From: Novosphingobium sp.
GTDB lineage: Bacteria; Pseudomonadota; Alphaproteobacteria; Sphingomonadales; Sphingomonadaceae
Length of the DNA: 64,000 nucleotides
Direction of reading: 5' to 3'
Assembly (NCBI GenBank): GCA_020446505.1
Contig: JAGREN010000025.1
Coordinates: forward strand, 20,993-84,992
Shown piece by piece: positions 1 to 64,000 of this stretch (within the stretch, counting starts at the first letter, position 1; each line of letters opens with the position of its first letter). The translations under genes were made by a program, and so were the position numbers. The notes beneath the pieces were generated by a model. That model did not search any database. It saw nothing but the letters and a program-made list of their open reading frames with translations, and had not been told where the DNA came from.

Positions 1-1
1 G

Positions 2-364
2 GCCGGTGTACCGATAGCATTCATGGTCTCGGCGCAGGGAATTTACCTTTCCTACGATGTCGGGCCTGCCTTGCGCGAAGGTGCCGGAATCGCGGTAGCA
101 AACGGTTTGTCTCGCGGCGAAGCACTGCGGGCAATCACAACCGCCCCTTCACAGGTTTGGACAGGCCGACCTCCATCCGGTCTCGTGGCCGGAGCGGCAG
201 CAGACCTTGTCGTGTGGGATGGCGATCCGCTCGAACCGTCGAGTGCGCCGTCGCGCGTATTCATTGCCGGAAGGGAAGTGTCTCCGGTCACGCGCCAGAC
301 CCTGCTGCGAGACCGCTACCACCCCTCGCGCAGCGGTGACGCCTTGCCGCCGGCCTATCGGTGA
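2..364 (+). CDS. Amidohydrolase family protein, C-terminal fragment (gene starts before the window)
   Basis: The reading frame is already open at base 2 and runs to a stop at 362-364, so this is the tail of a longer gene. The visible 120 or so residues match the end of imidazolonepropionase-like amidohydrolases: a G-L-S-R-G-E-A-L-R-A-I-T-T-A-P segment, then G-A-A-A-D-L-V-V-W-D-G-D-P-L-E, where the small beta-sandwich of the family closes. The metal-binding residues would lie upstream and cannot be seen. The stop overlaps the GTG start of the next gene by four bases (GTGA), so the two are translationally coupled and probably act together on related secreted substrates. The substrate is unknown. 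Confidence 0.75.
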   Translation, partial: AGVPIAFMVSAQGIYLSYDVGPALREGAGIAVANGLSRGEALRAITTAPSQVWTGRPPSGLVAGAAADLVVWDGDPLEPSSAPSRVFIAGREVSPVTRQTLLRDRYHPSRSGDALPPAYR

Positions 365-3300
365 GGATGCGCGCCGCCCTATGCGCGATTGCGCTCGGAT
401 TCTCCGCGCCGCTTTTCGCTCATCCTGGCGACATACCCGAAACCGACGCGACCGGGCAGCGGGTCTTAAGCCAGTCCGAACCAATAGCACCTGCCGGACA
501 GACTTTGCCGCTCGAAGCGGGTCGGACTGTTTCCATCGACGTGCGCGAGGGGACATGGCTCTCTCCGGATATTTCACCGGATGGGCGCAAGATCATCTTC
601 GAAATGCTCGGCGACCTCTACGTCGTTGACAGCAAGGGCGGTGATGCTCGCGCCATTCTGACAGGTATGGCATTCGAATCGCAGCCGGTGTTCTCGCCCG
701 ACGGTTCGAAGATCGTCTATCTGAGCGACCGATCCGGAGCCGAAAATATCTGGATCGCAAATGCCGACGGCAGCTCACCTCGACAACTGACGCAGTACGA
801 CGGCAACACCGTGTTCACATCTCCGGCGTGGTCGGCTGACGGCAGGATGATCTTCGTTTCGCGCTACCAGTCCGACCGGGCGGCCTTCGAACTCTGGCGC
901 TTCGATGCCCAAAGCGGTCAAGGTGAACTTCTCGAACCGATCAAGGCAGTGCCTGACGCGCCGCGAGATCAGTGGCGCAGCACTCTGGGCGCAGTCCCTT
1001 CGCCTGACGGGCGGTTCCTGTACTACGCCCGCAACGTCGGCGGCGAGCATGGCGGCAATGTGCCGGAATGGACGATCGTGCAGCGAGATCTGGCAAGCGG
1101 CAAGGAAACCACGCTTGTCTCTGCACCGCGCAGCCCGAGACCCGATCTCGTGCTTGGCACGGCCTTTCGGCCAGCCGTGTCACCGGACGGCAAACTGTTG
1201 GCCTATGCTGCGCGCGACCGCGGGCAAACCGGCCTCAGGCTGCTTGATATAGGCACTGGCGAGTCCCGCTGGCTCATGTTTCCGGTGCAGCACGATCAGT
1301 TGCTGGCCACGCCCTGGCGCGACCTTGTACCGCGGCATGTGTTCACGCCTGATGGCAAGGCGCTGATCTTCAATTCCGGCGGCAAGCTGGCCAAAGTGGA
1401 CATTGCCAGCGGGGCCACCTCGGACGTGCCTTTTCATGTCGTGGCGGAGATCGGGGTCGGTCCTTCGACAAGGCATGTCACGCGCATGACTGACGATCCG
1501 GTTCGCGTGCGGCTCATGCAGGATCCGGCCCGATCGCCCGACGGCAAGCGTATCGCGTTCTCTGCGGTCGGATCCATCTATCTGATGGCGCTCGAACGCG
1601 GAGCGGCCCCGGTCCGCATGACGGACGGTTTCCAGCCGTCCTGGTCTCCCGATGGCAAGGCTATCGCATTCGTTCGATGGACTGCGAAGGACTCCGGCCA
1701 TGTCTGGCTTCGCGATGTGAAATCCGGTCGGGAACGACGGCTGTCTTCGGTGGCCGGTTTCTATACGGCTCCCGTGTTCACCCCGGACGAAAGCGCCGTT
1801 CTCGCGCTTCGATCCAGCAACAGCGTGCGCATGCACAGCTACATGGAATTTGGCGCGACGCGCGAAGCCCAGCTCGTGGCAATATCGCTCAAGGGCGGGA
1901 AGGACCGCGCCCTTGCTGCCGGTCAGATTGGCGGCACCCCGCATTTTGGCCCCGACCGTTCAGGCGTATTCGTCAACTTTGCCGACGGGGTCTACCAGGT
2001 GCCGCTTGCAGGTGGTGCGCCCGAGAAGATCGTCGGCGTGACTGGTCCGGGATGGTATTTTGCCGAGGGCCGCGCGCAGGCAGACGACATCCGCATCAGT
2101 CCCGATGGTCAGGAGGCTCTCGTCAGGATTGCGCAGCAACTTTCGCTCGTTGCGCTGCCGGCGAAAGGCGAAACCGTCGATCTGGCCAACCCCGAGCTCA
2201 GAAAGCAGCAGCTGACCGACGAAGGCGCCGATTTCATGGGGTGGTCGCCTGATGGGAGCACCATCGGCTGGTCTCTGGGGTCGACCTGGTTTGAACGTCC
2301 GCGAAGCGGGATCGACCTGGGTGCGGGCAAGGTTGCACAAGCCACCAACGCTGACGCAACGGCGTTCCCGGCGACTGTAGAGCTTGCGCGGAAGATTATC
2401 GCACGAGGTGCGATCGTGCTGCGCGGCGCCACGGTTCTGACCATGAATGGCGACGAGACGGTGGCCGATGCCGATGTGGTCGTGGTCGACGGACGCATTC
2501 GCGCCGTGGGATCACGCGGAACGGTGGCCATTCCAGAAGGTGCAACGATACGCGACGTGTCCGGCAAATGGATCGTGCCGGGCTTCATCGAAACGCACGA
2601 TCACGTTGCGGACGTGCGACGGCAGGTTCTCGACTTCGCAAGCTGGGGCCCGCTCGCCAATCTGGCATACGGGGTCACCACCGCCTTTGATCCATCGACG
2701 CTTACCATCGACATGCTGGCCTATCAGGATGCGATAGAGGCCGGCCTCATGGTGGGATCGCGCATTCCCTCCACCGGCCCGGCAATCTTCTCGTTCAACG
2801 AATTCACCTCCTACGAGCAGGTGAAGGCAGTGCTCCGGCGCTATCGGGATTATTACCGGCTCGGCAACATCAAGATGTACCGCAGTGGAAACAGGCGCGT
2901 GCGGCAGTGGATCGCGATGGCTGCAAGGGAACTCGGTCTCAATCCGACCACCGAGGGCGCTCTGGCGATGAAGCTGGATCTGACGCAGATGATCGATGGC
3001 TACGCTGGCCACGAACACGCCCTGCCAGCCGAACCGCTGCGCGAGGACGTGCTTGCGCTCATGGCGCAATCGGGGGTGAGCTACACCACGACATTGCAGA
3101 TCGGGAACGGCGGGCCGGAAGGGCAGGACTATTTCATCGTCCGCGACGCCCCTGCAGATGATCCCAAGCTCAACAAGTTCGCGCCACGCTTCGTCGTGGA
3201 CATGAAAATGCGCAACCGGACCTATCGTCCGCTCGGCGAGTATTTCTTCCCGCTGGTCGCTTCGAGCGCAGCGGAGCTTCAGCGGCGCGGCGGCTTGGTA

Positions 3301-3657
3301 GGCATGGGGTCACACGGCGAGGTGCCGGGGTTGGGATTTCACTGGGAAATGGAAGCGCACGTCATCGGCGGCATGACGCCTGCCGAAACGCTCCATGCTG
3401 CGACGATAGGTTCTGCCCGCACGATCGGCAGGGAAGCTGATCTGGGCACTGTGGAAGCCGGAAAGATCGCCGATCTCGTCATTCTCGATCGCGACCCCAC
3501 TGTCGACATTCGCAATACCCTTTCCATTCATGCCGTCATGCAGGCCGGTCGGCTGCGCGACGGGAAAACGATGGACGAGCTCTGGCCGGTCCCGAGCAAA
3601 CTTCCCCGGCGCTGGTACTGCGACGACCGTCCTCCGGGGACGCCCGACTCTTGTTGA
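361..3657 (+). CDS. Secreted amidohydrolase with N-terminal TolB-like beta-propeller
   Basis: A 1098-residue protein starting at a GTG that overlaps the previous stop; an ATG two codons later is also possible. Residues 1-20 form a Sec signal peptide (R-M-R then a hydrophobic stretch ending A-P-L-F-A). Residues about 50-660 contain many WD40-like/PD40 repeats (S-P-D-G-K motifs), as in TolB and prolyl oligopeptidase propellers. From about residue 680 an amidohydrolase domain follows, with the metal-binding H-D-H at 746-748, a G-H-E-H further on and a G-S-H-G-E segment near the end. Such fusions are periplasmic hydrolases in sphingomonads and related bacteria; whether the bond cleaved is an amide, lactone or peptide bond cannot be told from sequence. 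Confidence 0.85.
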   Translation: MRMRAALCAIALGFSAPLFAHPGDIPETDATGQRVLSQSEPIAPAGQTLPLEAGRTVSIDVREGTWLSPDISPDGRKIIFEMLGDLYVVDSKGGDARAILTGMAFESQPVFSPDGSKIVYLSDRSGAENIWIANADGSSPRQLTQYDGNTVFTSPAWSADGRMIFVSRYQSDRAAFELWRFDAQSGQGELLEPIKAVPDAPRDQWRSTLGAVPSPDGRFLYYARNVGGEHGGNVPEWTIVQRDLASGKETTLVSAPRSPRPDLVLGTAFRPAVSPDGKLLAYAARDRGQTGLRLLDIGTGESRWLMFPVQHDQLLATPWRDLVPRHVFTPDGKALIFNSGGKLAKVDIASGATSDVPFHVVAEIGVGPSTRHVTRMTDDPVRVRLMQDPARSPDGKRIAFSAVGSIYLMALERGAAPVRMTDGFQPSWSPDGKAIAFVRWTAKDSGHVWLRDVKSGRERRLSSVAGFYTAPVFTPDESAVLALRSSNSVRMHSYMEFGATREAQLVAISLKGGKDRALAAGQIGGTPHFGPDRSGVFVNFADGVYQVPLAGGAPEKIVGVTGPGWYFAEGRAQADDIRISPDGQEALVRIAQQLSLVALPAKGETVDLANPELRKQQLTDEGADFMGWSPDGSTIGWSLGSTWFERPRSGIDLGAGKVAQATNADATAFPATVELARKIIARGAIVLRGATVLTMNGDETVADADVVVVDGRIRAVGSRGTVAIPEGATIRDVSGKWIVPGFIETHDHVADVRRQVLDFASWGPLANLAYGVTTAFDPSTLTIDMLAYQDAIEAGLMVGSRIPSTGPAIFSFNEFTSYEQVKAVLRRYRDYYRLGNIKMYRSGNRRVRQWIAMAARELGLNPTTEGALAMKLDLTQMIDGYAGHEHALPAEPLREDVLALMAQSGVSYTTTLQIGNGGPEGQDYFIVRDAPADDPKLNKFAPRFVVDMKMRNRTYRPLGEYFFPLVASSAAELQRRGGLVGMGSHGEVPGLGFHWEMEAHVIGGMTPAETLHAATIGSARTIGREADLGTVEAGKIADLVILDRDPTVDIRNTLSIHAVMQAGRLRDGKTMDELWPVPSKLPRRWYCDDRPPGTPDSC

Positions 3658-3677
3658 CGCTGATTGAGGTGCGATCG

Positions 3678-4109
3678 ATGAAGTTGCTGATTGCCGCGGC
3701 TTGTCTGGCAGCACCTTGCGCCGCATTGGCAAAGGATGCCGTCGAAGCGCCCGAGCCGCAGAACATGCTGGTCGAGATCTACCGCATCGCGCCGGGCAAA
3801 CATCGAGAGTTTCTTCAGGCGATTGCGAGTTACGACGAGGCGAACCGCATTGCGGGATTACCGCCGCGCCAGCTTTACGTTCATCAGGACGGAGCAAGCT
3901 GGGACTTCATGTTGATCCAGCCGGCAAGAACTCCCGACGACAAGCGCGCAGCGCTCGATGCTGCATGGGAAAAGCTGGGTCTGCCGTCCGGCCCGGACTT
4001 CTTCTTCACATTCCGCTCGATGATCGCCGAACACAGCGACACCTTCGCCAGCGGACCGACGACAGCAGCGGTCTATCTGGCGAAAACAAAGCCGCAGACC
4101 GGCAAATAG
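3678..4109 (+). CDS. Small exported protein of unknown function
   Basis: A 143-residue protein. The ATG at 3678 is preferred because a GAGGT ribosome-binding sequence lies 8 bases upstream and the protein then begins with a clean Sec signal peptide (M-K-L-L-I-A-A-A-C-L..., cleavage near A-L-A-K). The mature part is hydrophilic and resembles small ferredoxin-like alpha/beta proteins: 'M-L-V-E-I-Y-R-I-A-P-G-K-H-R-E-F-L' looks like a first beta strand and helix of a dimeric barrel, which is only a fold guess. It follows the amidohydrolase by 20 bases, so it is probably in the same operon. No function is recognised. Confidence 0.75.
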   Translation: MKLLIAAACLAAPCAALAKDAVEAPEPQNMLVEIYRIAPGKHREFLQAIASYDEANRIAGLPPRQLYVHQDGASWDFMLIQPARTPDDKRAALDAAWEKLGLPSGPDFFFTFRSMIAEHSDTFASGPTTAAVYLAKTKPQTGK

Positions 4110-4111
4110 AA

Positions 4112-4137
4112 AATGGCGGGCCTTTCGACCCGCCATT
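4112..4137. terminator. Bidirectional terminator between convergent genes
   Basis: AATGGCGGG at 4112-4120 and CCCGCCATT at 4129-4137 form a perfect 9-bp stem with an 8-base loop, placed in the 50-bp gap between two convergent genes. It is flanked by A-rich and weakly T-rich sequence. It can serve both strands. Confidence 0.75.
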
Positions 4138-4159
4138 CCCGCAACCCTGACCTGTTGGT

Positions 4160-6385
4160 TCAGAACTTCTTGGTGACGGTTCCGATCACCTGACGGCTCG
4201 CGCCGAACGTGCAGTTCGAGAAGCTTGCGCAACGCGCGACATACCGCTTGTCGAGGATGTTCGATCCGTTGATGGCAAAGCGCCATCCCGGCGTGTCGTA
4301 GTGGATGATCGCATCGAACAGCACCGGATTGTCGCTGTAGAGGACCGGATTGGGATTCGGATTGTAGATATTTGGTGCAATCGGGAGGCTGCCCGCGCTC
4401 GTGCTCACATAGCGCCCGCCGATGCCGAAGCCGAGGCCGCCAAGCGAGCCGCGCTGGAAGGTATAATCGACAAGCAAAGAGAGCTTGTGCTTGGGCGTGA
4501 CGGGAAGCGGCGCGCCGATCTCTTCGGCGACGTTGCTCTCCTTGATCTCGCTGTGCGTGTAGCTGTACGACCCGTTGATCGACAGCTGCTCGCGGATACG
4601 CGCGACCACTTCCATCTCGCCACCGTAGACCTGGACCTTGCCGGTCTGCGTGCCGAACACGGGAAGCACGCCGCCGCCGGTGCTGACGACGTTCTTCTGG
4701 TTGATCTTGAAGACTGCCAGAGTAGCGAACAGCTTCACATCGTCGCCCAGCGCACGCCCATCGAACTTGATGCCGCCTTCGAATTGCTCGCCTTCGGTAG
4801 GCTTGAACGGCACGCCGGTAACCGAATCCGAGCCAAGAACGGGCTCGAACGAGGTCGCGTAGCTGACATAGGGTGCGATGCCGCTGTCGGTGACGTAGTT
4901 CGCGCCGACGCGATAGGTGAACTTGTGCTGCTTCTTGTTGAGATAGGGGCCGGGCGTGTCGATGGACACGAACGGCGAGCGGTAATCGGTATCGACCCAG
5001 TCGTAACGGCCGCTCAACAGGACGTAGAAATTGCCGAAGCGGAGCTGGTCCTGCGCGTAGACGCCGGTCTGCTTGAGTTTCTGGTCGTTGTACAGAGTGG
5101 TGATCGGCGTCCCGGCGTAGACGATCTTGTTATAGACCGGTGCAAACAGGTCGATCGTGTCGACATAGGGTTCGGCCCACTGGAAGCCGTAGGCCGCGTA
5201 GTTCTCGACATCGCGATAGTCGAGGCCGACGAGGAAGGTGTGCTCGATCGCACCCGTGTCGACCTTGCCGTGTAGGCGCGCGTCGACAGCCAGGCTGTTC
5301 ACATTCTCGGCATAGGGGAAGCTGGCGCGGTACACCGTGTGGTTGTCGGCATCGAGGCCCGAACCATAGATGACCCGCTGTTCCTCGTCATAGTCGGAAT
5401 ACTTGAAATTGACGTCCACGCCGAGGTTGTCGCTGAAGTCATGCGACAGCTCGAAACCGGCGCCGTACTGGTTGCGTTCGTACTTGTTGTAGTTCGGCTC
5501 GCCGAGATTGGTCTTGCGGCTGATCTGGCCGAGCGGATTGGGCAGCAGGGTGCCGACCGCCGGCAGGAAGCCGTTGGTGTCGCCGTGAACCAGATCGTAC
5601 TGATAGTAGAACAGCGGCGTGAAATCGGTCGAAGGGCCGAGGTGCAGGGTGAAGGTCGGGGCGACCATCACTCGCTGTGCATCGACTCCGTTCCGCGTCG
5701 CTTCCCGGTCGCGGATCAGCGCGGTCATGCGCGCGTCGATGGAGTCGCTGAGCGGCCCCGTCAGGGTCATAGCTCCCTGCTTGTACTGGTCCTCGCCAAA
5801 TTTGAACGAGACTTCGCCGCCGAGCTCGGAGCTCGCGCGGCGGCTGCGCTGGTTGTAGAGGCCGCCCGGGGGCGAGCTGCCGTAAAGGACAGATGCCGGG
5901 CCCTTCAGGATATCGAGCGAATCGAAGGCATAAAGATCGACGCCATTCGAAAAGATCGTCGTCGTAACCGGAGTGGCAAGACCATCGATGAATTGCTTCG
6001 GCGTGAAGCCGCGCACCTGGATGAAATCGAAGCGCAGGTCCGGACCGTAGTTCTCGCCTGAAACACCGGCCACATAGCGCACTGCCTGCTGTGCATCGAT
6101 GAAATTGAGAAGGTCGATCTGGTCTCGGGTGACGACAGAGATCGACTGCGGCGTCTCGATCAGCGGAATGTTCGATTTGGTGGCTGTCTCGCCTTCGTCC
6201 GATGGGACATAGCGTGCGGCGGTTACGACAATGACGGATTCTCCGTCGACTTCGCTACGCACCGTTTCGTTAGGCGTTGAAGTCCCCGGTTCCGACTGCG
6301 CAAAGGCGTTCGGGGATGCCGCAAGTCCAAGAGCGGCGCCAAGGAAAAGGCCACTGCGGATTGCGCGATTGCTAGCTGAAGTCAT
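4160..6385 (-). CDS. TonB-dependent siderophore receptor
   Basis: A 741-residue outer-membrane receptor. It has a signal peptide (cleavage near N-A-F-A-Q), a TonB-box-like E-S-V-I-V-V-T-A and a plug domain (I-E-T-P-Q-S-I-S-V-V-T, later D-S-L-D-I-L-K-G-P-A-S-V-L-Y-G and P-P-G-G). A 22-strand-type beta-barrel with alternating aromatic residues follows, ending in the terminal phenylalanine (T-K-K-F) recognised by BamA. The plug sequence is of the FhuA/FoxA/FpvA ferric-siderophore class. The gene lies downstream of, and on the same strand as, a PepSY membrane protein, a common partner for reductive release of iron in the periplasm. The start has a strong AAAGGGGG ribosome-binding site. The particular siderophore cannot be deduced. 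Confidence 0.9.
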   Translation of the reverse strand: MTSASNRAIRSGLFLGAALGLAASPNAFAQSEPGTSTPNETVRSEVDGESVIVVTAARYVPSDEGETATKSNIPLIETPQSISVVTRDQIDLLNFIDAQQAVRYVAGVSGENYGPDLRFDFIQVRGFTPKQFIDGLATPVTTTIFSNGVDLYAFDSLDILKGPASVLYGSSPPGGLYNQRSRRASSELGGEVSFKFGEDQYKQGAMTLTGPLSDSIDARMTALIRDREATRNGVDAQRVMVAPTFTLHLGPSTDFTPLFYYQYDLVHGDTNGFLPAVGTLLPNPLGQISRKTNLGEPNYNKYERNQYGAGFELSHDFSDNLGVDVNFKYSDYDEEQRVIYGSGLDADNHTVYRASFPYAENVNSLAVDARLHGKVDTGAIEHTFLVGLDYRDVENYAAYGFQWAEPYVDTIDLFAPVYNKIVYAGTPITTLYNDQKLKQTGVYAQDQLRFGNFYVLLSGRYDWVDTDYRSPFVSIDTPGPYLNKKQHKFTYRVGANYVTDSGIAPYVSYATSFEPVLGSDSVTGVPFKPTEGEQFEGGIKFDGRALGDDVKLFATLAVFKINQKNVVSTGGGVLPVFGTQTGKVQVYGGEMEVVARIREQLSINGSYSYTHSEIKESNVAEEIGAPLPVTPKHKLSLLVDYTFQRGSLGGLGFGIGGRYVSTSAGSLPIAPNIYNPNPNPVLYSDNPVLFDAIIHYDTPGWRFAINGSNILDKRYVARCASFSNCTFGASRQVIGTVTKKF

Positions 6386-6400
6386 GACTACCCCCTTTTA

Positions 6401-6427
6401 CAAATTGGTCCATGCCTCTCCAATTTG
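6401..6427. promoter_or_regulatory. Operator-like inverted repeat upstream of the TonB receptor
   Basis: CAAATTGG (6401-6408) and CCAATTTG (6420-6427) form a perfect 8-bp inverted repeat with an 11-base spacer, 16 bases upstream of the receptor start codon. The centre-to-centre distance of 19 bases is about two helical turns, as expected for a dimeric repressor or activator site. It does not match a classical Fur box; the binding protein is unknown. Confidence 0.45.
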
Positions 6428-6594
6428 ATCGGAAACGCTATGCCTCCGCTTGTTGTCCCGCAACGTGGGGCGGGCCAGACGTTGAACAGGTCGGGCCATT
6501 GGAGCCAATCGCCAGGACCGGGCGTTTTTCGCATGAACCCTGCGACGCGAAAAGCGGACGTTCGCTCGATGCGCGTGCGAGGATGTCTTTCTCG

Positions 6595-7674
6595 TTATCT
6601 CTTCGAGCGCCTGCGCCAAAGGGTGAAGCCCAGAACGATCATCACCAGCAGCCACAGCCCCGTAGCCATCACGGCCAATCTGCCGAGTGTTCCGCCCATT
6701 TCGCCCGTGTGAAACGGGAACAGGCCGTCAACAAAGCTGCGCGCCGGTCCGTCGGAGAGCGCATCCTGGCGCGCTGCAATCTCGCCATTTGCCGCTCGAA
6801 CGTAGACTGTCGTCGTCCCATATACGCGGCGAGATTCGCCTGGCTGAAGAAGCCTGACCCGATAGAACGCGCTATCGGCGCTCGGCAGGCTTACGCCGGA
6901 GAGCCGTGCTGCCGGGTAGGCATCCATTGCACTTGCGACTGCTTTGGCGAAGCCGACATCCTGTGAGCCAGCGTCCGCAGAAGCAGGAGTCGCCAATGTC
7001 GACGGCTGAACGATGCTTTCGACTGCGCCTGAAAAGACCAGCATCACTCCGGCACTGACTGTCATCAGAGCGGGAACAGCGCACCACAGCCCAAGTGTGC
7101 GATGCCATGTATAGCTGGCGCTGGCTGTGCCAGCCTTGACTTGCCGGGGAAAGAGAACCCGCCGCCATTGTCCTCGCCGTGGCCATGCAAGGATCAGCCC
7201 GAGTGCAATATTCGAAAGCAGCACCAATCCGCTGAGACCGACGATCCAGCTGCCGGTGTCGCCGCCCATCAGGTTGTGATGAATGACGACAAGAGAGTTT
7301 ACCCAACCGCCATCGGCAAAGATCTCGTCGTCACTGCGTTCGCGAAGCTCGGAGCCGGTTCCATCTATGAGTACTACAGAAGATCCTTCGGGCGCATCAA
7401 GGTAGAGGTCGAACCGGCCCGGCTTGCCGCCAGTTTCCCATAACGACCCGACCGTTGCACCCGCTCTTCCGGATTCGAGCGACGCAATCCGGCTTTCGAT
7501 GGCAGCGAGGTCCACGCGCGTCGCACCGCCAGGGACGAGTGCGTCGTCAATTTCCCAATGGAATACGATCAGCACGCCGGTCAGCGCCTGAACGAACCAG
7601 AAGGCAAGGCAACCCAGGCTGATCCAGCGATGAAATCGCAAAGCGGATTTTCTCAACGACATCTGTCTTTTCAC
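6595..7674 (-). CDS. PepSY-associated transmembrane protein (ferric-siderophore reductase-like)
   Basis: A 359-residue membrane protein beginning with a basic tail, then R-F-H-R-W-I-S-L-G and a hydrophobic helix; this HRW-type motif is typical of the PepSY_TM family. There are about four membrane helices: near residues 15-38, around 145-165 (W-I-V-G-L-S-G-L-V-L-L), around 195-215 after H-R-T-L-G-L-W, and a C-terminal helix before R-R-R-S-K-R. PepSY domains lie between. Family members such as FoxB and FsrB reduce ferric siderophores or aid their uptake. It is upstream of and on the same strand as the TonB receptor, 209 bases away. That gap may hold the receptor's own promoter. Confidence 0.85.
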   Translation of the reverse strand: MKRQMSLRKSALRFHRWISLGCLAFWFVQALTGVLIVFHWEIDDALVPGGATRVDLAAIESRIASLESGRAGATVGSLWETGGKPGRFDLYLDAPEGSSVVLIDGTGSELRERSDDEIFADGGWVNSLVVIHHNLMGGDTGSWIVGLSGLVLLSNIALGLILAWPRRGQWRRVLFPRQVKAGTASASYTWHRTLGLWCAVPALMTVSAGVMLVFSGAVESIVQPSTLATPASADAGSQDVGFAKAVASAMDAYPAARLSGVSLPSADSAFYRVRLLQPGESRRVYGTTTVYVRAANGEIAARQDALSDGPARSFVDGLFPFHTGEMGGTLGRLAVMATGLWLLVMIVLGFTLWRRRSKR

Positions 7675-7860
7675 GCGTCCCTAACCAATCGCGGCATAAT
7701 GCCAGCAGAGAGCTCGTCGACCGGCTTGATCGGGCCAAACTACCTTGGCAGCGGGCCAGCGGGTCAAGTGACCCGCTGCGGCATTGCGGAGGTGAGGTGG
7801 GCGGTGATTTCCTTTGGCGCGTCGCGCGGCGCGATTGACAGTCCGCCCAACCCATTCCGC

Positions 7861-10800
7861 CTACAAGTTGAGCAGAGCAGGATCGCCCCCTTGTGCTGCG
7901 ATGTTGTCCGTCACCGTCCGTTCCGTTGCATAGCGAAGCAGACTGTGCGGTCCGCCTGCCTTCGGTCCGGTTCCGGAAAGGCCGTGGCCGCCGAATGGCT
8001 GTACGCCAACCACTGCGCCGGTCATCGCCCGGTTGATATAGACGTTGCCTGCCGGCACGGCTGCCATGACCTGCCTTGCGAAGGCCACAATGCGGCTGTG
8101 TATGCCTAGCGTCAGTGCATAGCCGCGTCCGGCGAGTTTGCGCATCACTTCCGGCAGTTCGTCCGGACCATAGCGGTAGACGTGCAGGATCGGTCCGAAC
8201 ACTTCGCTTTCAAGGAAATCCGGCTCGGGAATCTCGGCCAGCACGGGCGCGAAGAAGCTGGAGTCGGCTGGCGCATCCTCACGATTGCCCTCGAAAATGA
8301 TCCTGGCATCGCGACGCAGCCGTTCGCGATGAGCTTCAAGCGTCGCCATGGCTTGTGCGTCAATGACCGGACCGATGTCGGTCGCGGGATCGGCGGGATT
8401 GCCCAACCTGCGCGTGCGCAGCGCTCCGATCAGGGCCTCGATCAATTCATCCGCGCGTGCTGTCGGCAGATAAAGCAACCGCAGCGCAGAACATCGCTGA
8501 CCTGCCGACCCGAAGGCCGAAAGTATGACATCGTCGGTCAACTGCTCGCGCAGAGCCGTGGTGTCGACGAACATCGCGTTGAGCCCGCCGGTTTCGGCAA
8601 TGAGGGGAACGATCGGACCGGGTCGCCTCGCCAGTGCCTGATTGATCGCGTTCCCCGTGTCGGTGCCGCCGGTAAAGGCCACGCCATCAATCTGCGGGTG
8701 TTCGACGAGCCGGGCGCCGATGGTGGAGCCATCGCCGGGAAGCAGGGAAAGCGCCCCCGATGGCAGGCCAGCGCCAAGAAACAGGCGCACGGCTTCGGCT
8801 GCGATCAGGGGAGTTTGTTCCGCAGGCTTTGCAAGCACGCAATTGCCTGCCGCCAGCGCCGCCGCGATCTGGCCGGTGAAGATTGCCAGCGGAAAATTCC
8901 AGGGCGAAATGCAGGCGAACAGGCCTAGGCCGTGAAGCGACAGGCAATTGGTTTCGCCGACCGGCCCGTCCAGCGTCTCCGCATCGGTGAATTGCCGCTC
9001 GGCCAGCATCGCGTAGTATCGGCAGAAATCGGCGGCTTCGCGAACCTCCGCGACCCCGTCGTTCAGCGTCTTGCCACCCTCGAGGGCCAGCAGCGCAACC
9101 AGCCGGTCCATGTTCGCTTCGAGGGCATCGGCCATGGCGCGCAGTATCTCCGAGCGCCCCGTGCCGCCTGCGGCATCCCAACCAGGCTGGGCTGCGCGGG
9201 CCGCTGCAATTGCGGCGTCCACGTCTTCAGGCGAGGCGTCGCGGACCTTGCCGACGACGATCGAAGGATCGGCAGGAGCGCGAACATCGCGCTCGCCGCG
9301 TCCGACCAGCCGGCCACCGAACACAGGTCCGCCTTCGATGTCGCCACCACGAACCATGGCCAGCGCCGATGCCGCCTGCTCCCGGTGCGCCCGCATCGAA
9401 TAGTCGCGACCGAGAGAGTTCAGCCGACTGGTCCCGTAGAGGTTTCGCGGCAGTGGAATGCGAGGGTGCGGCCAGGGGCTGGCGGCAACCTTGGCAACGG
9501 GATCGCCAGTCACGACCTCGGCAGGAACGTCGGCATCGAGAAAGGCATGGACGAAGCTGTTGTTCGCCCCGTTTTCGAGCAGGCGGCGGACGAGATAAGG
9601 CAGCAGCTCCTGGTATTCACCGACCGGCGCATAGACACGCACCGGGGTGCCATGAGCTTTCGCATCGAGCGCATGGTAGAGCGCTTCGCCCATTCCATAG
9701 AGGCGCTGAAATTCGATTTGCACGCCATGTTCCGCAGCGATCCTTCCCACGGCTGTGACGGTATGCGCGTTGTGCGAGGCAAACTGCGCAAACAATCCGG
9801 GCGAGGCTTCGATAAGCCGCTGCGCGCAGACGAGATAGGAGAGGTCGGTCGCGTCCTTGGTGGTAAAGACGGTGTAGCCTTCCATGCCTGCGGTCTGGCA
9901 TCGCTTGATTTCGCTGTCCCAGTAGGCTCCCTTGACCAGACGCACACGGATCGGGGTGCCTCTGCGTTCAGCGAGCAGGGCCAGCGCCTCGATCGTTCCC
10001 ACCGCTCGCTTCTGGTAGGCTTGAACGACAATGCCGAGACCGTCCCAGTCGGCGATGCCCGGCTCAAGCGCGAGCCTCTCGAACAGCTTCAGCGACAGCA
10101 CGAGCCGGTCCGCCTCTTCGGCATCGATCGACAGGTCGACATTCTTGCTCGCCGCCAGCTGGGCCAGCTCCAGAAGACGAGGATAAAGATCGGTCCAGAC
10201 CAGATCCTCCTGGACGGCCTCGTAACGGGCACTGAGCGCAGAAAGCTTGATCGACATGCTCTGCCGCCCGCTGGCGAGCGGCTCGGCCTCACCGACCGCG
10301 TCAATGGCTTTGCGGTATAGATCGAAGTATCGCTCGACATCCGCTTGCGTGCGTGCGCCTTCGCCAAGCATGTCGAACGATGCCAGCATGGACCGGCTTT
10401 TTGCCGTCCGGACAGCTGCCTTGATGGTGGGAGCGATGACGAACTGGCGGCCCATCAGTTGCACGGCCGTTTCCACTGCCTTGCGCATGATCGGCATGCC
10501 CAGTCGGTGCGCCAGATCCATGGCGTTTCGGCGGAATGCGTCGCTGGCGGAGCTTCCTCCTGCGGCAATGCGGCCAGACAGGTAGAGCGCCACGCTGGCC
10601 GAATTGACGAACAGGCTGTCCGAATGGCCGAAGTGCTTCTCCCAGTCCGCGTCGGCTATGCGTCCGGCGATCAGGGCATCGCGCGTTCGCGCATCAGGGG
10701 TTCGAAGCAGGGCTTCGGCGATGCACATGATCGCAATGCCTTCTTCGCTGGCCAGCGAAAATTCGCGAAGAAATCCGTCGAGCGCGCTGCCGCCGCCGGC

Positions 10801-10974
10801 TTCGCGCCGCGCACGCGAAACGAGCGCCGCAGCATCGCCGGATACCGAGGCCCGCCAGGATGCCGGATATTCGAATGCCTCAAGCAGACGAACGATCACA
10901 TTATGCTCGTCCGCGTACTTTTCCCTGTCGAGGAGGTGCCAGTGCTCTCCTGCTGTTGTCTTGGGGCTTGCCAT
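7861..10974 (-). CDS. putA: Bifunctional proline dehydrogenase / L-glutamate gamma-semialdehyde dehydrogenase
   Basis: A 1037-residue PutA that oxidises proline to glutamate. The ATG at 10974 is chosen because GGGAGGT precedes it at good spacing; an upstream in-frame ATG lacks this. The PRODH barrel occupies roughly residues 150-450, with the flavin/proline signature R-L-V-K-G-A-Y-W-D-S-E-I-K-R. The aldehyde dehydrogenase domain occupies roughly residues 530-1000, with E-T-G-G-L-N and the catalytic cysteine in G-Q-R-C-S-A-L-R. There is no N-terminal ribbon-helix-helix domain, so it is not a DNA-binding trifunctional PutA, and it lacks the extra C-terminal domain of the longest type. A separate proline regulator is expected but is not adjacent. 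Confidence 0.95.
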   Translation of the reverse strand: MASPKTTAGEHWHLLDREKYADEHNVIVRLLEAFEYPASWRASVSGDAAALVSRARREAGGGSALDGFLREFSLASEEGIAIMCIAEALLRTPDARTRDALIAGRIADADWEKHFGHSDSLFVNSASVALYLSGRIAAGGSSASDAFRRNAMDLAHRLGMPIMRKAVETAVQLMGRQFVIAPTIKAAVRTAKSRSMLASFDMLGEGARTQADVERYFDLYRKAIDAVGEAEPLASGRQSMSIKLSALSARYEAVQEDLVWTDLYPRLLELAQLAASKNVDLSIDAEEADRLVLSLKLFERLALEPGIADWDGLGIVVQAYQKRAVGTIEALALLAERRGTPIRVRLVKGAYWDSEIKRCQTAGMEGYTVFTTKDATDLSYLVCAQRLIEASPGLFAQFASHNAHTVTAVGRIAAEHGVQIEFQRLYGMGEALYHALDAKAHGTPVRVYAPVGEYQELLPYLVRRLLENGANNSFVHAFLDADVPAEVVTGDPVAKVAASPWPHPRIPLPRNLYGTSRLNSLGRDYSMRAHREQAASALAMVRGGDIEGGPVFGGRLVGRGERDVRAPADPSIVVGKVRDASPEDVDAAIAAARAAQPGWDAAGGTGRSEILRAMADALEANMDRLVALLALEGGKTLNDGVAEVREAADFCRYYAMLAERQFTDAETLDGPVGETNCLSLHGLGLFACISPWNFPLAIFTGQIAAALAAGNCVLAKPAEQTPLIAAEAVRLFLGAGLPSGALSLLPGDGSTIGARLVEHPQIDGVAFTGGTDTGNAINQALARRPGPIVPLIAETGGLNAMFVDTTALREQLTDDVILSAFGSAGQRCSALRLLYLPTARADELIEALIGALRTRRLGNPADPATDIGPVIDAQAMATLEAHRERLRRDARIIFEGNREDAPADSSFFAPVLAEIPEPDFLESEVFGPILHVYRYGPDELPEVMRKLAGRGYALTLGIHSRIVAFARQVMAAVPAGNVYINRAMTGAVVGVQPFGGHGLSGTGPKAGGPHSLLRYATERTVTDNIAAQGGDPALLNL

Positions 10975-11191
10975 GTGGACCTCCCGGATGATCGTTTCCA
11001 ATCTGTGTCGGTCGAGAGCGCAGTGCAACATAGCTTGCCGCGTTTGGCCTGTCCGGCCTTATGAATGACCCGAGATTTGCATTTGGAGCGACATGGAGGG
11101 ACGCTAACGATTTCATCGGTCTGAATCTGGGCAAGAGCCACGCCTGCCTGAAGGTCAAATCCAGAAACGCCACTGGTCCTGCATACGGCGC

Positions 11192-12505
11192 TCAGGTCGG
11201 CGCTGCCGCTTCCTGCTCTGCCTTCCACAGCATCCTGCCGAGCCACGCCGCGCCAAGGCAGGACAGGGCGACCACGACCAGTTGCTCGATGATCGGAATG
11301 CCGACCGCGCTCATGCCAGCGGCGATCAGCGAGCCGATCACCATCGCGCCGGAATTGACGATATTGTTGGCGGCTACCGTGCGGGCCGTCTGCGACTTGT
11401 CGACGAAGGTGGTCAGGAAGGCATAGAGCGGCACGACGAACATGCCGCCGGTAACCGCGATCATCAGCAAGGTGCCGAGGAGCGCGATGGCGAGCGGATG
11501 GCTCACGAAAGTCGCAACGTCCATCAGTTCGGGGCCGGTTTCCTGGCTCCACAGCCGGCAAACCATCTCGAACAGCAGCAGGAACACGCCCATGCCGATC
11601 ACCGCGGCCGGAGCGTAGCGCGCCGAAACCTGGCCCTTGAGCAGCGCGTTGATCGCCACCGAGCCGATTGCGACGCCCACCGAGAACATCACGAGGAACA
11701 GGCTCGCCACTTCCTTGCTGGCCGAGAGCACGTTCTTGGCAAGCGGCGGAAACTGGATGAACAGGACCGCGCCGATCGCCCAGAAGAAGCTGATCGCGAG
11801 GATCGCGATGAACACGCGCCGGTCCTCCATGGTGTGGCGCACGAGATTCCACGATGCGCGCACGACATGGAAATCGAGCGGTTCGGGTTTGGACATTGGC
11901 GGGGCCGGGGGGACGTACTGGCTGGAGAAATAGCCCAATACGGCAAAGACAATCACGCAGGCAGCCGCCCATTCCACGTCGATCCAGCCAGCCAGGATCG
12001 TGCCGGCAAGGATGGCGATATAGGTGCCCGCCTCGACCAGCCCGGTGCCGGAAAGCACCTGACCGCGTTCAAGGTGCTGGGGCAGGATCGCGTATTTGAT
12101 CGGGCCGAAGAAGGTCGAGTGGACGCCCATGGCGAACAGCGCCAGCATCATCAGCGGAATGGCCCCGGTCTGAACGGCTGCGCCTTGCCAGGCGAGGAAC
12201 AGCCCCGTGCCGCCGACCAGCATGATGCCGATCTCGCACATCTTCACCACGCGGATGATCTTCGCCTTGTCGCGCATGTCGGCAAGCTGCCCGGAGAGGG
12301 CGGACAGCAGGAAGAACGGCAGCACGAATACGCCCGAGGCAATGGCGCTGAACCGCGCTTCCGCCGCTTCGGAACTGTAGACCGAATAGACGACGAACAG
12401 CACCATCGCGTTCTTGAACAGGTTGTCATTGAACGCGCCGAGCAACTGGGTGACGAATAAGGGTAGGAAGCGCCGCGACTTGAGCAGTGCTGTCGATGTC
12501 GTCAT
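11192..12505 (-). CDS. MFS transporter, lysophospholipid transporter LplT-like
   Basis: A 437-residue major facilitator with about 12 membrane helices. The start R-R-F-L-P-L-F-V-T-Q-L-L-G-A-F-N-D-N-L-F-K-N-A and the segment H-S-T-F-F-G-P-I-K-Y-A-I-L-P are signatures of the LplT family, which flips lysophospholipids inward for re-acylation. In many proteobacteria this module is fused to, or next to, an acyltransferase/acyl-ACP synthetase (Aas). Here it is free-standing, divergent from pgsA (113 bases between start codons), which also fits a phospholipid role. Substrate assignment rests on family only. Confidence 0.85.
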   Translation of the reverse strand: MTTSTALLKSRRFLPLFVTQLLGAFNDNLFKNAMVLFVVYSVYSSEAAEARFSAIASGVFVLPFFLLSALSGQLADMRDKAKIIRVVKMCEIGIMLVGGTGLFLAWQGAAVQTGAIPLMMLALFAMGVHSTFFGPIKYAILPQHLERGQVLSGTGLVEAGTYIAILAGTILAGWIDVEWAAACVIVFAVLGYFSSQYVPPAPPMSKPEPLDFHVVRASWNLVRHTMEDRRVFIAILAISFFWAIGAVLFIQFPPLAKNVLSASKEVASLFLVMFSVGVAIGSVAINALLKGQVSARYAPAAVIGMGVFLLLFEMVCRLWSQETGPELMDVATFVSHPLAIALLGTLLMIAVTGGMFVVPLYAFLTTFVDKSQTARTVAANNIVNSGAMVIGSLIAAGMSAVGIPIIEQLVVVALSCLGAAWLGRMLWKAEQEAAAPT

Positions 12506-12618
12506 TCGTGGCCTTCCGGCTTTCCCCTCGGTCGCGCTGCCTTAGCGGCATTGTCCTGCGCGTAAAAGACGCTGGCACCTTTTTCCTCGGTCGCATCGCG
12601 GCTAAGGGACGAAGCGCA

Positions 12619-13212
12619 ATGCTGACGCTGCCCAACCTTCTGACCCTGTCGCGGATCGTGACCGTGCCGCTGCTGGCGTTTTTCCTGTGGTGGCCCGAAT
12701 GGCAGGTGGGTTACGGCATCGCCTTCGTGATCTACTGCCTGATGGGCGTGACCGACTATTTCGACGGCTATCTCGCGCGGGCGAGGGGCGCTGTCTCGAA
12801 GCTGGGCATCTTCCTCGATCCCATCGCCGACAAGATCATGGTCGCCGCTGTCATCCTCGTGCTGACCGCGCAGGGCGTGCTCGACGGCCCCTATGTCGGC
12901 GAGGCGCACGTCATCGCCGGGCTCATCATCCTCGTACGCGAGATTGCCGTTTCGGGCCTGCGCGAATTTCTCGGGCCGCTGCAGGTGTCGATGCCGGTCT
13001 CGAGGCTCGCGAAGTGGAAGACGGCCTGCCAGATGATCTCGCTCGGCGTGCTGATACTCGGCAAGGCGACGCCTTGGTGGAACGTCTCGCTCGGCGATCT
13101 GGTCATCAACCTTCCGCATACGGTCGGGCTCACGACACTGTGGGCCGCCGCGATGCTGACCCTGATTACCGGCTGGGACTACCTGCGCGTCGGCCTCAAG
13201 CACATGGATTGA
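12619..13212 (+). CDS. pgsA: CDP-diacylglycerol-glycerol-3-phosphate 3-phosphatidyltransferase
   Basis: Forms phosphatidylglycerol phosphate from CDP-diacylglycerol and glycerol 3-phosphate in the inner membrane. The complete CDP-alcohol phosphotransferase motif D-x2-D-G-x2-A-R-x8-G-x3-D-x3-D is visible (D-Y-F-D-G-Y-L-A-R ... G-I-F-L-D-P-I-A-D). The 197-residue length and the M-L-T-L-P-N-L-L-T-L-S-R start are typical. The ATG at 12619 has an AGGGACGA ribosome-binding sequence; the open frame extends 44 codons further upstream but that part is non-conserved and overlaps the start region of the divergent MFS gene. Confidence 0.95.
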   Translation: MLTLPNLLTLSRIVTVPLLAFFLWWPEWQVGYGIAFVIYCLMGVTDYFDGYLARARGAVSKLGIFLDPIADKIMVAAVILVLTAQGVLDGPYVGEAHVIAGLIILVREIAVSGLREFLGPLQVSMPVSRLAKWKTACQMISLGVLILGKATPWWNVSLGDLVINLPHTVGLTTLWAAAMLTLITGWDYLRVGLKHMD

Positions 13213-13222
13213 GCGGAAAGGT

Positions 13223-14734
13223 CTATCCGACGGTCAGAAGCGACGAATCGTTCACGAACAGCCTGAGCGAAGTGCCTGCAACCGGTTCCGCCATCGCACC
13301 ATGAATCACATAGTCGCCGGTCAGACTGCCGGTGGCGCTGGCCCGGATCGCATAGTCACCCGAGCGCCCCGCAGTAAACGTGAGCAACGCATCGAAGCCC
13401 AGACCGGAATCCTCGCCAGAGCCGGGCTGGAATTCGCTTATCGCCTTTCCGCGCGGATCGAGGATCTCCATAAGCGGATCGGCAAGACTGCCATCGATGC
13501 CGAGCGTGCTCATGCCGAGCATTTCGAAGGTCCACGTATCGCCCCTGCGAAGGCTCACGGTAAAGGTATCCACCTCGCCAGCCGTGTCGATCGAGCCAGC
13601 GAAGGAGAGATCGATTGCATCGCTCGCAAGCGGACGGCCTTCGATCCACTCCATCCCTTCCAGCGTCGCATGGATCAGCGAGCCGACCAGCGCGTGAACC
13701 TGTGCCGTAGGGTGAATGCGGTCGAAGAACACCGTGTCCTGATATTGCAGCAGGTTATCCTGCAGGTCCTGCAAGGCAATGCCGTGAAGATCCGCGAGAG
13801 TCGGCAGGATACGATCGAGAGCGCCTTGTTCGATGACATTGCCCTGATCGTCGAGGACATCGGCGAGCGGCACATAGGTCACCTCTGCGCCCAGCGCCCG
13901 CGCCGCAGGCACGACCTGCTCGCGGATCAGGTCATCGAGAATTTGCGAGTATTGCGTTGCTGTCCGCGCACGGTCGAGTTCACTGCCCGGTGTCGGGTCA
14001 AGCACGCCGTCGAAATCGGTGTCGTAGCGCGGGATCAGCCCGACATCGGGCAGGCCGGTAATCACAAAATGGCTTGCGCCTCGCGCGACCATTTCCCCGA
14101 TCTCGCCGAGGAGGGCATCTGCTGCTTTCTGGAGCCTGGTTGCAGCAGTAGCGGCGTCGGTCACAGCGCCAGTTGCCGGAGCAAGTTCGCGAACGTCGTT
14201 GCCGCCCATCGTAATCAGGAACAGCGCACCCGGATCGTATTTGCCATCTGCCGCATCGCGCATCGCGTCGGTCTGGTCGTAGAGATTGGGGATCGGGCCT
14301 CCACCCCTGATCTGCGCGCCGCCGTAACCCCAGTTGAGATTGTTGTCCTTGGGTTCGGGTTCGAACGGGGCGATGCGAATCCCGAAGGTCGGCTCCTCGT
14401 AGCCGTAAGGGAAGATGCTCTGGCTGGGCTTGCCGGTGTACTTGTTGGTGACGAGGTCGGCATAGGTATAGCAGTTGGTAAAACGGCCCTCGAAATAGCC
14501 TAGCTCTGCTGTCGGTGCGCCTTCGGGCAGATCCTGAAACGGCAGGCCGTCGTACCATTCGGCAAGGCCAAGCGCGTTTCCGGCATCGATCAGGCTGTCG
14601 CCCAGTGTGATGACGCCGCTGAACCGTGACGTGGCAGGAGGGGTGGGCGAAGGCTTGCCGCCGCCATTGCCGTTTCCGTTGCCCGGCGCTCCGTTCGATC
14701 CAGCACCTGTTATGCTAAGCCGAATGCCAGCCAT
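13223..14734 (-). CDS. SGNH/GDSL-family esterase with C-terminal PPC-like domain
   Basis: A 503-residue hydrolase. The nucleophile block V-I-T-L-G-D-S-L-I-D-A-G-N puts the catalytic serine at residue 47; block III is M-G-G-N-D, and the D-x-x-H block is D-R-I-H-P-T. The first 36 residues are a Gly/Asn/Pro-rich linker without a Sec signal peptide. The last 120 or so residues (I-D-T-A-G-E-V-D-T-F-T-V-S-L, then G-D-Y-A-I-R-A) resemble the PPC beta-sandwich found on secreted bacterial hydrolases. The absence of a signal peptide together with a short C-terminal tail suggests type I secretion, which is an inference. It converges on pgsA with a 10-bp gap. Confidence 0.85.
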   Translation of the reverse strand: MAGIRLSITGAGSNGAPGNGNGNGGGKPSPTPPATSRFSGVITLGDSLIDAGNALGLAEWYDGLPFQDLPEGAPTAELGYFEGRFTNCYTYADLVTNKYTGKPSQSIFPYGYEEPTFGIRIAPFEPEPKDNNLNWGYGGAQIRGGGPIPNLYDQTDAMRDAADGKYDPGALFLITMGGNDVRELAPATGAVTDAATAATRLQKAADALLGEIGEMVARGASHFVITGLPDVGLIPRYDTDFDGVLDPTPGSELDRARTATQYSQILDDLIREQVVPAARALGAEVTYVPLADVLDDQGNVIEQGALDRILPTLADLHGIALQDLQDNLLQYQDTVFFDRIHPTAQVHALVGSLIHATLEGMEWIEGRPLASDAIDLSFAGSIDTAGEVDTFTVSLRRGDTWTFEMLGMSTLGIDGSLADPLMEILDPRGKAISEFQPGSGEDSGLGFDALLTFTAGRSGDYAIRASATGSLTGDYVIHGAMAEPVAGTSLRLFVNDSSLLTVG

Positions 14735-14888
14735 GTCTTCGTGCCTCGCTCAAAAGCCAAGCCCGCTTCGCGTTTCCCCTGCCACTCAGATTGCCAGCTT
14801 GCATGGCCGGATTCAACCGGTCACATGGCCAGAAAATGCCGGGAATCAGCGATTTTTCCGTTCATAATTGCACACATGGGGCGCCATG

Positions 14889-15740
14889 CTAACGCTGCCG
14901 GAAATAGCCGAACGGCTCGTCTGCATATTCCAGCATCTTCGTCAGGCGCTCGTCACGCTGTGGCGGTTCGCTGAATTCCGGGCCCCAGCGGGTGCCGTAT
15001 TCGTAGGTGTGGACCACTTCGCCGGAAAAGCCGCCCGGGAGGCGCTGAGCGGCCAGGTGGACCATCGGCGAACCCCAGTAATCGATGTCGGGCTGGCGTC
15101 CGTCGCGCATGTAGAATTCGGCGTGACCGGGACTGATCGCGTTCACAGCGACTCCCTGCTTGGCGAATTCGACGCCGCAATAGGTCGTCAGGCGCTCGAG
15201 GGCGGCCTTGGTCACGGCGTAGGTCGGGAAGCCGTGCGCCTTCGCGCCTTGCTTCGAGGGTCGCGCACCGAGCGTCGTCAGGTTGATGATCGCGCCGCCC
15301 CCATCTTGCGTGAGGTAGGGCATGGCAGCTCCCATGAAGTGATAATTCCCCAGCACGTTGACGCGAAATGCGCCTTCCCATTCCTCGTCGCTGATGCCGA
15401 GGGCTGGCAGCTTCGCCGTCACGCCCCAGACCGCATTGTTCACGAGCGCGTCGAGCCGGCCATACCGTTCGATGCAGGTCGCTACGGCCGCCTCGATGCT
15501 GGCCTTGTCCATCATGTCGACCTTGCAGGCCGAAATCTCGACACCTTCGGCCTTGGCAGTCGCCACCAGTTCGGCGAGCGAGCCGATCTCGTTCGGATCG
15601 CCTTCCACCGTGCGCGCCGTCGCCAGCACCTTCGCGCCAGCTTTCGCCAGCGCCAGCGCATAGATGCGACCGATCCCGCGGCTCGCGCCCGATACGATTG
15701 CTGCGGTTCCGCTAAGGTCGTTGGGCGGCTGGTATGTCAT
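14889..15740 (-). CDS. SDR family oxidoreductase
   Basis: A 283-residue short-chain dehydrogenase/reductase. The NAD(P)-binding motif is S-G-A-S-R-G-I-G, there is an N-N-A-V segment, and the catalytic Y-A-V-T-K is present; the usual preceding serine appears to be replaced by threonine (N-L-T-T-L-G). A GGAGAGAGGACA ribosome-binding sequence precedes the ATG. It lies 30 bases downstream of oxyR on the same strand and may be in the same transcript. The substrate is unknown; the protein resembles SDRs of sphingomonad catabolic clusters. Confidence 0.85.
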   Translation of the reverse strand: MTYQPPNDLSGTAAIVSGASRGIGRIYALALAKAGAKVLATARTVEGDPNEIGSLAELVATAKAEGVEISACKVDMMDKASIEAAVATCIERYGRLDALVNNAVWGVTAKLPALGISDEEWEGAFRVNVLGNYHFMGAAMPYLTQDGGGAIINLTTLGARPSKQGAKAHGFPTYAVTKAALERLTTYCGVEFAKQGVAVNAISPGHAEFYMRDGRQPDIDYWGSPMVHLAAQRLPGGFSGEVVHTYEYGTRWGPEFSEPPQRDERLTKMLEYADEPFGYFRQR

Positions 15741-15770
15741 GATGCGATTGTCCTCTCTCCAACGCCCCGG

Positions 15771-16667
15771 TCAGCCGGTGCGCAATTCCTCTGCCAGCAG
15801 GCGGAATTCGTCTCCGCGCGGGCTGTTCTTGCGCCAGACCAGCGCAATTTCGCGGTTGGCGTCGTTCGACTTGAGTGGGCGGGCGACGACATTGGTGCCG
15901 TTCAGGATGCCCGCATCGAGCGCCATTTCGGGCAGCATGGTCAGGCCCAGCCCATTATCGACCATCTGCACCAGCGTGTGCAGGCTGGTGCCGATCATGG
16001 TCGCGCTGGCGCGCAGTTCCGGGCGATTGCAGGCAGCGAGCGCATGGTCCTTGAGGCAGTGGCCGTCCTCAAGCAGCAGCAGCCGGTTCTCGTCGATGAT
16101 TGCAGGCGAGACTTCGGCTGGCGGATCGCGCGGATCGTCCTTGGGGAAGGCGACGAAGAAGGCGTCGAGTTCGATCGTTTCCTTTTCGATCTCGCCAGTG
16201 GGGTAGGGCAGGGCGAGCAGCACGCAGTCCGCGCGGCCATGGTGGAGCGATTCCATTGCCTGCGCGCTCGTCTCTTCGCGCAGGAACAGCTTGAGGTTGG
16301 GGCGCTCGCGTCTCAGGCGCGGCAGCATGCGTGGCAACAGGAAAGGGGCGATCGTGGGAATCACGCTCATTCGCATCTCGCCTGATAGTGGCTGGCCCGC
16401 TGACTGCACGAGGTCGGACAATTCCTCGGTTTCGCGCAAGATGCGGTGCGCGCGTTCGACTACGGCATTGCCGAGCGGCGTGAAGCGCACGGCGCGCTTG
16501 GTGCGCTCTACCAGAACGACGCCAAGCAAGGCTTCGAGATCGCGCAGGCCCGCCGAAAGTGTCGACTGGGAAACGTAGCAGGCTTCTGCGGCGCGACCGA
16601 AGTGGCCGTGTTCGTGCAGCGAGACGAGATACTGCAACTGCTTCAGGGTCGGCTGGTAGACGGTCAC
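15771..16667 (-). CDS. oxyR: Hydrogen peroxide-inducible transcriptional activator OxyR
   Basis: A 298-residue LysR-type regulator with an N-terminal winged helix (L-K-Q-L-Q-Y-L-V-S-L-H-E-H-G-H-F-G-R-A-A-E-A). The diagnostic feature is the peroxide-sensing pair in L-E-D-G-H-C-L-K-D-H-A-L-A-A-C: Cys204 and Cys213, nine residues apart exactly like Cys199/Cys208 of E. coli OxyR. On oxidation they form a disulfide that switches the activator. The start codon is GTG. It lies 19 bases behind rnd on the same strand, so the two are probably co-transcribed. No catalase or ahpC is adjacent. Confidence 0.93.
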   Translation of the reverse strand: MTVYQPTLKQLQYLVSLHEHGHFGRAAEACYVSQSTLSAGLRDLEALLGVVLVERTKRAVRFTPLGNAVVERAHRILRETEELSDLVQSAGQPLSGEMRMSVIPTIAPFLLPRMLPRLRRERPNLKLFLREETSAQAMESLHHGRADCVLLALPYPTGEIEKETIELDAFFVAFPKDDPRDPPAEVSPAIIDENRLLLLEDGHCLKDHALAACNRPELRASATMIGTSLHTLVQMVDNGLGLTMLPEMALDAGILNGTNVVARPLKSNDANREIALVWRKNSPRGDEFRLLAEELRTG

Positions 16668-16686
16668 TGCCTTGCGGTCCGGCGGC

Positions 16687-17883
16687 TCATGAATTGCCGG
16701 TTATGGCATTCGCCATGTCGTCGACGTGAGTCATCCGAAGTTTGCCGCCGACGACGCCGAAAGCGAGGTTGCCTTCGACCAGTTCCAGCGCGTCCCGCCC
16801 GAACTGGTCGAAGCGCCAGCCTTCCAGCATCGGCAAGCCCTTGCGCACGCCTGCCGCAAGCTGCTCCAGTTCATCGCTGCGCGCCAGCAACCGCGCCGCA
16901 ACGTCGATTTCGCGCGCGCGGATCTTGAGCAGCAGCTTGAGCAGGTCGGCAACCAGCGCGCCTTCCTTGCCGAGCGGTGCGCCGCGTGCGGTGCGGGCCG
17001 GCAGTTCATCGTCGGACAGCGGTTTGGCGTTTGCCAGTGTTTCCATCAGCCGCTTGCCGATCTCGTTGTCTTTCCAGCCTTGCGAGAGACCGCGCACCTT
17101 AGCGAGGTCGGCCTGGTGCTTGGGCGGATGGCTGGCGATATCGGCCAGAGTCTCGTCGCGCACGATGCGGCCGCGCGGGATGTTCTTGTCCTGCGCCTCC
17201 ATTTCGCGCCAGTGCGCCAGTGCCTTGAGCCGCCCCAGCATGGCCGGATTGCGGCCCGCCGCCTTGATCCGCAGCCATGCGGAAGAGGGATCGTTGCGGT
17301 AATTATCCGGATCGGCTAGCTTTTCCATCTCGGCATCGAGCCATTCGCCGCGTCCGGTCTTGACCAGTTTCTTGAGGATGCGCGGGAAGATGTCGGCAAG
17401 ATAGGTGACGTCGCCGATGGCATATTCGATCTGCCGCTCGGTCAGCGGTCTGCGCGACCAGTCGGTAAACCGGGCGCCCTTGTCGATGGTCTTGCCCAGC
17501 CACGATTCGACCAGATTGGAATAGCCGATCTGTTCGGACTGGCTGATCGCCATCATCGCGATCTGCGTATCGAAGATCGGATGCGGGGTGCGTCCTGTCG
17601 CGTTGAACACGATTTCCACGTCCTGCCCGCCTGCGTGGAAGACCTTGAGCACGTCTTCGTTGTTGGTCAGGAGTTCGAGCAGCGGGGTCAGGTCGATCCC
17701 GTCAGCAAGCGGATCGATCGCCGCTGCCTCGTTCCCGTCGGCGACCTGCACCAGGCACAGTTCGGGCCAGTAGGTGTTTTCGCGCATGAATTCTGTATCC
17801 ACGGCGACGAACTCGGCGCGGGACAGGCGCTCGCACAATGCGGCAAGTTCGTCGCTGGAGGTAATCAGCGGGTGAATCTTCAT
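16687..17883 (-). CDS. rnd: Ribonuclease D
   Basis: A 398-residue 3'-5' exoribonuclease that trims tRNA and other small RNA 3' ends. The DEDD exonuclease motif I is visible as V-D-T-E-F (Asp29, Glu31), with motif II around K-V-F-H-A-G-G-Q-D-V-E and motif III Y-A-I-G-D-V-T-Y-L (Y-x3-D type). A first HRDC domain lies around residues 215-300, and the C-terminal part is consistent with a second. Placement next to aspS (beyond one acidic gene) and oxyR is common in sphingomonads. Confidence 0.94.
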   Translation of the reverse strand: MKIHPLITSSDELAALCERLSRAEFVAVDTEFMRENTYWPELCLVQVADGNEAAAIDPLADGIDLTPLLELLTNNEDVLKVFHAGGQDVEIVFNATGRTPHPIFDTQIAMMAISQSEQIGYSNLVESWLGKTIDKGARFTDWSRRPLTERQIEYAIGDVTYLADIFPRILKKLVKTGRGEWLDAEMEKLADPDNYRNDPSSAWLRIKAAGRNPAMLGRLKALAHWREMEAQDKNIPRGRIVRDETLADIASHPPKHQADLAKVRGLSQGWKDNEIGKRLMETLANAKPLSDDELPARTARGAPLGKEGALVADLLKLLLKIRAREIDVAARLLARSDELEQLAAGVRKGLPMLEGWRFDQFGRDALELVEGNLAFGVVGGKLRMTHVDDMANAITGNS

Positions 17884-17917
17884 AAGAGAGGCGCGTTACG
17901 CCTAACCCGCGATGACT

Positions 17918-19492
17918 TCAACGGCGCAGGATCAATTTGCCCAGCCAGGCGAGGAACCGTGCAACCGGCCCGTCGGATGTGCGCTGCGGCAGTTCCTCCA
18001 TCGGTGCGACGCGGATACGGTCACGGATCGAGTGGCTGGCAGGCTGCGGTGCAGGATAGTGGCGCAACGGTTCAGTCGCGAAAGGCGTGTCGGACAGATC
18101 GTCTTCCGAGACCGGAACGAACTCTTCCGGTTCGGTCGGGTGCGGGTAGCCGGAGTTTTCCTGGTCTGCCGAAAAGCCCGGTTGATCGTCATGCTGGGTA
18201 GCCCATTCTGGCGGCTGCCAGCGGTCGGCGCCAGAATAGCTGTCGGCGCCGCTTGCCTCGAGTGGGTCAGGCATGAAGATGTCGTCGACCTGATCGAACT
18301 CCGGAAGCGATCCGAACCTGTCTGATTCAGGTTTCCAGTCCTCGGCGGATTCGCGCGGCTGTGGCTCGTCTGGCGTGGTGTAGTCTGGCGCATCGACGGG
18401 AAATTCGAGGTCGTCGTAGGGTTCGTCCGGGCCGCCGAACTGCGCTTCGGCAAATTCGTCGGTGTCGGGGCCCGGCTCGTGTTGGAGCGCAGCCAGCTCC
18501 TCGGCATCGGGTTCGTTGGTGAAGTCCGAGGCGTCGGGCATGAATTGCGTGATATCGACCGAATTGGGATCGAAGGCCGCCTGAGCCACCAGATCGTCGG
18601 CCATGCCGAGCGGGTTGTGCGCTTCTGCGCCATCGAGCACGAGCGCCATCTTCTTGGTCTTCTCGCGGTGCGCGCCAAGCCCGGCAAGATCGACCAGCGA
18701 TGCGGCTTCCTGCTCTTCGGTGTCGAAATCGTCGACCGGGCTTGCCGTTTCGTGCGTGACGACCTGAATCGCGCCGTCGTCCCGGTATTCCTCGCAGGTC
18801 ATCACCGGCGCGTCGAAGAAAGGATAGGCGTCGGAATTGACCAGCAGGATCGCCATCGGGCGCGGCAGCCCTTTTTCGATCACCGCGCGACGCGCTGCCT
18901 GCCAGACCATCACGCCGAGGTAGCACGCGCCGATCGCGCCAGCGCGAATGTCTTCGCTGTCCGGATCGTCGCTGTTGGCGACATCGTTTTCCAGCCTGAC
19001 GATGGCGCCATAGAGGTCGTCTATGCCTTCGATGGCAAGCGTGTCGTCGATGCGGTCGTGGTCGCCCTGCCATTCGCAGCCGAATGCCGAGTAGCCTTCG
19101 AGCAGGTCGGCGCGATCCGTCTCGGAGAACGGGAACGTCGCATCGGAATAGAAGCTGGTGGCAAGCGGCGGCCGCAAGTTGCCTTCGGCGTCAGGCTCGA
19201 TTCCAAGATCGGCCGGGTCGCCGATGCCGATGCCTATGGCCGTGATCGGGGTTGATGCCCGCGAATACTCGTTGACCCTGTCGGCCAGTCGATCCCAGCC
19301 AGCCAGATTGATGTCTTCGGGGCTGAGTTCGAGCAGGCGTCCGGGCAGGACCTTGCCCTCGCCGGCGCATTCGGGGAGCAGCTTTTTCAGGCGCTCCACC
19401 GCCTCGTCGGCGCGACCGTTTCTCAACATGTTTTCGATGGAGCGGCGGAACGCATGTTCTTCCAGCCCATCGATGATGATTTCCTCAGGCAA
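17918..19492 (-). CDS. Large acidic protein of unknown function
   Basis: A 524-residue protein with no recognised domain. It begins at a TTG codon with GGAG 8 bases upstream; no in-frame ATG gives a better start. Residues 1-240 look folded, with a glycine-rich I-G-I-G-I-G-D segment, a G-C-E-W-Q-G-D-H-D-R-I-D-D-T-L stretch and a hydrophobic helix A-C-Y-L-G-V-M-V-W-Q-A-A-R-R. Residues about 240-500 are a low-complexity chain rich in Asp, Glu and Pro, probably disordered. The end is a basic amphipathic tail (F-L-A-W-L-G-K-L-I-L-R-R) that could touch the membrane. It is divergent from aspS and upstream of rnd on the same strand, 34 bases away. Confidence 0.75.
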   Translation of the reverse strand: MPEEIIIDGLEEHAFRRSIENMLRNGRADEAVERLKKLLPECAGEGKVLPGRLLELSPEDINLAGWDRLADRVNEYSRASTPITAIGIGIGDPADLGIEPDAEGNLRPPLATSFYSDATFPFSETDRADLLEGYSAFGCEWQGDHDRIDDTLAIEGIDDLYGAIVRLENDVANSDDPDSEDIRAGAIGACYLGVMVWQAARRAVIEKGLPRPMAILLVNSDAYPFFDAPVMTCEEYRDDGAIQVVTHETASPVDDFDTEEQEAASLVDLAGLGAHREKTKKMALVLDGAEAHNPLGMADDLVAQAAFDPNSVDITQFMPDASDFTNEPDAEELAALQHEPGPDTDEFAEAQFGGPDEPYDDLEFPVDAPDYTTPDEPQPRESAEDWKPESDRFGSLPEFDQVDDIFMPDPLEASGADSYSGADRWQPPEWATQHDDQPGFSADQENSGYPHPTEPEEFVPVSEDDLSDTPFATEPLRHYPAPQPASHSIRDRIRVAPMEELPQRTSDGPVARFLAWLGKLILRR

Positions 19493-19564
19493 GAGCCTAA
19501 CTCCGGTACTGCTGCATCGGACACCCTAACCGACAATGGTTGATCAGGGGTTACGGCGGGAAAA

Positions 19565-19579
19565 CCCCTAGATTAGGGG
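19565..19579. repeat. Inverted repeat in the aspS divergent promoter region
   Basis: CCCCTA-GAT-TAGGGG is a 6-bp inverted repeat in the 169-bp spacer between the acidic-protein gene and aspS. A related CCCTAGGGGC lies at about 19608-19617. They may be protein-binding or leader-hairpin elements of either gene; no function can be assigned. Confidence 0.3.
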
Positions 19580-19661
19580 CTGCGGACTTGTGCGCGGCCC
19601 GCACAGGCCCTAGGGGCGCACCATTCAAACAGAACAGCCCGAAAATCCCGGTGATATTCCC

Positions 19662-21446
19662 ATGACCCATCCCTACCGCAGCCACGATTGCGGCGCTCTT
19701 TCCGCCAGCGAAGTCGGCCAGACCGTCCGCCTCTCCGGCTGGATCCACCGCAAGCGCGACCACGGCGGCGTCCTGTTCGTCGACCTGCGCGATCACTACG
19801 GCATTACCCAGATCGTCGCCGACGAGGACAGCCCGGCGCTCAAGCTGCTCGATTCGCTGCGCGTGGAAAGCGTCGTCACCATCGACGGCGAAGTGAAGGC
19901 GCGCTCTGCCGGTACGGTTAATCCGAACCTTTCGACTGGCGAGATCGAGGTCTTTGCCCGTTCCGCCACGGTCCAGTCGAAGGCCGACGAGCTGCCGATG
20001 CCCGTCGCGGGTGAGCAGGAATATCCCGAGGATATCCGCCTCAAGTACCGCTTCCTCGACCTGCGGCGCGAGAGCGTGCATGCCAACATGATCCTGCGCA
20101 GCAAGGTCATCTCCTCGCTGCGCCAGCGCATGACCGCGCAGGGCTTCATGGAAATCCAGACGCCGATCCTGACGGCCAGCTCGCCCGAGGGCGCGCGCGA
20201 CTATCTGGTGCCAAGCCGCGTCCATCCCGGCAAGTTCTACGCGCTTCCGCAGGCACCGCAGATGTTCAAGCAGCTGCTGATGGTCGCCGGTTTCGACCGC
20301 TATTTCCAGATCGCACCGTGCTTCCGCGACGAGGATGCCCGTGCCGACCGCTCGCCGGGCGAGTTCTACCAGCTCGACTTCGAAATGAGCTTCGTCACGC
20401 AAGACGATGTTTTCAATGCGATCGAGCCGGTTCTGTCTGGCGTGTTCGAGGAGTTCTCGAACGGCAATTCGGTTACGCCTGCTGGCCAGTATCCGCGCAT
20501 TCCCTTTGCCGAAGCCATGCTGAAGTACGGCTCCGACAAGCCGGACCTGCGCAATCCGCTGGTCATTTCGGACGTCACCGATCACTTCACCTCTTCGGGC
20601 TTCGGCCTGTTCGAGAAGATCGTCGGCGGCGGCGGCAAGGTGCGCGCAATCCCCGCGCCGAACACCGCGGAAAAGAGCCGCAAGTTCTTCGACGACATGA
20701 ACGACTGGGCGCGCTCGGAAGGCTATGCCGGGCTGGGCTATGTCACGCGCAAGGGCGGAGAGTTCGGCGGTCCGATCGCCAAGAACCACGGCCCGGAGAA
20801 CATGGAGAAGATCTATGCCGAGCTGGGCCTCGGCGCGGACGACGGCCTGTTCTTCGCGGCAGGCAAGGAAAACGACGCGGCCAAGCTGGCTGGCGCGGCG
20901 CGTACTCGCGTCGGCGAAGAGCTCGGCCTGATCGAGCAGGGCTGCTTCAAGTTCTGCTGGGTCGTCGATTTCCCGATGTTCGAATACGACGAAGACCTCA
21001 AGAAGATCGATTTCAGCCACAATCCCTTCTCGATGCCGCAGGGCGAGATGGAGGCGCTGGAAAAGATGGACCCGCTCGAAATCAAGGCGTGGCAGTACGA
21101 CATCGTCTGCAACGGGGTCGAACTGTCGTCTGGCGCGATCCGGAACCACCGGCCCGACATCATGTACAAGGCCTTCGAGATCGCAGGCTATTCGAAGGAC
21201 GACGTGGACGCCAATTTCTCTGGCATGATCAATGCCTTCAAGTATGGCGCACCGCCCCACGGCGGCTCTGCGCCGGGTGTCGACCGGATCGTCATGCTGC
21301 TGGCCGAGGAACCCAATCTGCGCGAAGTGGTTGTGTTCCCGATGAACCAGAAGGCAGAAGACCTGATGATGGGCGCACCGTCCACGGTTTCGGCCAAGCA
21401 GCTTCGCGAACTGCACCTGCGGATCGTGGAGCCGCAAAAACAGTGA
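19662..21446 (+). CDS. aspS: Aspartate-tRNA ligase, probably non-discriminating Asp/Asn type
   Basis: A 594-residue class II synthetase of the bacterial type with the GAD insertion. It has an N-terminal OB anticodon domain (residues 1-110), class II motif 1 (F-M-E-I-Q-T-P-I-L), motif 2 (F-R-D-E-D ... F-Y-Q-L-D-F-E) and motif 3 (G-G-S-A-P-G-V-D-R). In the OB domain the R-D-H-G-G loop has histidine (His34) and the S-A-G-T-V-N-P loop has glycine (Gly84). These are the residues found in non-discriminating AspRS such as that of Pseudomonas aeruginosa, where E. coli has Leu and Lys. It probably also charges tRNA-Asn for amidation by GatCAB, an inference. Confidence 0.95.
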
Positions 21447-21526
21447 ATAGCCCTTGAGAGGCGTTGCAAAATATCCTCATCGCCTGCTACATGGTTTGAA
21501 CATATCATGAACATGAGGGGCGTCGG

Positions 21527-21877
21527 ATGAGCAATGTGGAAAAATATCTAGAGAAGCTTAGCCAAGTCTCAGATCTGAACGATCAACTCCGAATTCTTTC
21601 TAGGCGTCTTGAGGCGTCTGCAAAAGCCATGCGGCGAAAAAACACCGAATGGTTTGAAACAGGAAAGGCGCCAGCAAAGCAAGACGATACCGCAGCCAAC
21701 AAATACCATTCGATGTCGACGTCGTTTTGCAAGGAAGATTGGCCGAAGCAAAGTGGCATTGTTAAGCTTTTATCGTCGGTTCGCAGGGAGCGAAGTAAGT
21801 TGCGTCAAATTTGGGATTCTATTCCCGCGAACGTGAGGCAGGGCCTGCATTCCCCTCCCTCTGAGGAAGTCATTTAG
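21527..21877 (+). CDS. AT-rich orphan gene, hypothetical protein
   Basis: A 116-residue basic, helical protein, unrecognised. Its DNA is clearly poorer in G+C than the neighbours (for example 22 of 60 bases in 21541-21600), with codons rare elsewhere in the window such as AAA, TCT and TTT. A GAGGGG ribosome-binding sequence stands 8 bases before the ATG. The protein has a predicted helical start (V-E-K-Y-L-E-K-L-S-Q-V) and no membrane segment or signal peptide. It sits between aspS and acpP, a position that looks like a small horizontally acquired insertion in a core region. No mobility gene or flanking repeat is visible. Confidence 0.6.
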   Translation: MSNVEKYLEKLSQVSDLNDQLRILSRRLEASAKAMRRKNTEWFETGKAPAKQDDTAANKYHSMSTSFCKEDWPKQSGIVKLLSSVRRERSKLRQIWDSIPANVRQGLHSPPSEEVI

Positions 21878-21971
21878 AGACGTAGTTTGAATGTCCTCTG
21901 CGCTTGCCAGCGCGCGCGGGTGCGACTAGGGCAACCTCAATTCTCAATAGCCGTTTGGAAGGGGCTGAAAC

Positions 21972-22208
21972 ATGAGCGAGAGCGCAGACCGGGTGAAGAA
22001 GATCGTCGTCGAACATCTTGGCGTCGAAGCCGACAAGGTGACCGAAGACGCCAACTTCATCGATGATCTGGGCGCGGACAGCCTCGACATCGTCGAGCTG
22101 GTGATGGCCTTCGAGGAAGAATTCGGCGTGGAAATCCCCGACGATGCCGCCGAGAAGATCAGCACCGTTTCCGACGCGATCAAGTATATCGACGAGAACA
22201 AGGGCTGA
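21972..22208 (+). CDS. acpP: Acyl carrier protein
   Basis: A 78-residue acidic carrier protein that shuttles acyl chains in type II fatty acid synthesis. The phosphopantetheine site D-D-L-G-A-D-S-L-D gives Ser37, and the length and helical pattern ([14 protein letters not shown] at the start, A-I-K-Y-I-D at the end) are canonical. A GGAAGGGGC ribosome-binding sequence lies upstream. fabF follows 140 bases later, as in most proteobacteria. Confidence 0.97.
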
Positions 22209-22237
22209 TTTCCGGGCCAGCCGGATCACCAGGCATT

Positions 22238-22267
22238 CCTGACCGGTCACCCGTATTGCCCGGTCAG
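22238..22267. terminator. Hairpin between acpP and fabF
   Basis: CCTGACCGG (22238-22246) and CCGGTCAGG (22259-22267) form a perfect 9-bp stem with a 12-base loop in the acpP-fabF spacer. No T-run follows, so it may be a partial terminator or an mRNA-stabilising element that lets acpP be expressed above fabF. Confidence 0.55.
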
Positions 22268-22348
22268 GCGCCATTCGGCAGGCTCAGCCCCATCGGGACT
22301 GGGCCTGTTGTGGTTTTCGGCTCTGTTTGAATTGTTTCGGAGAATTGC

Positions 22349-23614
22349 ATGCGTCGCGTAGTTGTAACCGGTCTTGGCCTCGTCACGCCGCTGGGCGCGG
22401 ATGTGGAGACGACCTGGCGCAATCTCATCGCTGGCAAGTCAGGGGCAGGCGCGATCACGCGCTTCGACGCCTCGGACCAGAAGTGCCGCATCGCCTGCGA
22501 GGTAAAGCCGGCCGATCATGAATGGGGCTTCGATCCCTCGCTGCGCGTCGATCACAAGATCCAGCGGCAGGTCGATCCCTTCATCATCTACGGTATCGAT
22601 GCGGCAGGGCAGGCGCTGGAAGACGCTGGCCTTACCGAAATGAGCGAGGAAGAGCGGTTTCGTGCCGGTTGCTCGATCGGTTCGGGCATCGGCGGGCTTC
22701 CAGGCATCGAATCCGAATCGCTGGTTCTGGCCGAAAAGGGGCCGGGCCGCGTATCCCCGCACTTCGTCCACGGGCGGCTCATCAACCTGATTTCGGGTCA
22801 GGTTTCGATCAAGTACGGCCTGATGGGGCCGAACCATGCGGTCGTGACTGCCTGTTCGACTGGCGCGCACTCCATCGGCGATGCCGCGCGGATGATCCGC
22901 GACGACGATGCCGACGTGATGGTGGCGGGCGGTGCGGAAGGCACGATCTGCCCTATCGGCATTGCCGGATTCGCACAGGCGCGCGCGCTTTCCACCGGTT
23001 TCAACGATGAGCCGCAGCGTGCCAGCCGTCCCTACGACAAGGACCGCGACGGCTTCGTCATGGGCGAGGGCGCGGGCGTCGTCGTACTCGAGGAATACGA
23101 GCGGGCCAAGGCGCGCGGCGCCAAGATCTATGCGGAAGTGGTCGGCTATGGCCTGTCGGGCGATGCCTATCACGTCACCGCTCCGCACCCTGAAGGATCG
23201 GGCGCGTTTCGTTCGATGCAGATGGCGCTCAGGAAGGCTGGCATGACGCCCGCCGACATCGACTACATCAACGCCCACGGCACCTCGACCCCGATGGGCG
23301 ACGAGCTTGAGCTTGGCGCGGTGCGCCGCCTGTTCGGCGATGCGATCTCGACCGTTTCGATGAGCAGCACCAAGTCCGCCATCGGCCACCTGCTCGGCGG
23401 TGCGGGCGCTGTCGAATCGATCTTCTGCATCCTTGCCATGCGCGACCAGATCGTGCCGCCGACGCTCAACCTCGACAACCCGAGCGAGAGCTGCGCCGGG
23501 GTCGATCTGGTTCCCAAGCAGGCGAAGGAACGCAAGGTCGAGGCCGTGCTCAACAACAGCTTCGGCTTTGGCGGCACCAATGCCAGCCTTGTGATGCGCA
23601 AGCTCCAGGCATGA
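22349..23614 (+). CDS. fabF: 3-oxoacyl-[acyl-carrier-protein] synthase II
   Basis: A 421-residue KAS II elongating enzyme of fatty acid synthesis. The catalytic triad is visible: Cys169 in V-T-A-C-S-T-G, His310 in N-A-H-G-T-S-T and His347 in S-A-I-G-H-L-L-G-G-A-G-A. It lies downstream of acpP, and its stop overlaps the mltG start (ATGA), so it is coupled to that gene. Confidence 0.97.
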   Translation: MRRVVVTGLGLVTPLGADVETTWRNLIAGKSGAGAITRFDASDQKCRIACEVKPADHEWGFDPSLRVDHKIQRQVDPFIIYGIDAAGQALEDAGLTEMSEEERFRAGCSIGSGIGGLPGIESESLVLAEKGPGRVSPHFVHGRLINLISGQVSIKYGLMGPNHAVVTACSTGAHSIGDAARMIRDDDADVMVAGGAEGTICPIGIAGFAQARALSTGFNDEPQRASRPYDKDRDGFVMGEGAGVVVLEEYERAKARGAKIYAEVVGYGLSGDAYHVTAPHPEGSGAFRSMQMALRKAGMTPADIDYINAHGTSTPMGDELELGAVRRLFGDAISTVSMSSTKSAIGHLLGGAGAVESIFCILAMRDQIVPPTLNLDNPSESCAGVDLVPKQAKERKVEAVLNNSFGFGGTNASLVMRKLQA

Positions 23615-24585
23615 CCAAAAACCGCAAGGCGGTCGCGGCGGCGATCGCCGGGCTGGCCATCCTGCTCGCCGGATGGCTGACTTTCGGCGCGTGGTACGGA
23701 TCCGGTCCGCTCGAGAAGGATCGCACCTTTATGGTCCGGACCGGTGACAGCCTTGGCGCTGTGGCGTCGCGGATGGAGGAGGAAGGCATCATCTCCTCGG
23801 CGCGCGCCTTCACGCTGCGCGCGCGCGTGTTCGGCGGCGGCTCGCCGATCAAGGCGGGCGAATTCCTGATCCCGGCGGGTGCAAGTCCCTCGCGCATCCT
23901 GTCGATCATCCAGAGCGACGACGTGATTCGCCGCCTTGTGACGATTCCCGAAGGCATGCCCTCGATCATGGTGCGCGATCGCCTGATGGCGCAGCCGCAC
24001 CTGACTGGCGATATCCCGGTTCCCGCTGAGGGGTCGATTCTGCCTGACAGCTACGATTTCGAACGCGGCGAAACCCGCGAGGCCGTGCTGCGCCGGATGC
24101 AGACCGCGATGACCGCGACGCTGGCCGAGGCATGGGCAAAGCGCGGCCCCAACATCGCTGTCAAGACGCCGCAGGAAGCGCTGGTGCTGGCCTCCATCGT
24201 CGAGAAGGAGACGGGCAAGCCGAGCGAACGGCGCATGGTCGCGGGGCTCTATTCCAACCGCCTCAAGAAGGGCATGCTGCTTCAGGCCGACCCGACGATC
24301 ATCTATCCGATCACGCAGGGCAAGCCGCTTGGTCGCCGCATCCGCCAGTCGGAAATACAGGCGGTCAACGGCTACAACACCTATACGATGACTGGCCTGC
24401 CTGAAGGTCCGATCACCAATCCGGGCAAGGCCTCCATCGAAGCGGTGCTGAATCCGGCGACGACCGGGGCGCTCTACATGGTTGCCGATGGTTCGGGCGG
24501 GCACCAGTTCTCGGTCACTCTCGAACAGCACAATGCCGCTGTGGAGAAATGGTTCGCGATCCGCCGCGCGCGCGGGGAAATGTGA
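23611..24585 (+). CDS. mltG: Endolytic murein transglycosylase
   Basis: A 324-residue inner-membrane lytic transglycosylase that cuts nascent peptidoglycan strands. An N-terminal membrane helix (A-A-A-I-A-G-L-A-I-L-L-A-G-W-L) is followed by a LysM-like region and the YceG fold. The catalytic glutamate is Glu198 in L-A-S-I-V-E-K-E-T, followed by the family signature N-R-L-K-K-G-M-L-L-Q-A-D-P-T. The four-base overlap with fabF is the usual arrangement in alphaproteobacteria. Confidence 0.95.
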   Translation: MTKNRKAVAAAIAGLAILLAGWLTFGAWYGSGPLEKDRTFMVRTGDSLGAVASRMEEEGIISSARAFTLRARVFGGGSPIKAGEFLIPAGASPSRILSIIQSDDVIRRLVTIPEGMPSIMVRDRLMAQPHLTGDIPVPAEGSILPDSYDFERGETREAVLRRMQTAMTATLAEAWAKRGPNIAVKTPQEALVLASIVEKETGKPSERRMVAGLYSNRLKKGMLLQADPTIIYPITQGKPLGRRIRQSEIQAVNGYNTYTMTGLPEGPITNPGKASIEAVLNPATTGALYMVADGSGGHQFSVTLEQHNAAVEKWFAIRRARGEM

Positions 24586-24664
24586 CGCGCTGACAGGCAC
24601 CTGCATTGCTTGACTAGCAAGAGCGATTGTTCGACCTTCCACAAAACCGGGAGAGAACGAAGCC

Positions 24665-25546
24665 ATGAAAATCGGAATGACCTTGCCGGTCATGGAGCCT
24701 GACCTTGATCGCAAGGTTCTGCGCGACTGGACCGTGACGATCGATCAGGGGCCGTGGGCCTCGCTGGCCTTTGGCGAACGCATCATCTTCGACAATCCCG
24801 ATGCAGCGGTGATGCTCGGCGCGGCTGCTGCATGGACCGAGCGGGTGGAGATCGTCACCACCATCTTCGTCGCCCAGCTTCACAATCCCACCATGCTCGC
24901 CAAGCAGATCGCGACCACGGACATGCTGTGCGACGGGCGACTGACCGTCGGCCTCGGCATTGGCGGGCGCGAGGAAGACTATCTCGCAGCGGGCGCGGAC
25001 TATGCCACGCACAAGAACGCGGACTTGCAGGGCCGTGTCGAGGCGATGCGCCGGGTCTGGGCGGGCGAGACCGTCGTGGAAATGGCCGACCGGCGCGTTG
25101 GTCCGCCTCCGGTGCAGAAGGGCGGCCCCAGGATGCTGGCCGCGGCAATGGGGCCGAAGGCAATCGCGCTCGCCTCGCAATGGGCGGACGGCGTGTGCGG
25201 GATGGATTTCGGTCCCGATCCCGAGGCAATCGGCACCTATTTCGACATGGTGCGCAAGGCATGGGCCGATGTCGGCAAGACCACGCCGCATCTTGGTACC
25301 TCCTTCTGGTTCGCGATTGGCGACGAGGCGCGGGCGCAGGTCGAAACGCACCTGAAACGCTATTTCACCTGGGTCGATGAGGCTTCGCGTGATGCAATCG
25401 CCGCCTCGGCGGGGTTTGCGGGATCGCTGCAGGACTTGCGCGACGTGCTGAAGCGGATCGAGGACAAGGGCACGGACGAGGTGCAGCTGATCCCGACCAG
25501 TTCGAACCTCGATCAGGTCAAGCGGATCGCCGACATTATCGGCTGA
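24665..25546 (+). CDS. LLM class flavin-dependent oxidoreductase
   Basis: A 293-residue member of the bacterial luciferase-like (LLM) family, which uses reduced FMN or F420 for monooxygenation or hydride transfer. Seen are A-A-A-A-W-T-E-R-V-E-I-V-T, the barrel strand D-G-R-L-T-V-G-L-G-I-G-G-R-E-E-D and a late A-S-Q-W-A-D-G-V-C-G segment. A GGGAGAGAACGA ribosome-binding sequence precedes the ATG. It opens the catabolic island and converges on the duplicated VOC gene with a 6-bp gap. Substrate and cofactor are not determinable from sequence. Confidence 0.85.
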   Translation: MKIGMTLPVMEPDLDRKVLRDWTVTIDQGPWASLAFGERIIFDNPDAAVMLGAAAAWTERVEIVTTIFVAQLHNPTMLAKQIATTDMLCDGRLTVGLGIGGREEDYLAAGADYATHKNADLQGRVEAMRRVWAGETVVEMADRRVGPPPVQKGGPRMLAAAMGPKAIALASQWADGVCGMDFGPDPEAIGTYFDMVRKAWADVGKTTPHLGTSFWFAIGDEARAQVETHLKRYFTWVDEASRDAIAASAGFAGSLQDLRDVLKRIEDKGTDEVQLIPTSSNLDQVKRIADIIG

Positions 25547-25552
25547 GCCCCT

Positions 25553-26422
25553 TCACGCCATTTCGCGTTCCTGAAAGATCACCTGTAGCCCGTGCGTGTT
25601 TGTCGGGCGCACGACCATCTGCTTGTGGACCGCGAGCGGGCCGTGGGGGCCGAAGTCGTGCTCCCACTGGATTTCGAAGCCGTTGTCCAGAACGTGCTGG
25701 CGCGCCAGTTCGAAGTCGTTGACGTCCCAGACCACGGTAAAGACATGCTCGCCCTTGTCGGCGAGCAGCCTGCCGATCTTGTCCTCCGCGCTCTTGGGAT
25801 GGACGAGTTCCAGACCCATGTTCCAGTCGACCCGGCAGTCGAGCGGGCGGTCGGCTGCATCGATATCCCGTTCGAAGTCGAACTGGCCAGCGAAGAGCTT
25901 CTGGTAGACTGCCTCGGCGGCATCCGCATCGGAAACCAGCAGTTCGGCGCGTTGCAAGCCCAGAACCTGTAGACCCGGCTTGCCGACATTCGGCTCTTCC
26001 ATGCCCGATTTCACGCGGCGCTCCTGGAAGATTACCAGCATGCCGTGGGTCTTGTCGGGGCTGACGACCATTTGCTTGTGTACCTCGACTTCCGGTTTGG
26101 CCGAATAGTCGCCCTCGTACTGGATTTCGAAACCGCTTGAGAGGACGTGCTCGCGCGCGGCGTCATAATCCTCGACGTCCCAGACGACGGTAAAGATGTG
26201 TTCGCCTCTCTCCGCGAGCAGCTTTCCGAGCTTGTATTCGGGGTCCATCGGATGGACGAGTTCGAGGCCGTGCCGGTAATTGACGCGGCAATCCTGCGGC
26301 CTGCCATGAACCGCCCGGTCCGCCGGATAGTGTCCGCCGTTGAACAACAGTTCGAAGGTCGCCTGCGCCGCGTCCGGGTCTGCGACGAGCAGTTCCACCC
26401 GGTTGATTCCCAGCACCTTCAT
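25553..26422 (-). CDS. Tandem-duplicated VOC (glyoxalase/dioxygenase fold) protein
   Basis: A 289-residue protein made of two related halves of about 130-140 residues. Both halves begin with an R-V/A-E-L-L-V-x-D-x-D-A-A segment, share the strand G-L-E-L-V-H-P, the block F-T-V-V-W-D-V, and the end block V-H-K-Q-M-V-V followed by I-F-Q-E-R. This is a gene-internal duplication of vicinal oxygen chelate modules. The ATG at 26422 is chosen since the frame continues upstream only through non-conserved sequence that would overlap the divergent SDR; GGAGAGAG lies before it. VOC proteins act as lyases, isomerases or ring-cleaving dioxygenases; the specific reaction is unknown. Confidence 0.82.
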   Translation of the reverse strand: MKVLGINRVELLVADPDAAQATFELLFNGGHYPADRAVHGRPQDCRVNYRHGLELVHPMDPEYKLGKLLAERGEHIFTVVWDVEDYDAAREHVLSSGFEIQYEGDYSAKPEVEVHKQMVVSPDKTHGMLVIFQERRVKSGMEEPNVGKPGLQVLGLQRAELLVSDADAAEAVYQKLFAGQFDFERDIDAADRPLDCRVDWNMGLELVHPKSAEDKIGRLLADKGEHVFTVVWDVNDFELARQHVLDNGFEIQWEHDFGPHGPLAVHKQMVVRPTNTHGLQVIFQEREMA

Positions 26423-26545
26423 CGTCTCTCTCCATGTGTTTGCGCCAGAGCCTGCCATTCGGAGGCAAAGGCGGCAAGCACTCGTGGACATGGCCCGGCG
26501 CCGATGCCAAAGCCGTGCAAGCGAATTGATTGAAAGGGCGAGAGG

Positions 26546-27328
26546 ATGACCGAGGCAAGGCTGGCTGGACAATCGGCACTGGTGACCGGCGGGGCAGGGG
26601 GCTTCGGCCTCGCCTGCGCCATGCTGCTCGCGCGCGATGGCGCGGCGGTGACGCTGATGGGCCGCACGGAAGCGAAGCTGGAAGAGGCGAAGGCGAAGAT
26701 TGTCGCGGCCTACCCGGAAGCAAAAGTCCAGGTCTGTGCAGGCGATGCGATGAGCGAGGCCGAGGTCGGCGCGGCGATGGACCTGGCGGCCAGCGGCCCT
26801 GACAGGTTCGGCATTGTCGTCGCCACGGTCGGCGGCAGCCGCTCGCGCGGGTTTGTCGAAACCGATGCGGACGCTTTCATGGACACCGTCGCCTGGAATG
26901 CGCGCCCGGCCTATATCGCGATCCGCGAGGGTATCCAGCGCATCGACCGTGGCGGGGCCTTCGCGTTCATATCCTCGACGGCCGCCGAAATTCCCTTCGA
27001 CGGAATGCCGGGCTATTGCGCGGGCAAGGCGGCGCTCGACATGCTGGTCAAGGAGGCCGCCCACGAACTCGGCCACCTCGGCCACCGCTTCAATGCAGTG
27101 CGCCCCGGCCTGACCCGGACGGGTGCGACTCCCGCCCTGTTCGCCAATGCCCAGATGATGCGCCGCTTCGAGGAGCGCATCCCGCTGGGCCGGGCAGGCG
27201 AACCCGAGGAGATAGCCGAGGCTGTACGTTTCCTCGTCGGTCCCGAGGCGTCGTGGACCACGGGGCAGAGCTTTGCGGTCGATGGCGGCAACGAACTGCG
27301 CGGCGCGCCGGATATGTCAGCCCGCTAG
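26546..27328 (+). CDS. SDR family oxidoreductase
   Basis: A 260-residue short-chain dehydrogenase with the cofactor motif T-G-G-A-G-G-F-G, catalytic serine in I-S-S-T-A-A and Y-C-A-G-K as the Y-x3-K pair. The NNAG motif is altered to V-A-T-V-G-G. It is divergent from the VOC gene (123-bp spacer) and its end overlaps the convergent racemase gene by 12 bases. Probably oxidises or reduces a hydroxy/keto group of an intermediate in the island's pathway. Confidence 0.87.
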   Translation: MTEARLAGQSALVTGGAGGFGLACAMLLARDGAAVTLMGRTEAKLEEAKAKIVAAYPEAKVQVCAGDAMSEAEVGAAMDLAASGPDRFGIVVATVGGSRSRGFVETDADAFMDTVAWNARPAYIAIREGIQRIDRGGAFAFISSTAAEIPFDGMPGYCAGKAALDMLVKEAAHELGHLGHRFNAVRPGLTRTGATPALFANAQMMRRFEERIPLGRAGEPEEIAEAVRFLVGPEASWTTGQSFAVDGGNELRGAPDMSAR

Positions 27329-28417
27329 CTGCGCCGCCCTGCCTGCATCGATCCCGAATTTCTCCAGCGTATCGCTCAAGGCGGGCGATTCGAGCGGTTC
27401 CGCAGGTGTGCGGGAGAAGCGCGGCGCCGGATTGGGAACGGCCCCGCCGAGCTTTGGCCTGAATGCATCGCGCGCCGCAAAATGCGGGTGTTGCGGCGCT
27501 TCGGCGAGATCGAGAACCGGCGTCAGGCAGGTTTCCACGTCCTTCAGCCGCACCATCCAGTTGTCGCGGGTGTCGGTGACGAAAATGCTCGCCAGCCGCG
27601 CGCCCATCCATTCCCAATTGGCCGGATCGGACGATGCGAGCGTGCCGAACTCCTCGAAACCCAGCGCATCGCCGATGGTCTTGCGGAACTTGATCTCGGT
27701 CGAGCCGAGCGCCAGCCACTTGCCGTCGCTGCACTGGTAGAGCCGGTAGAACGGAGCCGCGCTGTCGAGCATGTTGGAGCGTCGTTCCGGCTTCCATGCG
27801 CCCAACGCCTGCATTTCATGGACCATCGAGCCGATCAGGTTGATGCCATCGATCATGGCGATGTCGAGGACTTGTCCCTTGCCGGACCGCTGCGCCTCGA
27901 TGATCGCGGCCAGCACGCCGGTGAGGCACAGCATCGTGCCGCCCGCGAAATCGCCCATCAGGTTTAGCGGGAAGACCGGCTCCTCCTTTGTGCCCATGGC
28001 GGAGAGCAGGCCAGTCAGTGCGAGGTAGTTGAGGTCGTGGCCGGGTGCCTTGGCCAGCGGCCCGGTCTGCCCCCAGCCGGTCATGCGCCCGTAAATGAGA
28101 CGCGGGTTCGCTGCTGTGCAGACGTCAGGGCCGAGGCCGAGCCGCTCCATCACGCCGGGGCGATAGCCTTCGAGTAGAACGTCGGCATTGCGCACGAGAT
28201 CGAGCACGACATCGCTCGTGCCGGGCTGCTTGAGATCGAGTACCAGAGTCGGCCGGTTCTGCTGGTGCATGCCGCCGGGATTCTTGCGGTCCGGGCCTGC
28301 GGGACGATCGATGCGAATGATCGTCGCGCCCATTTCGGCGAGCGTATTGCAGGCGAGCGGCAGCGGGCCGACAGCCGGCATCTCGACGATCCGAATACCT
28401 TCGAGCGGGCCGCTCAT
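27317..28417 (-). CDS. Family III CoA enzyme, alpha-methylacyl-CoA racemase-like
   Basis: A 366-residue CaiB/BaiF-fold protein. Its active-site region matches alpha-methylacyl-CoA racemase rather than a plain CoA-transferase: G-H-D-L-N-Y-L-A-L-T-G with His127 and N-L-M-G-D-F-A-G-G with Asp156, compared with His126 and Asp156 in the mycobacterial racemase MCR. The S-G-K-G-Q-V-L-D-I-A-M segment is also family-typical. It would invert the stereocentre of a 2-methyl-branched acyl-CoA before beta-oxidation. The start overlaps the preceding CoA-transferase stop by four bases (ATGA). Confidence 0.83.
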   Translation of the reverse strand: MSGPLEGIRIVEMPAVGPLPLACNTLAEMGATIIRIDRPAGPDRKNPGGMHQQNRPTLVLDLKQPGTSDVVLDLVRNADVLLEGYRPGVMERLGLGPDVCTAANPRLIYGRMTGWGQTGPLAKAPGHDLNYLALTGLLSAMGTKEEPVFPLNLMGDFAGGTMLCLTGVLAAIIEAQRSGKGQVLDIAMIDGINLIGSMVHEMQALGAWKPERRSNMLDSAAPFYRLYQCSDGKWLALGSTEIKFRKTIGDALGFEEFGTLASSDPANWEWMGARLASIFVTDTRDNWMVRLKDVETCLTPVLDLAEAPQHPHFAARDAFRPKLGGAVPNPAPRFSRTPAEPLESPALSDTLEKFGIDAGRAAQLAG

Positions 28418-29673
28418 TCTCCGCTCTCGCGCACGGCGACGCTGCCTGAACCCTTCAGGGCCGCAATCTTTTCGTCATCGTAGCCGAGAAGCTCCGCCAG
28501 CACTTCGCCGGTATGCTGGCCGAGCAGGGGAGCCGCTACCGGCGCCTTGCCGGGCGTTTCGGACAGGCGATAGGGATGGGCGATCGAAGGCACCGTGCCC
28601 GCCGTGGGGTGCGGCAGGTTGTAAACCAGGTTCATCTCCTGCGTGTAGTCGCAGGTCAGCGCCTCGCCGGGCGAGCGCACCACGCCGCAGGGAATGGCGA
28701 CTGCCTTGAACTTCTCCGACCAGTAGGCGCTGGTCTGGCTGGCGATAACCGGTCGGAACAGGTCTAGCAGGGCCTGGCCATTGACCATCCGGCCCATGAA
28801 GCTGGAAAACCTTTCGTCCTCTACCCATTCGGGATGACCGCAGGCGACTGCCAGATTGCCGAACGCCTTGTCGTTGTGCGTGGTGATGACGATGGAGCCG
28901 TCTGCCGTATCGAATTCGCCGCGCGGGCCGGGGTTCTGGCGCGGGACGAGGACGGGATCCTTGCCCGAGGCGAGATATTCGTAGCCCTTGTAGGACAGGT
29001 TCGCGAGCGCGGTGTCGTACATGGCGATGTCGACGTGCTGGCCCTTGCCGGTAGAGTTGCGGGCGTGGAGCGCGGCAAGAATGCCGATGGCCGCGTTCAT
29101 CCCGGCAGTCGTGTCGGTATAGGGGACAGCGCCCAGAACCGGCTTGGAATCGGGCAGCGAATTGAGCCAGTGGACTCCGGCCTCAGCCGCCACGACCGAG
29201 TCGAAACCGGCGGCTTCGGCATGGCTGCCAGTGCGGCCATAGCCCGAGATGGAGCAATAGATCAGGCGCGGAAACCGCTCCTTGATGCTGTCGTAGTCGA
29301 GGCCGAAGCGTTTCATCACCTTGGTGGTGAAGTTCTCGACCAGTACGTCTGCCGTGCCGATCAGGTCGAGCACGACCGCGCGCCCTTCCTCGCTGCGCAG
29401 GTCGATGGCGACGCTCTTCTTGTTGCGGTTGATCGACAGGTAGAAAAAGCTTTCGCCGCCAAGCGCCGGGTTGGCGGGGGCAACGCGCGTATCGTCTCCC
29501 TTGCCGGGATCCTCGACCTTGATGATCTCCGCGCCGAGATCGCCGAGAATCTGCGTGCCGAACGGGCCGGACAGCATCCGGCTGAAATCGACCACGCGCA
29601 CGCCGGAAAGCGCGGCCATGCCTTCGTTCGGGTGCGGGACTCGGTCGGGAACTGCTACGGGGCCCTGGCTCAT
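28414..29673 (-). CDS. CaiB/BaiF family III CoA-transferase
   Basis: A 419-residue CoA-transferase. The family N-terminus L-S-G-V-R-V-V-D-F-S-R-M-L-S-G-P-F is visible, with N-R-N-K-K-S-V-A-I-D-L and the catalytic aspartate in P-Y-T-D-T-T-A-G (Asp187). It lacks the G-H-D of the racemase encoded next to it, so the two paralogues probably do different jobs: one loads CoA, the other epimerises. GAGGAGA precedes the ATG. It is the first gene of a two-gene unit, divergent from the following amidohydrolase by 205 bases. Confidence 0.88.
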   Translation of the reverse strand: MSQGPVAVPDRVPHPNEGMAALSGVRVVDFSRMLSGPFGTQILGDLGAEIIKVEDPGKGDDTRVAPANPALGGESFFYLSINRNKKSVAIDLRSEEGRAVVLDLIGTADVLVENFTTKVMKRFGLDYDSIKERFPRLIYCSISGYGRTGSHAEAAGFDSVVAAEAGVHWLNSLPDSKPVLGAVPYTDTTAGMNAAIGILAALHARNSTGKGQHVDIAMYDTALANLSYKGYEYLASGKDPVLVPRQNPGPRGEFDTADGSIVITTHNDKAFGNLAVACGHPEWVEDERFSSFMGRMVNGQALLDLFRPVIASQTSAYWSEKFKAVAIPCGVVRSPGEALTCDYTQEMNLVYNLPHPTAGTVPSIAHPYRLSETPGKAPVAAPLLGQHTGEVLAELLGYDDEKIAALKGSGSVAVRESGE

Positions 29674-29746
29674 CAGACATTCTCCTCAAGGTTCGTGATT
29701 GCGAAATATCGTTCGGATTAGCAACCCGTCACGCGTGCCCGTTTGT

Positions 29747-29758
29747 GAATTGAATTAG
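29747..29758. repeat. Short motif shared by two island promoter regions
   Basis: GAATTGAATTAG occurs here in the divergent spacer between the CoA-transferase and amidohydrolase genes. GAATTGAATAAG occurs at 36352-36363, just upstream of another island gene. In this high-GC window the match of 11 of 12 bases is notable and could mark binding sites for the island's IclR regulator, but two copies are weak evidence. Confidence 0.25.
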
Positions 29759-29878
29759 CGGAATTGCCTTGAGGAGCCTGCCTGCATCTGGAATCATGCA
29801 GTCACAAAGCATCGCGCGAAAAAGTGGGAACCGGTTTTTCGCAAATGGCGATGCGACGACAGGAGCGCGGAGAGAACG

Positions 29879-31627
29879 ATGCACGATCTGGCGATCATGG
29901 GCGGGACCGTCATCGACGGTACGGGCGCGGCGCGATATGCGGCCAACGTCTATGTGAAAGACGGGCGGATCGCATCGGTCACGAGCGATACCGAACAGGC
30001 GCGCGAGGTGATCGATGCGACGGGCCTGATCGTCTCGCCCGGCTTCCTCGACGTGCACACGCATTACGATGCGCAGGCTTTCTGGGATCCGACGCTCAGT
30101 CCAAGCTCGTTTCATGGCGTGACGACGGTGTTTGGCGGGTTCTGCGGCTTTTCCATCGCTCCTCTCACGCCGGAAACCGCGCCTTACCTGATGCCGATGC
30201 TGGCACGCGTCGAAGGTATGCCCATCGAGTCGCTCGAAGCAGGGGTGCCTTGGGACTGGGAGAGCTTCGGCGACTATCTCGGCAAGCTGCAGGGCAAGCT
30301 CGCGATCAATGCCGGGTTCCTGTGCGGCCACTCGGCCCTGCGCCGCAAGGTGATGGGCGAGCGGGCAGTCGGCGATCACGCCACCCAGGCCGAGATCGAC
30401 GCGATGAAAGCCTTGCTACGGGAGGCGATAGGGCAAGGCGCGCTCGGTTTTTCGACCAGCCTTTCCGAAACCCATTTCGACGGCAATGCCGATCCAGTCC
30501 CGTCGCGCCACGCGACGATGGACGAAGTGCTTCAACTCTATGCAGTGCTGCCCGAGTTCGAAGGCACCATTGCCGAAATCGCACCGCCCAGCCTGAATTT
30601 TACGCCTGAGACTTACGAGATCCTCACCAGCGCCTCGCTCGCGGCGCGCAGGCCGGTCAACTGGAACCTGATGAGCCTGTCGCAACTCACACCCGACGAA
30701 TACGAGCGGGTCGAGATGCAGCTTGGCGCCAGCGATCATGCGGAAAAGGCAGGCGCGCGGGTCGTGGGCCTCACCTTGCCGCAGACTCCGCGCACGCGAG
30801 TCAATTTCGTCACCGGCACCTTGCTGAATACGATGCCGGAATGGGGCGCGCTGTTCAAACTGCCGCTGGAAGCGCGCAAGGCCGCCTTGCTCGATCCCGA
30901 ATGGCGCGAACGGCTCAAGGCTGGCGCGGCGCAGATGACCGGGATCATGGCGAGCATGGGCAATTTCGGCGCGATGAAGGTCGCCTCGGTGGATTCGGAG
31001 GAGAACCGCGCCTTCGAAGGCAGGCTGGTCGGCGAGATTGCTGCCGAACGGGGCCGCGATGCCTTCGACATGTTCGTGGCAATAGCGCTCGCGGACGACC
31101 TCAAGACGGTGTTCATGCCCGGCTTCCGTCCCGACAAACCAGAGGCCTTCCCGGAGCGCGCCAAGCTGTGGCTCGACAACCGCACCGTGGTTGGCGGCAG
31201 CGATGCGGGTGCGCACCTCGACATGATCGACACCTTTGCGATCACGACTGAACTGATCGGTTCGGGCGCACGCGAGCACGGCGCAGTGACGCTGGAGGAG
31301 GCAGTGCATCAGGTGACGCTGAAGCCTGCCATGTTCATGGGCCTGAAGCATCGCGGCCAGATCGCGGCGGGATGGCATGCGGACCTCGTGCTGTTCGACC
31401 CGGAGAGCATCGGGGCAGGCGAGACCTACATGCGCGAAGACCTGCCCGGCGGCGGGGCGCGGCTCTATGCCGATGCTAACGGGATCGCCCATGTGATCGT
31501 CGGCGGAACCGAGATCATCCGCAACGGCGAATGGACTGGTGCGACGCCGGGCACGATCCTCAAGCCGGGAGAGTCCACGCGCACCGTGCCGATTCCGGCC
31601 GACGAGAAAGGCACGACCTATGTCTGA
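29879..31627 (+). CDS. D-aminoacylase-like amidohydrolase (divergent N-acyl-D-amino-acid deacylase family)
   Basis: A 582-residue cytoplasmic metal-dependent hydrolase. Visible are D-V-H-T-H-Y-D (His60, His62), S-S-F-H-G-V-T-T-V and the cysteine metal ligand in G-G-F-C-G-F-S. A late aspartate stands in V-G-G-S-D-A-G-A-H. These match N-acyl-D-amino-acid deacylases. However, the middle-domain T-H-M-R type histidine motif of true D-aminoacylases is not found, so the real substrate may be a different amide or ring amide. GGAGAGAACG precedes the ATG. The gene overlaps the TauD gene by 8 bases and begins a three-gene coupled operon. Confidence 0.8.
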   Translation: MHDLAIMGGTVIDGTGAARYAANVYVKDGRIASVTSDTEQAREVIDATGLIVSPGFLDVHTHYDAQAFWDPTLSPSSFHGVTTVFGGFCGFSIAPLTPETAPYLMPMLARVEGMPIESLEAGVPWDWESFGDYLGKLQGKLAINAGFLCGHSALRRKVMGERAVGDHATQAEIDAMKALLREAIGQGALGFSTSLSETHFDGNADPVPSRHATMDEVLQLYAVLPEFEGTIAEIAPPSLNFTPETYEILTSASLAARRPVNWNLMSLSQLTPDEYERVEMQLGASDHAEKAGARVVGLTLPQTPRTRVNFVTGTLLNTMPEWGALFKLPLEARKAALLDPEWRERLKAGAAQMTGIMASMGNFGAMKVASVDSEENRAFEGRLVGEIAAERGRDAFDMFVAIALADDLKTVFMPGFRPDKPEAFPERAKLWLDNRTVVGGSDAGAHLDMIDTFAITTELIGSGAREHGAVTLEEAVHQVTLKPAMFMGLKHRGQIAAGWHADLVLFDPESIGAGETYMREDLPGGGARLYADANGIAHVIVGGTEIIRNGEWTGATPGTILKPGESTRTVPIPADEKGTTYV

Positions 31628-32498
31628 CGCGCTGACCGGGCTGGACCTGCCGAACGGCGTCACGCTCGCCCATCTGCAGCCGACAATCGGCACCGAAGTC
31701 GCCGGGCTGGACATAACCAACGAACTCGATGCGGAGACGGTCGCCTTCCTTCGCGCGCTGTGGCTCAGGCGCAAGGTGCTGGTGTTCCGCAACCAGCCGT
31801 TGTCGGAGGCCGAGCACGTTCGCTTCGGCAAGTATTTCGGCCCGCTCGATGCCCTGCCGCGGCCAGCCGGCTCCGAACAGGCATTCGACGAACTGCTCAT
31901 CATCAGGCGCGACGGGTCCGACAATTCGGAAAGCGAGGCGTTCTTCCATCAGGACGTGCCCTATGCGAACCCGCCGGTCGCAGGGGCCATTGCGATCATG
32001 AAGAAGTGCCCCGGCATCGGCGGCGACACGATTATCGCCGACATGGTCGCGGCCTATGACCGGCTCTCACCCTGGCTCAAGGTCGCCATCGCCGATATGC
32101 AGGGCATTCACCGCTTCGACCTCGGCATCGTGCTGCACAACGCCAATGTCACCGAAGAACTGATCGCCAAATTCATGGAGAAGTACCCGCCCAAGACCTA
32201 CCCGCTGGTGCAGACCCACCGCGAGACGGGCGAGCAGGTGCTCTATGTCAGCCAGTCCTATACCCACGCGATCAAGGGACTGCCGCGCGATGAGAGCTAT
32301 GCGCTGATAAAGCTGCTGTCCGACCGGGCACGGGTGCCCGAAAACCAGTGCCGCGTCTCTTGGCAGGAGAACACCGTGGTGATGTGGGATAACCGCTCTA
32401 CCCAGCACTATGCCGCGTTCGACTATCCCGGCCAGTTCCGCCATCTCCAGCGCGTGACCGTGCTCGATACCAAGCCGTGGCCGGGGACCGCGCTCTGA
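31620..32498 (+). CDS. TauD/TfdA family 2-oxoglutarate-dependent dioxygenase
   Basis: A 292-residue Fe(II)/2-oxoglutarate oxygenase. The facial triad is visible: His110 and Asp112 in F-F-H-Q-D-V-P-Y and His263 in S-T-Q-H-Y-A-A-F-D-Y, with a following arginine (G-Q-F-R-H-L-Q-R) for the 2-oxoglutarate carboxylate. The ATG at 31620 overlaps the preceding stop (ATGTCTGA) and its own stop overlaps the next start (TGATG), so translation is coupled on both sides. It would hydroxylate or cleave an ether-, sulfonate- or carboxylate-bearing intermediate; the substrate is unknown. Confidence 0.9.
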   Translation: MSDALTGLDLPNGVTLAHLQPTIGTEVAGLDITNELDAETVAFLRALWLRRKVLVFRNQPLSEAEHVRFGKYFGPLDALPRPAGSEQAFDELLIIRRDGSDNSESEAFFHQDVPYANPPVAGAIAIMKKCPGIGGDTIIADMVAAYDRLSPWLKVAIADMQGIHRFDLGIVLHNANVTEELIAKFMEKYPPKTYPLVQTHRETGEQVLYVSQSYTHAIKGLPRDESYALIKLLSDRARVPENQCRVSWQENTVVMWDNRSTQHYAAFDYPGQFRHLQRVTVLDTKPWPGTAL

Positions 32499-33541
32499 TG
32501 GCGAAGCTGCCGCCCGAAGAGGCGCTCGAACCTGATCTGCCGATTGTCGATCCGCACCATCACCTGTGGCTGGAACTGCCGGAGGACACGGCAAAGCGGC
32601 AGGGCGATGAGAACCCCTACAACTACGTCCGCCGCGAGATACCGCGCTACCTGTTCGAGGAACTGCATGAAGACCTGACCTGCGGCCACAACGTCGTGGC
32701 CACGGTCTATGCCGAGTGCGGCTCGATGTACCGCGCCGATGGTCCGGCGGCGATGAAGCCGGTGGGGGAGGTCGAGTTCGCCAATGGCGTTGCGGCCATG
32801 TACGCCAGCGGGCGGTTCGGGCCGCTGCGGGCCTGTGCGGGCATTGTCGGCTATGCCGAGCTCACGCGGGGCGGTGCGGTGCGCGAGGTTCTGGAAGCGC
32901 AAATCGCGGTCGGGGGAGGGCGCTTCAAGGGCATTCGCAATCACCTGACGCACGATCCGCATGTTCCGATGTTCGCCTATGGCAATCCGGCGCTGATGGC
33001 CGATGCGGCATTCCGCGAGGGCTTTGCCGTGCTGGGCGATCTTGGCCTGACCTATGACGCCTGGCTGTTCGAACCGCAGATCCCGCAACTGGTGGAACTG
33101 GCGCGAGCCTTTCCGCAAGTGCCGATCGTGCTCGATCACACCGGCGCGCCGCTTGGCATTGGCACCTACGCGGAGCGCAGGGACGAGGTGTTCGCGCGCT
33201 GGAAGGCGAACATTGCCGAGCTTGCCACATGCGAGAACGTGACGATGAAGCTGGGCGGTCTTGGCATGCCGATCAACGGCTTCCCCTCGTTCCGGCAATC
33301 GCCTCCCGCGACCTCCGGGCAACTGGCGCAGGAATGGCGGCCCTGGTTCGCAACGGCAATCGAGGCGTTCGGCGCGCATCGCTGCATGTTCGAGAGCAAT
33401 TACCCGACCGATGGCGGATCGGGCAGCTATTCGACGCTGTGGAACGCTTTCAAGCGTGTCTGCTCGGGCAGTTCGGCGGAAGAAAAGGCAGACCTGTTCG
33501 CCGGAACGGCCGCGCGGTTTTACGGGCTGGCGCTCGACTGA
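32498..33541 (+). CDS. Amidohydrolase_2 family hydrolase (PDC hydrolase-like)
   Basis: A 347-residue TIM-barrel hydrolase of the PF04909 type, related to 2-pyrone-4,6-dicarboxylate lactonases. The metal-binding start is P-I-V-D-P-H-H-H-L-W (His20-22), with V-L-D-H-T-G-A-P in the middle and E-S-N-Y-P-T-D-G near the end. The start codon overlaps the TauD stop (TGATG). It is the last gene of the operon at 29879-33541 and converges on the acyl-CoA synthetase gene. It likely opens a lactone or removes a carboxylate or acyl group, an inference. Confidence 0.86.
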   Translation: MAKLPPEEALEPDLPIVDPHHHLWLELPEDTAKRQGDENPYNYVRREIPRYLFEELHEDLTCGHNVVATVYAECGSMYRADGPAAMKPVGEVEFANGVAAMYASGRFGPLRACAGIVGYAELTRGGAVREVLEAQIAVGGGRFKGIRNHLTHDPHVPMFAYGNPALMADAAFREGFAVLGDLGLTYDAWLFEPQIPQLVELARAFPQVPIVLDHTGAPLGIGTYAERRDEVFARWKANIAELATCENVTMKLGGLGMPINGFPSFRQSPPATSGQLAQEWRPWFATAIEAFGAHRCMFESNYPTDGGSGSYSTLWNAFKRVCSGSSAEEKADLFAGTAARFYGLALD

Positions 33542-33557
33542 CGGGATCGCGGCCGGC

Positions 33558-35039
33558 TCAGCCCTTCTCCTGCTCCATCGCTGCTATCCGCTCTTCGCGT
33601 AGCCGGCTGCGCCGCGCCTTGCCCATCTCGTCCCGTAACGGCTGATCGGTGAATTCGATGGTCCGGGGTAGCTTGTAGGCGACGAGGTTCTCTGCCGCGA
33701 ATGCAAGCAGATCGTCCACACTGGCCTCAGTGCCCGGTTCAAGCCGGACGATTGCATGGACGACTGCGCCCATGTCAGCATGTGGCAGGCCGATAACGAT
33801 CGCTTCGGCCACGTCGGGATGGCCCAGCAGCGCGGATTCGACCTCGGCAGGATAGATGTTGTGCCCGCCTGAAAGGATCAGGTCGGTGCGCCGGTCGGCA
33901 ATGAAGAGAAAGCCGTCCTCGTCCACACGGCCGTGATCGCCGAGGCTTTCGAAACCATCCGGCAGCCTCCGCGATTCGGCGCCGACATAGTGATAGTTCG
34001 CCGTCTCGGGCGTGACTCCTTCGCGGCGCATGTAGATTTCGCCGACTTCGCCGGGCGGCAGGCTCTCACCGTCCGGCCCGACAATGCGGATTTCACCGCC
34101 GACGCAGCGGCCCACCGATCCGGGGCGCTCCAGCCAGTCCAGACCGCCGATCTGGGTTGTCGCGAAGCCTTCCGAGCCGCCGTAGATCTCCCAGACACGC
34201 TCGGGGCCCAGCCAGTCGATCCAGAACCGCTTGAGCGTGGGCGGCATCGGCGCCGCCGTGTGCCAGACGGCCCGGAGCGAGGACATGTCGTGGCTGTCCA
34301 GAACCGTGCGCGGCAGGCGCGCGATGCGATTCATCGTGGTTGGCACCAAGGTCACCCACTCGACTCGGAACTGCTCGACCAGATCGAGGAATCGCTCGGC
34401 GTCGAACTTCTCCATGCCGACGACCGAACAGCCGTTTATCAGGCCGATGTGCGCGGTCGCGAAGGGAAAGTTGTGGTAGAGCGGCCCGGCATTGAGCAGG
34501 ACGCCATCTTCGGGAATGCCGAGCTGGGCGAAATTCGCGCTGTCCATCCTGGCGGGGCCGTGATCGACGATCAGCTTGGGCCGCCCGGTCGAGCCGCCCG
34601 ATGTCATCACTTTCCAGCAGGGGGAAACCCGCGTTTCGAACGGTGAGCCGTCCGGGTGATCCACACCGAATTGCGGGGGAAGCGCATCCAGCGCCACACG
34701 CAATGCGGGCTCGGCGGCGATGACGGCGCGCGGCTCCGCAAGCGCGATCACGCCTTCGAGTTCCGCGCGCGGCAGGCGGGAGGAAACCATCGTGGGCGTC
34801 GCGCCGATCTTCCACAGCGCGAAGGTCAGCTCGAACAGGGCGTTGCTGTTGGGCAAGGCGAGCACGACGCGGTCGCCCACGCCGATGCCCGCAGCCGAAA
34901 GCGCGCGTCCGCGCCGACGCGCCCTGTCTGCCAGTCCGCCCCATGTGACGACGTCGTCGCCGTGGCGGATTGCCCATCTGTCTTCGCCAAGCCGCGCGGC
35001 ATTGCTTTCGGGCAGGTCGCCCAGAAGAATCTCAGCCAT
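33558..35039 (-). CDS. AMP-forming acyl-CoA synthetase
   Basis: A 493-residue class I adenylate-forming enzyme. The phosphate loop T-S-G-G-S-T-G-R-P-K, the Y-G-G-S-E-G substrate/AMP segment, the G-D-H-G-R-V-D-E-D-G-F-L-F-I-A-D-R-R hinge and the C-terminal N-I-Y-P-A-E-V-E-S-A-L are all present. The catalytic lysine near the end is in M-G-K-A-R-R-S. It activates a carboxylic acid as the acyl-CoA, supplying substrates for the racemase and crotonase of the island. It is 28 bases downstream of an amidohydrolase gene on the same strand, so they form an operon. Confidence 0.9.
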   Translation of the reverse strand: MAEILLGDLPESNAARLGEDRWAIRHGDDVVTWGGLADRARRRGRALSAAGIGVGDRVVLALPNSNALFELTFALWKIGATPTMVSSRLPRAELEGVIALAEPRAVIAAEPALRVALDALPPQFGVDHPDGSPFETRVSPCWKVMTSGGSTGRPKLIVDHGPARMDSANFAQLGIPEDGVLLNAGPLYHNFPFATAHIGLINGCSVVGMEKFDAERFLDLVEQFRVEWVTLVPTTMNRIARLPRTVLDSHDMSSLRAVWHTAAPMPPTLKRFWIDWLGPERVWEIYGGSEGFATTQIGGLDWLERPGSVGRCVGGEIRIVGPDGESLPPGEVGEIYMRREGVTPETANYHYVGAESRRLPDGFESLGDHGRVDEDGFLFIADRRTDLILSGGHNIYPAEVESALLGHPDVAEAIVIGLPHADMGAVVHAIVRLEPGTEASVDDLLAFAAENLVAYKLPRTIEFTDQPLRDEMGKARRSRLREERIAAMEQEKG

Positions 35040-35066
35040 CGCTTGCCCTGCGCCCGAACGGCCGCA

Positions 35067-36326
35067 TTAGTGCAGGCCGACGACCTCGTATTCCTCGCCG
35101 CGCAGTTCCTTGCGGGTCTTGAGCAGCAGGGGCGCGCGCACGTCGTCGGGGATCTCGTCGGCGCTCACCGGCTTCGCCACATCCTTCGGCATCACGCCCA
35201 GCCTGGCCGCGAGCGGCTTGAGGGCTTCCATGTCGAAGTTGTAGAGCTTGGCTGCATTGCCGCCCAGCATGGCGCGCACTTCGGCTTCGGGCAGGTCGTG
35301 GAACGCTACCCGCATCGCCATGCGCGAGTCCGGATAGGTGCCTTCGAGGTGCGGATAGTCGCTGCCCCACAGCACATGCTCCACGCCCAGTTCATAGCGT
35401 CCGTCGATTTCCTTGCGGCCGGGGAAGCTCGCTCCGTAATAGCAGTTGCGCTTGGCGTAGAAGCTGGGCGCTTCGGGCAGGACGTCGGCATCGTCGAAAT
35501 GCAGTTCGCCGGCATTGCCGTGGCGCATCGAGCGCCAGATGCCGTCCATGCCATCGAGGACCGGCATGACCCAGTCGCAACCTGCTTCGGTGACGATGAA
35601 GCGCAGCTTGGGGAACCGCTCGAACACGCCACCCCAGATCAGGCTCTTGAAGTTGCGCTGCGAGAAGAACATCATCTCGTTGAACCACAGCGCCATCGAG
35701 CCGGGGTGCTTGCCATAGTCGGGCGCGCCGCCGCCGGAATGCTGGTTGATGGTGATGTCGTGATCCTGAATCGCGGCCCACAGCCTGTCGTATTCACGGC
35801 TCATCAGCGGCGGCACGACGTTCCACATGTCGTCGGGCGGGGACGGCAGCAGCACGCCGCCGCGCAGCCCTTCCTTGGCTACCCATTCGACGGTCTTGAT
35901 CGCATCGTCGATGTCGTTGAGGTGCATCAGCGCGATACCCGCGCGCCGTTCGGGTGCTTCGTCGCAGAAGTCCTTCAGCCAGCGATTGTGCGCCTCCGCA
36001 CCTGCCTTTTGCAGTTCATAGACTTCAGGCTTGGGCGGGGGCGAGAGGTGGAACGCGGCCGGATAGAATGGCGGCACCGTGTTCGGGAAGATGATTTCGC
36101 CGCAGGTGCCATCGGCATCGAGGTCGGCAAGGCGCACCTCGGTTTCCCAGTTTTTGTGCTTCTTGGACTGGAGCGGCATCATCCCGCTCTTCCGGCCCGA
36201 GCGGAATTCGTCGAACTTGTCGCGATACTTGGGGTCGAGATACTCGCGGTAGGTCGCGTGACTGGCGCCAGCATGCGAATCCGCGGTGATGCAGATGTAG
36301 GGCTCGTCGGAGTAGGTCTCGGTCAT
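35067..36326 (-). CDS. Amidohydrolase family protein (ACMSD-like)
   Basis: A 419-residue amidohydrolase_2 protein. The N-terminus Y-I-C-I-T-A-D-S-H-A-G-A has the H of the family but not the usual H-x-H. Later come I-N-Q-H-S-G-G-G, G-G-V-F-E-R-F-P-K-L-R-F-I-V-T-E-A-G and the aspartate in W-G-S-D-Y-P-H-L-E-G. These are hallmarks of ACMSD/gamma-resorcylate-decarboxylase-like enzymes, which decarboxylate or hydrolyse aromatic acids. The start has GAGAGGACAG upstream. It precedes the acyl-CoA synthetase gene in the same operon. Confidence 0.84.
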   Translation of the reverse strand: MTETYSDEPYICITADSHAGASHATYREYLDPKYRDKFDEFRSGRKSGMMPLQSKKHKNWETEVRLADLDADGTCGEIIFPNTVPPFYPAAFHLSPPPKPEVYELQKAGAEAHNRWLKDFCDEAPERRAGIALMHLNDIDDAIKTVEWVAKEGLRGGVLLPSPPDDMWNVVPPLMSREYDRLWAAIQDHDITINQHSGGGAPDYGKHPGSMALWFNEMMFFSQRNFKSLIWGGVFERFPKLRFIVTEAGCDWVMPVLDGMDGIWRSMRHGNAGELHFDDADVLPEAPSFYAKRNCYYGASFPGRKEIDGRYELGVEHVLWGSDYPHLEGTYPDSRMAMRVAFHDLPEAEVRAMLGGNAAKLYNFDMEALKPLAARLGVMPKDVAKPVSADEIPDDVRAPLLLKTRKELRGEEYEVVGLH

Positions 36327-36401
36327 TAGGTCTGTCCTCTCGCAATGCGACGAATTGAATAAGTGTCAATTATTCGTCCACGGGGCCTTTGGAGTCAAGT
36401 T

Positions 36402-38120
36402 TTATGCGGGTGTCACTATCGCGCCCGGCAGCTTTCCGGTCAGTTCGCCATTCAGCACGATCGGCTCGCCGTTGACCACGGTGGCGTAAACGCCCTTGCC
36501 ATAGGCCTTGTAGCGCCCGACGCCGCCGGGAAGGTCTTTCACGAAATCCTTGCGCAGCGGGCCGATCTCGTCCTCGTCGAACACCATGATGTCGGCCCAG
36601 CCGCCCACGCGCAGCGTGCCGCGATCGTGGAAGCCGAGGATGCCGGCGGGCACCTGCGTGATCTGGCGCACGCCTTCTTCCAGCGACCAGACCTTGCGTT
36701 CACGCACCCAGACGCCGAGGAAATAGCTCGACCAGTCGGCCTGATCGTCCTTGGCAAGGTGCGCGCCGCCGTCGGAGGTGCCGATCAGCATGCGCGGATC
36801 GGTCTGCGTCGCGGCAACGGATGCATCCCATTCCGGCCCGGTCATGCGCCAGCGCAGCTTGGTGGCGAAATCGTCGGCCAATGCGAGGTCCAGCGCGAAA
36901 TCGCCCGGTGCCTTGCCTGCTTCCTCGGCAAGCTGGGCGATGGACTTGTTCTGGTGCTTTTCCTCGGGGAGCGTGGGCGAGCTTTCCACGAAGACCACCG
37001 GCCATTGGGGCGGGGGGATGATCGTGCCCTTCGACGGATCGGTGTTGGGGTTCTCGATCCCGAAGCGCATCTGCTCGCGCGCTTCGCTGTCTCTCAGCAG
37101 AGCGCGCCTGCCCTCGATGGGCATCTTGGTCATCGCGTGCCACAGACCGCAGGCCTGCCAGTGATGATTGGTCTCGTCGAAAGCCACCTGCCGGTCGAAG
37201 GGGCGGGCGATCAGCATCGAGTAGAACGGGGTGCCGGCTTCCTGCGCCTCGTCGAGTCGCTCCTTCGCCGCTTCCCAGCCGGAGCCGGGGACGTCGATCT
37301 TGCTCTTGCCGCCAAGTCCCTGGACGATGACCGGCAGGCCGCTCGCCTTGGCAAGGGCCACGATCATGTCATGGTCGTCGCTCGACTGGCCGCGGATCGT
37401 GCCTTCGGGAAGGAAGCAGATCGAGCCGCTGCCGGACTTGCCTGCCGCCTCTGCCAGCCGCAGCAGTTCGTCGCGACTGGCGAGGCGCGATGGCACCGGG
37501 CGGTTCTGCGTGTCGAGATGGGTGCCCAGCAGCGAGGTCGAAAAGCCTGCCGCGCCGGCCTTCATGGCTTCCGACACGATCTCGCACATCTGCACGATCT
37601 CGTCTTCGGTCGCTTCGCGCTGCCACGCGTCTTCACCCATGACCCAGCGGCGCACGTTCGAGTGGCCGACATAACAGGCGAAATTTATGCCGAGATTTCC
37701 GTGCAGTAACGAAAGAAATTCATCGAAAGTCTCGAACTTGTCGAACTTCACGCCGTTGAGCGCGATGGGGTCCATGTCCTCGACGCGAGCGAAGATGTTC
37801 TTGATGTACTCGCGATCTGCCGCCCTCACCGGAGCAGCGGAAAATCCGCAGTTGCCGCCAAGCACGGTCGTCACCCCGTGGAAGCACGACATGGTCGCAT
37901 AGGGATCGAAAGTGATCTGCGGATCGTAGTGCGTGTGGGCATCGACGATGCCGGGCGCGACGATCTTTCCGGTCGCGTCGATTTCCTCTTTCGCGGTGTC
38001 ACCGTCCAGCCGCGCCATGCGCGCGATCTTGCCGTCCTTGATGCCGATGTCGATGCGCCGCCTGGGAAGGCCGGTCCCATCGACGACTGTGCCGCCACGC
38101 ACGATCAGGTCGTATTCCAT
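36402..38120 (-). CDS. D-aminoacylase-like amidohydrolase (second copy)
   Basis: A 572-residue paralogue of the protein at 29879-31627. It has D-A-H-T-H-Y-D (His62, His64), S-C-F-H-G-V-T-T-V, the cysteine in G-G-N-C-G-F-S and G-T-S-D-G-G-A-H. The shared S-T-S-L-x-x-T-H segment and the missing canonical T-H-M-R motif show that both copies belong to the same divergent subgroup. The ATG at 38120 is chosen for its GGAGAGAGC ribosome-binding site; the frame stays open upstream but that stretch is intergenic in character. It is divergent from the amidohydrolase gene at 38353. Confidence 0.82.
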   Translation of the reverse strand: MEYDLIVRGGTVVDGTGLPRRRIDIGIKDGKIARMARLDGDTAKEEIDATGKIVAPGIVDAHTHYDPQITFDPYATMSCFHGVTTVLGGNCGFSAAPVRAADREYIKNIFARVEDMDPIALNGVKFDKFETFDEFLSLLHGNLGINFACYVGHSNVRRWVMGEDAWQREATEDEIVQMCEIVSEAMKAGAAGFSTSLLGTHLDTQNRPVPSRLASRDELLRLAEAAGKSGSGSICFLPEGTIRGQSSDDHDMIVALAKASGLPVIVQGLGGKSKIDVPGSGWEAAKERLDEAQEAGTPFYSMLIARPFDRQVAFDETNHHWQACGLWHAMTKMPIEGRRALLRDSEAREQMRFGIENPNTDPSKGTIIPPPQWPVVFVESSPTLPEEKHQNKSIAQLAEEAGKAPGDFALDLALADDFATKLRWRMTGPEWDASVAATQTDPRMLIGTSDGGAHLAKDDQADWSSYFLGVWVRERKVWSLEEGVRQITQVPAGILGFHDRGTLRVGGWADIMVFDEDEIGPLRKDFVKDLPGGVGRYKAYGKGVYATVVNGEPIVLNGELTGKLPGAIVTPA

Positions 38121-38352
38121 AGCTCTCTCCGGCTTGTCTTTATGATTGCTGCAAAGGCTATCGCTTCGCCGCCGGATTGGAAGCGGCAATGCGACGCAAT
38201 CGCGCAATCCATATTTACGGAACATGCCTTGCCGCGTCACGCACAGGTTGACTCGGGGCGGGGGAAGGCAGAGCCTCACCGTCATAAATCGCGCTGCCGC
38301 CCAAGCGACAAGACGGCGCGAACCTGTAAGGATTTCGAGAGGAGACAGACCG

Positions 38353-39486
38353 ATGCAACTGGTCGATGCAGATGCCCATGTGAACCCGGTCCCGACGTTC
38401 TGGGACGAATACCTGCCGAAGAAATTCGCCGGTCGCGGCCCCAAATTCGTTGCTGGCGGGCCAGACGACAAGACCGATTTCATGGAGTTCGAAGGCACGC
38501 GCAAGCCGATCAACCTGCAATCGGCGACGTCGGGTCAGGGCAAGAATTTCAAGACCGAAGGTAAGATGGACCTGTTTCGAGCAGGCAATTACGAGCCGGC
38601 CAAGCGGCTTGAGGACATGGACAAGGACGGCGTTCACACCGCCGTGATGTATGGCGGCGGGCCACTCGGCACGGCCGATAACGACCTCTATCTCGCCAGT
38701 TTCGAAGCCTACAACCGCTGGCTGGCGGACTTCTGCTCCTATGCGCCAGACCGGCTGGTCGGTGCGGCCTATCTGCCGATGCAGGACGTCAACGAGTCGA
38801 TCCGCATGGCCAAGGAAGCAGCCGAGCGCGGCCTCAGGGCCGTGAACATTCCCGCCTGGCCGCAGTCCGGCCCGATCGTCGGGGGCGGCTTCGGCGCGCA
38901 GGTGCTGGCGCTGACCGGCGATCCAGACGGCAAGCTGCAATACGACGATGCGCATTTCGATCCGTTCTGGAAGACCTGCGTCGATCTCGATCTCGCCGTC
39001 ACCATCCATCTCGGGGCGCGGGTCGCCCGGCCGGGTATGATGAAATTCATGCCCCACCTCGTGATGAGCAAGCTGACCATGGCCGAACCGATCGCGATCA
39101 TGCTGTTCGGCGGCGTGTTCGACCGCTTCCCGGACCTGCGTTACGGAGCGATCGAGAGCGGTTCGGGCTGGGTGGCCTTCGTTGCCGAATACATGGACGG
39201 CATCATGGATACCCAGTCGCACTGGCTCAATCTCAAGCTCGATCTCAGGCCGAGCGAGTATTTCGATCGCAACATCTACACCTCGTTCATCCGCGACCGC
39301 GAGGGCATCCGCAATCGCCACCTGCCGGGCGGCAAGAACATGATGTGGTCGACCGACTATCCGCACTCGGAGACGACCTGGCCCGAGTCGCAGGAATACA
39401 AGGACTTCCAGTTTGCGGGCGTGCCGCAGGACGAGATCACGCCAATCGTGCGTGACAACGCACGGCGATTCTACGGGCTGGGCTAA
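38353..39486 (+). CDS. Amidohydrolase family protein (ACMSD-like), third copy
   Basis: A 377-residue PF04909-type hydrolase or decarboxylase. The start L-V-D-A-D-A-H-V-N-P, the mid segment V-T-I-H-L-G-A-R, G-G-V-F-D-R-F-P-D-L-R-Y-G-A-I-E-S-G and the terminal S-T-D-Y-P-H-S-E match the same subgroup as the protein at 35067-36326. The ATG at 38353 has GAGAGGAGACAG upstream; the frame extends upstream but without conserved sequence. A cupin gene follows 5 bases after the stop, so the two are in one operon. Confidence 0.85.
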   Translation: MQLVDADAHVNPVPTFWDEYLPKKFAGRGPKFVAGGPDDKTDFMEFEGTRKPINLQSATSGQGKNFKTEGKMDLFRAGNYEPAKRLEDMDKDGVHTAVMYGGGPLGTADNDLYLASFEAYNRWLADFCSYAPDRLVGAAYLPMQDVNESIRMAKEAAERGLRAVNIPAWPQSGPIVGGGFGAQVLALTGDPDGKLQYDDAHFDPFWKTCVDLDLAVTIHLGARVARPGMMKFMPHLVMSKLTMAEPIAIMLFGGVFDRFPDLRYGAIESGSGWVAFVAEYMDGIMDTQSHWLNLKLDLRPSEYFDRNIYTSFIRDREGIRNRHLPGGKNMMWSTDYPHSETTWPESQEYKDFQFAGVPQDEITPIVRDNARRFYGLG

Positions 39487-39491
39487 GGGCG

Positions 39492-40091
39492 ATGGCAAGC
39501 GGCGCGACGCTCGATGCCGAAAATGCCGCGTTGATCCGCGAGGAAGGGCGCGCGGGTGGTTTCGTCATCACCCGCGCCGCCGATGCCGAGCCGATGCGGC
39601 CCAGGAAGCCGCGCGGCGTCGCCGATCCGGCAGCCATGCTGCACCCGGCGACCCTCAAGGGGCTTCAGCAGATGCGCGAGGATACCGGCGTGCCCGGCGC
39701 CGCTGCGCGGGTGCTGTTCAGTTCGGAAAAGCTGCATGTCTCCTATGCCTGGTTCAAGAGCGGCTATCCGCTGCCGCTCCATTCGCACGATGCCGATTGC
39801 TACTACCTGATCGTCGGTGGCGCGATGAAGGTCGGGACCGAGGTGCTTGAAAAAGGTGACGGGGTGATGATCCCGGCTGGCGCTCCGTATACTGTCACGC
39901 CGCTCGATGAAGGCGTGGAATTCATCGAGTTCCGCAATGCCGAGGACTACGACACGAACTTCCGGTCGAAGAGCGAGACCTACTGGGATCGCATAGCCGC
40001 GACTCGCGAGGAACGAGGGCCGATCTGGGCGGAGGAACCGCAGCCGGTGGGCTTCATCTCCGTGCCCGGTGCCGCCAAGCGAAATCCGTAA
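39492..40091 (+). CDS. Cupin domain protein
   Basis: A 199-residue protein with a cupin barrel at about residues 80-150. The metal-binding motif 1 is partly seen as L-P-L-H-S-H-D-A-D-C-Y-Y-L-I-V-G-G, and motif 2 is weak (G-D-G-V-M-I-P-A-G-A-P-Y-T-V, lacking the usual His). Such proteins can be isomerases, dioxygenases or small-molecule sensors. The close spacing behind the amidohydrolase gene indicates a common operon and a linked step. The function is not known. Confidence 0.8.
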   Translation: MASGATLDAENAALIREEGRAGGFVITRAADAEPMRPRKPRGVADPAAMLHPATLKGLQQMREDTGVPGAAARVLFSSEKLHVSYAWFKSGYPLPLHSHDADCYYLIVGGAMKVGTEVLEKGDGVMIPAGAPYTVTPLDEGVEFIEFRNAEDYDTNFRSKSETYWDRIAATREERGPIWAEEPQPVGFISVPGAAKRNP

Positions 40092-40186
40092 TTACGGAAA
40101 AATGCTGCCGTGCGGGGCAGCGCTTGCCGCCAGTTCCCACAGAGGAATAGGCTGCGCACGAGAGAGAAAGCTGAGAGGAGCCTGAT

Positions 40187-41398
40187 ATGGAACTTGGACT
40201 GCTTTACGAATTCGATTGTCCGCAGCCGTGGGCCGACCAGCACCCCTGGGGCCAGCGCGAGGCCGAGCGCAAGATCTATCCCGAAGCGATCGAGCAGATC
40301 GTGCTTGCCGACAAGGTGGGTTTCGAGGCGGTCTGGCTGGTCGAACACCACTTCCGCGAAAATCGCTCTCACATGCCGTGCAACACGGCGGTGCTGGGCG
40401 CGCTGTCGCAGATCACCGAGCGCATCAAGCTCGGTTTTGGCGTTGCCCTGATGCCGCACGAATTCAACCACCCCGCCCGCATCGCCGAGAACGTCGCCAC
40501 CGTCGACATGCTGTCGAAGGGCAGGGCGATCTGGGGCATGGGCCGCTCGACGCCGATGGAGCAGCTTGCCTTCGGGGTCGATATTCCCGCCAGCAAGGAA
40601 AAGATGAAGGCGTCTGCCCGCACCGTCGTCGGGATGTGGGAGCAGCAGTATTACGAAGAGGACTCGGAATACCTGAAATTCCCGGCGCGCATGGTTACGC
40701 CCAAGCCTTACCAGTATCCGCACCCGCCGGCATGGATGGCGGCAAGCTCGGAATCGAGCGCGGTGATGGCGGGCGAGAATGGCTGCGGCCTGCTGTGCTT
40801 CTCGATCATGCAGCCGCTCACGCGCCTGAAAGAGATCATCGACGCCTATCACAAGGCGCAGGAAACCGCCGTTCCGCTGACCAGCGTGCATACCAACAAG
40901 GTCGGCGTCTACACGCTCGTCCACTGCGCCGAGAGCCGTGACACCTTCGAGACCGACCGCGTCTGGGATTCGATGTGGTGGTGGTACAAGGGCTTGGCCG
41001 AATTCCACCTCAAGTGGGAAATGGCGCACCTGTCGGAAGAGCAGCAGAAGCAGGCTTTCCCGGTGCTCGACGCCCAGCGGCGCGGCGAGTTCGACGTCAC
41101 CGAGTTCGACCGCGAGGACATGGTCATCGTCGGCACGCCGGACGAATGCCTGCGCAAGCTGGCCCGCTATGACGAGATCGGCGTCGACCAGGTGCTGTGC
41201 TATCTCAACTTCGGCTACCTGCCGCACCGCGCAGTGCTGAAATCGATCGAATTGCTGGGGACCTATGTGATCCCCGAGCTTCAGAAGATGGGCAAAAGCG
41301 GCGTCGCCAACAGCCTGACGGCAGGCATCAAGCAGGCCGAGAAATCGATAACCGAACAGAACTGGGCAAAAACGCCCGAAGCACCCGTGGGAGGATGA
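40187..41398 (+). CDS. LLM class flavin-dependent oxidoreductase (luciferase-like monooxygenase)
   Basis: A 403-residue luciferase-family protein: A-D-K-V-G-F-E-A-V-W-L-V-E-H-H-F, A-L-S-Q-I-T-E-R-I-K-L-G-F-G-V, then A-T-V-D-M-L-S-K-G-R. It is longer than the LLM protein at 24665, and the E-H-H-F motif places it in the true monooxygenase branch that uses FMNH2. A GAGAGGAGCC ribosome-binding site precedes the ATG. The next gene starts about at its stop, so it is coupled to the SDR. It would oxygenate a ring or alkyl position of the substrate. Confidence 0.87.
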   Translation: MELGLLYEFDCPQPWADQHPWGQREAERKIYPEAIEQIVLADKVGFEAVWLVEHHFRENRSHMPCNTAVLGALSQITERIKLGFGVALMPHEFNHPARIAENVATVDMLSKGRAIWGMGRSTPMEQLAFGVDIPASKEKMKASARTVVGMWEQQYYEEDSEYLKFPARMVTPKPYQYPHPPAWMAASSESSAVMAGENGCGLLCFSIMQPLTRLKEIIDAYHKAQETAVPLTSVHTNKVGVYTLVHCAESRDTFETDRVWDSMWWWYKGLAEFHLKWEMAHLSEEQQKQAFPVLDAQRRGEFDVTEFDREDMVIVGTPDECLRKLARYDEIGVDQVLCYLNFGYLPHRAVLKSIELLGTYVIPELQKMGKSGVANSLTAGIKQAEKSITEQNWAKTPEAPVGG

Positions 41399-41400
41399 GC

Positions 41401-42237
41401 ATGGATTTTACTATCGACCAACTGATGGACCTTAAGGGCAAGCGTGTCCTTATCGTCGGCGGCGGCCAGGGCAACGGCGAGGCAACCGCTCATGTCCTCG
41501 CCACGTTCGGCGCGAATGTCGCGATCCTCGACCTCGAGCTGGACCGTGCACAGCATGTCGCCAAGGACCTCGAAGCGCGCGGCGTCTCGTCCTATGCGAT
41601 CAGCTGCGACGTGCTTGTCGAGGACCAACTGGTCAAGGCCATCGAAAAGGTCGATACCGAATTCGGCCCGCTCGACAGCATGGTCTGCATCATCGGCATG
41701 GCCGGATGGGCGCAGATCACCGACATGACGACAGAAATCTGGGATCTCGATCACCAGCGCAACCTGCGGTATTTCTTCTGGGCGGCGCGCGAGTTCGCCA
41801 AGCGGGTCATTGCTCGTAACGGCAAGGCCAACATCTGTGCTCTGGCTTCCATCGACGGCATTCGCGGTTCGGCGGTTCATGCTTCCTACGGTGCCGCCAA
41901 GGCCGGCCTGATCCATCTGGCCAAGACCATGGCGATCGAGTGGTCGGGCAGGGGCATCCGCGTGAACGTCGTCGCGCCCGGCTCGATCATCACGCCGCGC
42001 ATTCCCGAGGGCACGCAGGCGTCCGAGGCCAACATGAATGCGCACGTTCCGATGGTTCGTCGCGGCACCACGACCGAAATCGCCAAAGCGGTCTGCTTCT
42101 TCATTTCCGACCTGTCGTCGTTCGTGACCGGTCAGGTTCTGGCAGTCGATGGCGGCTACACCGCGAACGGCTGGCCGGGCATGATGGAATCGATGAGCCG
42201 CATCAAGGTCGGCGGCACCATGGGCGTCGACGAGTAA
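41401..42237 (+). CDS. SDR family oxidoreductase
   Basis: A 278-residue short-chain dehydrogenase. The cofactor loop is unusual, V-G-G-G-Q-G-N-G instead of T-G-x3-G-x-G. The catalytic residues are in A-L-A-S-I-D-G and Y-G-A-A-K. The ATG at 41401 is preferred over one at 41395 because the GGGAGG ribosome-binding sequence directly abuts the latter. It follows the LLM monooxygenase by two bases and probably oxidises the product of that enzyme. The C-terminal tail after V-D-G-G-Y is longer than usual (about 25 residues). Confidence 0.86.
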   Translation: MDFTIDQLMDLKGKRVLIVGGGQGNGEATAHVLATFGANVAILDLELDRAQHVAKDLEARGVSSYAISCDVLVEDQLVKAIEKVDTEFGPLDSMVCIIGMAGWAQITDMTTEIWDLDHQRNLRYFFWAAREFAKRVIARNGKANICALASIDGIRGSAVHASYGAAKAGLIHLAKTMAIEWSGRGIRVNVVAPGSIITPRIPEGTQASEANMNAHVPMVRRGTTTEIAKAVCFFISDLSSFVTGQVLAVDGGYTANGWPGMMESMSRIKVGGTMGVDE

Positions 42238-42256
42238 GCAATCGACAGCGCGCTGG

Positions 42257-43108
42257 TCAGGCTTCCGGGCCGAACCAGCGCGTTATTCCTTCGCGCATGA
42301 GCGCGGCGAACTCGTCCTGCCGTGCCTTCAATACCTTTACCGGACCGGCCAGACCCATCACCGCCGGTACCCGAAGTCCCTGTGCCGGCAGAGCCATCGC
42401 GAGCGAGCCGAGTTTCTCGTCCATCGCCGCTGGTCCGATCGCGAAACCTTCCTCGCGAATGCGGTGCGCCGTATCGACCAGATCGCGCAGGTCGGCTTCC
42501 GCGATCCGCGCCCGGTGCGCGAGGCGCAGGATGGCTTCGTCGTCCAGCGTCGAGAGATAGGCGCTGCCGATGGCCGAACCGAAGATCGAGACCTGAAGCC
42601 CGCGTTCGGGCATGCGGTCGTCGCCAGGAACAGACGGAATTTCGGCATCGACGATCTGCATGAACAGGTCGTTGGGCGTCGTCACCGTCACCACCAGCCC
42701 GGTGTGCTGGTGAACCTCTTCGATCAGGTTGCGCAGCCGACCGTCCGCACCATAGCTCTCCACGATCCACGCGCCGAACTGCGCAAGGCGCGGCGAGGGC
42801 AGGTAGGTCTTGGCCTTGCCGTCGAACACGAGGTGTGCGGAATCGACCATCGTCTTGAGCAACTGGTTGGTGGTCGAGCTGTGCATGTCGAGCGCGCGCG
42901 AAATCTCGATGGCGCGCAGGGGACGATGTGCGCGCCCGAACAGCTCCAGCACGTCGAGCGCACGCGTGGCAGAGCGCGAGGAACTGCGGCGCTCCGCCGG
43001 GCGCTTGACGCGCACCGCCAGATGGCTGCCGCTGCCGGGGCGGGGCACGATAATGCTCACGCGGGTTGTTCCATGGTCCTGCTCTCTCCTCGGCAGAGCA
43101 TGGACCAA
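42257..43108 (-). CDS. IclR family transcriptional regulator
   Basis: A regulator of up to 283 residues with an N-terminal winged helix (R-A-L-D-V-L-E-L-F ... L-R-A-I-E-I-S-R-A-L-D-M) and a C-terminal IclR effector domain (G-L-V-V-T-V-T-T-P-N-D through M-G-L-A-G-P-V). The start is uncertain: an ATG at 43108 has no clear ribosome-binding site, and a GTG at 43060 overlaps the stop of a five-codon reading frame (43074-43057) that has AGGAGAGAG in front. It is the only regulator inside the catabolic island, so it is the best candidate to control it. The effector is unknown. Confidence 0.85.
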   Translation of the reverse strand: MVHALPRREQDHGTTRVSIIVPRPGSGSHLAVRVKRPAERRSSSRSATRALDVLELFGRAHRPLRAIEISRALDMHSSTTNQLLKTMVDSAHLVFDGKAKTYLPSPRLAQFGAWIVESYGADGRLRNLIEEVHQHTGLVVTVTTPNDLFMQIVDAEIPSVPGDDRMPERGLQVSIFGSAIGSAYLSTLDDEAILRLAHRARIAEADLRDLVDTAHRIREEGFAIGPAAMDEKLGSLAMALPAQGLRVPAVMGLAGPVKVLKARQDEFAALMREGITRWFGPEA

Positions 43109-43190
43109 GCCGCGCCTTGCGGCAATATCTCGCTATTTGCGTGTCCCGTTCATGCTGTCGCGAATGGGACAGCATCGCTCAAGCGCGGCG

Positions 43191-43994
43191 CTATCCGGCA
43201 GTCGCTTCCACATAGTTGGGATCGCGCTGGAACGAGATCGAGCGGTTCTGCGCTTCCAGAAAGCCTGCATCGACAATGATGTTCTGCCCGGTGACGGCGC
43301 GCGCGGCGTCGCTGGCGAGATAGCCGAAGGCCTCGGCAATATCGCGCCCTTCGATCACCATGCCGAGCGGGGCACGGCTGGAGAGCACCTGCCGTGCCCC
43401 TTCCTCGCCGCCGAACATCGTCATGGTCATGGGCGTCAGCGTATATCCCGGCGCCACGCCGTTGACGCGAATCCTGTGCGGGGCGAGGTCGTTTGCGGCA
43501 GAGCGGATCAGGCCGGTGAGGCCGTGCTTGGCAGCGATATAGGGATGGCCGCCGACGGCGCGCTGGCCCGAAATGCTGGTCGTCATCAGGATCGCGCCGC
43601 CCGTACCCGCCTCGATCATCGCGCGTGCCGCATGTTTCACGCCGTAGAAGCAGGAGTTGAGCACCACGTCGACGGTGCGTTTCCAGTCGTCCGCCGTGAT
43701 GTCGGTGATCGGGCCGAGTGCGCCTGCCTGCGCGGCATTGTTGACGATGGCGTCGATCCTGCCGCAGTCCTTGACCGCGCGTTCGACGAGGGCGGCAACC
43801 TGCTCTTCCACCGTGACGTCGGCTGCCTGAAACAGGCCGCCGACCTCCTTCGCGACTTCGGTCGCGGCGCCTTCACGCAGGTCCGAGGCAAGCACGGTGA
43901 AGCCGCCTGCCGCCAGTCGCCTGACGATTGCCTGCCCGATGCCGCCCGCCGCGCCGGTTACGATCGCCACCTTGCCCTTGTCGCTTTCCATCAT
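43191..43994 (-). CDS. SDR family oxidoreductase
   Basis: A 267-residue dehydrogenase with T-G-A-A-G-G-I-G, N-N-A-A, a serine in T-T-S-I-S-G and Y-I-A-A-K, so all SDR catalytic elements are present. AGGAGAG precedes the ATG. It is divergent from the enoyl-CoA hydratase gene (125 bases) and could act as the 3-hydroxyacyl-CoA dehydrogenase step of the pathway, an inference from position. Confidence 0.87.
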   Translation of the reverse strand: MMESDKGKVAIVTGAAGGIGQAIVRRLAAGGFTVLASDLREGAATEVAKEVGGLFQAADVTVEEQVAALVERAVKDCGRIDAIVNNAAQAGALGPITDITADDWKRTVDVVLNSCFYGVKHAARAMIEAGTGGAILMTTSISGQRAVGGHPYIAAKHGLTGLIRSAANDLAPHRIRVNGVAPGYTLTPMTMTMFGGEEGARQVLSSRAPLGMVIEGRDIAEAFGYLASDAARAVTGQNIIVDAGFLEAQNRSISFQRDPNYVEATAG

Positions 43995-44119
43995 CCTTAC
44001 TCTCCTGTCAGGCTCTCGCCTGTGTCACCTTGCGATTCCATCGGCCCTATGCAACGGACGTGGTGCATTAGTGCCAAATCATAAGTCTAACTAATTGGCG
44101 CATTCAAGAGGGAAACAGG

Positions 44120-44896
44120 ATGTCCGACGTCGTTCGCTACGAGATTGTCGAGGATTGGATCGCCAGGGTCACGATCGACCGGCCGGAAAAGCGCAATGCC
44201 GTGAATGTCGAGGTCGCGCAGGGCATGGCCGAAGCGGTGCGGCGAAGCGAGACTGACGACAAGGTCCGCGTTATCGTGCTGTGTTCGTCGGGCGGGGAGG
44301 TGTTCTGCGCCGGGGCGGACCTCAAGGTCGTGTCGGAAGGGCGCGGCCACGAACTCTATGTCGACGGCATGGGCTTCGGCGGCTTCGTCGAGGCAAGGCG
44401 CAGCAAGCCGTGGATCGCAGCGGTCGGCGGGCAGGCGCTGGCAGGCGGCATGGAACTGGCGCTGGCTTGCGACATGATCGTGGCAGGCGAGGAAGCGAAA
44501 TTCGGTCTGCCCGAACCCAAGCGTGGCTTGCTGGCGGGCGCAGGCGGCGTCTCGCGCCTCGCCAAGATCATTCCCCGCAATGTCGCGACCGAGATTATCG
44601 TCACCGGCGATCCGATCACGGCCGGGCGCGCCTACGAGGTCGGCCTGCTCAATCGGGTCGTGCCGACCGGCCAGCATGTCGAGGGTGCTCTGGCCCTTGC
44701 CCGCGCCATCTCCGGCAATGCGCCGCTGGCGGTGCAGGGTGGGCTGGCTCTGGCGAAGAAGGCTCTGGACCTGAGCGACGAGGAGGGCATGCGCGCAGGC
44801 GATGCGGCAATCGCGTCTTTGCGCAAGACCGAGGACTGGCAGGAAGGCCCGCTGGCCTTCGTCGAGAAGCGCGCACCGGTCTGGAAGGGCCGCTGA
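44120..44896 (+). CDS. Enoyl-CoA hydratase/isomerase family protein (crotonase)
   Basis: A 258-residue crotonase. The oxyanion-hole loop C-A-G-A-D-L-K and A-G-G-M-E-L-A are visible, with the two glutamates in positions expected for a hydratase (Glu112 in G-M-E-L-A and Glu132 in G-L-P-E-P-K-R-G). It would hydrate a 2-enoyl-CoA of the island's pathway. The NDP-forming acyl-CoA synthetase starts two bases after its stop, so the two form one operon. Confidence 0.88.
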   Translation: MSDVVRYEIVEDWIARVTIDRPEKRNAVNVEVAQGMAEAVRRSETDDKVRVIVLCSSGGEVFCAGADLKVVSEGRGHELYVDGMGFGGFVEARRSKPWIAAVGGQALAGGMELALACDMIVAGEEAKFGLPEPKRGLLAGAGGVSRLAKIIPRNVATEIIVTGDPITAGRAYEVGLLNRVVPTGQHVEGALALARAISGNAPLAVQGGLALAKKALDLSDEEGMRAGDAAIASLRKTEDWQEGPLAFVEKRAPVWKGR

Positions 44897-44898
44897 TC

Positions 44899-46989
44899 GT
44901 GGCAAGCGACGATCTTTCGGCCTTCTTCACGCCGCGCAATATCGCTCTCGTCGGAGCGTCGGACCGTTCGGCGTGGAGCCAGATGGTCGCCGCCTGTTTC
45001 GATCTGTTCGGCCACACCGGCAAGCTCTACGCCGTCAACCGCGGCGGCAAGGAAGCGCACGGCTTTCCCGGCTATACGAGCTGCACCGAGATCCCCGATC
45101 CGGTCGATGCGGCCTTCATCTATGTGCCAGCGGCAGCCGTGGTCGAGGCGCTGCACGATTGCGCCAGGGCAAGCATCCGCAATGCCGTGATCCTCAGTTC
45201 CGGCTTTGCCGAGGCGGGCGAGGAAGGCGCGGCCATGCAGGAAGAAGTCGCTCGCACCGCGCGCGAACTCGGCATTCGCTTCCTCGGCCCCAACTCGATG
45301 GGCTTTGCCAATCTCGCCCACGGCAGCGTGATGACCTCGATCAAGTCGCGCCGTCCGGTGCGCAGGGGACGGCTGGCCATCGTTTCGCAGTCGGGCGCTC
45401 TGGTGAACGAGATGGGCAAGGTCGCCCACATCAACGGCATCGGCATCGCCTTTCTCGGCGCGACTGGCAACGAGGCGGGTCTGTCGATCACCGACCTGCT
45501 CGAATACCTTGTCGAGGACGAGGAAGTCGGCGCGATCTGCATCTATTCCGAAGGTATTCGCGACCATGCCCGGTTCATGGCTGCGGCCACGCGGGCGCGT
45601 GAACTGAAGAAGCCGGTCATCATCATCAAGCTGGGGCGTTCGGAAGTGTCCGGCGCCATCGCACAGGCGCACACCGGCTCGCTGATCGGCGATGACGGCG
45701 TGTTCGATGCGATGTGCCGCAAGACAGGGGTGATCCGCTGCTCCTCGCTCGAGGAGGTGATAGCGACGGCCAACCTGCTCGGCACTGTCGGCCCCATCAG
45801 TCCGCCGCGCATCGCGCTGTGTTCGATCTCGGGCGGAGCTTGTGCGCTGCTGGCCGACCTCTCGCACGAATATGGGCTCGATGTCGTGCCCTATACGGAA
45901 GAGACGCAGGCGGCGCTGGCCAAGGTTCTGCCCTCGTTTGCGTCGACGCTGAACCCGCTCGATACCACGGGCGTGCTCGTCCAGCAGCCGGAATTGTGGA
46001 AGGAAGTCATTCCGATCCTGTCGCGAGACGAGAATACCGGCCTCGTCATCGTCGGCCAGCCCTTGCCCAACGTCGATAGCGAACTGGCGACCCTGACCTC
46101 GACCATCGAGGCGATCACGGCCGGTTTCCGTGCCGCCGATCATCCCGCGATCATCGTCGATTTCTCCATGCAGACGCGGTCCGCCGAGCAGCTTGCCCTG
46201 CTGGAGCGGCTGGGAGTCGAACTGCCGATGCCGGGTCTGCTCATCACCGTGCGGGCGCTCGCCAACCTGCAGAACTGGTCGAAAGCGCTGGCCCGCCCGA
46301 TGGTGAGGCGCGCGCTGCCCGCACCGTCCGGCGAGCGACCGGTGGGAGAACGCGAGACGCTGGCTTTCCTTGGCAAGCATGGCGTGCCGGTCATTCCGTC
46401 GAAACTGGCGACGAGCCCGCAAGAGGCGGTCGCTGCCGCACAGACCATAGGCGGCCCGGTCGTCTGCAAGATCGCTTCGCCGGACATAGCCCACAAGACA
46501 GAGGCGGGCGGGGTGCGGCTTGGCGTCGATCCCGCAGATGCGGGCAAGGTTCATGACGAGATCTTCGCTACGGCACGCGCCTACGACCCCGACGCGCGGA
46601 TCGAAGGCGTGCTGGTCGCACCGATGCGATCCGGCGGCGCGGAACTGATCGTCGGCGTAACCAACGATCCGGAATGGGGACTTGCCCTTACCGTCGGCAC
46701 CGGGGGCGTCCTGACCGAATTGCTTGGCGACAGCCAGACCCGGCTGCTGCCCATCGACGACGAGGAAGCGCGTGACATGGTGCTTTCGCTCAAGGGCGCG
46801 AAGCTGTTGCAGGGCTTTCGCGGCGCTGCGCCTGCGGACCTCGATGCAGTCGCCAGGGCCATCGTTGCGATAGGCGATGCGGCTGCGGCGCTCGGGCCGC
46901 AACTCGCGGCTCTGGAAGTCAATCCGTTGAAGGTTTCGGGTAGCGAGATCGAGGCGCTCGACGCACTGGCGATCTGGAGCCTCGCCTGA
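44899..46989 (+). CDS. NDP-forming acyl-CoA synthetase (acetate-CoA ligase family)
   Basis: A 696-residue fused alpha-beta enzyme. Residues 1-450 carry the CoA-binding domain (N-I-A-L-V-G-A-S-D-R) and succinyl-CoA-synthetase-like domains, with the phosphohistidine in Q-A-H-T-G-S-L (His258). Residues about 470-696 are an ATP-grasp domain (A-P-M-R-S-G-G-A-E-L-I-V-G-V, G-T-G-G-V-L-T-E-L-L-G-D). The GTG at 44899 two bases after the crotonase stop is the start; upstream in-frame sequence is the crotonase gene read in another frame. It forms or cleaves an acyl-CoA with ATP/ADP, either activating the substrate or harvesting energy at the end of the route. Confidence 0.88.
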   Translation: MASDDLSAFFTPRNIALVGASDRSAWSQMVAACFDLFGHTGKLYAVNRGGKEAHGFPGYTSCTEIPDPVDAAFIYVPAAAVVEALHDCARASIRNAVILSSGFAEAGEEGAAMQEEVARTARELGIRFLGPNSMGFANLAHGSVMTSIKSRRPVRRGRLAIVSQSGALVNEMGKVAHINGIGIAFLGATGNEAGLSITDLLEYLVEDEEVGAICIYSEGIRDHARFMAAATRARELKKPVIIIKLGRSEVSGAIAQAHTGSLIGDDGVFDAMCRKTGVIRCSSLEEVIATANLLGTVGPISPPRIALCSISGGACALLADLSHEYGLDVVPYTEETQAALAKVLPSFASTLNPLDTTGVLVQQPELWKEVIPILSRDENTGLVIVGQPLPNVDSELATLTSTIEAITAGFRAADHPAIIVDFSMQTRSAEQLALLERLGVELPMPGLLITVRALANLQNWSKALARPMVRRALPAPSGERPVGERETLAFLGKHGVPVIPSKLATSPQEAVAAAQTIGGPVVCKIASPDIAHKTEAGGVRLGVDPADAGKVHDEIFATARAYDPDARIEGVLVAPMRSGGAELIVGVTNDPEWGLALTVGTGGVLTELLGDSQTRLLPIDDEEARDMVLSLKGAKLLQGFRGAAPADLDAVARAIVAIGDAAAALGPQLAALEVNPLKVSGSEIEALDALAIWSLA

Positions 46990-46992
46990 TCG

Positions 46993-47460
46993 TCAGATCG
47001 CCGTCATCTTCTTGCGGGGCTTGGCCTTGGCGGTGTCGAGCAGGGAGCCATAGGACTGGGCGGTTACGCGACTGACCGGTTCGGGATCGAGCGCCGGCGT
47101 GGCCGGTTCGGGCTGGCCCGGTTCGCTGGTCGCCTCGGAAGCCGGGTCTTGTTCGCGCTGTTCCTCGGGATCGGGAGTGTAGCTGCGCATCCGCTCGAAC
47201 ACGGTGTGCGGCAGATCTGCGTCGAATTCGATCCCGCTGACGTCGCCCTCGCTGCGGCGGACCGTCGCGGTGAAGGCATCGCCTCCTTCCGGGAAAAGAC
47301 GAAGTGCCTGACCGACGTATAGCGGGAAGCCCACGCTGCGCGCGCGGCAGCCGCTTACTGAAAGGTCAAGCAGTTCGATCTCGAGCGGCACGCCGTCGAG
47401 CAAGCGGCACGGACACCGCAGCCTGATTTCGGAGCGCTTCGAGTTGCGCTTGAATTCCAT
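46993..47460 (-). CDS. PilZ domain protein
   Basis: A 155-residue protein with a PilZ barrel in residues 5-95: the c-di-GMP-binding R-x3-R is Arg9 to Arg13 and the D-x-S-x-x-G motif is D-L-S-V-S-G (32-37). The C-terminal third is a Pro/Glu-rich, probably disordered tail. The ATG at 47460 has GGGGAAG upstream. It converges on the acyl-CoA synthetase gene (3-base gap) and is divergent from the stress membrane protein. It likely links c-di-GMP to motility or envelope functions; the output is unknown. Confidence 0.85.
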   Translation of the reverse strand: MEFKRNSKRSEIRLRCPCRLLDGVPLEIELLDLSVSGCRARSVGFPLYVGQALRLFPEGGDAFTATVRRSEGDVSGIEFDADLPHTVFERMRSYTPDPEEQREQDPASEATSEPGQPEPATPALDPEPVSRVTAQSYGSLLDTAKAKPRKKMTAI

Positions 47461-47559
47461 CCAGCTTCCCCGCGCTGGCCCACCAACCAAGCGCACCGTG
47501 TACGGGCAGCCCGTCAAGAATGCGTAAACGCGGTGTGACGAGCTTGCGATGAGCCGAGC

Positions 47560-47584
47560 GGAACATTTTCCGATCCAGGGTGTT
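47560..47584 (+). promoter_or_regulatory. EcfG-type promoter for the GlsB/YeaQ-like gene
   Basis: GGAAC at 47560-47564, 16 bases, then TGTT at 47581-47584, matching the GSR sigma factor consensus GGAAC-N16/17-cGTT. It stands 35 bases before the GTG start of the small membrane protein, a fitting distance for a short leader with AAGGAG. Confidence 0.7.
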
Positions 47585-47618
47585 TTGCAGGTCAGAAGCA
47601 CTAAAAAGGAGAAGACCC

Positions 47619-47888
47619 GTGACACTCATTCTCGTACTTATCGTCGGAGGCATCATCGGTTGGCTGGCAAGCATTCTGATGCGCACCGATGCCCAGCAGG
47701 GCATTATTCTGAACGTCGTTGTGGGCGTTATCGGCGCTCTGCTCTCCGGCTTCCTGGTCACGCCGCTTATCGGCGGTGCCCCGATTACCAGCGGCACGTT
47801 TGACGTTCTGTCGCTGTTCGCCTCGTTCCTCGGCTCAGTGATCCTGCTTGCCGTGGTCAACCTCTTCCGTCGCGGTGCGGTCCGCTAA
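47619..47888 (+). CDS. GlsB/YeaQ/YmgE family stress-response membrane protein
   Basis: An 89-residue integral membrane protein with three helices (I-L-V-L-I-V-G-G-I-I-G-W-L-A; I-L-N-V-V-V-G-V-I-G-A; L-F-A-S-F-L-G-S-V-I-L-L-A-V), the layout of the transglycosylase-associated protein family. The family motif G-G-I-I-G-W-L-A is intact. The start is GTG with AAAAGGAG seven bases upstream. Its promoter is EcfG-type and a lipoprotein gene follows 54 bases later, so both probably belong to the general stress regulon. Confidence 0.85.
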   Translation: MTLILVLIVGGIIGWLASILMRTDAQQGIILNVVVGVIGALLSGFLVTPLIGGAPITSGTFDVLSLFASFLGSVILLAVVNLFRRGAVR

Positions 47889-47942
47889 TCCGCGACAAGC
47901 GAAGGCCTTTACGTTCCAGCAATGGGGAAATGGAGTAAATCG

Positions 47943-48233
47943 ATGAACAAGATTACCAAACCCGCGCTCGCGCTCCTGGTAGCAGCCAGTGCAACCTTCG
48001 GCCTCTCGGCCTGCAACGATCCCTCGGACGACGCGGCAGAGCAGAAGGCAGAAGCCATCGAAGACGCGGCTGACGCAACCGCCGATGCGATGGAAGCCAA
48101 GGCTGACGCCATGGACGGCACCGCCGGTCCGGTAGACGTTGCCCCGGACAGCGCCGCTGAAAATAAGATGGAAGACAAGGCCGAAGCCGTTCGGGAGGCT
48201 GGTGAAAAGAAGGCCGAGGCAGTCGAGCCTTGA
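47943..48233 (+). CDS. Small Ala/Glu/Asp-rich lipoprotein
   Basis: A 96-residue protein with a signal peptide ending in the lipobox L-S-A-C, so the mature chain begins at a lipidated cysteine (Cys24). The rest is a repetitive helical sequence of E-A-I-E-D-A-A-D-A-T-A-D-A-M-E-A-K-A-D-A type with about 7- to 8-residue periodicity, like a short coiled coil or amphipathic helix. It shares the GSR-promoted transcript of the upstream gene. Similar small stress lipoproteins exist in sphingomonads; the role is unknown. Confidence 0.75.
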   Translation: MNKITKPALALLVAASATFGLSACNDPSDDAAEQKAEAIEDAADATADAMEAKADAMDGTAGPVDVAPDSAAENKMEDKAEAVREAGEKKAEAVEP

Positions 48234-48242
48234 CCTTTAGCC

Positions 48243-48312
48243 CTGCGGGGTGACAGGAGTTGTCCCGCAGAAACAAATACGGGGGATGGCGTGATCGACG
48301 CCGTCCCCCTTT
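48243..48312 (+). terminator. Terminator hairpins after the lipoprotein gene
   Basis: Two stems lie in the gap before sodB. The first is CTGCGGG (48243-48249) with CCCGCAG (48264-48270). The second, stronger one is GGGGGATGGCG (48281-48291) with CGCCGTCCCCC (48299-48309), an 11-bp stem with one G-U pair and a 7-base loop, followed by TTTC. The second is a good intrinsic terminator that separates sodB from the stress operon. Confidence 0.75.
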
Positions 48313-48360
48313 CGCGTTTCTGATCGCCCAAATCTTACTTGCCTATAACAGGAAACTGAC

Positions 48361-48975
48361 ATGACGATTTCACTGATGAAGCTCCCTTACGAAAGCGACG
48401 CACTCGCCCCCCACATCTCGGCCGAGACGCTGTCTTTTCATTATGGCAAGCATCACCAGGCCTATGTCGACAAGACCAACGCTGCCATCGAAGGCACCGA
48501 TCTTGCCGATGCCGCGCTGGAGAAAATCGTGCAGGCTGCTGCGGACAAGGGCAACGCCGGCCTGTTCAACAACGCCGCGCAGGTGTGGAATCACGGGTTC
48601 TACTGGCACAGCCTGAGCCCGCAGAAGACGTCGCCCAGCGAGAGCCTCTCGACCGCGATCGACGACGTCTTCGGATCGCTGGACAAGCTCAAGGAAGCCC
48701 TGAAGGACGAGGCCGTAGGCCACTTCGCATCGGGTTGGGCGTGGCTTGTCGTCGATGGCGGCAAGCTCAAGGTCATCTCCACCCATGACGCCGGAACTGC
48801 CCTGACCGAAGGCGTAAACCCGCTCGTCACCATCGACGTGTGGGAGCACGCCTATTATCTCGATACGCAGAACGCGCGTCCGAAATATGTCGAGAACGTT
48901 CTCGATAACCTGATCAACTGGCAGTTTGCGTCAGACAATTTCGACCGTGGAACGCCCTGGACCTATCCGGCCTGA
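48361..48975 (+). CDS. sodB: Iron superoxide dismutase
   Basis: A 204-residue cytoplasmic superoxide dismutase. The metal ligands are His27 (F-H-Y-G-K-H-H), His78 (W-N-H-G-F-Y-W), Asp159 and His163 (D-V-W-E-H-A-Y-Y). F-N-N-A-A-Q-V-W carries the glutamine typical of the iron type. The start at 48361 has AGGAAA upstream; an internal ATG five codons on has none. It lies just beside the GSR locus, converging on ecfG with a 21-base gap. I see no EcfG promoter before it. Confidence 0.94.
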   Translation: MTISLMKLPYESDALAPHISAETLSFHYGKHHQAYVDKTNAAIEGTDLADAALEKIVQAAADKGNAGLFNNAAQVWNHGFYWHSLSPQKTSPSESLSTAIDDVFGSLDKLKEALKDEAVGHFASGWAWLVVDGGKLKVISTHDAGTALTEGVNPLVTIDVWEHAYYLDTQNARPKYVENVLDNLINWQFASDNFDRGTPWTYPA

Positions 48976-48996
48976 CAGATCGCGTCGTCCGGGCCG

Positions 48997-49512
48997 CTAC
49001 CTTGCCTCTTCTCCGAGAAGGCGGGCAAGGTCGGTCCGGGCGCGCGCCACGCGGCTTTTGACCGTACCGACCGCGCAGCCGCAGATTTCGGCTGCTTCTT
49101 CATAAGTGAATCCGCTTGCCCCGACCAGCAGGATCGCCTCGCGCCGATCCTCGCTGAGCTGGGTGAGGGCGCTTTCCATGTCGGCGAGGTGGACGACGGC
49201 TTCCTGGTCCGGCTGCATCACCAGCAGATGCTCGACCACTTCGTCGTCAACGTCGGTCTGACGCGAATTTTTGCGCAGTTCGCTCAGGTAATGGTTGCGC
49301 AGGATCGTGAAGGTCCAGGCCCGGAAATTCGTGCCGGCCTCGAACCTTTCGCGCGCGCGCCATGCCCTGATGGCGGCTTCCTGTACGAGATCGTCTGCAT
49401 AGTCGACGCGGCCGCACAGGCCGCGGGCAAAGGCGCGCAAGTGAGGCAGGACGCCTGCCAGTTCGCGCTTGAATTCCGGTTCGCTGAGTGTGGTTATGGC
49501 GGTTTCAGCCAT
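48997..49512 (-). CDS. ecfG: General stress response ECF sigma factor (EcfG type)
   Basis: A 171-residue ECF sigma factor of the EcfG group. Region 2 is seen in F-A-R-G-L-C-G ... D-D-L-V-Q-E-A-A-I-R-A-W and F-R-A-W-T-F-T-I-L-R-N; region 4 in F-T-Y-E-E-A-A-E-I-C-G-C-A-V-G-T-V-K-S-R-V-A-R-A. It directs RNA polymerase to GGAAC-type promoters when NepR is removed by phosphorylated PhyR. It overlaps the nepR stop by 8 bases, so both are made from one mRNA. The ATG at 49512 fits this coupling; an in-frame ATG 10 codons earlier lies deep inside nepR. Confidence 0.93.
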   Translation of the reverse strand: MAETAITTLSEPEFKRELAGVLPHLRAFARGLCGRVDYADDLVQEAAIRAWRARERFEAGTNFRAWTFTILRNHYLSELRKNSRQTDVDDEVVEHLLVMQPDQEAVVHLADMESALTQLSEDRREAILLVGASGFTYEEAAEICGCAVGTVKSRVARARTDLARLLGEEAR

Positions 49513-49717
49513 CCTTCTTGCCGCCGCCCGCGCCGTTGTCATCGGCGTCGTCGAGCTTCTTGAGGAGATCCTCGAAGCTTCCGGGCAGCGGTTCGTCGAC
49601 CACGGAGTTGTAGATCTTCTTCAACTCGTCCGCCCAGCCGGGCTTGCCATCGCGACGGCTGTCCGGTGGCAGACCGGGGCTCTGCCCGTCTTCCGTGGAT
49701 TTGCCGCCATTGGTCAC
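49505..49717 (-). CDS. nepR: Anti-sigma factor NepR
   Basis: A 70-residue protein whose core L-K-K-I-Y-N-S-V-V-D-E-P-L-P-G-S-F-E is the diagnostic NepR region that grips EcfG and, alternatively, the sigma-like domain of PhyR. The start is chosen as GTG at 49717 with GGGAG six bases upstream, consistent with transcription from the site at 49793-49819; ATG codons at 49762 and 49777 are alternatives but lack a ribosome-binding sequence. Its last codons overlap ecfG. The promoter is EcfG-type, so the operon is autoregulated. Confidence 0.88.
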   Translation of the reverse strand: MTNGGKSTEDGQSPGLPPDSRRDGKPGWADELKKIYNSVVDEPLPGSFEDLLKKLDDADDNGAGGGKKDG

Positions 49718-49792
49718 GATGCGCTCCCGCGTAAGCTCGGTAGTCTCGACCGTACCGGTCATGGCCCGTGCCGACATGGCAAGGCAAGAGGG

Positions 49793-49819
49793 GGAACAAA
49801 TATTTGTGCACTTTGTTCC
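49793..49819. promoter_or_regulatory. Palindromic, bidirectional EcfG-type promoter
   Basis: GGAAC at 49793-49797 and GTTCC at 49815-49819, 17 bases apart, with extended arms GGAACAAA/TTTGTTCC. Read on the plus strand it is GGAAC-N16-TGTT pointing to the sensor gene at 49888; read on the minus strand it is the same, pointing to nepR-ecfG. One site can therefore serve both divergent transcripts, each using the other's -35 as its -10. Confidence 0.75.
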
Positions 49820-49887
49820 ACTCGGCATAGGATTGGGGGTAAAGATGCGAACCTGCATGAACGCGCGGCGAGGGCGAAACCGGACCA

Positions 49888-51543
49888 ATGGATAGAGAAA
49901 TCCTCGCAAGGGTGGAAAAGCAGGCCTGGTTTCACCGGTTTCCGCGCGGCTTTCCGTTCCTGCTGTTCCTGCTTGCTGCAATCGGCATGGCAATGGCCGT
50001 GATCGCCATCGAACGGGCCGACAGCGCGCGGCGCAAGGTCGAGCTTGATCGCAGCCTCACCGAAATCGCGTCGGGTATCCAGCGTCGCGCGACCGAAAGC
50101 GCCGTTGTGCTGCGCGCAGGTGCCGCGCTGTTCGAAACGCAGGACAACGTCACGTCCGAACAATTCAGCGAATTTGCGGCGGGAATGCAGCATGGCGAGG
50201 ATGGGCATGGCCAGTTATGGCTAGGCTGGTCGCGTCTGGTTCCCCTGAGCCGCCTTGCGGAATTCGAAGTGGCCATGGCGGACAACGAGGATGCCGAATT
50301 CCTTGTCCATCCCCGCCCGGCGCCCGGCACCCTCGTGACCGTGCCCGTCGTGCAGGTCGTGCCGCGTCTGGCCGCCAACCGCAGTGCGATCGGCTTCGAC
50401 ATGTATTCCGATCCCGTGAGACGAGAGGCGATCGACAAGGCGATCAGGCTCGACGATGCGGTCGCTACTGGCAAGCTGTTTACGGGGCGGAGCGGCGATT
50501 CGGATCAGGACGTCGGCTTCATCATCTATTCGCCGGTGCGAACCTCTCCCACGAGCAGTCAGATCAAGGGTTTCGTTTACAGCATATTCCGGGCCAGGGA
50601 TTTCATGGAATCGGCGGTCCAGCTGAGCAGCAAGCGCGAGATCGATATCGCCCTGTTCGACGGTCCGCCGGACGCGGACCACCTGCTGGCGCAGCGTGAT
50701 GTCGCGGGCGTTTCAGGCATGACTCTCGAGCGGCAGATTTCCGTGGCGAATCGCGAATGGACGCTGCGCGTGCGTGACAAGCGGCCAAGTCCCTTGTCCA
50801 TGCTATCGATCCTGACGATCTTTTTCGGCCTGGTCGCCGGCCTGCTGATGATGGCCATTGGCCGGCTGATGACCAAGCGGTCGGTGGAAGACCGGGAAGT
50901 GCTCGAGTGGCTGAGCAGCCAGGCATCGATCCGGGATTCGCTCACGCGCGAACTCAACCACCGGGTCAAGAACACGCTGGCCAATGTGCTTTCGATTGCG
51001 ACGCTTACGCGCCGTCGCTCAACCGATCTCGACGATTTCAGCGAGAATTTCACGGGCCGCATTCAGGCCTTGTCGGCAACTCACGACCTGCTTTCGGAAA
51101 CCAACTGGCGCGAGGCGAAGCTGGGCGAAATCGTAAGGAGCGAGCTTGCGCCCTATCTCAAGGGCGATGGAGCGCAGGCGCATATTTCAGGGCCGGAAAT
51201 CGCGCTGGCGCCCAACGATGCCATGTCGCTTGGCCTCGCGATCCACGAGCTGGCTACCAATGCCGCCAAGTACGGCGCGCTGACCACTCCGGACGGGTCG
51301 ATCCATGTCGAATGGTCGCAGACCCAGTCGAATCAGGCGGAGATCCGGTGGCGCGAGGAGGGCGGCCCACCGGTCGTTCAGCCGCAGAGGCGCGGATTCG
51401 GGCGCGACCTGATCGAAAAGATCGTCGCGCACGAACTTGGCACGCAGGTCGAACTGGAATTCGATCCGGCGGGCGTGCGTTGCACCTTGCATGTGCCGGT
51501 GCGCGCCGCCCGCGAATTCAAGCTGCGCGGATCGAAGGGCTGA
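49888..51543 (+). CDS. CHASE-domain HisKA_2 sensor of the general stress response (PhyP/PhyK type)
   Basis: A 551-residue membrane sensor. Helices at about 22-41 and 304-327 flank a periplasmic CHASE domain. The cytoplasmic part has a HisKA_2 dimerisation helix with His358 in R-E-L-N-H-R-V-K-N and an ATPase domain with H-E-L-A-T-N-A-A-K-Y-G-A-L (453 on). At this position, between nepR-ecfG and phyR, Sphingomonas melonis carries phyP, whose product controls PhyR mainly as a phosphatase. The conserved histidine means kinase activity is also possible here. It is transcribed from the palindromic EcfG site and converges on phyR. Confidence 0.87.
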   Translation: MDREILARVEKQAWFHRFPRGFPFLLFLLAAIGMAMAVIAIERADSARRKVELDRSLTEIASGIQRRATESAVVLRAGAALFETQDNVTSEQFSEFAAGMQHGEDGHGQLWLGWSRLVPLSRLAEFEVAMADNEDAEFLVHPRPAPGTLVTVPVVQVVPRLAANRSAIGFDMYSDPVRREAIDKAIRLDDAVATGKLFTGRSGDSDQDVGFIIYSPVRTSPTSSQIKGFVYSIFRARDFMESAVQLSSKREIDIALFDGPPDADHLLAQRDVAGVSGMTLERQISVANREWTLRVRDKRPSPLSMLSILTIFFGLVAGLLMMAIGRLMTKRSVEDREVLEWLSSQASIRDSLTRELNHRVKNTLANVLSIATLTRRRSTDLDDFSENFTGRIQALSATHDLLSETNWREAKLGEIVRSELAPYLKGDGAQAHISGPEIALAPNDAMSLGLAIHELATNAAKYGALTTPDGSIHVEWSQTQSNQAEIRWREEGGPPVVQPQRRGFGRDLIEKIVAHELGTQVELEFDPAGVRCTLHVPVRAAREFKLRGSKG

Positions 51544-51545
51544 CT

Positions 51546-51560
51546 GTCAGGCCACCTGAC
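51546..51560. terminator. Short hairpin between the sensor gene and phyR
   Basis: GTCAGG-CCA-CCTGAC is a 6-bp inverted repeat in the 19-bp gap between the two convergent stops. It is short, but its position suggests a shared terminator. Confidence 0.45.
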
Positions 51561-51562
51561 GC

Positions 51563-52357
51563 TCAGGGGCGCGGGCGGGTCGAGCCGAAGAACAGCGCCT
51601 GGCTGATTGCCGCGCGCACGGTCTCCTCGCGAAACGGCTTGGTGACGAGATAGGTCGGCTCGGGCCGTTCGCCCGTCAACAGGCGCTCGGGATAGGCCGT
51701 GATGAAGATCACCGGCACCTCGCCGATTTCAAGCAGTTCCTCGACCGCCTCGATGCCCGAGCTGCCATCGGCCAACTGAATGTCGGCCAGGACGAGTCCG
51801 GCCGGTTTCCTGCGGAACTCGGCAATGGCCTGGCTGTGCGTAGCTGCCGTGCCCGTGACCGTATGCCCCATGTCGGAGACAAGGCCTTCGAGTTGCATCG
51901 AAATCAGCGGTTCGTCCTCGATAATGAGAACCTCGGTTGCCGTTTCGCTGGCGATTTCCGCGAAAGCCTGCTGCACCAGCACATCGACTTCCTCGGCGGT
52001 CAGGCCAAGCACCGTGCCGGCGTCTTCGTTCGAGAAATCCTCGATCGTCGTGAGCAGCAGCGCCTGCCGATGGGCAGGGGCCACGGCCGAGAGCCGGTCC
52101 TGCACGATGCGTTCGGAAGAACCGTCGTCGGGCAGGGCAGGGACTTCGTCGACCGAACCGCTCGCCCAGATCCGGGTGAAAGCGGAGTAGAGCGCGACGC
52201 GGCTCTTTGCGATCTCGTCGCGCAGGTCATTATCCGAAAGCGCGGCTTCGAGCGTGGCGCGGACATAGGCGTCACCCGACGCCTGCGAGCCGGTCAGCGC
52301 CCTCGCATAGCGCCGCAGGTAAGGCAGGTTTGCGCCAATCTGATCGGATATCGCCAT
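51563..52357 (-). CDS. phyR: General stress response regulator PhyR
   Basis: A 264-residue anti-anti-sigma response regulator. Residues 1-135 form the sigma-factor-like domain (L-P-Y-L-R-R-Y-A-R-A-L-T-G, then F-S-N-E-D-A-G-T-V-L-G-L-T-A-E-E-V) that mimics EcfG. Residues 142-260 are the receiver, with acidic pocket Glu147/Asp148, phosphoacceptor Asp192 in L-A-D-I-Q-L-A-D, Thr220 and Lys240. Phosphorylation opens it to sequester NepR, freeing EcfG. The ATG at 52357 has GAGGAACAT upstream. A GGAAC-type promoter match lies about 60 bases further up. Confidence 0.96.
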   Translation of the reverse strand: MAISDQIGANLPYLRRYARALTGSQASGDAYVRATLEAALSDNDLRDEIAKSRVALYSAFTRIWASGSVDEVPALPDDGSSERIVQDRLSAVAPAHRQALLLTTIEDFSNEDAGTVLGLTAEEVDVLVQQAFAEIASETATEVLIIEDEPLISMQLEGLVSDMGHTVTGTAATHSQAIAEFRRKPAGLVLADIQLADGSSGIEAVEELLEIGEVPVIFITAYPERLLTGERPEPTYLVTKPFREETVRAAISQALFFGSTRPRP

Positions 52358-52414
52358 ATGTTCCTCGCATGCGGGTCGTTGCCCGGAATCACTATTGTCC
52401 GGGCCTCGTGCCAT

Positions 52415-52440
52415 AACCGTTCGGTTCTGTCATCTGTTCC
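52415..52440 (-). promoter_or_regulatory. Possible EcfG-type promoter of phyR
   Basis: On the minus strand GGAAC (52440-52436) is followed after 17 bases by GGTT (52418-52415). The -10 lacks the preferred C, so this is a weaker match, but it is 58 bases before the phyR start and autoregulation of phyR is usual. Confidence 0.5.
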
Positions 52441-52573
52441 CCTGTTGCGTTCAATTTTCACACTCGATTATTCGGCGCCATGCGTCGGCGTATGCCGGTC
52501 TGATCCGTAAAATGGCAAGTAACAACATGATATTATGCGATAAAAATTATCTGAAATTTTTTCGCCAGGGCCG

Positions 52574-52599
52574 GGAACCAATTTTCCTTTTTAAGGGTT
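52574..52599 (+). promoter_or_regulatory. Possible EcfG-type promoter of a structured RNA
   Basis: GGAAC (52574-52578), 17 bases, then GGTT (52596-52599), with the same -10 variant as the phyR site. It is preceded by an AT-rich stretch (52505-52563) and directly followed by strong stem-loops rather than a protein gene. Confidence 0.5.
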
Positions 52600-52604
52600 T
52601 CTTG

Positions 52605-52710
52605 CATGTCACCACCAGCCCTCCCCACCCCCCGCATTGGTGGTGACCCGATCCCCGAGGCCTCCAACTCCTTCCCTGAGTTCGGAGGCCTCCAATCGTC
52701 TGGAGGCGGG
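52605..52710 (+). ncRNA. Candidate structured small RNA or ecfG2 leader with anti-Shine-Dalgarno loops
   Basis: The 475-bp gap between phyR and ecfG2 has no credible gene but strong structure. Stem 1 is GTCACCACCA (52608-52617) with TGGTGGTGAC (52638-52647), perfect over 10 bp; its 20-base loop is almost all C, including CCCTCC at 52619-52624. Stem 2 pairs 52657-52670 with 52678-52692 over 14 bp with one bulge, closing the pyrimidine loop CTTCCCT. A third stem GCCTCC (52688-52693)/GGAGGC (52702-52707) competes with stem 2. The loops are complementary to Shine-Dalgarno sequences, as in known alphaproteobacterial anti-SD sRNAs. The 3' end is uncertain, as no T-run follows; it could instead be a long 5' leader of ecfG2. 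Confidence 0.45.
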
Positions 52711-52769
52711 GAATTCTGCGTAAAGATCCGCAGATGCCCCCAGGTGCATCATTTCAGACGAAAAAAGTT

Positions 52770-52795
52770 GGAACCGTTTTTGCGCCGATGACGTT
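52770..52795 (+). promoter_or_regulatory. EcfG-type promoter of ecfG2
   Basis: GGAAC (52770-52774), 17 bases, then CGTT (52792-52795): a full match to the GSR consensus. It lies 38 bases before the ATG of the second sigma factor gene, which has GGAGGG as ribosome-binding site. Confidence 0.8.
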
Positions 52796-52832
52796 GACCG
52801 TTTGAACCAGTGCAAAATCCGGAGGGTATTCC

Positions 52833-53483
52833 ATGGAACTGCAAGCCAAGGCTGATAGCGAAACCGGCCAATCCGAGCATGCCACGCTGTCGGACAAGGA
52901 CTTCAAACGCGCGCTCACCGATGTCGCTCCGCATCTGCGTGCTTTCGCGCGCGGCCTTTGCGGAGACCGTGACCGGGCGGATGACCTTGCGCAGGAAGCC
53001 ATGATGCGGGCCTGGGCGGCTCGTGATCGTTACGCTGCCGGCACCAATTTCAAGGCATGGACCTTCACGATCCTGCGCAACCATTTCTACAGCGAAGCGC
53101 GCCGCGCGCGTTTCCATGGCGAATACGATGAACTCGCTGCAGAGCGCATCCTCATGGCGCCCGCCTCGCAGGACAAGAGCATCGAACTGCGTGACGTCCT
53201 GCGCGCGCTCGACGCCATTCCCGACAATTACCGCGAGGCACTCGTTCTCGTGGCTGCGGGCAACCTTTCCTACGAGGAAATCGCCGAAATCTGCGACATT
53301 GCCCTTGGTACCGTGAAGAGCCGGATCTGCCGCGCCCGCGCGATGCTGAGCAATGTCCTTGAATCCGGGCAGCTGCCCGATCACCGCCACAACTTTGTCC
53401 TCAAGGGCGATGCTGTCGATGCATTCTTTGCCGAATTGCACAAGATCGCCAACTTCGAGGATTCGAGAACAATGGCTGCCTGA
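52833..53483 (+). CDS. Second EcfG-type ECF sigma factor
   Basis: A 216-residue paralogue of the sigma factor at 48997-49512. Both share A-P/L-P-H-L-R-A-F-A-R-G-L-C-G, A-G-T-N-F-K/R-A-W-T-F-T-I-L-R-N-H and Y-E-E-x-A-E-I-C-D/G-x-A-x-G-T-V-K-S-R. This copy has a C-terminal extension of about 40 residues (from Q-L-P-D-H-R-H-N to D-S-R-T-M-A-A) absent in the first. It has no NepR gene of its own and a consensus EcfG promoter, so it is likely induced by the first sigma factor and may amplify or modify the stress regulon. A receiver gene follows 15 bases later. Confidence 0.92.
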   Translation: MELQAKADSETGQSEHATLSDKDFKRALTDVAPHLRAFARGLCGDRDRADDLAQEAMMRAWAARDRYAAGTNFKAWTFTILRNHFYSEARRARFHGEYDELAAERILMAPASQDKSIELRDVLRALDAIPDNYREALVLVAAGNLSYEEIAEICDIALGTVKSRICRARAMLSNVLESGQLPDHRHNFVLKGDAVDAFFAELHKIANFEDSRTMAA

Positions 53484-53498
53484 AGGAGGCGGTTTGAA

Positions 53499-53909
53499 AT
53501 GCATGGTAAGACCACAGCTCCAAAAATACTCATCGTCGAAGACGAATTTCTCGTGGCGCTGCAGATCGAGGATGTGGTCTCGAGCAGGGGTTACCAGGTC
53601 GTGGCCATCGTGCCCGACCAGGCGACCTTCGAACGTGTCGACGACGCGCCGCAGGTTGCGCTCGTCGACCTCAACCTGCGAGACGGCTTGACCGGCCCCG
53701 AGATCGCGCGGCGCTTGTCGAGCAAGTTCGGCTGCAAGATCGTCTATGTGACGGCCAACCCGGCCGACATCGACAGGCCCGCGCCCACGGCGGTCGGGAT
53801 CGTGCCCAAGCCGTTCTCGGGCACGACGATCCTCGATGCTATCGAATTCGCACTCAATGGCGTTCCAAACATGCCGCCGCCGAGCGGCGTGCAACCTCTT
53901 GCTCGCTAG
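53499..53909 (+). CDS. Single-domain response regulator
   Basis: A 136-residue receiver without an output domain. I-L-I-V-E-D-E-F gives the acidic pocket, V-A-L-V-D-L-N-L the phosphoacceptor aspartate, Y-V-T-A-N the conserved threonine and P-K-P-F the lysine. It does not have the P-F-x-F-A-T/S-G-Y-G motif of FATGUY regulators such as SdrG. It sits in the ecfG2 operon, so it probably acts as a phosphate sink or relay for the HWE/HisKA_2 kinases encoded nearby. Confidence 0.88.
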   Translation: MHGKTTAPKILIVEDEFLVALQIEDVVSSRGYQVVAIVPDQATFERVDDAPQVALVDLNLRDGLTGPEIARRLSSKFGCKIVYVTANPADIDRPAPTAVGIVPKPFSGTTILDAIEFALNGVPNMPPPSGVQPLAR

Positions 53910-53978
53910 AAGCGTTGATCGGATGGCGGCAGACAGGCCGCAGTAAACGCGAATAGGCTTGAAAAGAGGACTGGGACG

Positions 53979-54275
53979 ATGAGCCAGACACTGCTCGACA
54001 TCCTGCAATACTACGGCGCGGCAGCGGCAACGCTCGCCGCGTTTCTCGTATCGCTGCACCTGGGGCGGGTCTGGACGGGCATTGCCTTCGTCATTTTCGT
54101 GTCCAGCTCGATCGCGCTGATCGCCTGGGGATTCCTGAGCGGCGAGGCCGAGGGCATTGGCTGGCAGAACGTCGTCATGTTCGCGATCAACTGCCTTGGC
54201 GTCTATCGCTATCTCATCGCTGGCAAGGACGACGACAAACAGCCGCAGGCACAGGTACAGCCCGAGGCTGCCTGA
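53979..54275 (+). CDS. Small membrane protein of unknown function
   Basis: A 98-residue protein with about three hydrophobic helices (A-A-A-A-T-L-A-A-F-L-V-S-L; W-T-G-I-A-F-V-I-F-V-S-S-S-I-A-L-I-A-W-G-F-L; V-V-M-F-A-I-N-C-L-G-V-Y-R-Y-L-I) and a polar, Gln/Pro-rich tail. AAAGAGGACTGG lies before the ATG. It is 69 bases after the receiver gene on the same strand and may be in the stress operon. No family is recognised. Confidence 0.75.
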   Translation: MSQTLLDILQYYGAAAATLAAFLVSLHLGRVWTGIAFVIFVSSSIALIAWGFLSGEAEGIGWQNVVMFAINCLGVYRYLIAGKDDDKQPQAQVQPEAA

Positions 54276-54327
54276 TCGCGGGAATTCCTGGCATCAGGGC
54301 TGCTACGCATTCTTGAGATCACGAGAA

Positions 54328-54358
54328 AAAGGCCCCGCAGCGATGCTGCGGAGCCTTT
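54328..54358. terminator. Strong bidirectional terminator
   Basis: AAAGGC-C-CCGCAGC-GAT-GCTGCGG-A-GCCTTT: a stem of 13 bp interrupted by one C/A mismatch, flanked by A-run and T-run, in the gap between the converging small membrane gene and the small hydrophilic gene. It works on either strand. Confidence 0.85.
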
Positions 54359-54382
54359 GCCTTCATGCCGTCAGGTGACGGC

Positions 54383-54565
54383 TCAGTGCGGACCGTCAGC
54401 CGATTCCTTGCGAGCCTTTTCCAGCTCCGCGCCTTCCTTGCCGTCGAGTGCGTCCGCGGCTTCGCGGGCCTTCTGTTCGACCTTGCCGCTCTTGGCGAAT
54501 TCGTGCTGTTCCTTCTGATACTTCTCGGCGCCGTCGTAGCTGCCTTCACCCTTGCGATCGGACAT
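54383..54565 (-). CDS. Small hydrophilic stress protein
   Basis: A 60-residue, highly charged protein (many Lys, Glu, Ala, Gln; no hydrophobic core), likely disordered or a simple helix, of the kind often found in general stress regulons. AAAGGAGACG precedes the ATG and a full EcfG consensus promoter stands 39 bases upstream. The terminator at 54328-54358 closes the transcript, so it is a monocistronic unit. No specific role is known. Confidence 0.8.
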   Translation of the reverse strand: MSDRKGEGSYDGAEKYQKEQHEFAKSGKVEQKAREAADALDGKEGAELEKARKESADGPH

Positions 54566-54603
54566 TTTCGTCTCCTTTGCCAGATTGGTGTGTCTGAAAA
54601 AGA

Positions 54604-54628
54604 AACGATCGACAGCCGGGCAGGTTCC
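54604..54628 (-). promoter_or_regulatory. EcfG-type promoter of the small hydrophilic protein
   Basis: On the minus strand GGAAC (54628-54624), 16 bases, then CGTT (54607-54604): a perfect GGAAC-N16-CGTT. The -35 element lies inside the loop and right arm of the terminator of the upstream kinase gene. Confidence 0.82.
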
Positions 54629-54644
54629 TCGATTTACCTGCCCG
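54617..54644 (-). terminator. Terminator of the HWE kinase gene, overlapping the next promoter
   Basis: CGGGCAGGT (54617-54625) and ACCTGCCCG (54636-54644) form a perfect 9-bp stem with a 10-base loop, 5 bases after the kinase stop. The T-run (TTTCTTTTTC on the minus strand) comes only some 12 bases later, so termination may be partial. Confidence 0.6.
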
Positions 54645-54649
54645 AAGGG

Positions 54650-56167
54650 TCATCTCATCATTGCGGATGAAGGTATTCTGGCGAGTACGACAAGGCCTTC
54701 GGTCCGCCATTCGTATTCGACCACGCCGCCCAGCTGGCGAGCGATGCTGAGTTCGACAAGGCTTGCGCCAAAGCCGTCGTCACCCGGCCGATTTACCGGC
54801 GGGCCGCCCTGTTCGCTCCAACGGATCAGGCAATCGCCGTTGTCCCGGCTCAATTCGATTTCCACCGAGCCATCCTGGGTCGAAAGGGCGCCATATTTGG
54901 CAGCATTTGTGCCAAGCTCGTGGACGAACAGGGCAAGCGGCGTAGCCGAGCGGTCGTCGATGGCGATGTCGCTGCCAGAGATCGTCACGCGGTTGCGCGA
55001 TCCTGCCTGATAGGGCGAGACGATCAGCTTGAGCATCGCGATGAGGCTCGATTGCGCTTCGGTCGAATCAAATCGGGTGCCACTGGCGCGGACATGATCG
55101 TGCGCGCGCCCGAGCGCCAGAATCCGTTCCTGCAGTTCGCGGCCGGCCTCTGCCACTTCGGGGCGATGACGGATGGTCAGCGAAACCAATCCGCCGATCA
55201 CGGCAAAGATGTTCTTGATGCGATGGTTGAGTTCACGCGAGAGAATCTCGAGCAGTTCCGAACTGCGCTTGGACTCGTCGATGTCCGTGCAGGAACCGAA
55301 CCACCGCGTGACTTCGCCCCGGTCGTCGAGCATCGGCACGCCGCGCGCCAGCATCCAGCGGTATTCGCCCTCGGCGTTGCGCAGGCGGTATTCGATTTCA
55401 TAGGTCTTGCGCGATTCAACTGCCTCGCGCCAGCATTCGCCAGTCGGCGCGCGATCGTCGGGATGCAGGAAATCCAGCCACCCGCTGCCGTAACTGGCCT
55501 CGGCAGGCTCGCCGGTATAGTCGATCCAGACCTGGTTGAAGTAGTCTGTGAGCCCGTTCGGTCTGGTCGACCAGAGCAATTGCGGCATGGCGTCGGCAAG
55601 GTGCTGGTAGCGCAGTTCCTGATCCCGGATCGCGGCACGGTGCGATTTTTCCGCCGCGGCGCTGCTTGCTTCCGAGCGCGCGGCCTCGATCATTGCCATT
55701 GCCGCGCTGGCGATGCCTTCAAGCCCTTCGCGCTGAGCGACGGTAAGGCCCAGCCGGGGAACCGTGTCGATGATGCAGAAGCTGCCGAGCGGCTGCCCCT
55801 CTCGCGAGATCATCGGCACGCCCGCGTAGAAGCGGATCGACATGTCGCCGGTTACCAGCGGATTGTCGGAAAAGCGCGAATCCTGGCGCGCATCCGACAC
55901 GACCATGATCTCTGGCTTGAGCATGGCATGAGCGCAGAAGGAATATTCGCGCGGGGTGCCTGCTGCGTCGAGCCCGGACTTCCCGATAAAGAACTGGTGG
56001 TCATCGCTGACGATGCTGACGAGCCCGATGGGCGCGCCACACAGTTGCGCGGCGACCGACGCGAGCCGGTCCAGCTGCGTAGAAAGGCCCGGCTTGTCGA
56101 GCGGGTAGGTCTGCAAGACCTTCAGCCGCTCGTCCTCGCCGGACCTCTGGGTTGGGGCATCGTTCAA
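54650..56167 (-). CDS. GAF-PAS HWE-family histidine kinase
   Basis: A 505-residue soluble kinase. Residues about 25-165 are a GAF domain (C-G-A-P-I-G-L-V-S-I-V ... F-C-A-H-A-M), 185-298 a PAS domain with PAC end (Y-R-W-M-L-A-R-G-V-P-M), and from 305 the HWE kinase core with His315 in R-E-L-N-H-R-I-K-N and H-E-L-G-T-N-A-A-K-Y-G-A-L. The N-terminus (L-K-V-L-Q-T-Y-P-L-D) is of the GAF-sensor class common in sphingomonads. HWE/HisKA_2 kinases are the usual PhyR phosphodonors (PhyK, PakA-type), so this is a candidate input to the GSR. The signal sensed by the GAF/PAS pair is unknown. Confidence 0.88.
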   Translation of the reverse strand: MNDAPTQRSGEDERLKVLQTYPLDKPGLSTQLDRLASVAAQLCGAPIGLVSIVSDDHQFFIGKSGLDAAGTPREYSFCAHAMLKPEIMVVSDARQDSRFSDNPLVTGDMSIRFYAGVPMISREGQPLGSFCIIDTVPRLGLTVAQREGLEGIASAAMAMIEAARSEASSAAAEKSHRAAIRDQELRYQHLADAMPQLLWSTRPNGLTDYFNQVWIDYTGEPAEASYGSGWLDFLHPDDRAPTGECWREAVESRKTYEIEYRLRNAEGEYRWMLARGVPMLDDRGEVTRWFGSCTDIDESKRSSELLEILSRELNHRIKNIFAVIGGLVSLTIRHRPEVAEAGRELQERILALGRAHDHVRASGTRFDSTEAQSSLIAMLKLIVSPYQAGSRNRVTISGSDIAIDDRSATPLALFVHELGTNAAKYGALSTQDGSVEIELSRDNGDCLIRWSEQGGPPVNRPGDDGFGASLVELSIARQLGGVVEYEWRTEGLVVLARIPSSAMMR

Positions 56168-56215
56168 GTGGGCAGCCTGTTCAGGAGGAATTGGCCCGAC
56201 AGGCTAGCCGCAAAG

Positions 56216-56680
56216 TCAGACCGCGCCAACTGCGTGCTCGCCTGCTTCTTCGGGCGAGATGGGCTTGCCGGTGAGCAGCTTCAGCTTGCCGACGATCGAC
56301 GTATCCGCCGTCCAGACTTCGGAATCGCTGATTTCGAAGCGGAGCATGATGACATTGGGGTCTTCACGGCCATTGGGAAACCATGCCTCTGCGGCATTGT
56401 CCCAGTGCTTGTCCCAGCGAGCCTTGTCGGTTTCCTCGACGAGATTGCCGGAGATACAGGCGAACACGTCGTGGCCCTTGGTCGAAACCTGACCCATCGC
56501 CCGGCCGCCCTTGCCGATGCGGTTGTCGCGGGTGGTGAAAAACCAGACGGTGTGATGCGCATCCTTGTCGAGCTGCGCCGTCATCGGTTCGGCATGATCG
56601 GTGGAACCTTCCAGCCGCACCATGATGAAGGGGCTCTTATTGAAGGACTCCCAGAATTCGATCTGAACTTCATGGTTCAT
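56216..56680 (-). CDS. General stress protein of the pyridoxamine 5'-phosphate oxidase-like family
   Basis: A 154-residue split-barrel protein like general stress protein 26: F-M-V-R-L-E-G near the start, A-H-H-T-V-W-F-F-T-T-R-D-N-R as the flavin-binding strand, and D-P-N-V-I-M-L-R-F near the end. Such proteins bind FMN or FAD. The ATG at 56680 has AAAGGAAAATACC upstream. It lies 46 bases after the hemerythrin gene on the same strand and is probably read from the same stress promoter. Confidence 0.83.
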   Translation of the reverse strand: MNHEVQIEFWESFNKSPFIMVRLEGSTDHAEPMTAQLDKDAHHTVWFFTTRDNRIGKGGRAMGQVSTKGHDVFACISGNLVEETDKARWDKHWDNAAEAWFPNGREDPNVIMLRFEISDSEVWTADTSIVGKLKLLTGKPISPEEAGEHAVGAV

Positions 56681-56726
56681 GGTATTTTCCTTTCCTTGGA
56701 ATGTGAGAAGCGCGGGCGCCAGACGA

Positions 56727-57209
56727 TCAGTCGCGCTCGTCGCCGGGCATCTCGTTGGCGGCGATTTCGAGTTCGCGGGGCTTGCGTTCCTCGAAGGTCT
56801 CGGCGGCTTCCCGCTCTTCCGACCTGGTGAGGCCCTTTTGTGCCTCGGGGAACATTTCCTCTTCCTCCTCATCGATGTGATGGAGGTAGCGGTGGCGCAT
56901 TTCCTTGAACCTGGTCAGCCATGCTCCCGAACTCATGTCGGTATCGACGAGCTCTCCGAGCATGTCGTCAATCTCCTTGTGTTCGGAAACCGAGTGACGG
57001 GCCGAATCGCGAAGGTCGGGGTCTGCGAGCATGGTCGCATAGAGCGCCTCTTCCTCGGCCGCGGCGTGAGCCTGAAGCTCGGTGCGCAGGTCTGCGAACA
57101 GTTTGCGCCGATCCTCGCTGTCACCTTGCGTGTCGGCCAGCTTTTCGAGCAGGTCGCGATGCCGGTCGTGATCGGCCTTGAGATCCTTGAAGATCCGGGC
57201 TTCTGTCAT
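56727..57209 (-). CDS. Hemerythrin domain protein
   Basis: A 160-residue four-helix protein with a diiron site. The ligands are seen in D-H-D-R-H-R-D-L-L, H-A-A-A-E-E-E-A-L-Y, E-H-K-E-I-D-D-M-L and Y-L-H-H-I-D-E-E-E-E-E-M-F-P, in the canonical H...HxxxE...HxxxD order. A tail of about 30 charged residues follows. It may sense or handle oxygen, NO or iron in stress. GGAGACGCACAG precedes the ATG, and a possible EcfG site is 28 bases upstream. Confidence 0.9.
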   Translation of the reverse strand: MTEARIFKDLKADHDRHRDLLEKLADTQGDSEDRRKLFADLRTELQAHAAAEEEALYATMLADPDLRDSARHSVSEHKEIDDMLGELVDTDMSSGAWLTRFKEMRHRYLHHIDEEEEEMFPEAQKGLTRSEEREAAETFEERKPRELEIAANEMPGDERD

Positions 57210-57236
57210 CTGTGCGTCTCCTTTTCCTGCCAGTAA

Positions 57237-57262
57237 AACTGACAGGCAGGGACAATTGTTCC
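57237..57262 (-). promoter_or_regulatory. Possible EcfG-type promoter of the hemerythrin gene
   Basis: On the minus strand GGAAC (57262-57258), 17 bases, then AGTT (57240-57237). The -10 deviates from CGTT in its first base. It would give a very short leader before the ATG at 57209. Confidence 0.45.
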
Positions 57263-57298
57263 GCAGCTTGACCTGACCTTGAGGGCAGGTCGACCGGG

Positions 57299-59863
57299 TC
57301 AGACAGGCAGGCGGATGGCCTTGAGCGCGGCGAGCATGTCGCGGCCGGAATAGGGTTTTGTCAGCACCGGCACATTGGCCAGCCCATCGCCTTCGAAGCG
57401 TATTTCGCCGTAGCCGCTGGCGAAAATGAAGGGGATATCCCTGGCCAGCAGTTCGTGGGCAACTGGCTCGCTGGTTTCGCCGCTGAGGTTGATGTCGAGC
57501 AGCGCGAAAGTGACCGCGCCCTCGGCGATGATTTCCAGCGCGCGGGCATTGCTGCCAGCAATCTTGCAGGACGCGAACCCGGCGCGGGCGAGCATGTCCT
57601 CCGCTTCCATCGCGATCAGCACGTTGTCTTCGAGAACGAGCGCGGTCCCGATGATGAGTTCGGGCAGCATATCGCCGCCGTCGCCGGAGCTTTCGGCAGT
57701 GGCCGCTGGCGTATCGAGGGGCTCGTCGTAGGATGCGACGTAATCGACTGGTACCGCAAAAGCGGCGAACAGGCCTTTGGTCCGGTATTCCACCTCAGCC
57801 ACTCCATTCAACTCATGCGGGATCATCCGTTCGATGATCGTCGAGCCGAAGCCGCGGCGCTCGGGACGGCTTACTTCCGGCCCGCCGTGCTCGGTCCAGG
57901 TGAAGGAAAGCGCGTCGTCTTCCGCACGGCTTATCCTGATATCGACGGTGCCCGCTGGCGCGCTCAGGGCGCCGTGCTTGCAGCTGTTGGTGACAAGCTC
58001 GTGCATGACGAGGGCGAGGGTGGTGAAGGCGGCAGGCGCGATCATCGCGTCCGGACCACTGATCGATATGCGCCCGCCGCTGCCTCCGGCATAGGCCTCG
58101 CATTCGGTGCGGATCAGCTGGTAGAGCGAGGAAGGGGACCAAGCAGTCCTTGTCACCTGGTCGTGCGCCCGCGCCAGCGCCTCGATACGGCTGCCGACCA
58201 GCGAGATAAAGTCGCCCATCGTGCTGCTCGAATCGCGGCTTTGCGAGACGAGGCTGCGGATGAGGTTGAGGATATTGCGGACGCGGTGGTTGAGTTCGGC
58301 GATCAGCACGTCCTGCCGCTGCGCTGCCTCGCGTCCTTGCTGGCTCGCCGCGTCTACCAGCCGCAAGACCACTTCGAGCAAGGTGACGCGAAGGCTCTCG
58401 GCAATCGCGATCTCGTCCTCGTGCCAGGGCCGGCTATAGCCCCTCCGCTCTTCCTTCCACAGGTCGAAGCTCTTGCGTGGGGAAATGCGGGCGCCCAGCT
58501 CGCCGACTTCGACGGGCTTGTGCGGATTGCCGGCCCAGCTGACCTCGTGGACATGCTCCTTGCGGAACAGGACGATGTAGTCGCGCGGGCTGCGCGAGAC
58601 GGGCAGGGCGAGAAGCCCCGCCACCTTGTCGCGATAGTCTTCGGCCGGTTTGAAAAGCGAGGCGATATTGTCCGTTGACCAGACGCTGCTCGCTCCTGCG
58701 GTATTCAGGAAGCGGGCCAGTTCCTCGAACTGTTCCTTCTCCGGCGTCGATCCCTCGGCGATGTAGGTTCCCTCGACCCAGCCGGCGATCCCGTCGAAGG
58801 GGATGACTTCGCGGATTGCCTGCGAAAAGTCATCGAAGGCGTCGAGCAGGCTCTCGCCGCCTGCCATGCGCGCCATGATGCGATCGTGCAGCTGCGCCGC
58901 TTCGGTCCTGCGCTCGACGGCATGGTCGTTATGCTTCTGTTCGAGCAGGTAGGAAAAGAACTCGCCGAACAGCTCTGCCGCGGTCCGGATCGAATAGTTG
59001 AGATAGAGCGGGCTGTAGTGATGGCAGGCCATCAGCCCCCAAAGCTGGCCGCGCCGCATGATCGACACCGACATGGAAGCCTGAACGCCCATGTTGCGCA
59101 GGTATTCGATGTGAATGGGGGAGACGGCGCGCAGCGTGCTCATCGACATGTCGAGCACCGTTCCGTCCGGACCGCTGGCGGGGACGACCGGAACGGTCGG
59201 GTCGTTCACGTCGCTGATGATGCGCAGCAGGTTGCGGCTGTAGAGGCGCCGGGCCTGAGACGGGATGTCCGAAGCGGGAAAATGCAGCCCCTCGTAGCTG
59301 TCGACCGCGCCGTTCAGGCTCTCGGCGATCACCTCGCCCGCGCCATCAGGACCGAAGCGGTAGACCATGACCCGGTCGAACCCGGTCAGCCCGCGCAGGT
59401 TGCGCGCGGCGGCCTGGCACATGGCCTCGATCGACCTCGACTTTCGCATCCTGTCCATCATCGGGCGGACATAGGCGGCGTAATCGCGCCTCTTGCCCTG
59501 TTCCGCTGGCTCGATTTCCAGGACGTAGGACTTGCCCGACACATGCAGGGCCACGTCGAAATCGCGCCCGTCACCTAGCAGGTCCATCCCGAAGATGCGT
59601 TCGACCGAATCGAAAGTTCCCAGCATCTGCATCCGCGAACGCAGGTCGTGGATTACGCCGGATGAGAGGAACGAGGTAATCGGAGTTCCGACCAGTTCGC
59701 TCGTGCTTCTGCCGAACAGATCGGAGCAATTCTCCGAGACATGGTTCACGATCCTGTCGTTCGCGAACGAGATCAGCCAGCCGAAACTCTGTATCCGGCC
59801 GATGATGTGGATCGGTTCAAGGTCGCAGGTCGTGAGATCCACGGGATGATCGGTATCTGCCAT
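57299..59863 (-). CDS. bphP: Bacteriophytochrome histidine kinase with C-terminal receiver
   Basis: An 854-residue red/far-red photoreceptor. The PAS domain has the biliverdin-binding Cys13 (T-T-C-D-L-E-P-I-H-I), the GAF domain P-A-S-D-I-P-S-Q-A-R (196-205) and His251, and the PHY tongue P-R-K-S-F (462-466). From about 505 comes a HWE/HisKA_2 kinase with His526 (A-E-L-N-H-R-V-R-N) and H-E-L-V-T-N-S-C-K-H-G-A-L. Residues 740-854 are a receiver with Asp790, P-F-I-F-A-S-G-Y-G (811-819, FATGUY type) and Lys836. The heme oxygenase gene lies 6 bases upstream. The kinase class is that of GSR input kinases, suggesting light control of the stress response. Confidence 0.95.
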   Translation of the reverse strand: MADTDHPVDLTTCDLEPIHIIGRIQSFGWLISFANDRIVNHVSENCSDLFGRSTSELVGTPITSFLSSGVIHDLRSRMQMLGTFDSVERIFGMDLLGDGRDFDVALHVSGKSYVLEIEPAEQGKRRDYAAYVRPMMDRMRKSRSIEAMCQAAARNLRGLTGFDRVMVYRFGPDGAGEVIAESLNGAVDSYEGLHFPASDIPSQARRLYSRNLLRIISDVNDPTVPVVPASGPDGTVLDMSMSTLRAVSPIHIEYLRNMGVQASMSVSIMRRGQLWGLMACHHYSPLYLNYSIRTAAELFGEFFSYLLEQKHNDHAVERRTEAAQLHDRIMARMAGGESLLDAFDDFSQAIREVIPFDGIAGWVEGTYIAEGSTPEKEQFEELARFLNTAGASSVWSTDNIASLFKPAEDYRDKVAGLLALPVSRSPRDYIVLFRKEHVHEVSWAGNPHKPVEVGELGARISPRKSFDLWKEERRGYSRPWHEDEIAIAESLRVTLLEVVLRLVDAASQQGREAAQRQDVLIAELNHRVRNILNLIRSLVSQSRDSSSTMGDFISLVGSRIEALARAHDQVTRTAWSPSSLYQLIRTECEAYAGGSGGRISISGPDAMIAPAAFTTLALVMHELVTNSCKHGALSAPAGTVDIRISRAEDDALSFTWTEHGGPEVSRPERRGFGSTIIERMIPHELNGVAEVEYRTKGLFAAFAVPVDYVASYDEPLDTPAATAESSGDGGDMLPELIIGTALVLEDNVLIAMEAEDMLARAGFASCKIAGSNARALEIIAEGAVTFALLDINLSGETSEPVAHELLARDIPFIFASGYGEIRFEGDGLANVPVLTKPYSGRDMLAALKAIRLPV

Positions 59864-59869
59864 GGGGGT

Positions 59870-60445
59870 TCAGGCAGCCTGAGCAGGCGCGGTGCTTTCC
59901 AGCGCCGCAGCAAAGCAATCAAACGTCGCGATTGCGCTCATTGCCATTCGTTGCCCCTCTGCCTCGCCAGGGTGGACGTTTTTGAGCCAGGCCGAATGCG
60001 CTCGCCAGATCGCGAGGCCTGCCTTGTCGTCCATATATCCCGCGCCTCTGCCCGCTGATTTGCCGAAAAACGGTTCGCGTGCAAGCGCCGCTACGCCCAG
60101 GCGGGAGCCCGCGATGACATAGGTAATCGCGGCCGGTTCGATGACTGCGGGAGCGGGCACGGCAATGTCGATCGGCGGCACGCCAAGTTCGGCGAGATCG
60201 CCGCGCAACAGGGCCGGGAAGTCGGTGAGGTCAAGACCAAGCTCAGCCTTGGCGAATTCACGGGCAAAACCGAAAACGGACGCCATCCCTGCGAGATGGG
60301 CGCTCAGAAAACGGACGTAGCCCTTTCGCGACGTAAGGTCGATCTGGCTGAACTTCTGGTCGAGAGAGTTGTGTGAAACCGCAGTCGCGCGCCGCAACAG
60401 CGCGAGCAGGGTCGTGTCATCGGTATTGGCCCCAGTTTCCGGCAC
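59870..60445 (-). CDS. bphO: Biliverdin-producing heme oxygenase BphO
   Basis: A 191-residue heme oxygenase that opens heme to biliverdin, the chromophore of the phytochrome encoded directly downstream. The proximal heme ligand is His25 in L-R-R-A-T-A-V-S-H-N-S-L-D, the BphO signature. The start is GTG at 60445 with GGAGGGAC upstream; the frame continues further up, but only through the divergent promoter region. The 6-base gap to bphP shows a bicistronic unit. Confidence 0.9.
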   Translation of the reverse strand: MPETGANTDDTTLLALLRRATAVSHNSLDQKFSQIDLTSRKGYVRFLSAHLAGMASVFGFAREFAKAELGLDLTDFPALLRGDLAELGVPPIDIAVPAPAVIEPAAITYVIAGSRLGVAALAREPFFGKSAGRGAGYMDDKAGLAIWRAHSAWLKNVHPGEAEGQRMAMSAIATFDCFAAALESTAPAQAA

Positions 60446-60572
60446 GCAAGTCCCTCCATTCCTCACTCGTTGAGACAAGAGTGTTCGTATGCTTCCGTTT
60501 GCGAGGGCTGCGGCGATCGACCAGCGCTGGCGGTTGCCATGTGTGTACAATACCACTTTGAGAGAAGCTGTC

Positions 60573-60586
60573 TGTTCACATGTGAA
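60573..60586. promoter_or_regulatory. Perfect 14-bp palindrome in the bphO-crp divergent region
   Basis: GTTCACATGTGAAC is fully self-complementary. It lies just upstream of the GGAAC site of the Crp/Fnr gene and about 130 bases before bphO. It is a likely operator, possibly for the Crp/Fnr protein itself. It differs from the TTGAT-N4-ATCAA and TGTGA-N6-TCACA consensus sites. Confidence 0.5.
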
Positions 60587-60592
60587 CTCTGC

Positions 60593-60618
60593 TGGAACTT
60601 TCAGGCGCGCCCTTTGTT
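60593..60618 (+). promoter_or_regulatory. EcfG-type promoter of the Crp/Fnr gene
   Basis: GGAAC (60593-60597), 17 bases, TGTT (60615-60618). It lies 45 bases before the ATG of the Crp/Fnr-type regulator. Confidence 0.6.
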
Positions 60619-60662
60619 TCGATGGCGGTTTCAAAAAACGCCTGCCCCCGGAGACATACGCC

Positions 60663-61370
60663 ATGATCGAAGGCAGTAACCTTCTTGCTATCCTGCGCGA
60701 TGACGATCTCAATCACATCGATTCCATTGCGACGAGAGTTTCATTCGGTAGCGGAGACATCCTCTATGAACCTGGCGACCGGGTCGATTGCTGCTATTTT
60801 CCGATAGACAGCGCAATCGGCTCCTTTTTCGTCGAACTGGATAGCGGCGTCGCTGTCGAAACCGTGATGGTCGGGCGCGAAGGTGCGCTTGGCGGCATCG
60901 TCAGCAATGGCAGACTGCCGAGTTACGCGCGTGCCAACGTGATGCATGGGGGCGATTTCTATCGCATCGCCATACCCGATCTGGACCGGGCCAAGCACGA
61001 TTTCATCGGCATTCGCTACCTGTTCGACCGCTATGCCGATTGCCTGATGGCGCAGGTGTTCCAGTCGATAGCCTGCAACGCGATCCACACCATCGAACAG
61101 CGTGCGGCCAAGTGGCTCATCGCCGCGGTCGACCGGACCGGACAGCACGAGATCACCATGACCCAGGAGCAGCTGGCTTCGATGATGGGTATCGGCCGGT
61201 CCTATGCGAGCCGGGTGATCCAGCGGCTGAAGCGCGACGGGCTGGTTTCCACCCGGCGTGGCGGCATCGTGGTTCGCGACGCCGACGGACTCAAGGACCG
61301 TTCCTGCAGTTGCAACCATATGGTGAAGCGGCACTTCAGGGACGTTCTGGCAGGCGTCTATCCCGACTGA
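60663..61370 (+). CDS. Crp/Fnr family transcriptional regulator
   Basis: A 235-residue regulator with a cyclic-nucleotide-like beta-barrel (I-L-Y-E-P-G-D-R-V-D-C-C-Y-F-P) and a C-terminal winged helix (T-M-T-Q-E-Q-L-A-S-M-M-G-I-G-R-S-Y-A-S-R-V-I-Q-R-L). The cAMP-pocket arginine/serine motif and the N-terminal Fe-S cysteines of Fnr are absent, so the ligand is unknown. Three cysteines sit elsewhere (C-C in the barrel, C-S-C near the end). The ATG at 60663 has CGGAGA upstream. It is divergent from bphO and likely a downstream regulator in the GSR. Confidence 0.88.
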   Translation: MIEGSNLLAILRDDDLNHIDSIATRVSFGSGDILYEPGDRVDCCYFPIDSAIGSFFVELDSGVAVETVMVGREGALGGIVSNGRLPSYARANVMHGGDFYRIAIPDLDRAKHDFIGIRYLFDRYADCLMAQVFQSIACNAIHTIEQRAAKWLIAAVDRTGQHEITMTQEQLASMMGIGRSYASRVIQRLKRDGLVSTRRGGIVVRDADGLKDRSCSCNHMVKRHFRDVLAGVYPD

Positions 61371-61450
61371 TCCAGAATCGGAAAATTTATGTGCACCGGG
61401 TGCATGTTTAATCTTCCCATTTGGCTTTCTCCGCGCTAGGGCGCGCGGCC

Positions 61451-61807
61451 ATGAACAAGAAACTGCTGATCATTCCTGCCGCCGTCGTCTGGATCGCCTT
61501 GCCCGCGCTCGGTGCGCACATCCTCTTCGGCCAAAGCCCCGTCGCGCACCAGATTCGCGCAAACGGCACGGTACATGCGCAATATGCTTCGACTTCGCAG
61601 GGCTCGCTGGGCAACGCGCGCGAGGAAGCGGTGATCGCTGCTACCGAACGCTATGTCGCGGCGCATCCTGACGCGCCGGCGGCAATCCGCGAAGGCAAGG
61701 AACTGGCGCCGACGGAAGCGCTCAACGCGGATCTTGCCGCGCATCAGGCACGCTTCCGTGTCCGCTCGGTAAAGGGAATGAAGGCGCAGTTCTTCGACGT
61801 CAGCTAA
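61451..61807 (+). CDS. Small membrane-anchored protein of unknown function
   Basis: A 118-residue protein with a hydrophobic N-terminus (K-K-L-L-I-I-P-A-A-V-V-W-I-A-L-P-A-L-G-A), either a signal peptide or an anchor, then a hydrophilic helical part (A-R-E-E-A-V-I-A-A-T-E-R-Y-V-A-A-H). The ATG at 61451 follows AGGGCGCG. In the 80-base gap before it lies an inverted repeat TGCAC-CGG-GTGCA at about 61392-61404. No family is recognised. Confidence 0.7.
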   Translation: MNKKLLIIPAAVVWIALPALGAHILFGQSPVAHQIRANGTVHAQYASTSQGSLGNAREEAVIAATERYVAAHPDAPAAIREGKELAPTEALNADLAAHQARFRVRSVKGMKAQFFDVS

Positions 61808-61822
61808 CGCGGGGCGCTGCGG

Positions 61823-63859
61823 TCAGGCGATAATTGTCCCGACCGCCAGATCGAGCTCCTGCACCACGGAAAGCCGGGCAGCACTCCCGGCGGACAGCAC
61901 CGAGGTTTCGCCCAGACCTGCAATCAGCCCCGGTGGCGGTGATAACGTGAGAATCGTTTTCGATCCGACTTCTTGCGCAATCACTTGGCTGGCCGCAAAA
62001 ACGCCCTCAAGCGTGATTTCCTCGCCGCCGAAAGCGATCACCAGGCTGGTCGCAGTGGCGTTTACCGAAATCGTAGCGACATCGGTGCCGTCGAGTATCA
62101 CGATGCTGTCGTCGAAACTGAAATCCTTGACGACCAGACCGTCGAGTGCGGCAGCGTAGCCTTCGATCCGGTCTGCGCCAGCGCCAAGCGTGACCACGTC
62201 GCCGCCGCCGTTCGGGCGGACTACGTCATTGCCATCTCCTGCATCGAACGTCTCGCCAGCAGTCGAGCCGATGAGCAGGTCGTTGTCCGCGGTACCTACT
62301 GGTGACTGCAGCAGTGCTCCGGCGTCGCCGGTGATGTACTTCTGCGCCATGTCCCATGCGCTGGTTCCGACATTTGCACCCAGTTCGCGACCGAACAGGT
62401 TGCCGTCCTGGAAGTGGATGCCACCGTACAGCCGCGAAATGCCTGCTTCCGTGGCGGCTTCGCTGAAGGTCTCCCAGGTAAGCGCAATCGGCGGGCCGCT
62501 GTAGGCCTCGAAGGCCAGCTTGGTGATGATGTACTGCCCGGCCAAATCGAGTTCGCCGTCGTTGTTGAGGTCGTGAGAGCCCTGGCTGACGCCATCGAAG
62601 AACACGTCCGAGCCGGTGAAGTTCTGCAGGATAGTTGCCGATGCCATCGAAAAGCCGCTGTGGCCCGAAGTGAATTCAGGGAAGGGCGGGGTGACGAATG
62701 TCGCTTGCTGGTAGGGCTTCCAATCCTGCCCGAGCATCTCGCCGGAGCCCTTGTCCGGGCCAAGCCATGCCGTGATCGTCTGGTCCTGATAAAGCAGGTG
62801 GATGGCCGAGTCCGGGCGGATGAAGTCGTAGTAGTACTTCGTCTCCCAGGTCGCGATGGCCGTGTCGAGCAGCGCGTTGTTCAGCGCGAAGAACATCTGG
62901 ATGTCCTGTTCGAGTGTATTGCCGTCGCGCACCGAAACGTCCTGCGCCAGCTGGTTCCAGTGACCCGGAGGCGTTTCGGAACGCGGGCCGTCCGCCCAGA
63001 ACTCGGCGATGGCCTTCTGCTCGTCGGTCAGGTTGGCGGAATAGGCGATGACCTCGGCCACCTGCTCGCGATAGGCGGCATCGCCGGTCGTGACCTTGCC
63101 GTTGCCGTCGACATATTCGGAGAAGTCGCCGAGCTGCGGCGGGGCATGGGGGCGGAACTCGTAGTTGGCGTCGAGCGAAAAGGCCTTCACCTCGGCCCAT
63201 TGCGGGGTCAGCGGCGACTGGATCTTGTAGCTTGCCGGATCGCTGGTGATCGCCGGTTCGGGCGTGATCGCCACCGAAGGGTCGCCGGAAATCTTGAGCT
63301 TGACGTATTTGCCGGTCGGCACCTGCAGCGGCTGCCAGTGGTTGGGATCGAAGTCCGGCCCGCCCACGGCGTTGTCCGCACCCGGCACGCCGGAATTGAC
63401 CGGCACATAGTCGGTCGTGTTGGCGAAGCCGTGTTCGGCATTGGAGAAGTCGCTCGCGCGGTATTCGAGCACGGCCTTCGCCGCTGCCGTGCCGATGGCG
63501 CTGGGGCTGTCGGGATCGGTGCTGACGGCGGCAGGATCATAGCCCATCTGCACCATGAAGGCGTCGATCGCCTCGGACCGGGCAGGAAACACCACTTTCG
63601 CCGCGGCATAGGCGGCATAGGCAATCGCTTCTTCGAGCGCGGGCTGGTAGGTCGCTTCGCCGAGCAGGCTTTCAGGCGCCTCGATGCGGCTGTTGACGCC
63701 GACCGCGACGGGATCGAACGCGGCCCAGGCGTCGAAGATGGCGGTATGGGCGATAGCCATGGCGCGCGCGCAGATGGTCGGCGACAGGTTCGATTGCGCC
63801 ACGCACGACAGGAAAAACTCGTTCCACAATGCGGCGTCTGTCTGTTGTGCGGTTGGCAT
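61823..63859 (-). CDS. Vanadium-dependent haloperoxidase-like protein with RTX-like C-terminus
   Basis: A 678-residue protein. The PAP2/vanadate-binding motifs are P-P-F-P-E-F-T-S-G-H-S-G-F-S (SGH motif) and S-R-L-Y-G-G-I-H-F-Q-D (R-x3-G-x-H-x2-D). These are shared by vanadium haloperoxidases and acid phosphatases; the overall all-helical, long N-terminal domain favours the haloperoxidase side. Residues about 510-570 resemble calcium-binding RTX repeats (G-T-A-D-N-D-L-L-I-G, D-A-G-D-G-N-D-V-V). There is no Sec signal peptide, so a type I secretion route is likely. GGGGAACC precedes the ATG. Function in halogenation or quorum-signal oxidation is unproven. Confidence 0.85.
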   Translation of the reverse strand: MPTAQQTDAALWNEFFLSCVAQSNLSPTICARAMAIAHTAIFDAWAAFDPVAVGVNSRIEAPESLLGEATYQPALEEAIAYAAYAAAKVVFPARSEAIDAFMVQMGYDPAAVSTDPDSPSAIGTAAAKAVLEYRASDFSNAEHGFANTTDYVPVNSGVPGADNAVGGPDFDPNHWQPLQVPTGKYVKLKISGDPSVAITPEPAITSDPASYKIQSPLTPQWAEVKAFSLDANYEFRPHAPPQLGDFSEYVDGNGKVTTGDAAYREQVAEVIAYSANLTDEQKAIAEFWADGPRSETPPGHWNQLAQDVSVRDGNTLEQDIQMFFALNNALLDTAIATWETKYYYDFIRPDSAIHLLYQDQTITAWLGPDKGSGEMLGQDWKPYQQATFVTPPFPEFTSGHSGFSMASATILQNFTGSDVFFDGVSQGSHDLNNDGELDLAGQYIITKLAFEAYSGPPIALTWETFSEAATEAGISRLYGGIHFQDGNLFGRELGANVGTSAWDMAQKYITGDAGALLQSPVGTADNDLLIGSTAGETFDAGDGNDVVRPNGGGDVVTLGAGADRIEGYAAALDGLVVKDFSFDDSIVILDGTDVATISVNATATSLVIAFGGEEITLEGVFAASQVIAQEVGSKTILTLSPPPGLIAGLGETSVLSAGSAARLSVVQELDLAVGTIIA

Positions 63860-64000
63860 GCTGGTTCCCCTGACCTGTTGCGCGAATGCTCAGCCCTTCC
63901 CGAAGCGCCTCGCGGCGCGGCCCTCATTGCCGGGGAAGACTGATCCGACGCGGTGGACCTCGCACAGATTGCCTTAGAGTCTGATTCAAAATTATTCGGC

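Follow-up and report, generated by a model that had tools for sequence, protein, structure and literature searches.

A predicted EcfG-dependent, GsrN-like small RNA between phyR and ecfG2 in Novosphingobium and its relatives

INTRODUCTION

Does the gap between the divergent genes phyR and ecfG2 of a Novosphingobium genome contain a small RNA (sRNA) gene, or does it contain the leader of ecfG2? The window considered here, by which we mean the entire stretch of 64,000 nucleotides that was analyzed, includes both genes. An initial annotation of this DNA had proposed an sRNA driven by a stress sigma factor and acting in trans through C-rich loops that resemble anti-Shine-Dalgarno (anti-SD) sequences, and the promoter, fold, and covariation evaluated from the sequence agree with this proposal. 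The interval very probably encodes an EcfG-dependent, GsrN-like sRNA of about 95 nt, composed of a C-rich 5' loop, a linker, and an intrinsic-terminator hairpin, that most likely acts in trans.

RESULTS

Layout of the locus and fold of the predicted RNA

The features of the locus are listed below; the two ORFs are those that we take to be phyR and ecfG2, the names being assigned by recognition and that of ecfG2 being retained from the initial annotation.

51563-52357, minus strand: phyR (anti-anti-sigma response regulator), ORF with a start picked by us, conserved divergent neighbor
52415-52440, minus strand: EcfG-type promoter of phyR, GGAAC-N17-GGTT, divergent from the sRNA
52574-52599, plus strand: EcfG-type promoter of the sRNA, GGAAC-N17-GGTT (GGAAC 52574-52578, GGTT 52596-52599), identified from the sequence
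52607-52701, plus strand: predicted sRNA of about 95 nt, with a probable 5' end at about 52605-52608 and a probable 3' end at about 52695-52701
52608-52647, plus strand: hairpin 1, perfect 10-bp stem (52608-52617/52638-52647), loop 52618-52637 carrying CCCTCCCCACCCCCC
52648-52656, plus strand: single-stranded linker carrying CGATCCCC, in which GATCCC is conserved in aligned members
52657-52692, plus strand: hairpin 2, terminator-like, 14-bp stem (52657-52670/52678-52692) with one bulged C, loop CTTCCCT (52671-52677)
52770-52795, plus strand: EcfG-type promoter of ecfG2, GGAAC-N17-CGTT, perfect match, downstream of both stems
52833-53483, plus strand: ecfG2 (EcfG-type sigma factor), ORF with the Shine-Dalgarno sequence GGAGGG at 52821-52826

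Between phyR on the minus strand and ecfG2 on the plus strand, the order of elements is phyR promoter, sRNA promoter, hairpin 1, linker, hairpin 2, and ecfG2 promoter. The initial annotation had described the promoter match ahead of the stems, the two strong stems (10 bp and perfect; 14 bp with one bulge), CCCTCC in the first loop (52619-52624), and CTTCCCT in the second, and all of these were found in place. Two other EcfG-type promoters, that of ecfG2 and the divergent one of phyR (reading from 52440 to 52415), had not been reported there.

The segment 52607-52705 was predicted to fold with -43.5 kcal/mol, as compared to -25.2 +/- 3.1 kcal/mol for dinucleotide shuffles (z = -6.0), none of the 200 shuffles being as good. 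The 3' U-tract of hairpin 2 is weak in the window genome (CAATCGTCT). The two divergent genes that flank this hairpin both face it with their 5' ends, so that no coding gene needs a terminator at this site. When 52607-52760 was folded, a long stem involving CGTCTG and CAGACG was seen to be possible after hairpin 2 (52697-52760).

Conservation and covariation

Among 80 loci around ecfG2 relatives, 34 had, within 620 nt, a promoter with a C tract downstream of it, and these, together with the window, form alignment A1 of 35 distinct sequences; L077 and L082, considered chance fits to this rule, and the diverged L057 had been removed beforehand. Because only 620 nt upstream of ecfG2 were considered, the rule missed L034 and L042, which possess both RNA and promoter. 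At another locus, L035, the RNA is present and GGAAC is absent within the 52 nt available upstream. Alignment A2 extends A1 to 58 sequences by the addition of L034 and L042 along with 21 loci found with model R1 (see below), 23 in all.

In A1, 96.4% of the cells of the 25 base pairs are paired, and 15 pairs show changes on both sides. Shuffled alignments were paired to 89.8%, with none out of 500 being as good, and sliding by 1 to 3 columns reduced pairing to 31-48%. A2 is paired to 95.4%, and double changes occur in 19 of its 25 pairs; since this alignment was fitted to the model, its figures lean towards structure. RNAalifold, run on A1 without prior structure, recovered both hairpins and 23 of the 25 pairs. 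Double changes affect four pairs of hairpin 1 in A1 and six in A2 (counted on a 10-pair model helix that lies one pair further in than the window stem), and 11 (A1) and 13 (A2) of the 15 pairs of hairpin 2, at the top of which pairs are broken in up to 9 (A1) or 11 (A2) sequences. A lack of compensatory changes among relatives had been named initially as a reason to discard the RNA; both alignments contain such changes. We also considered a conserved small ORF, which was rejected: loop lengths are distributed over all values modulo 3 (23, 23, and 12 sequences), and the G that creates an ATG is present in 23 of 58 sequences.

Two observations concern individual members of A1. In several Novosphingobium loci (e.g., L006, L010, and L028), TTGTTCC is found about 20 nt after hairpin 2, which is not the case in the window; its complement, GGAACAA, resembles a -35 element on the opposite strand. 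The record of "Actinobacteria bacterium 21-64-8" (L016) contains a typical Novosphingobium ecfG2-sRNA locus, and the assembly is probably mislabelled.

Distribution and genomic setting

An initial blastn search with the DNA reached 5 of 41 genomes, the window's own genome included, and was too insensitive. Covariance model R1 was built from the RNA alone, without promoter sequence, and used at a threshold of E <= 0.01; it scores the window, whose sequence is itself part of R1, with 74.7 bits. Matches were obtained in 144 of the 396 genomes of the order, corresponding to 30 of 84 genera. All 144 belong to the window's own genus or family, and none of the order's other families gave a match at this threshold among these 396 genomes. 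By our own count, 136 of the 144 genomes have a single match.

The surroundings of 110 of the 144 matches were examined; 8 of these are A1 sequences, and 102 are not. GGAAC is located 32-33 nt upstream of the RNA in 109 of the 110 matches (101 of 102 outside A1), and phyR is divergent in 105 (97 of 102 outside A1), at a median distance of 240 nt (range 146-1559). TTTT occurs within the final 16 nt of the match in 96 of 110 cases, the window not being among them.

Strong inverted repeats could by themselves have roles as DNA, and we therefore considered that the interval is no gene at all but a palindrome, a protein-binding site, or ordinary intergenic repeats. The fixed promoter spacing outside A1, the conservation of the unpaired C loop and linker next to the stems, the frequent 3' T run, and the single match per genome in most cases argue against this explanation, which we consider extremely improbable. 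Judged by its sequence, the sRNA gene at 52574-52701 is real and conserved, and promoter, structure, covariation, and synteny can be read directly from the DNA.

Five matches lack phyR in the stretch (L106, L114, L272, L275, and L288). One of them, L288, which lacks GGAAC as well, looks like a false match. L106 (1501-1590) and L114 (1501-1596), both from the window's genus, have an Erythrobacter-like loop type and have kept a GGAAC-N16-CGTT promoter without phyR in the stretch; among the surrounding ORFs, we recognized a Crp/FNR-type regulator as well as response regulators. L272, likewise from the window's genus and with this loop type and promoter, is cut by a contig end. The contig of L275 equals in length that of L046, on which an ecfG relative is located within about 10 kb.

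Wider searches with model R2 gave candidates that were not retained. Class-wide, 9 of 289 genomes matched, four of them from the own family, counting the own genome and a weak match in G041; the remaining five (E of 2.4e-6 to 0.002) were treated as chance. No promoter was seen in the class-wide matches L117-L122, the portion of L120 covered stopping short of the upstream region. Within the order of Hyphomonas, R2 matched 19 of 150 genomes at E <= 0.05; none of the 15 loci read fitted the promoter rule, and these matches were also treated as chance. Three weak matches from the Caulobacterales order (L138, L140, and L141) are nearly identical, with GTCACCGCCGGA(A/G)CCTTCCCCTCCCGGCG, a C-rich upstream stretch, and no EcfG promoter, and this sequence possibly represents another RNA.

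The -10 box of the sRNA promoter

In the window, the -10 box of the sRNA promoter is GGTT and not CGTT. Among the 110 R1 matches examined, it is CATT with an N16 spacer in 84. The divergent phyR promoter mostly has CGTT, and 70 of 105 loci combine CATT for the sRNA with CGTT for phyR. Promoters of the general stress response (GSR) in Sphingopyxis granuli are reported to have a flexible -10 box (PMC7083833). The conserved nonconsensus CATT box may serve to tune the sRNA or to select an EcfG paralogue.

The C-rich loop and its possible targets

Most Novosphingobium loci have a hairpin 1 loop of the CTCCCCCACCCCCC type. In A2, its columns contain a run of five C in 58 of 58 sequences, of six C in 57, CTCC in 49, and CCTCC in 29, and CCTCC was found near the loop position in 101 of the 110 examined R1 matches. 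The loop length varies freely from 16 to 31 nt, the C content being maintained. Of the 58 A2 members, 52 have GATCCC in the linker columns, and this motif is present anywhere in the match in 101 of 110.

The frequency of CTCC and CCTCC is compatible with a general anti-SD repressor that acts in trans, blankets many Shine-Dalgarno sites, and slows translation, as opposed to a GsrN-like activator of chosen targets. SisA, an anti-SD sRNA of Caulobacter, was reported to repress a large set of targets (PMC12559287). However, the constant part of the CTCCCCCACCCCCC-type loop is the run of six C and not the anti-SD core, and the C-loop sRNA of the GSR described in PMC5869019 activates katG. We assign a modest probability to a general repressor.

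Complements of part of the loop were not enriched in the own genome, where, at <=1 mismatch, 30 matches, the sRNA locus itself among them, compare with 39 for the reversed pattern. No obvious G-tract was seen by eye in ten katG-type upstream regions of relatives, the starts of which are uncertain. These two results, as well as the free loop length at constant C content, could be accommodated if the C-rich loops chiefly bound a protein or another RNA, as a sponge does, instead of mRNAs. This idea has no positive evidence in its favor, and the equivalent loop of GsrN pairs with mRNA (PMC5869019), so that we judge it improbable.

Readings that involve ecfG2

The initial annotation had alternatively regarded the structure as a cis leader or switch that masks the ribosome-binding site of ecfG2 by pairing of CCCTCC with GGAGGG. 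The 6-nt complement is indeed present in the window (52619-52624 with 52821-52826), the sRNA promoter is directed towards ecfG2, and read-through beyond the weak terminator could give rise to a long ecfG2 mRNA. However, a separate EcfG promoter for ecfG2 lies between the stems and this gene, and a proximal GGAAC-N15-18-[CGT]GTT promoter precedes ecfG2 in 35 of 35 A1 loci, a count over loci that the promoter/C-tract rule had selected. Because this proximal promoter follows the stems throughout, a role as ecfG2 leader is unlikely; judged by promoter position alone, the structure would lie outside the ecfG2 transcript. Furthermore, only 11 of the 110 R1 matches examined (3 of 102 outside A1) have an ecfG2-like gene in the stretch.

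The complementarity itself did not hold up as a conserved pairing. The 6-nt match occurs in 3 of the 35 loci, namely, the window, L008, and L011, and is reduced to 3-5 nt elsewhere (starts chosen by script, that of L021 looking wrong), for which reason a specific pairing with the ecfG2 ribosome-binding site was rejected as a conserved function. Similarly, both arms of the third stem that had been suggested to form a switch, GCCTCC (52660-52665) and GGAGGC (52702-52707), exist in the window, but GGAGGC follows hairpin 2 in 1 of 35 loci, and the switch was rejected on these grounds. Taken as a whole, the leader or switch reading is very unlikely, and a trans-acting sRNA remains the preferred explanation.

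Further RNA classes in the family

A pattern consisting of the promoter and CCCCCC matched in 62 of 196 genomes of the order and, by our own count, in 38 for the reversed control, which makes this pattern weak when used alone. Two sequence types that precede a C-looped hairpin were picked by eye among its matches, a recurring GGATAG..CCCCCCCGCTCTCGCTATCC and, related to it, GAGCAGCG. Alignment A3 of this second class (23 loci) shows double changes in 10 of 18 pairs. At E <= 0.001, model R3, derived from A3, gave matches in 118 of 396 genomes, every one of which belongs to the own family. The R3 class (L297, L304, L312, and L319-L338) appears from its sequence to be an EcfG-driven two-hairpin RNA of other genera, with C-rich loops in both hairpins; phyR and an ecfG are located within about 4 kb in 15 of 20 longer stretches. 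No Rfam match reached the gathering score in the four R3-class loci scanned (L304, L319, L327, and L335). When R1 matches at E <= 1e-5 (141 genomes) and R3 matches at E <= 1e-4 (116 genomes) are combined, 2 genomes having both, 255 of 396 genomes carry one of them by our own count. A third form, found in L065 (a Sphingopyxis MAG) and L067 (Sphingorhabdus), combines a GGAAC-N16-CGTT promoter with a loop of CCCACCCCCCCCTC and a terminator with T6, and is located downstream of phyR.

DISCUSSION

That activation of PhyR releases EcfG from NepR is established knowledge on the GSR. Under stress, PhyR would be activated and EcfG freed from NepR, and RNA polymerase with the freed EcfG would then transcribe the sRNA along with phyR and ecfG2. 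Acting in trans, the C-rich loop would most likely pair with G-rich sites in a number of mRNAs, either at their Shine-Dalgarno regions or at leader G-tracts, and this pairing would alter the translation or stability of the target mRNAs during stress, by analogy with GsrN in Caulobacter. The early steps of this model are based on the promoter and on the established GSR knowledge; from the pairing onwards the steps, including the targets, as well as transcription and termination of the RNA, are what we infer.

Rfam contains anti-SD sRNA families of alphaproteobacteria, ar14 for example, with C/U-rich loops in hairpins. No Rfam family, the anti-SD sRNA families included, matched the interval up to E = 1; overlaps at other loci that are well under the gathering scores, with Phe_leader (L098), 6C (L061), and Scr3202 (L327), were ignored. 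Among the papers listed in literature searches, which were considered by title and abstract start and did not include subscription papers or preprints, none reported such an RNA in sphingomonads. Of two articles on the sphingomonad GSR, PMC6599016 contains no mention of sRNA, small RNA, ncRNA, or GsrN in its main text, and in PMC7083833 the sRNA mention is the citation of SuhB only. The sequence family is new relative to Rfam 15 and to these titles and abstract starts; the plan is already known from GsrN. If the proposal is correct, it adds to the sphingomonad stress response a post-transcriptional arm that is not described in PMC6599016 and PMC7083833, as judged by these terms. The question of whether every alphaproteobacterial GSR has a GsrN-type RNA also becomes testable, and exact loci are supplied for deletion in laboratory strains.

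GsrN of Caulobacter depends on SigT/EcfG, has a length of about 106 nt, and activates katG by pairing of its C-rich 5' loop with the katG mRNA (PMC5869019). Its homologues are usually located near the GSR locus, the gsrN gene of C. crescentus itself being an exception. Tien et al. proposed GsrN relatives, using BLASTn within Caulobacteraceae and, for other groups, the promoter and the position, supplemented in some cases by transcription, and reported no apparent gsrN-like gene in Erythrobacter litoralis (PMC5869019). We detected the RNA next to phyR, with E of about 1e-18, in an Erythrobacter sp. MSM4 MAG (L076) and in Porphyrobacter sp. AAP60 (L084), neither of which is E. litoralis. Since EcfG promoters precede at least two classes (R1 and R3), which for the most part reside at the GSR locus, even relatives of Erythrobacter may be considered to have an RNA of their own. 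We lean slightly towards the view that a C-loop sRNA is a core but fast-diverging part of the GSR throughout Sphingomonadaceae sensu lato, and that alphaproteobacteria have either retained a common plan or arrived at it anew, even as homology at the sequence level was lost.

The agreement in length (106 nt), loop, and locus leads us to infer that the Rfam family RF01529 ("CC3552") corresponds to GsrN. In the order of Hyphomonas, a pattern of the promoter and CGCCCCCC was present at 27 places in 21 of 150 genomes, the reversed-pattern control being near zero. Eighteen of these Caulobacterales loci share GGCGGCGACGCCCCCC or a close form, with phyR in the stretch in 17 of them, and the two that were scanned (L151 and L167) match RF01529 at 102.9 and 77.1 bits. 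RF01529 matched neither the window at 50000-56000 (cmscan, E <= 1, Rfam 15) nor the loci of eight relatives, and R2, with strict filters on, found 0 of the 18 GsrN places. By sequence, the RNA thus gives no match to GsrN, which it appears to resemble in its plan.

The GsrN loci of Caulobacterales resemble the predicted RNA of the window in the EcfG promoter (GGAAC-N16/17-CGTT in the former), in a length of about 100 nt, and in the combination of a C-rich loop in the 5' half with a 3' hairpin, which in GsrN is followed by a T run, whereas the U-tract of the window RNA is weak. Proximity to the GSR locus is common to both, the window RNA being located between phyR and ecfG2. They differ in that the 5' domain of GsrN consists of a long stem that encloses the C run and an inner hairpin (three of four folded loci, L153 being different), whereas the window RNA has a simple hairpin with a long loop, and in that GsrN is downstream of phyR on the same strand (17 loci), whereas the window RNA is divergent from phyR. 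Compared by description, SisA-D of Caulobacter share the anti-SD signature in the pairing motif; no conserved promoter motif is reported for them in PMC12559287, in contrast to the EcfG promoter of the window RNA. The GsrN-like candidates of Rhizobiaceae were found by intergenic transcription, a near-consensus EcfG site, and their position at the GSR locus (PMC5869019). When set beside the window RNA by description, these candidates share with it the EcfG site, the position at the GSR locus, and the exposed C-rich 5' loop.
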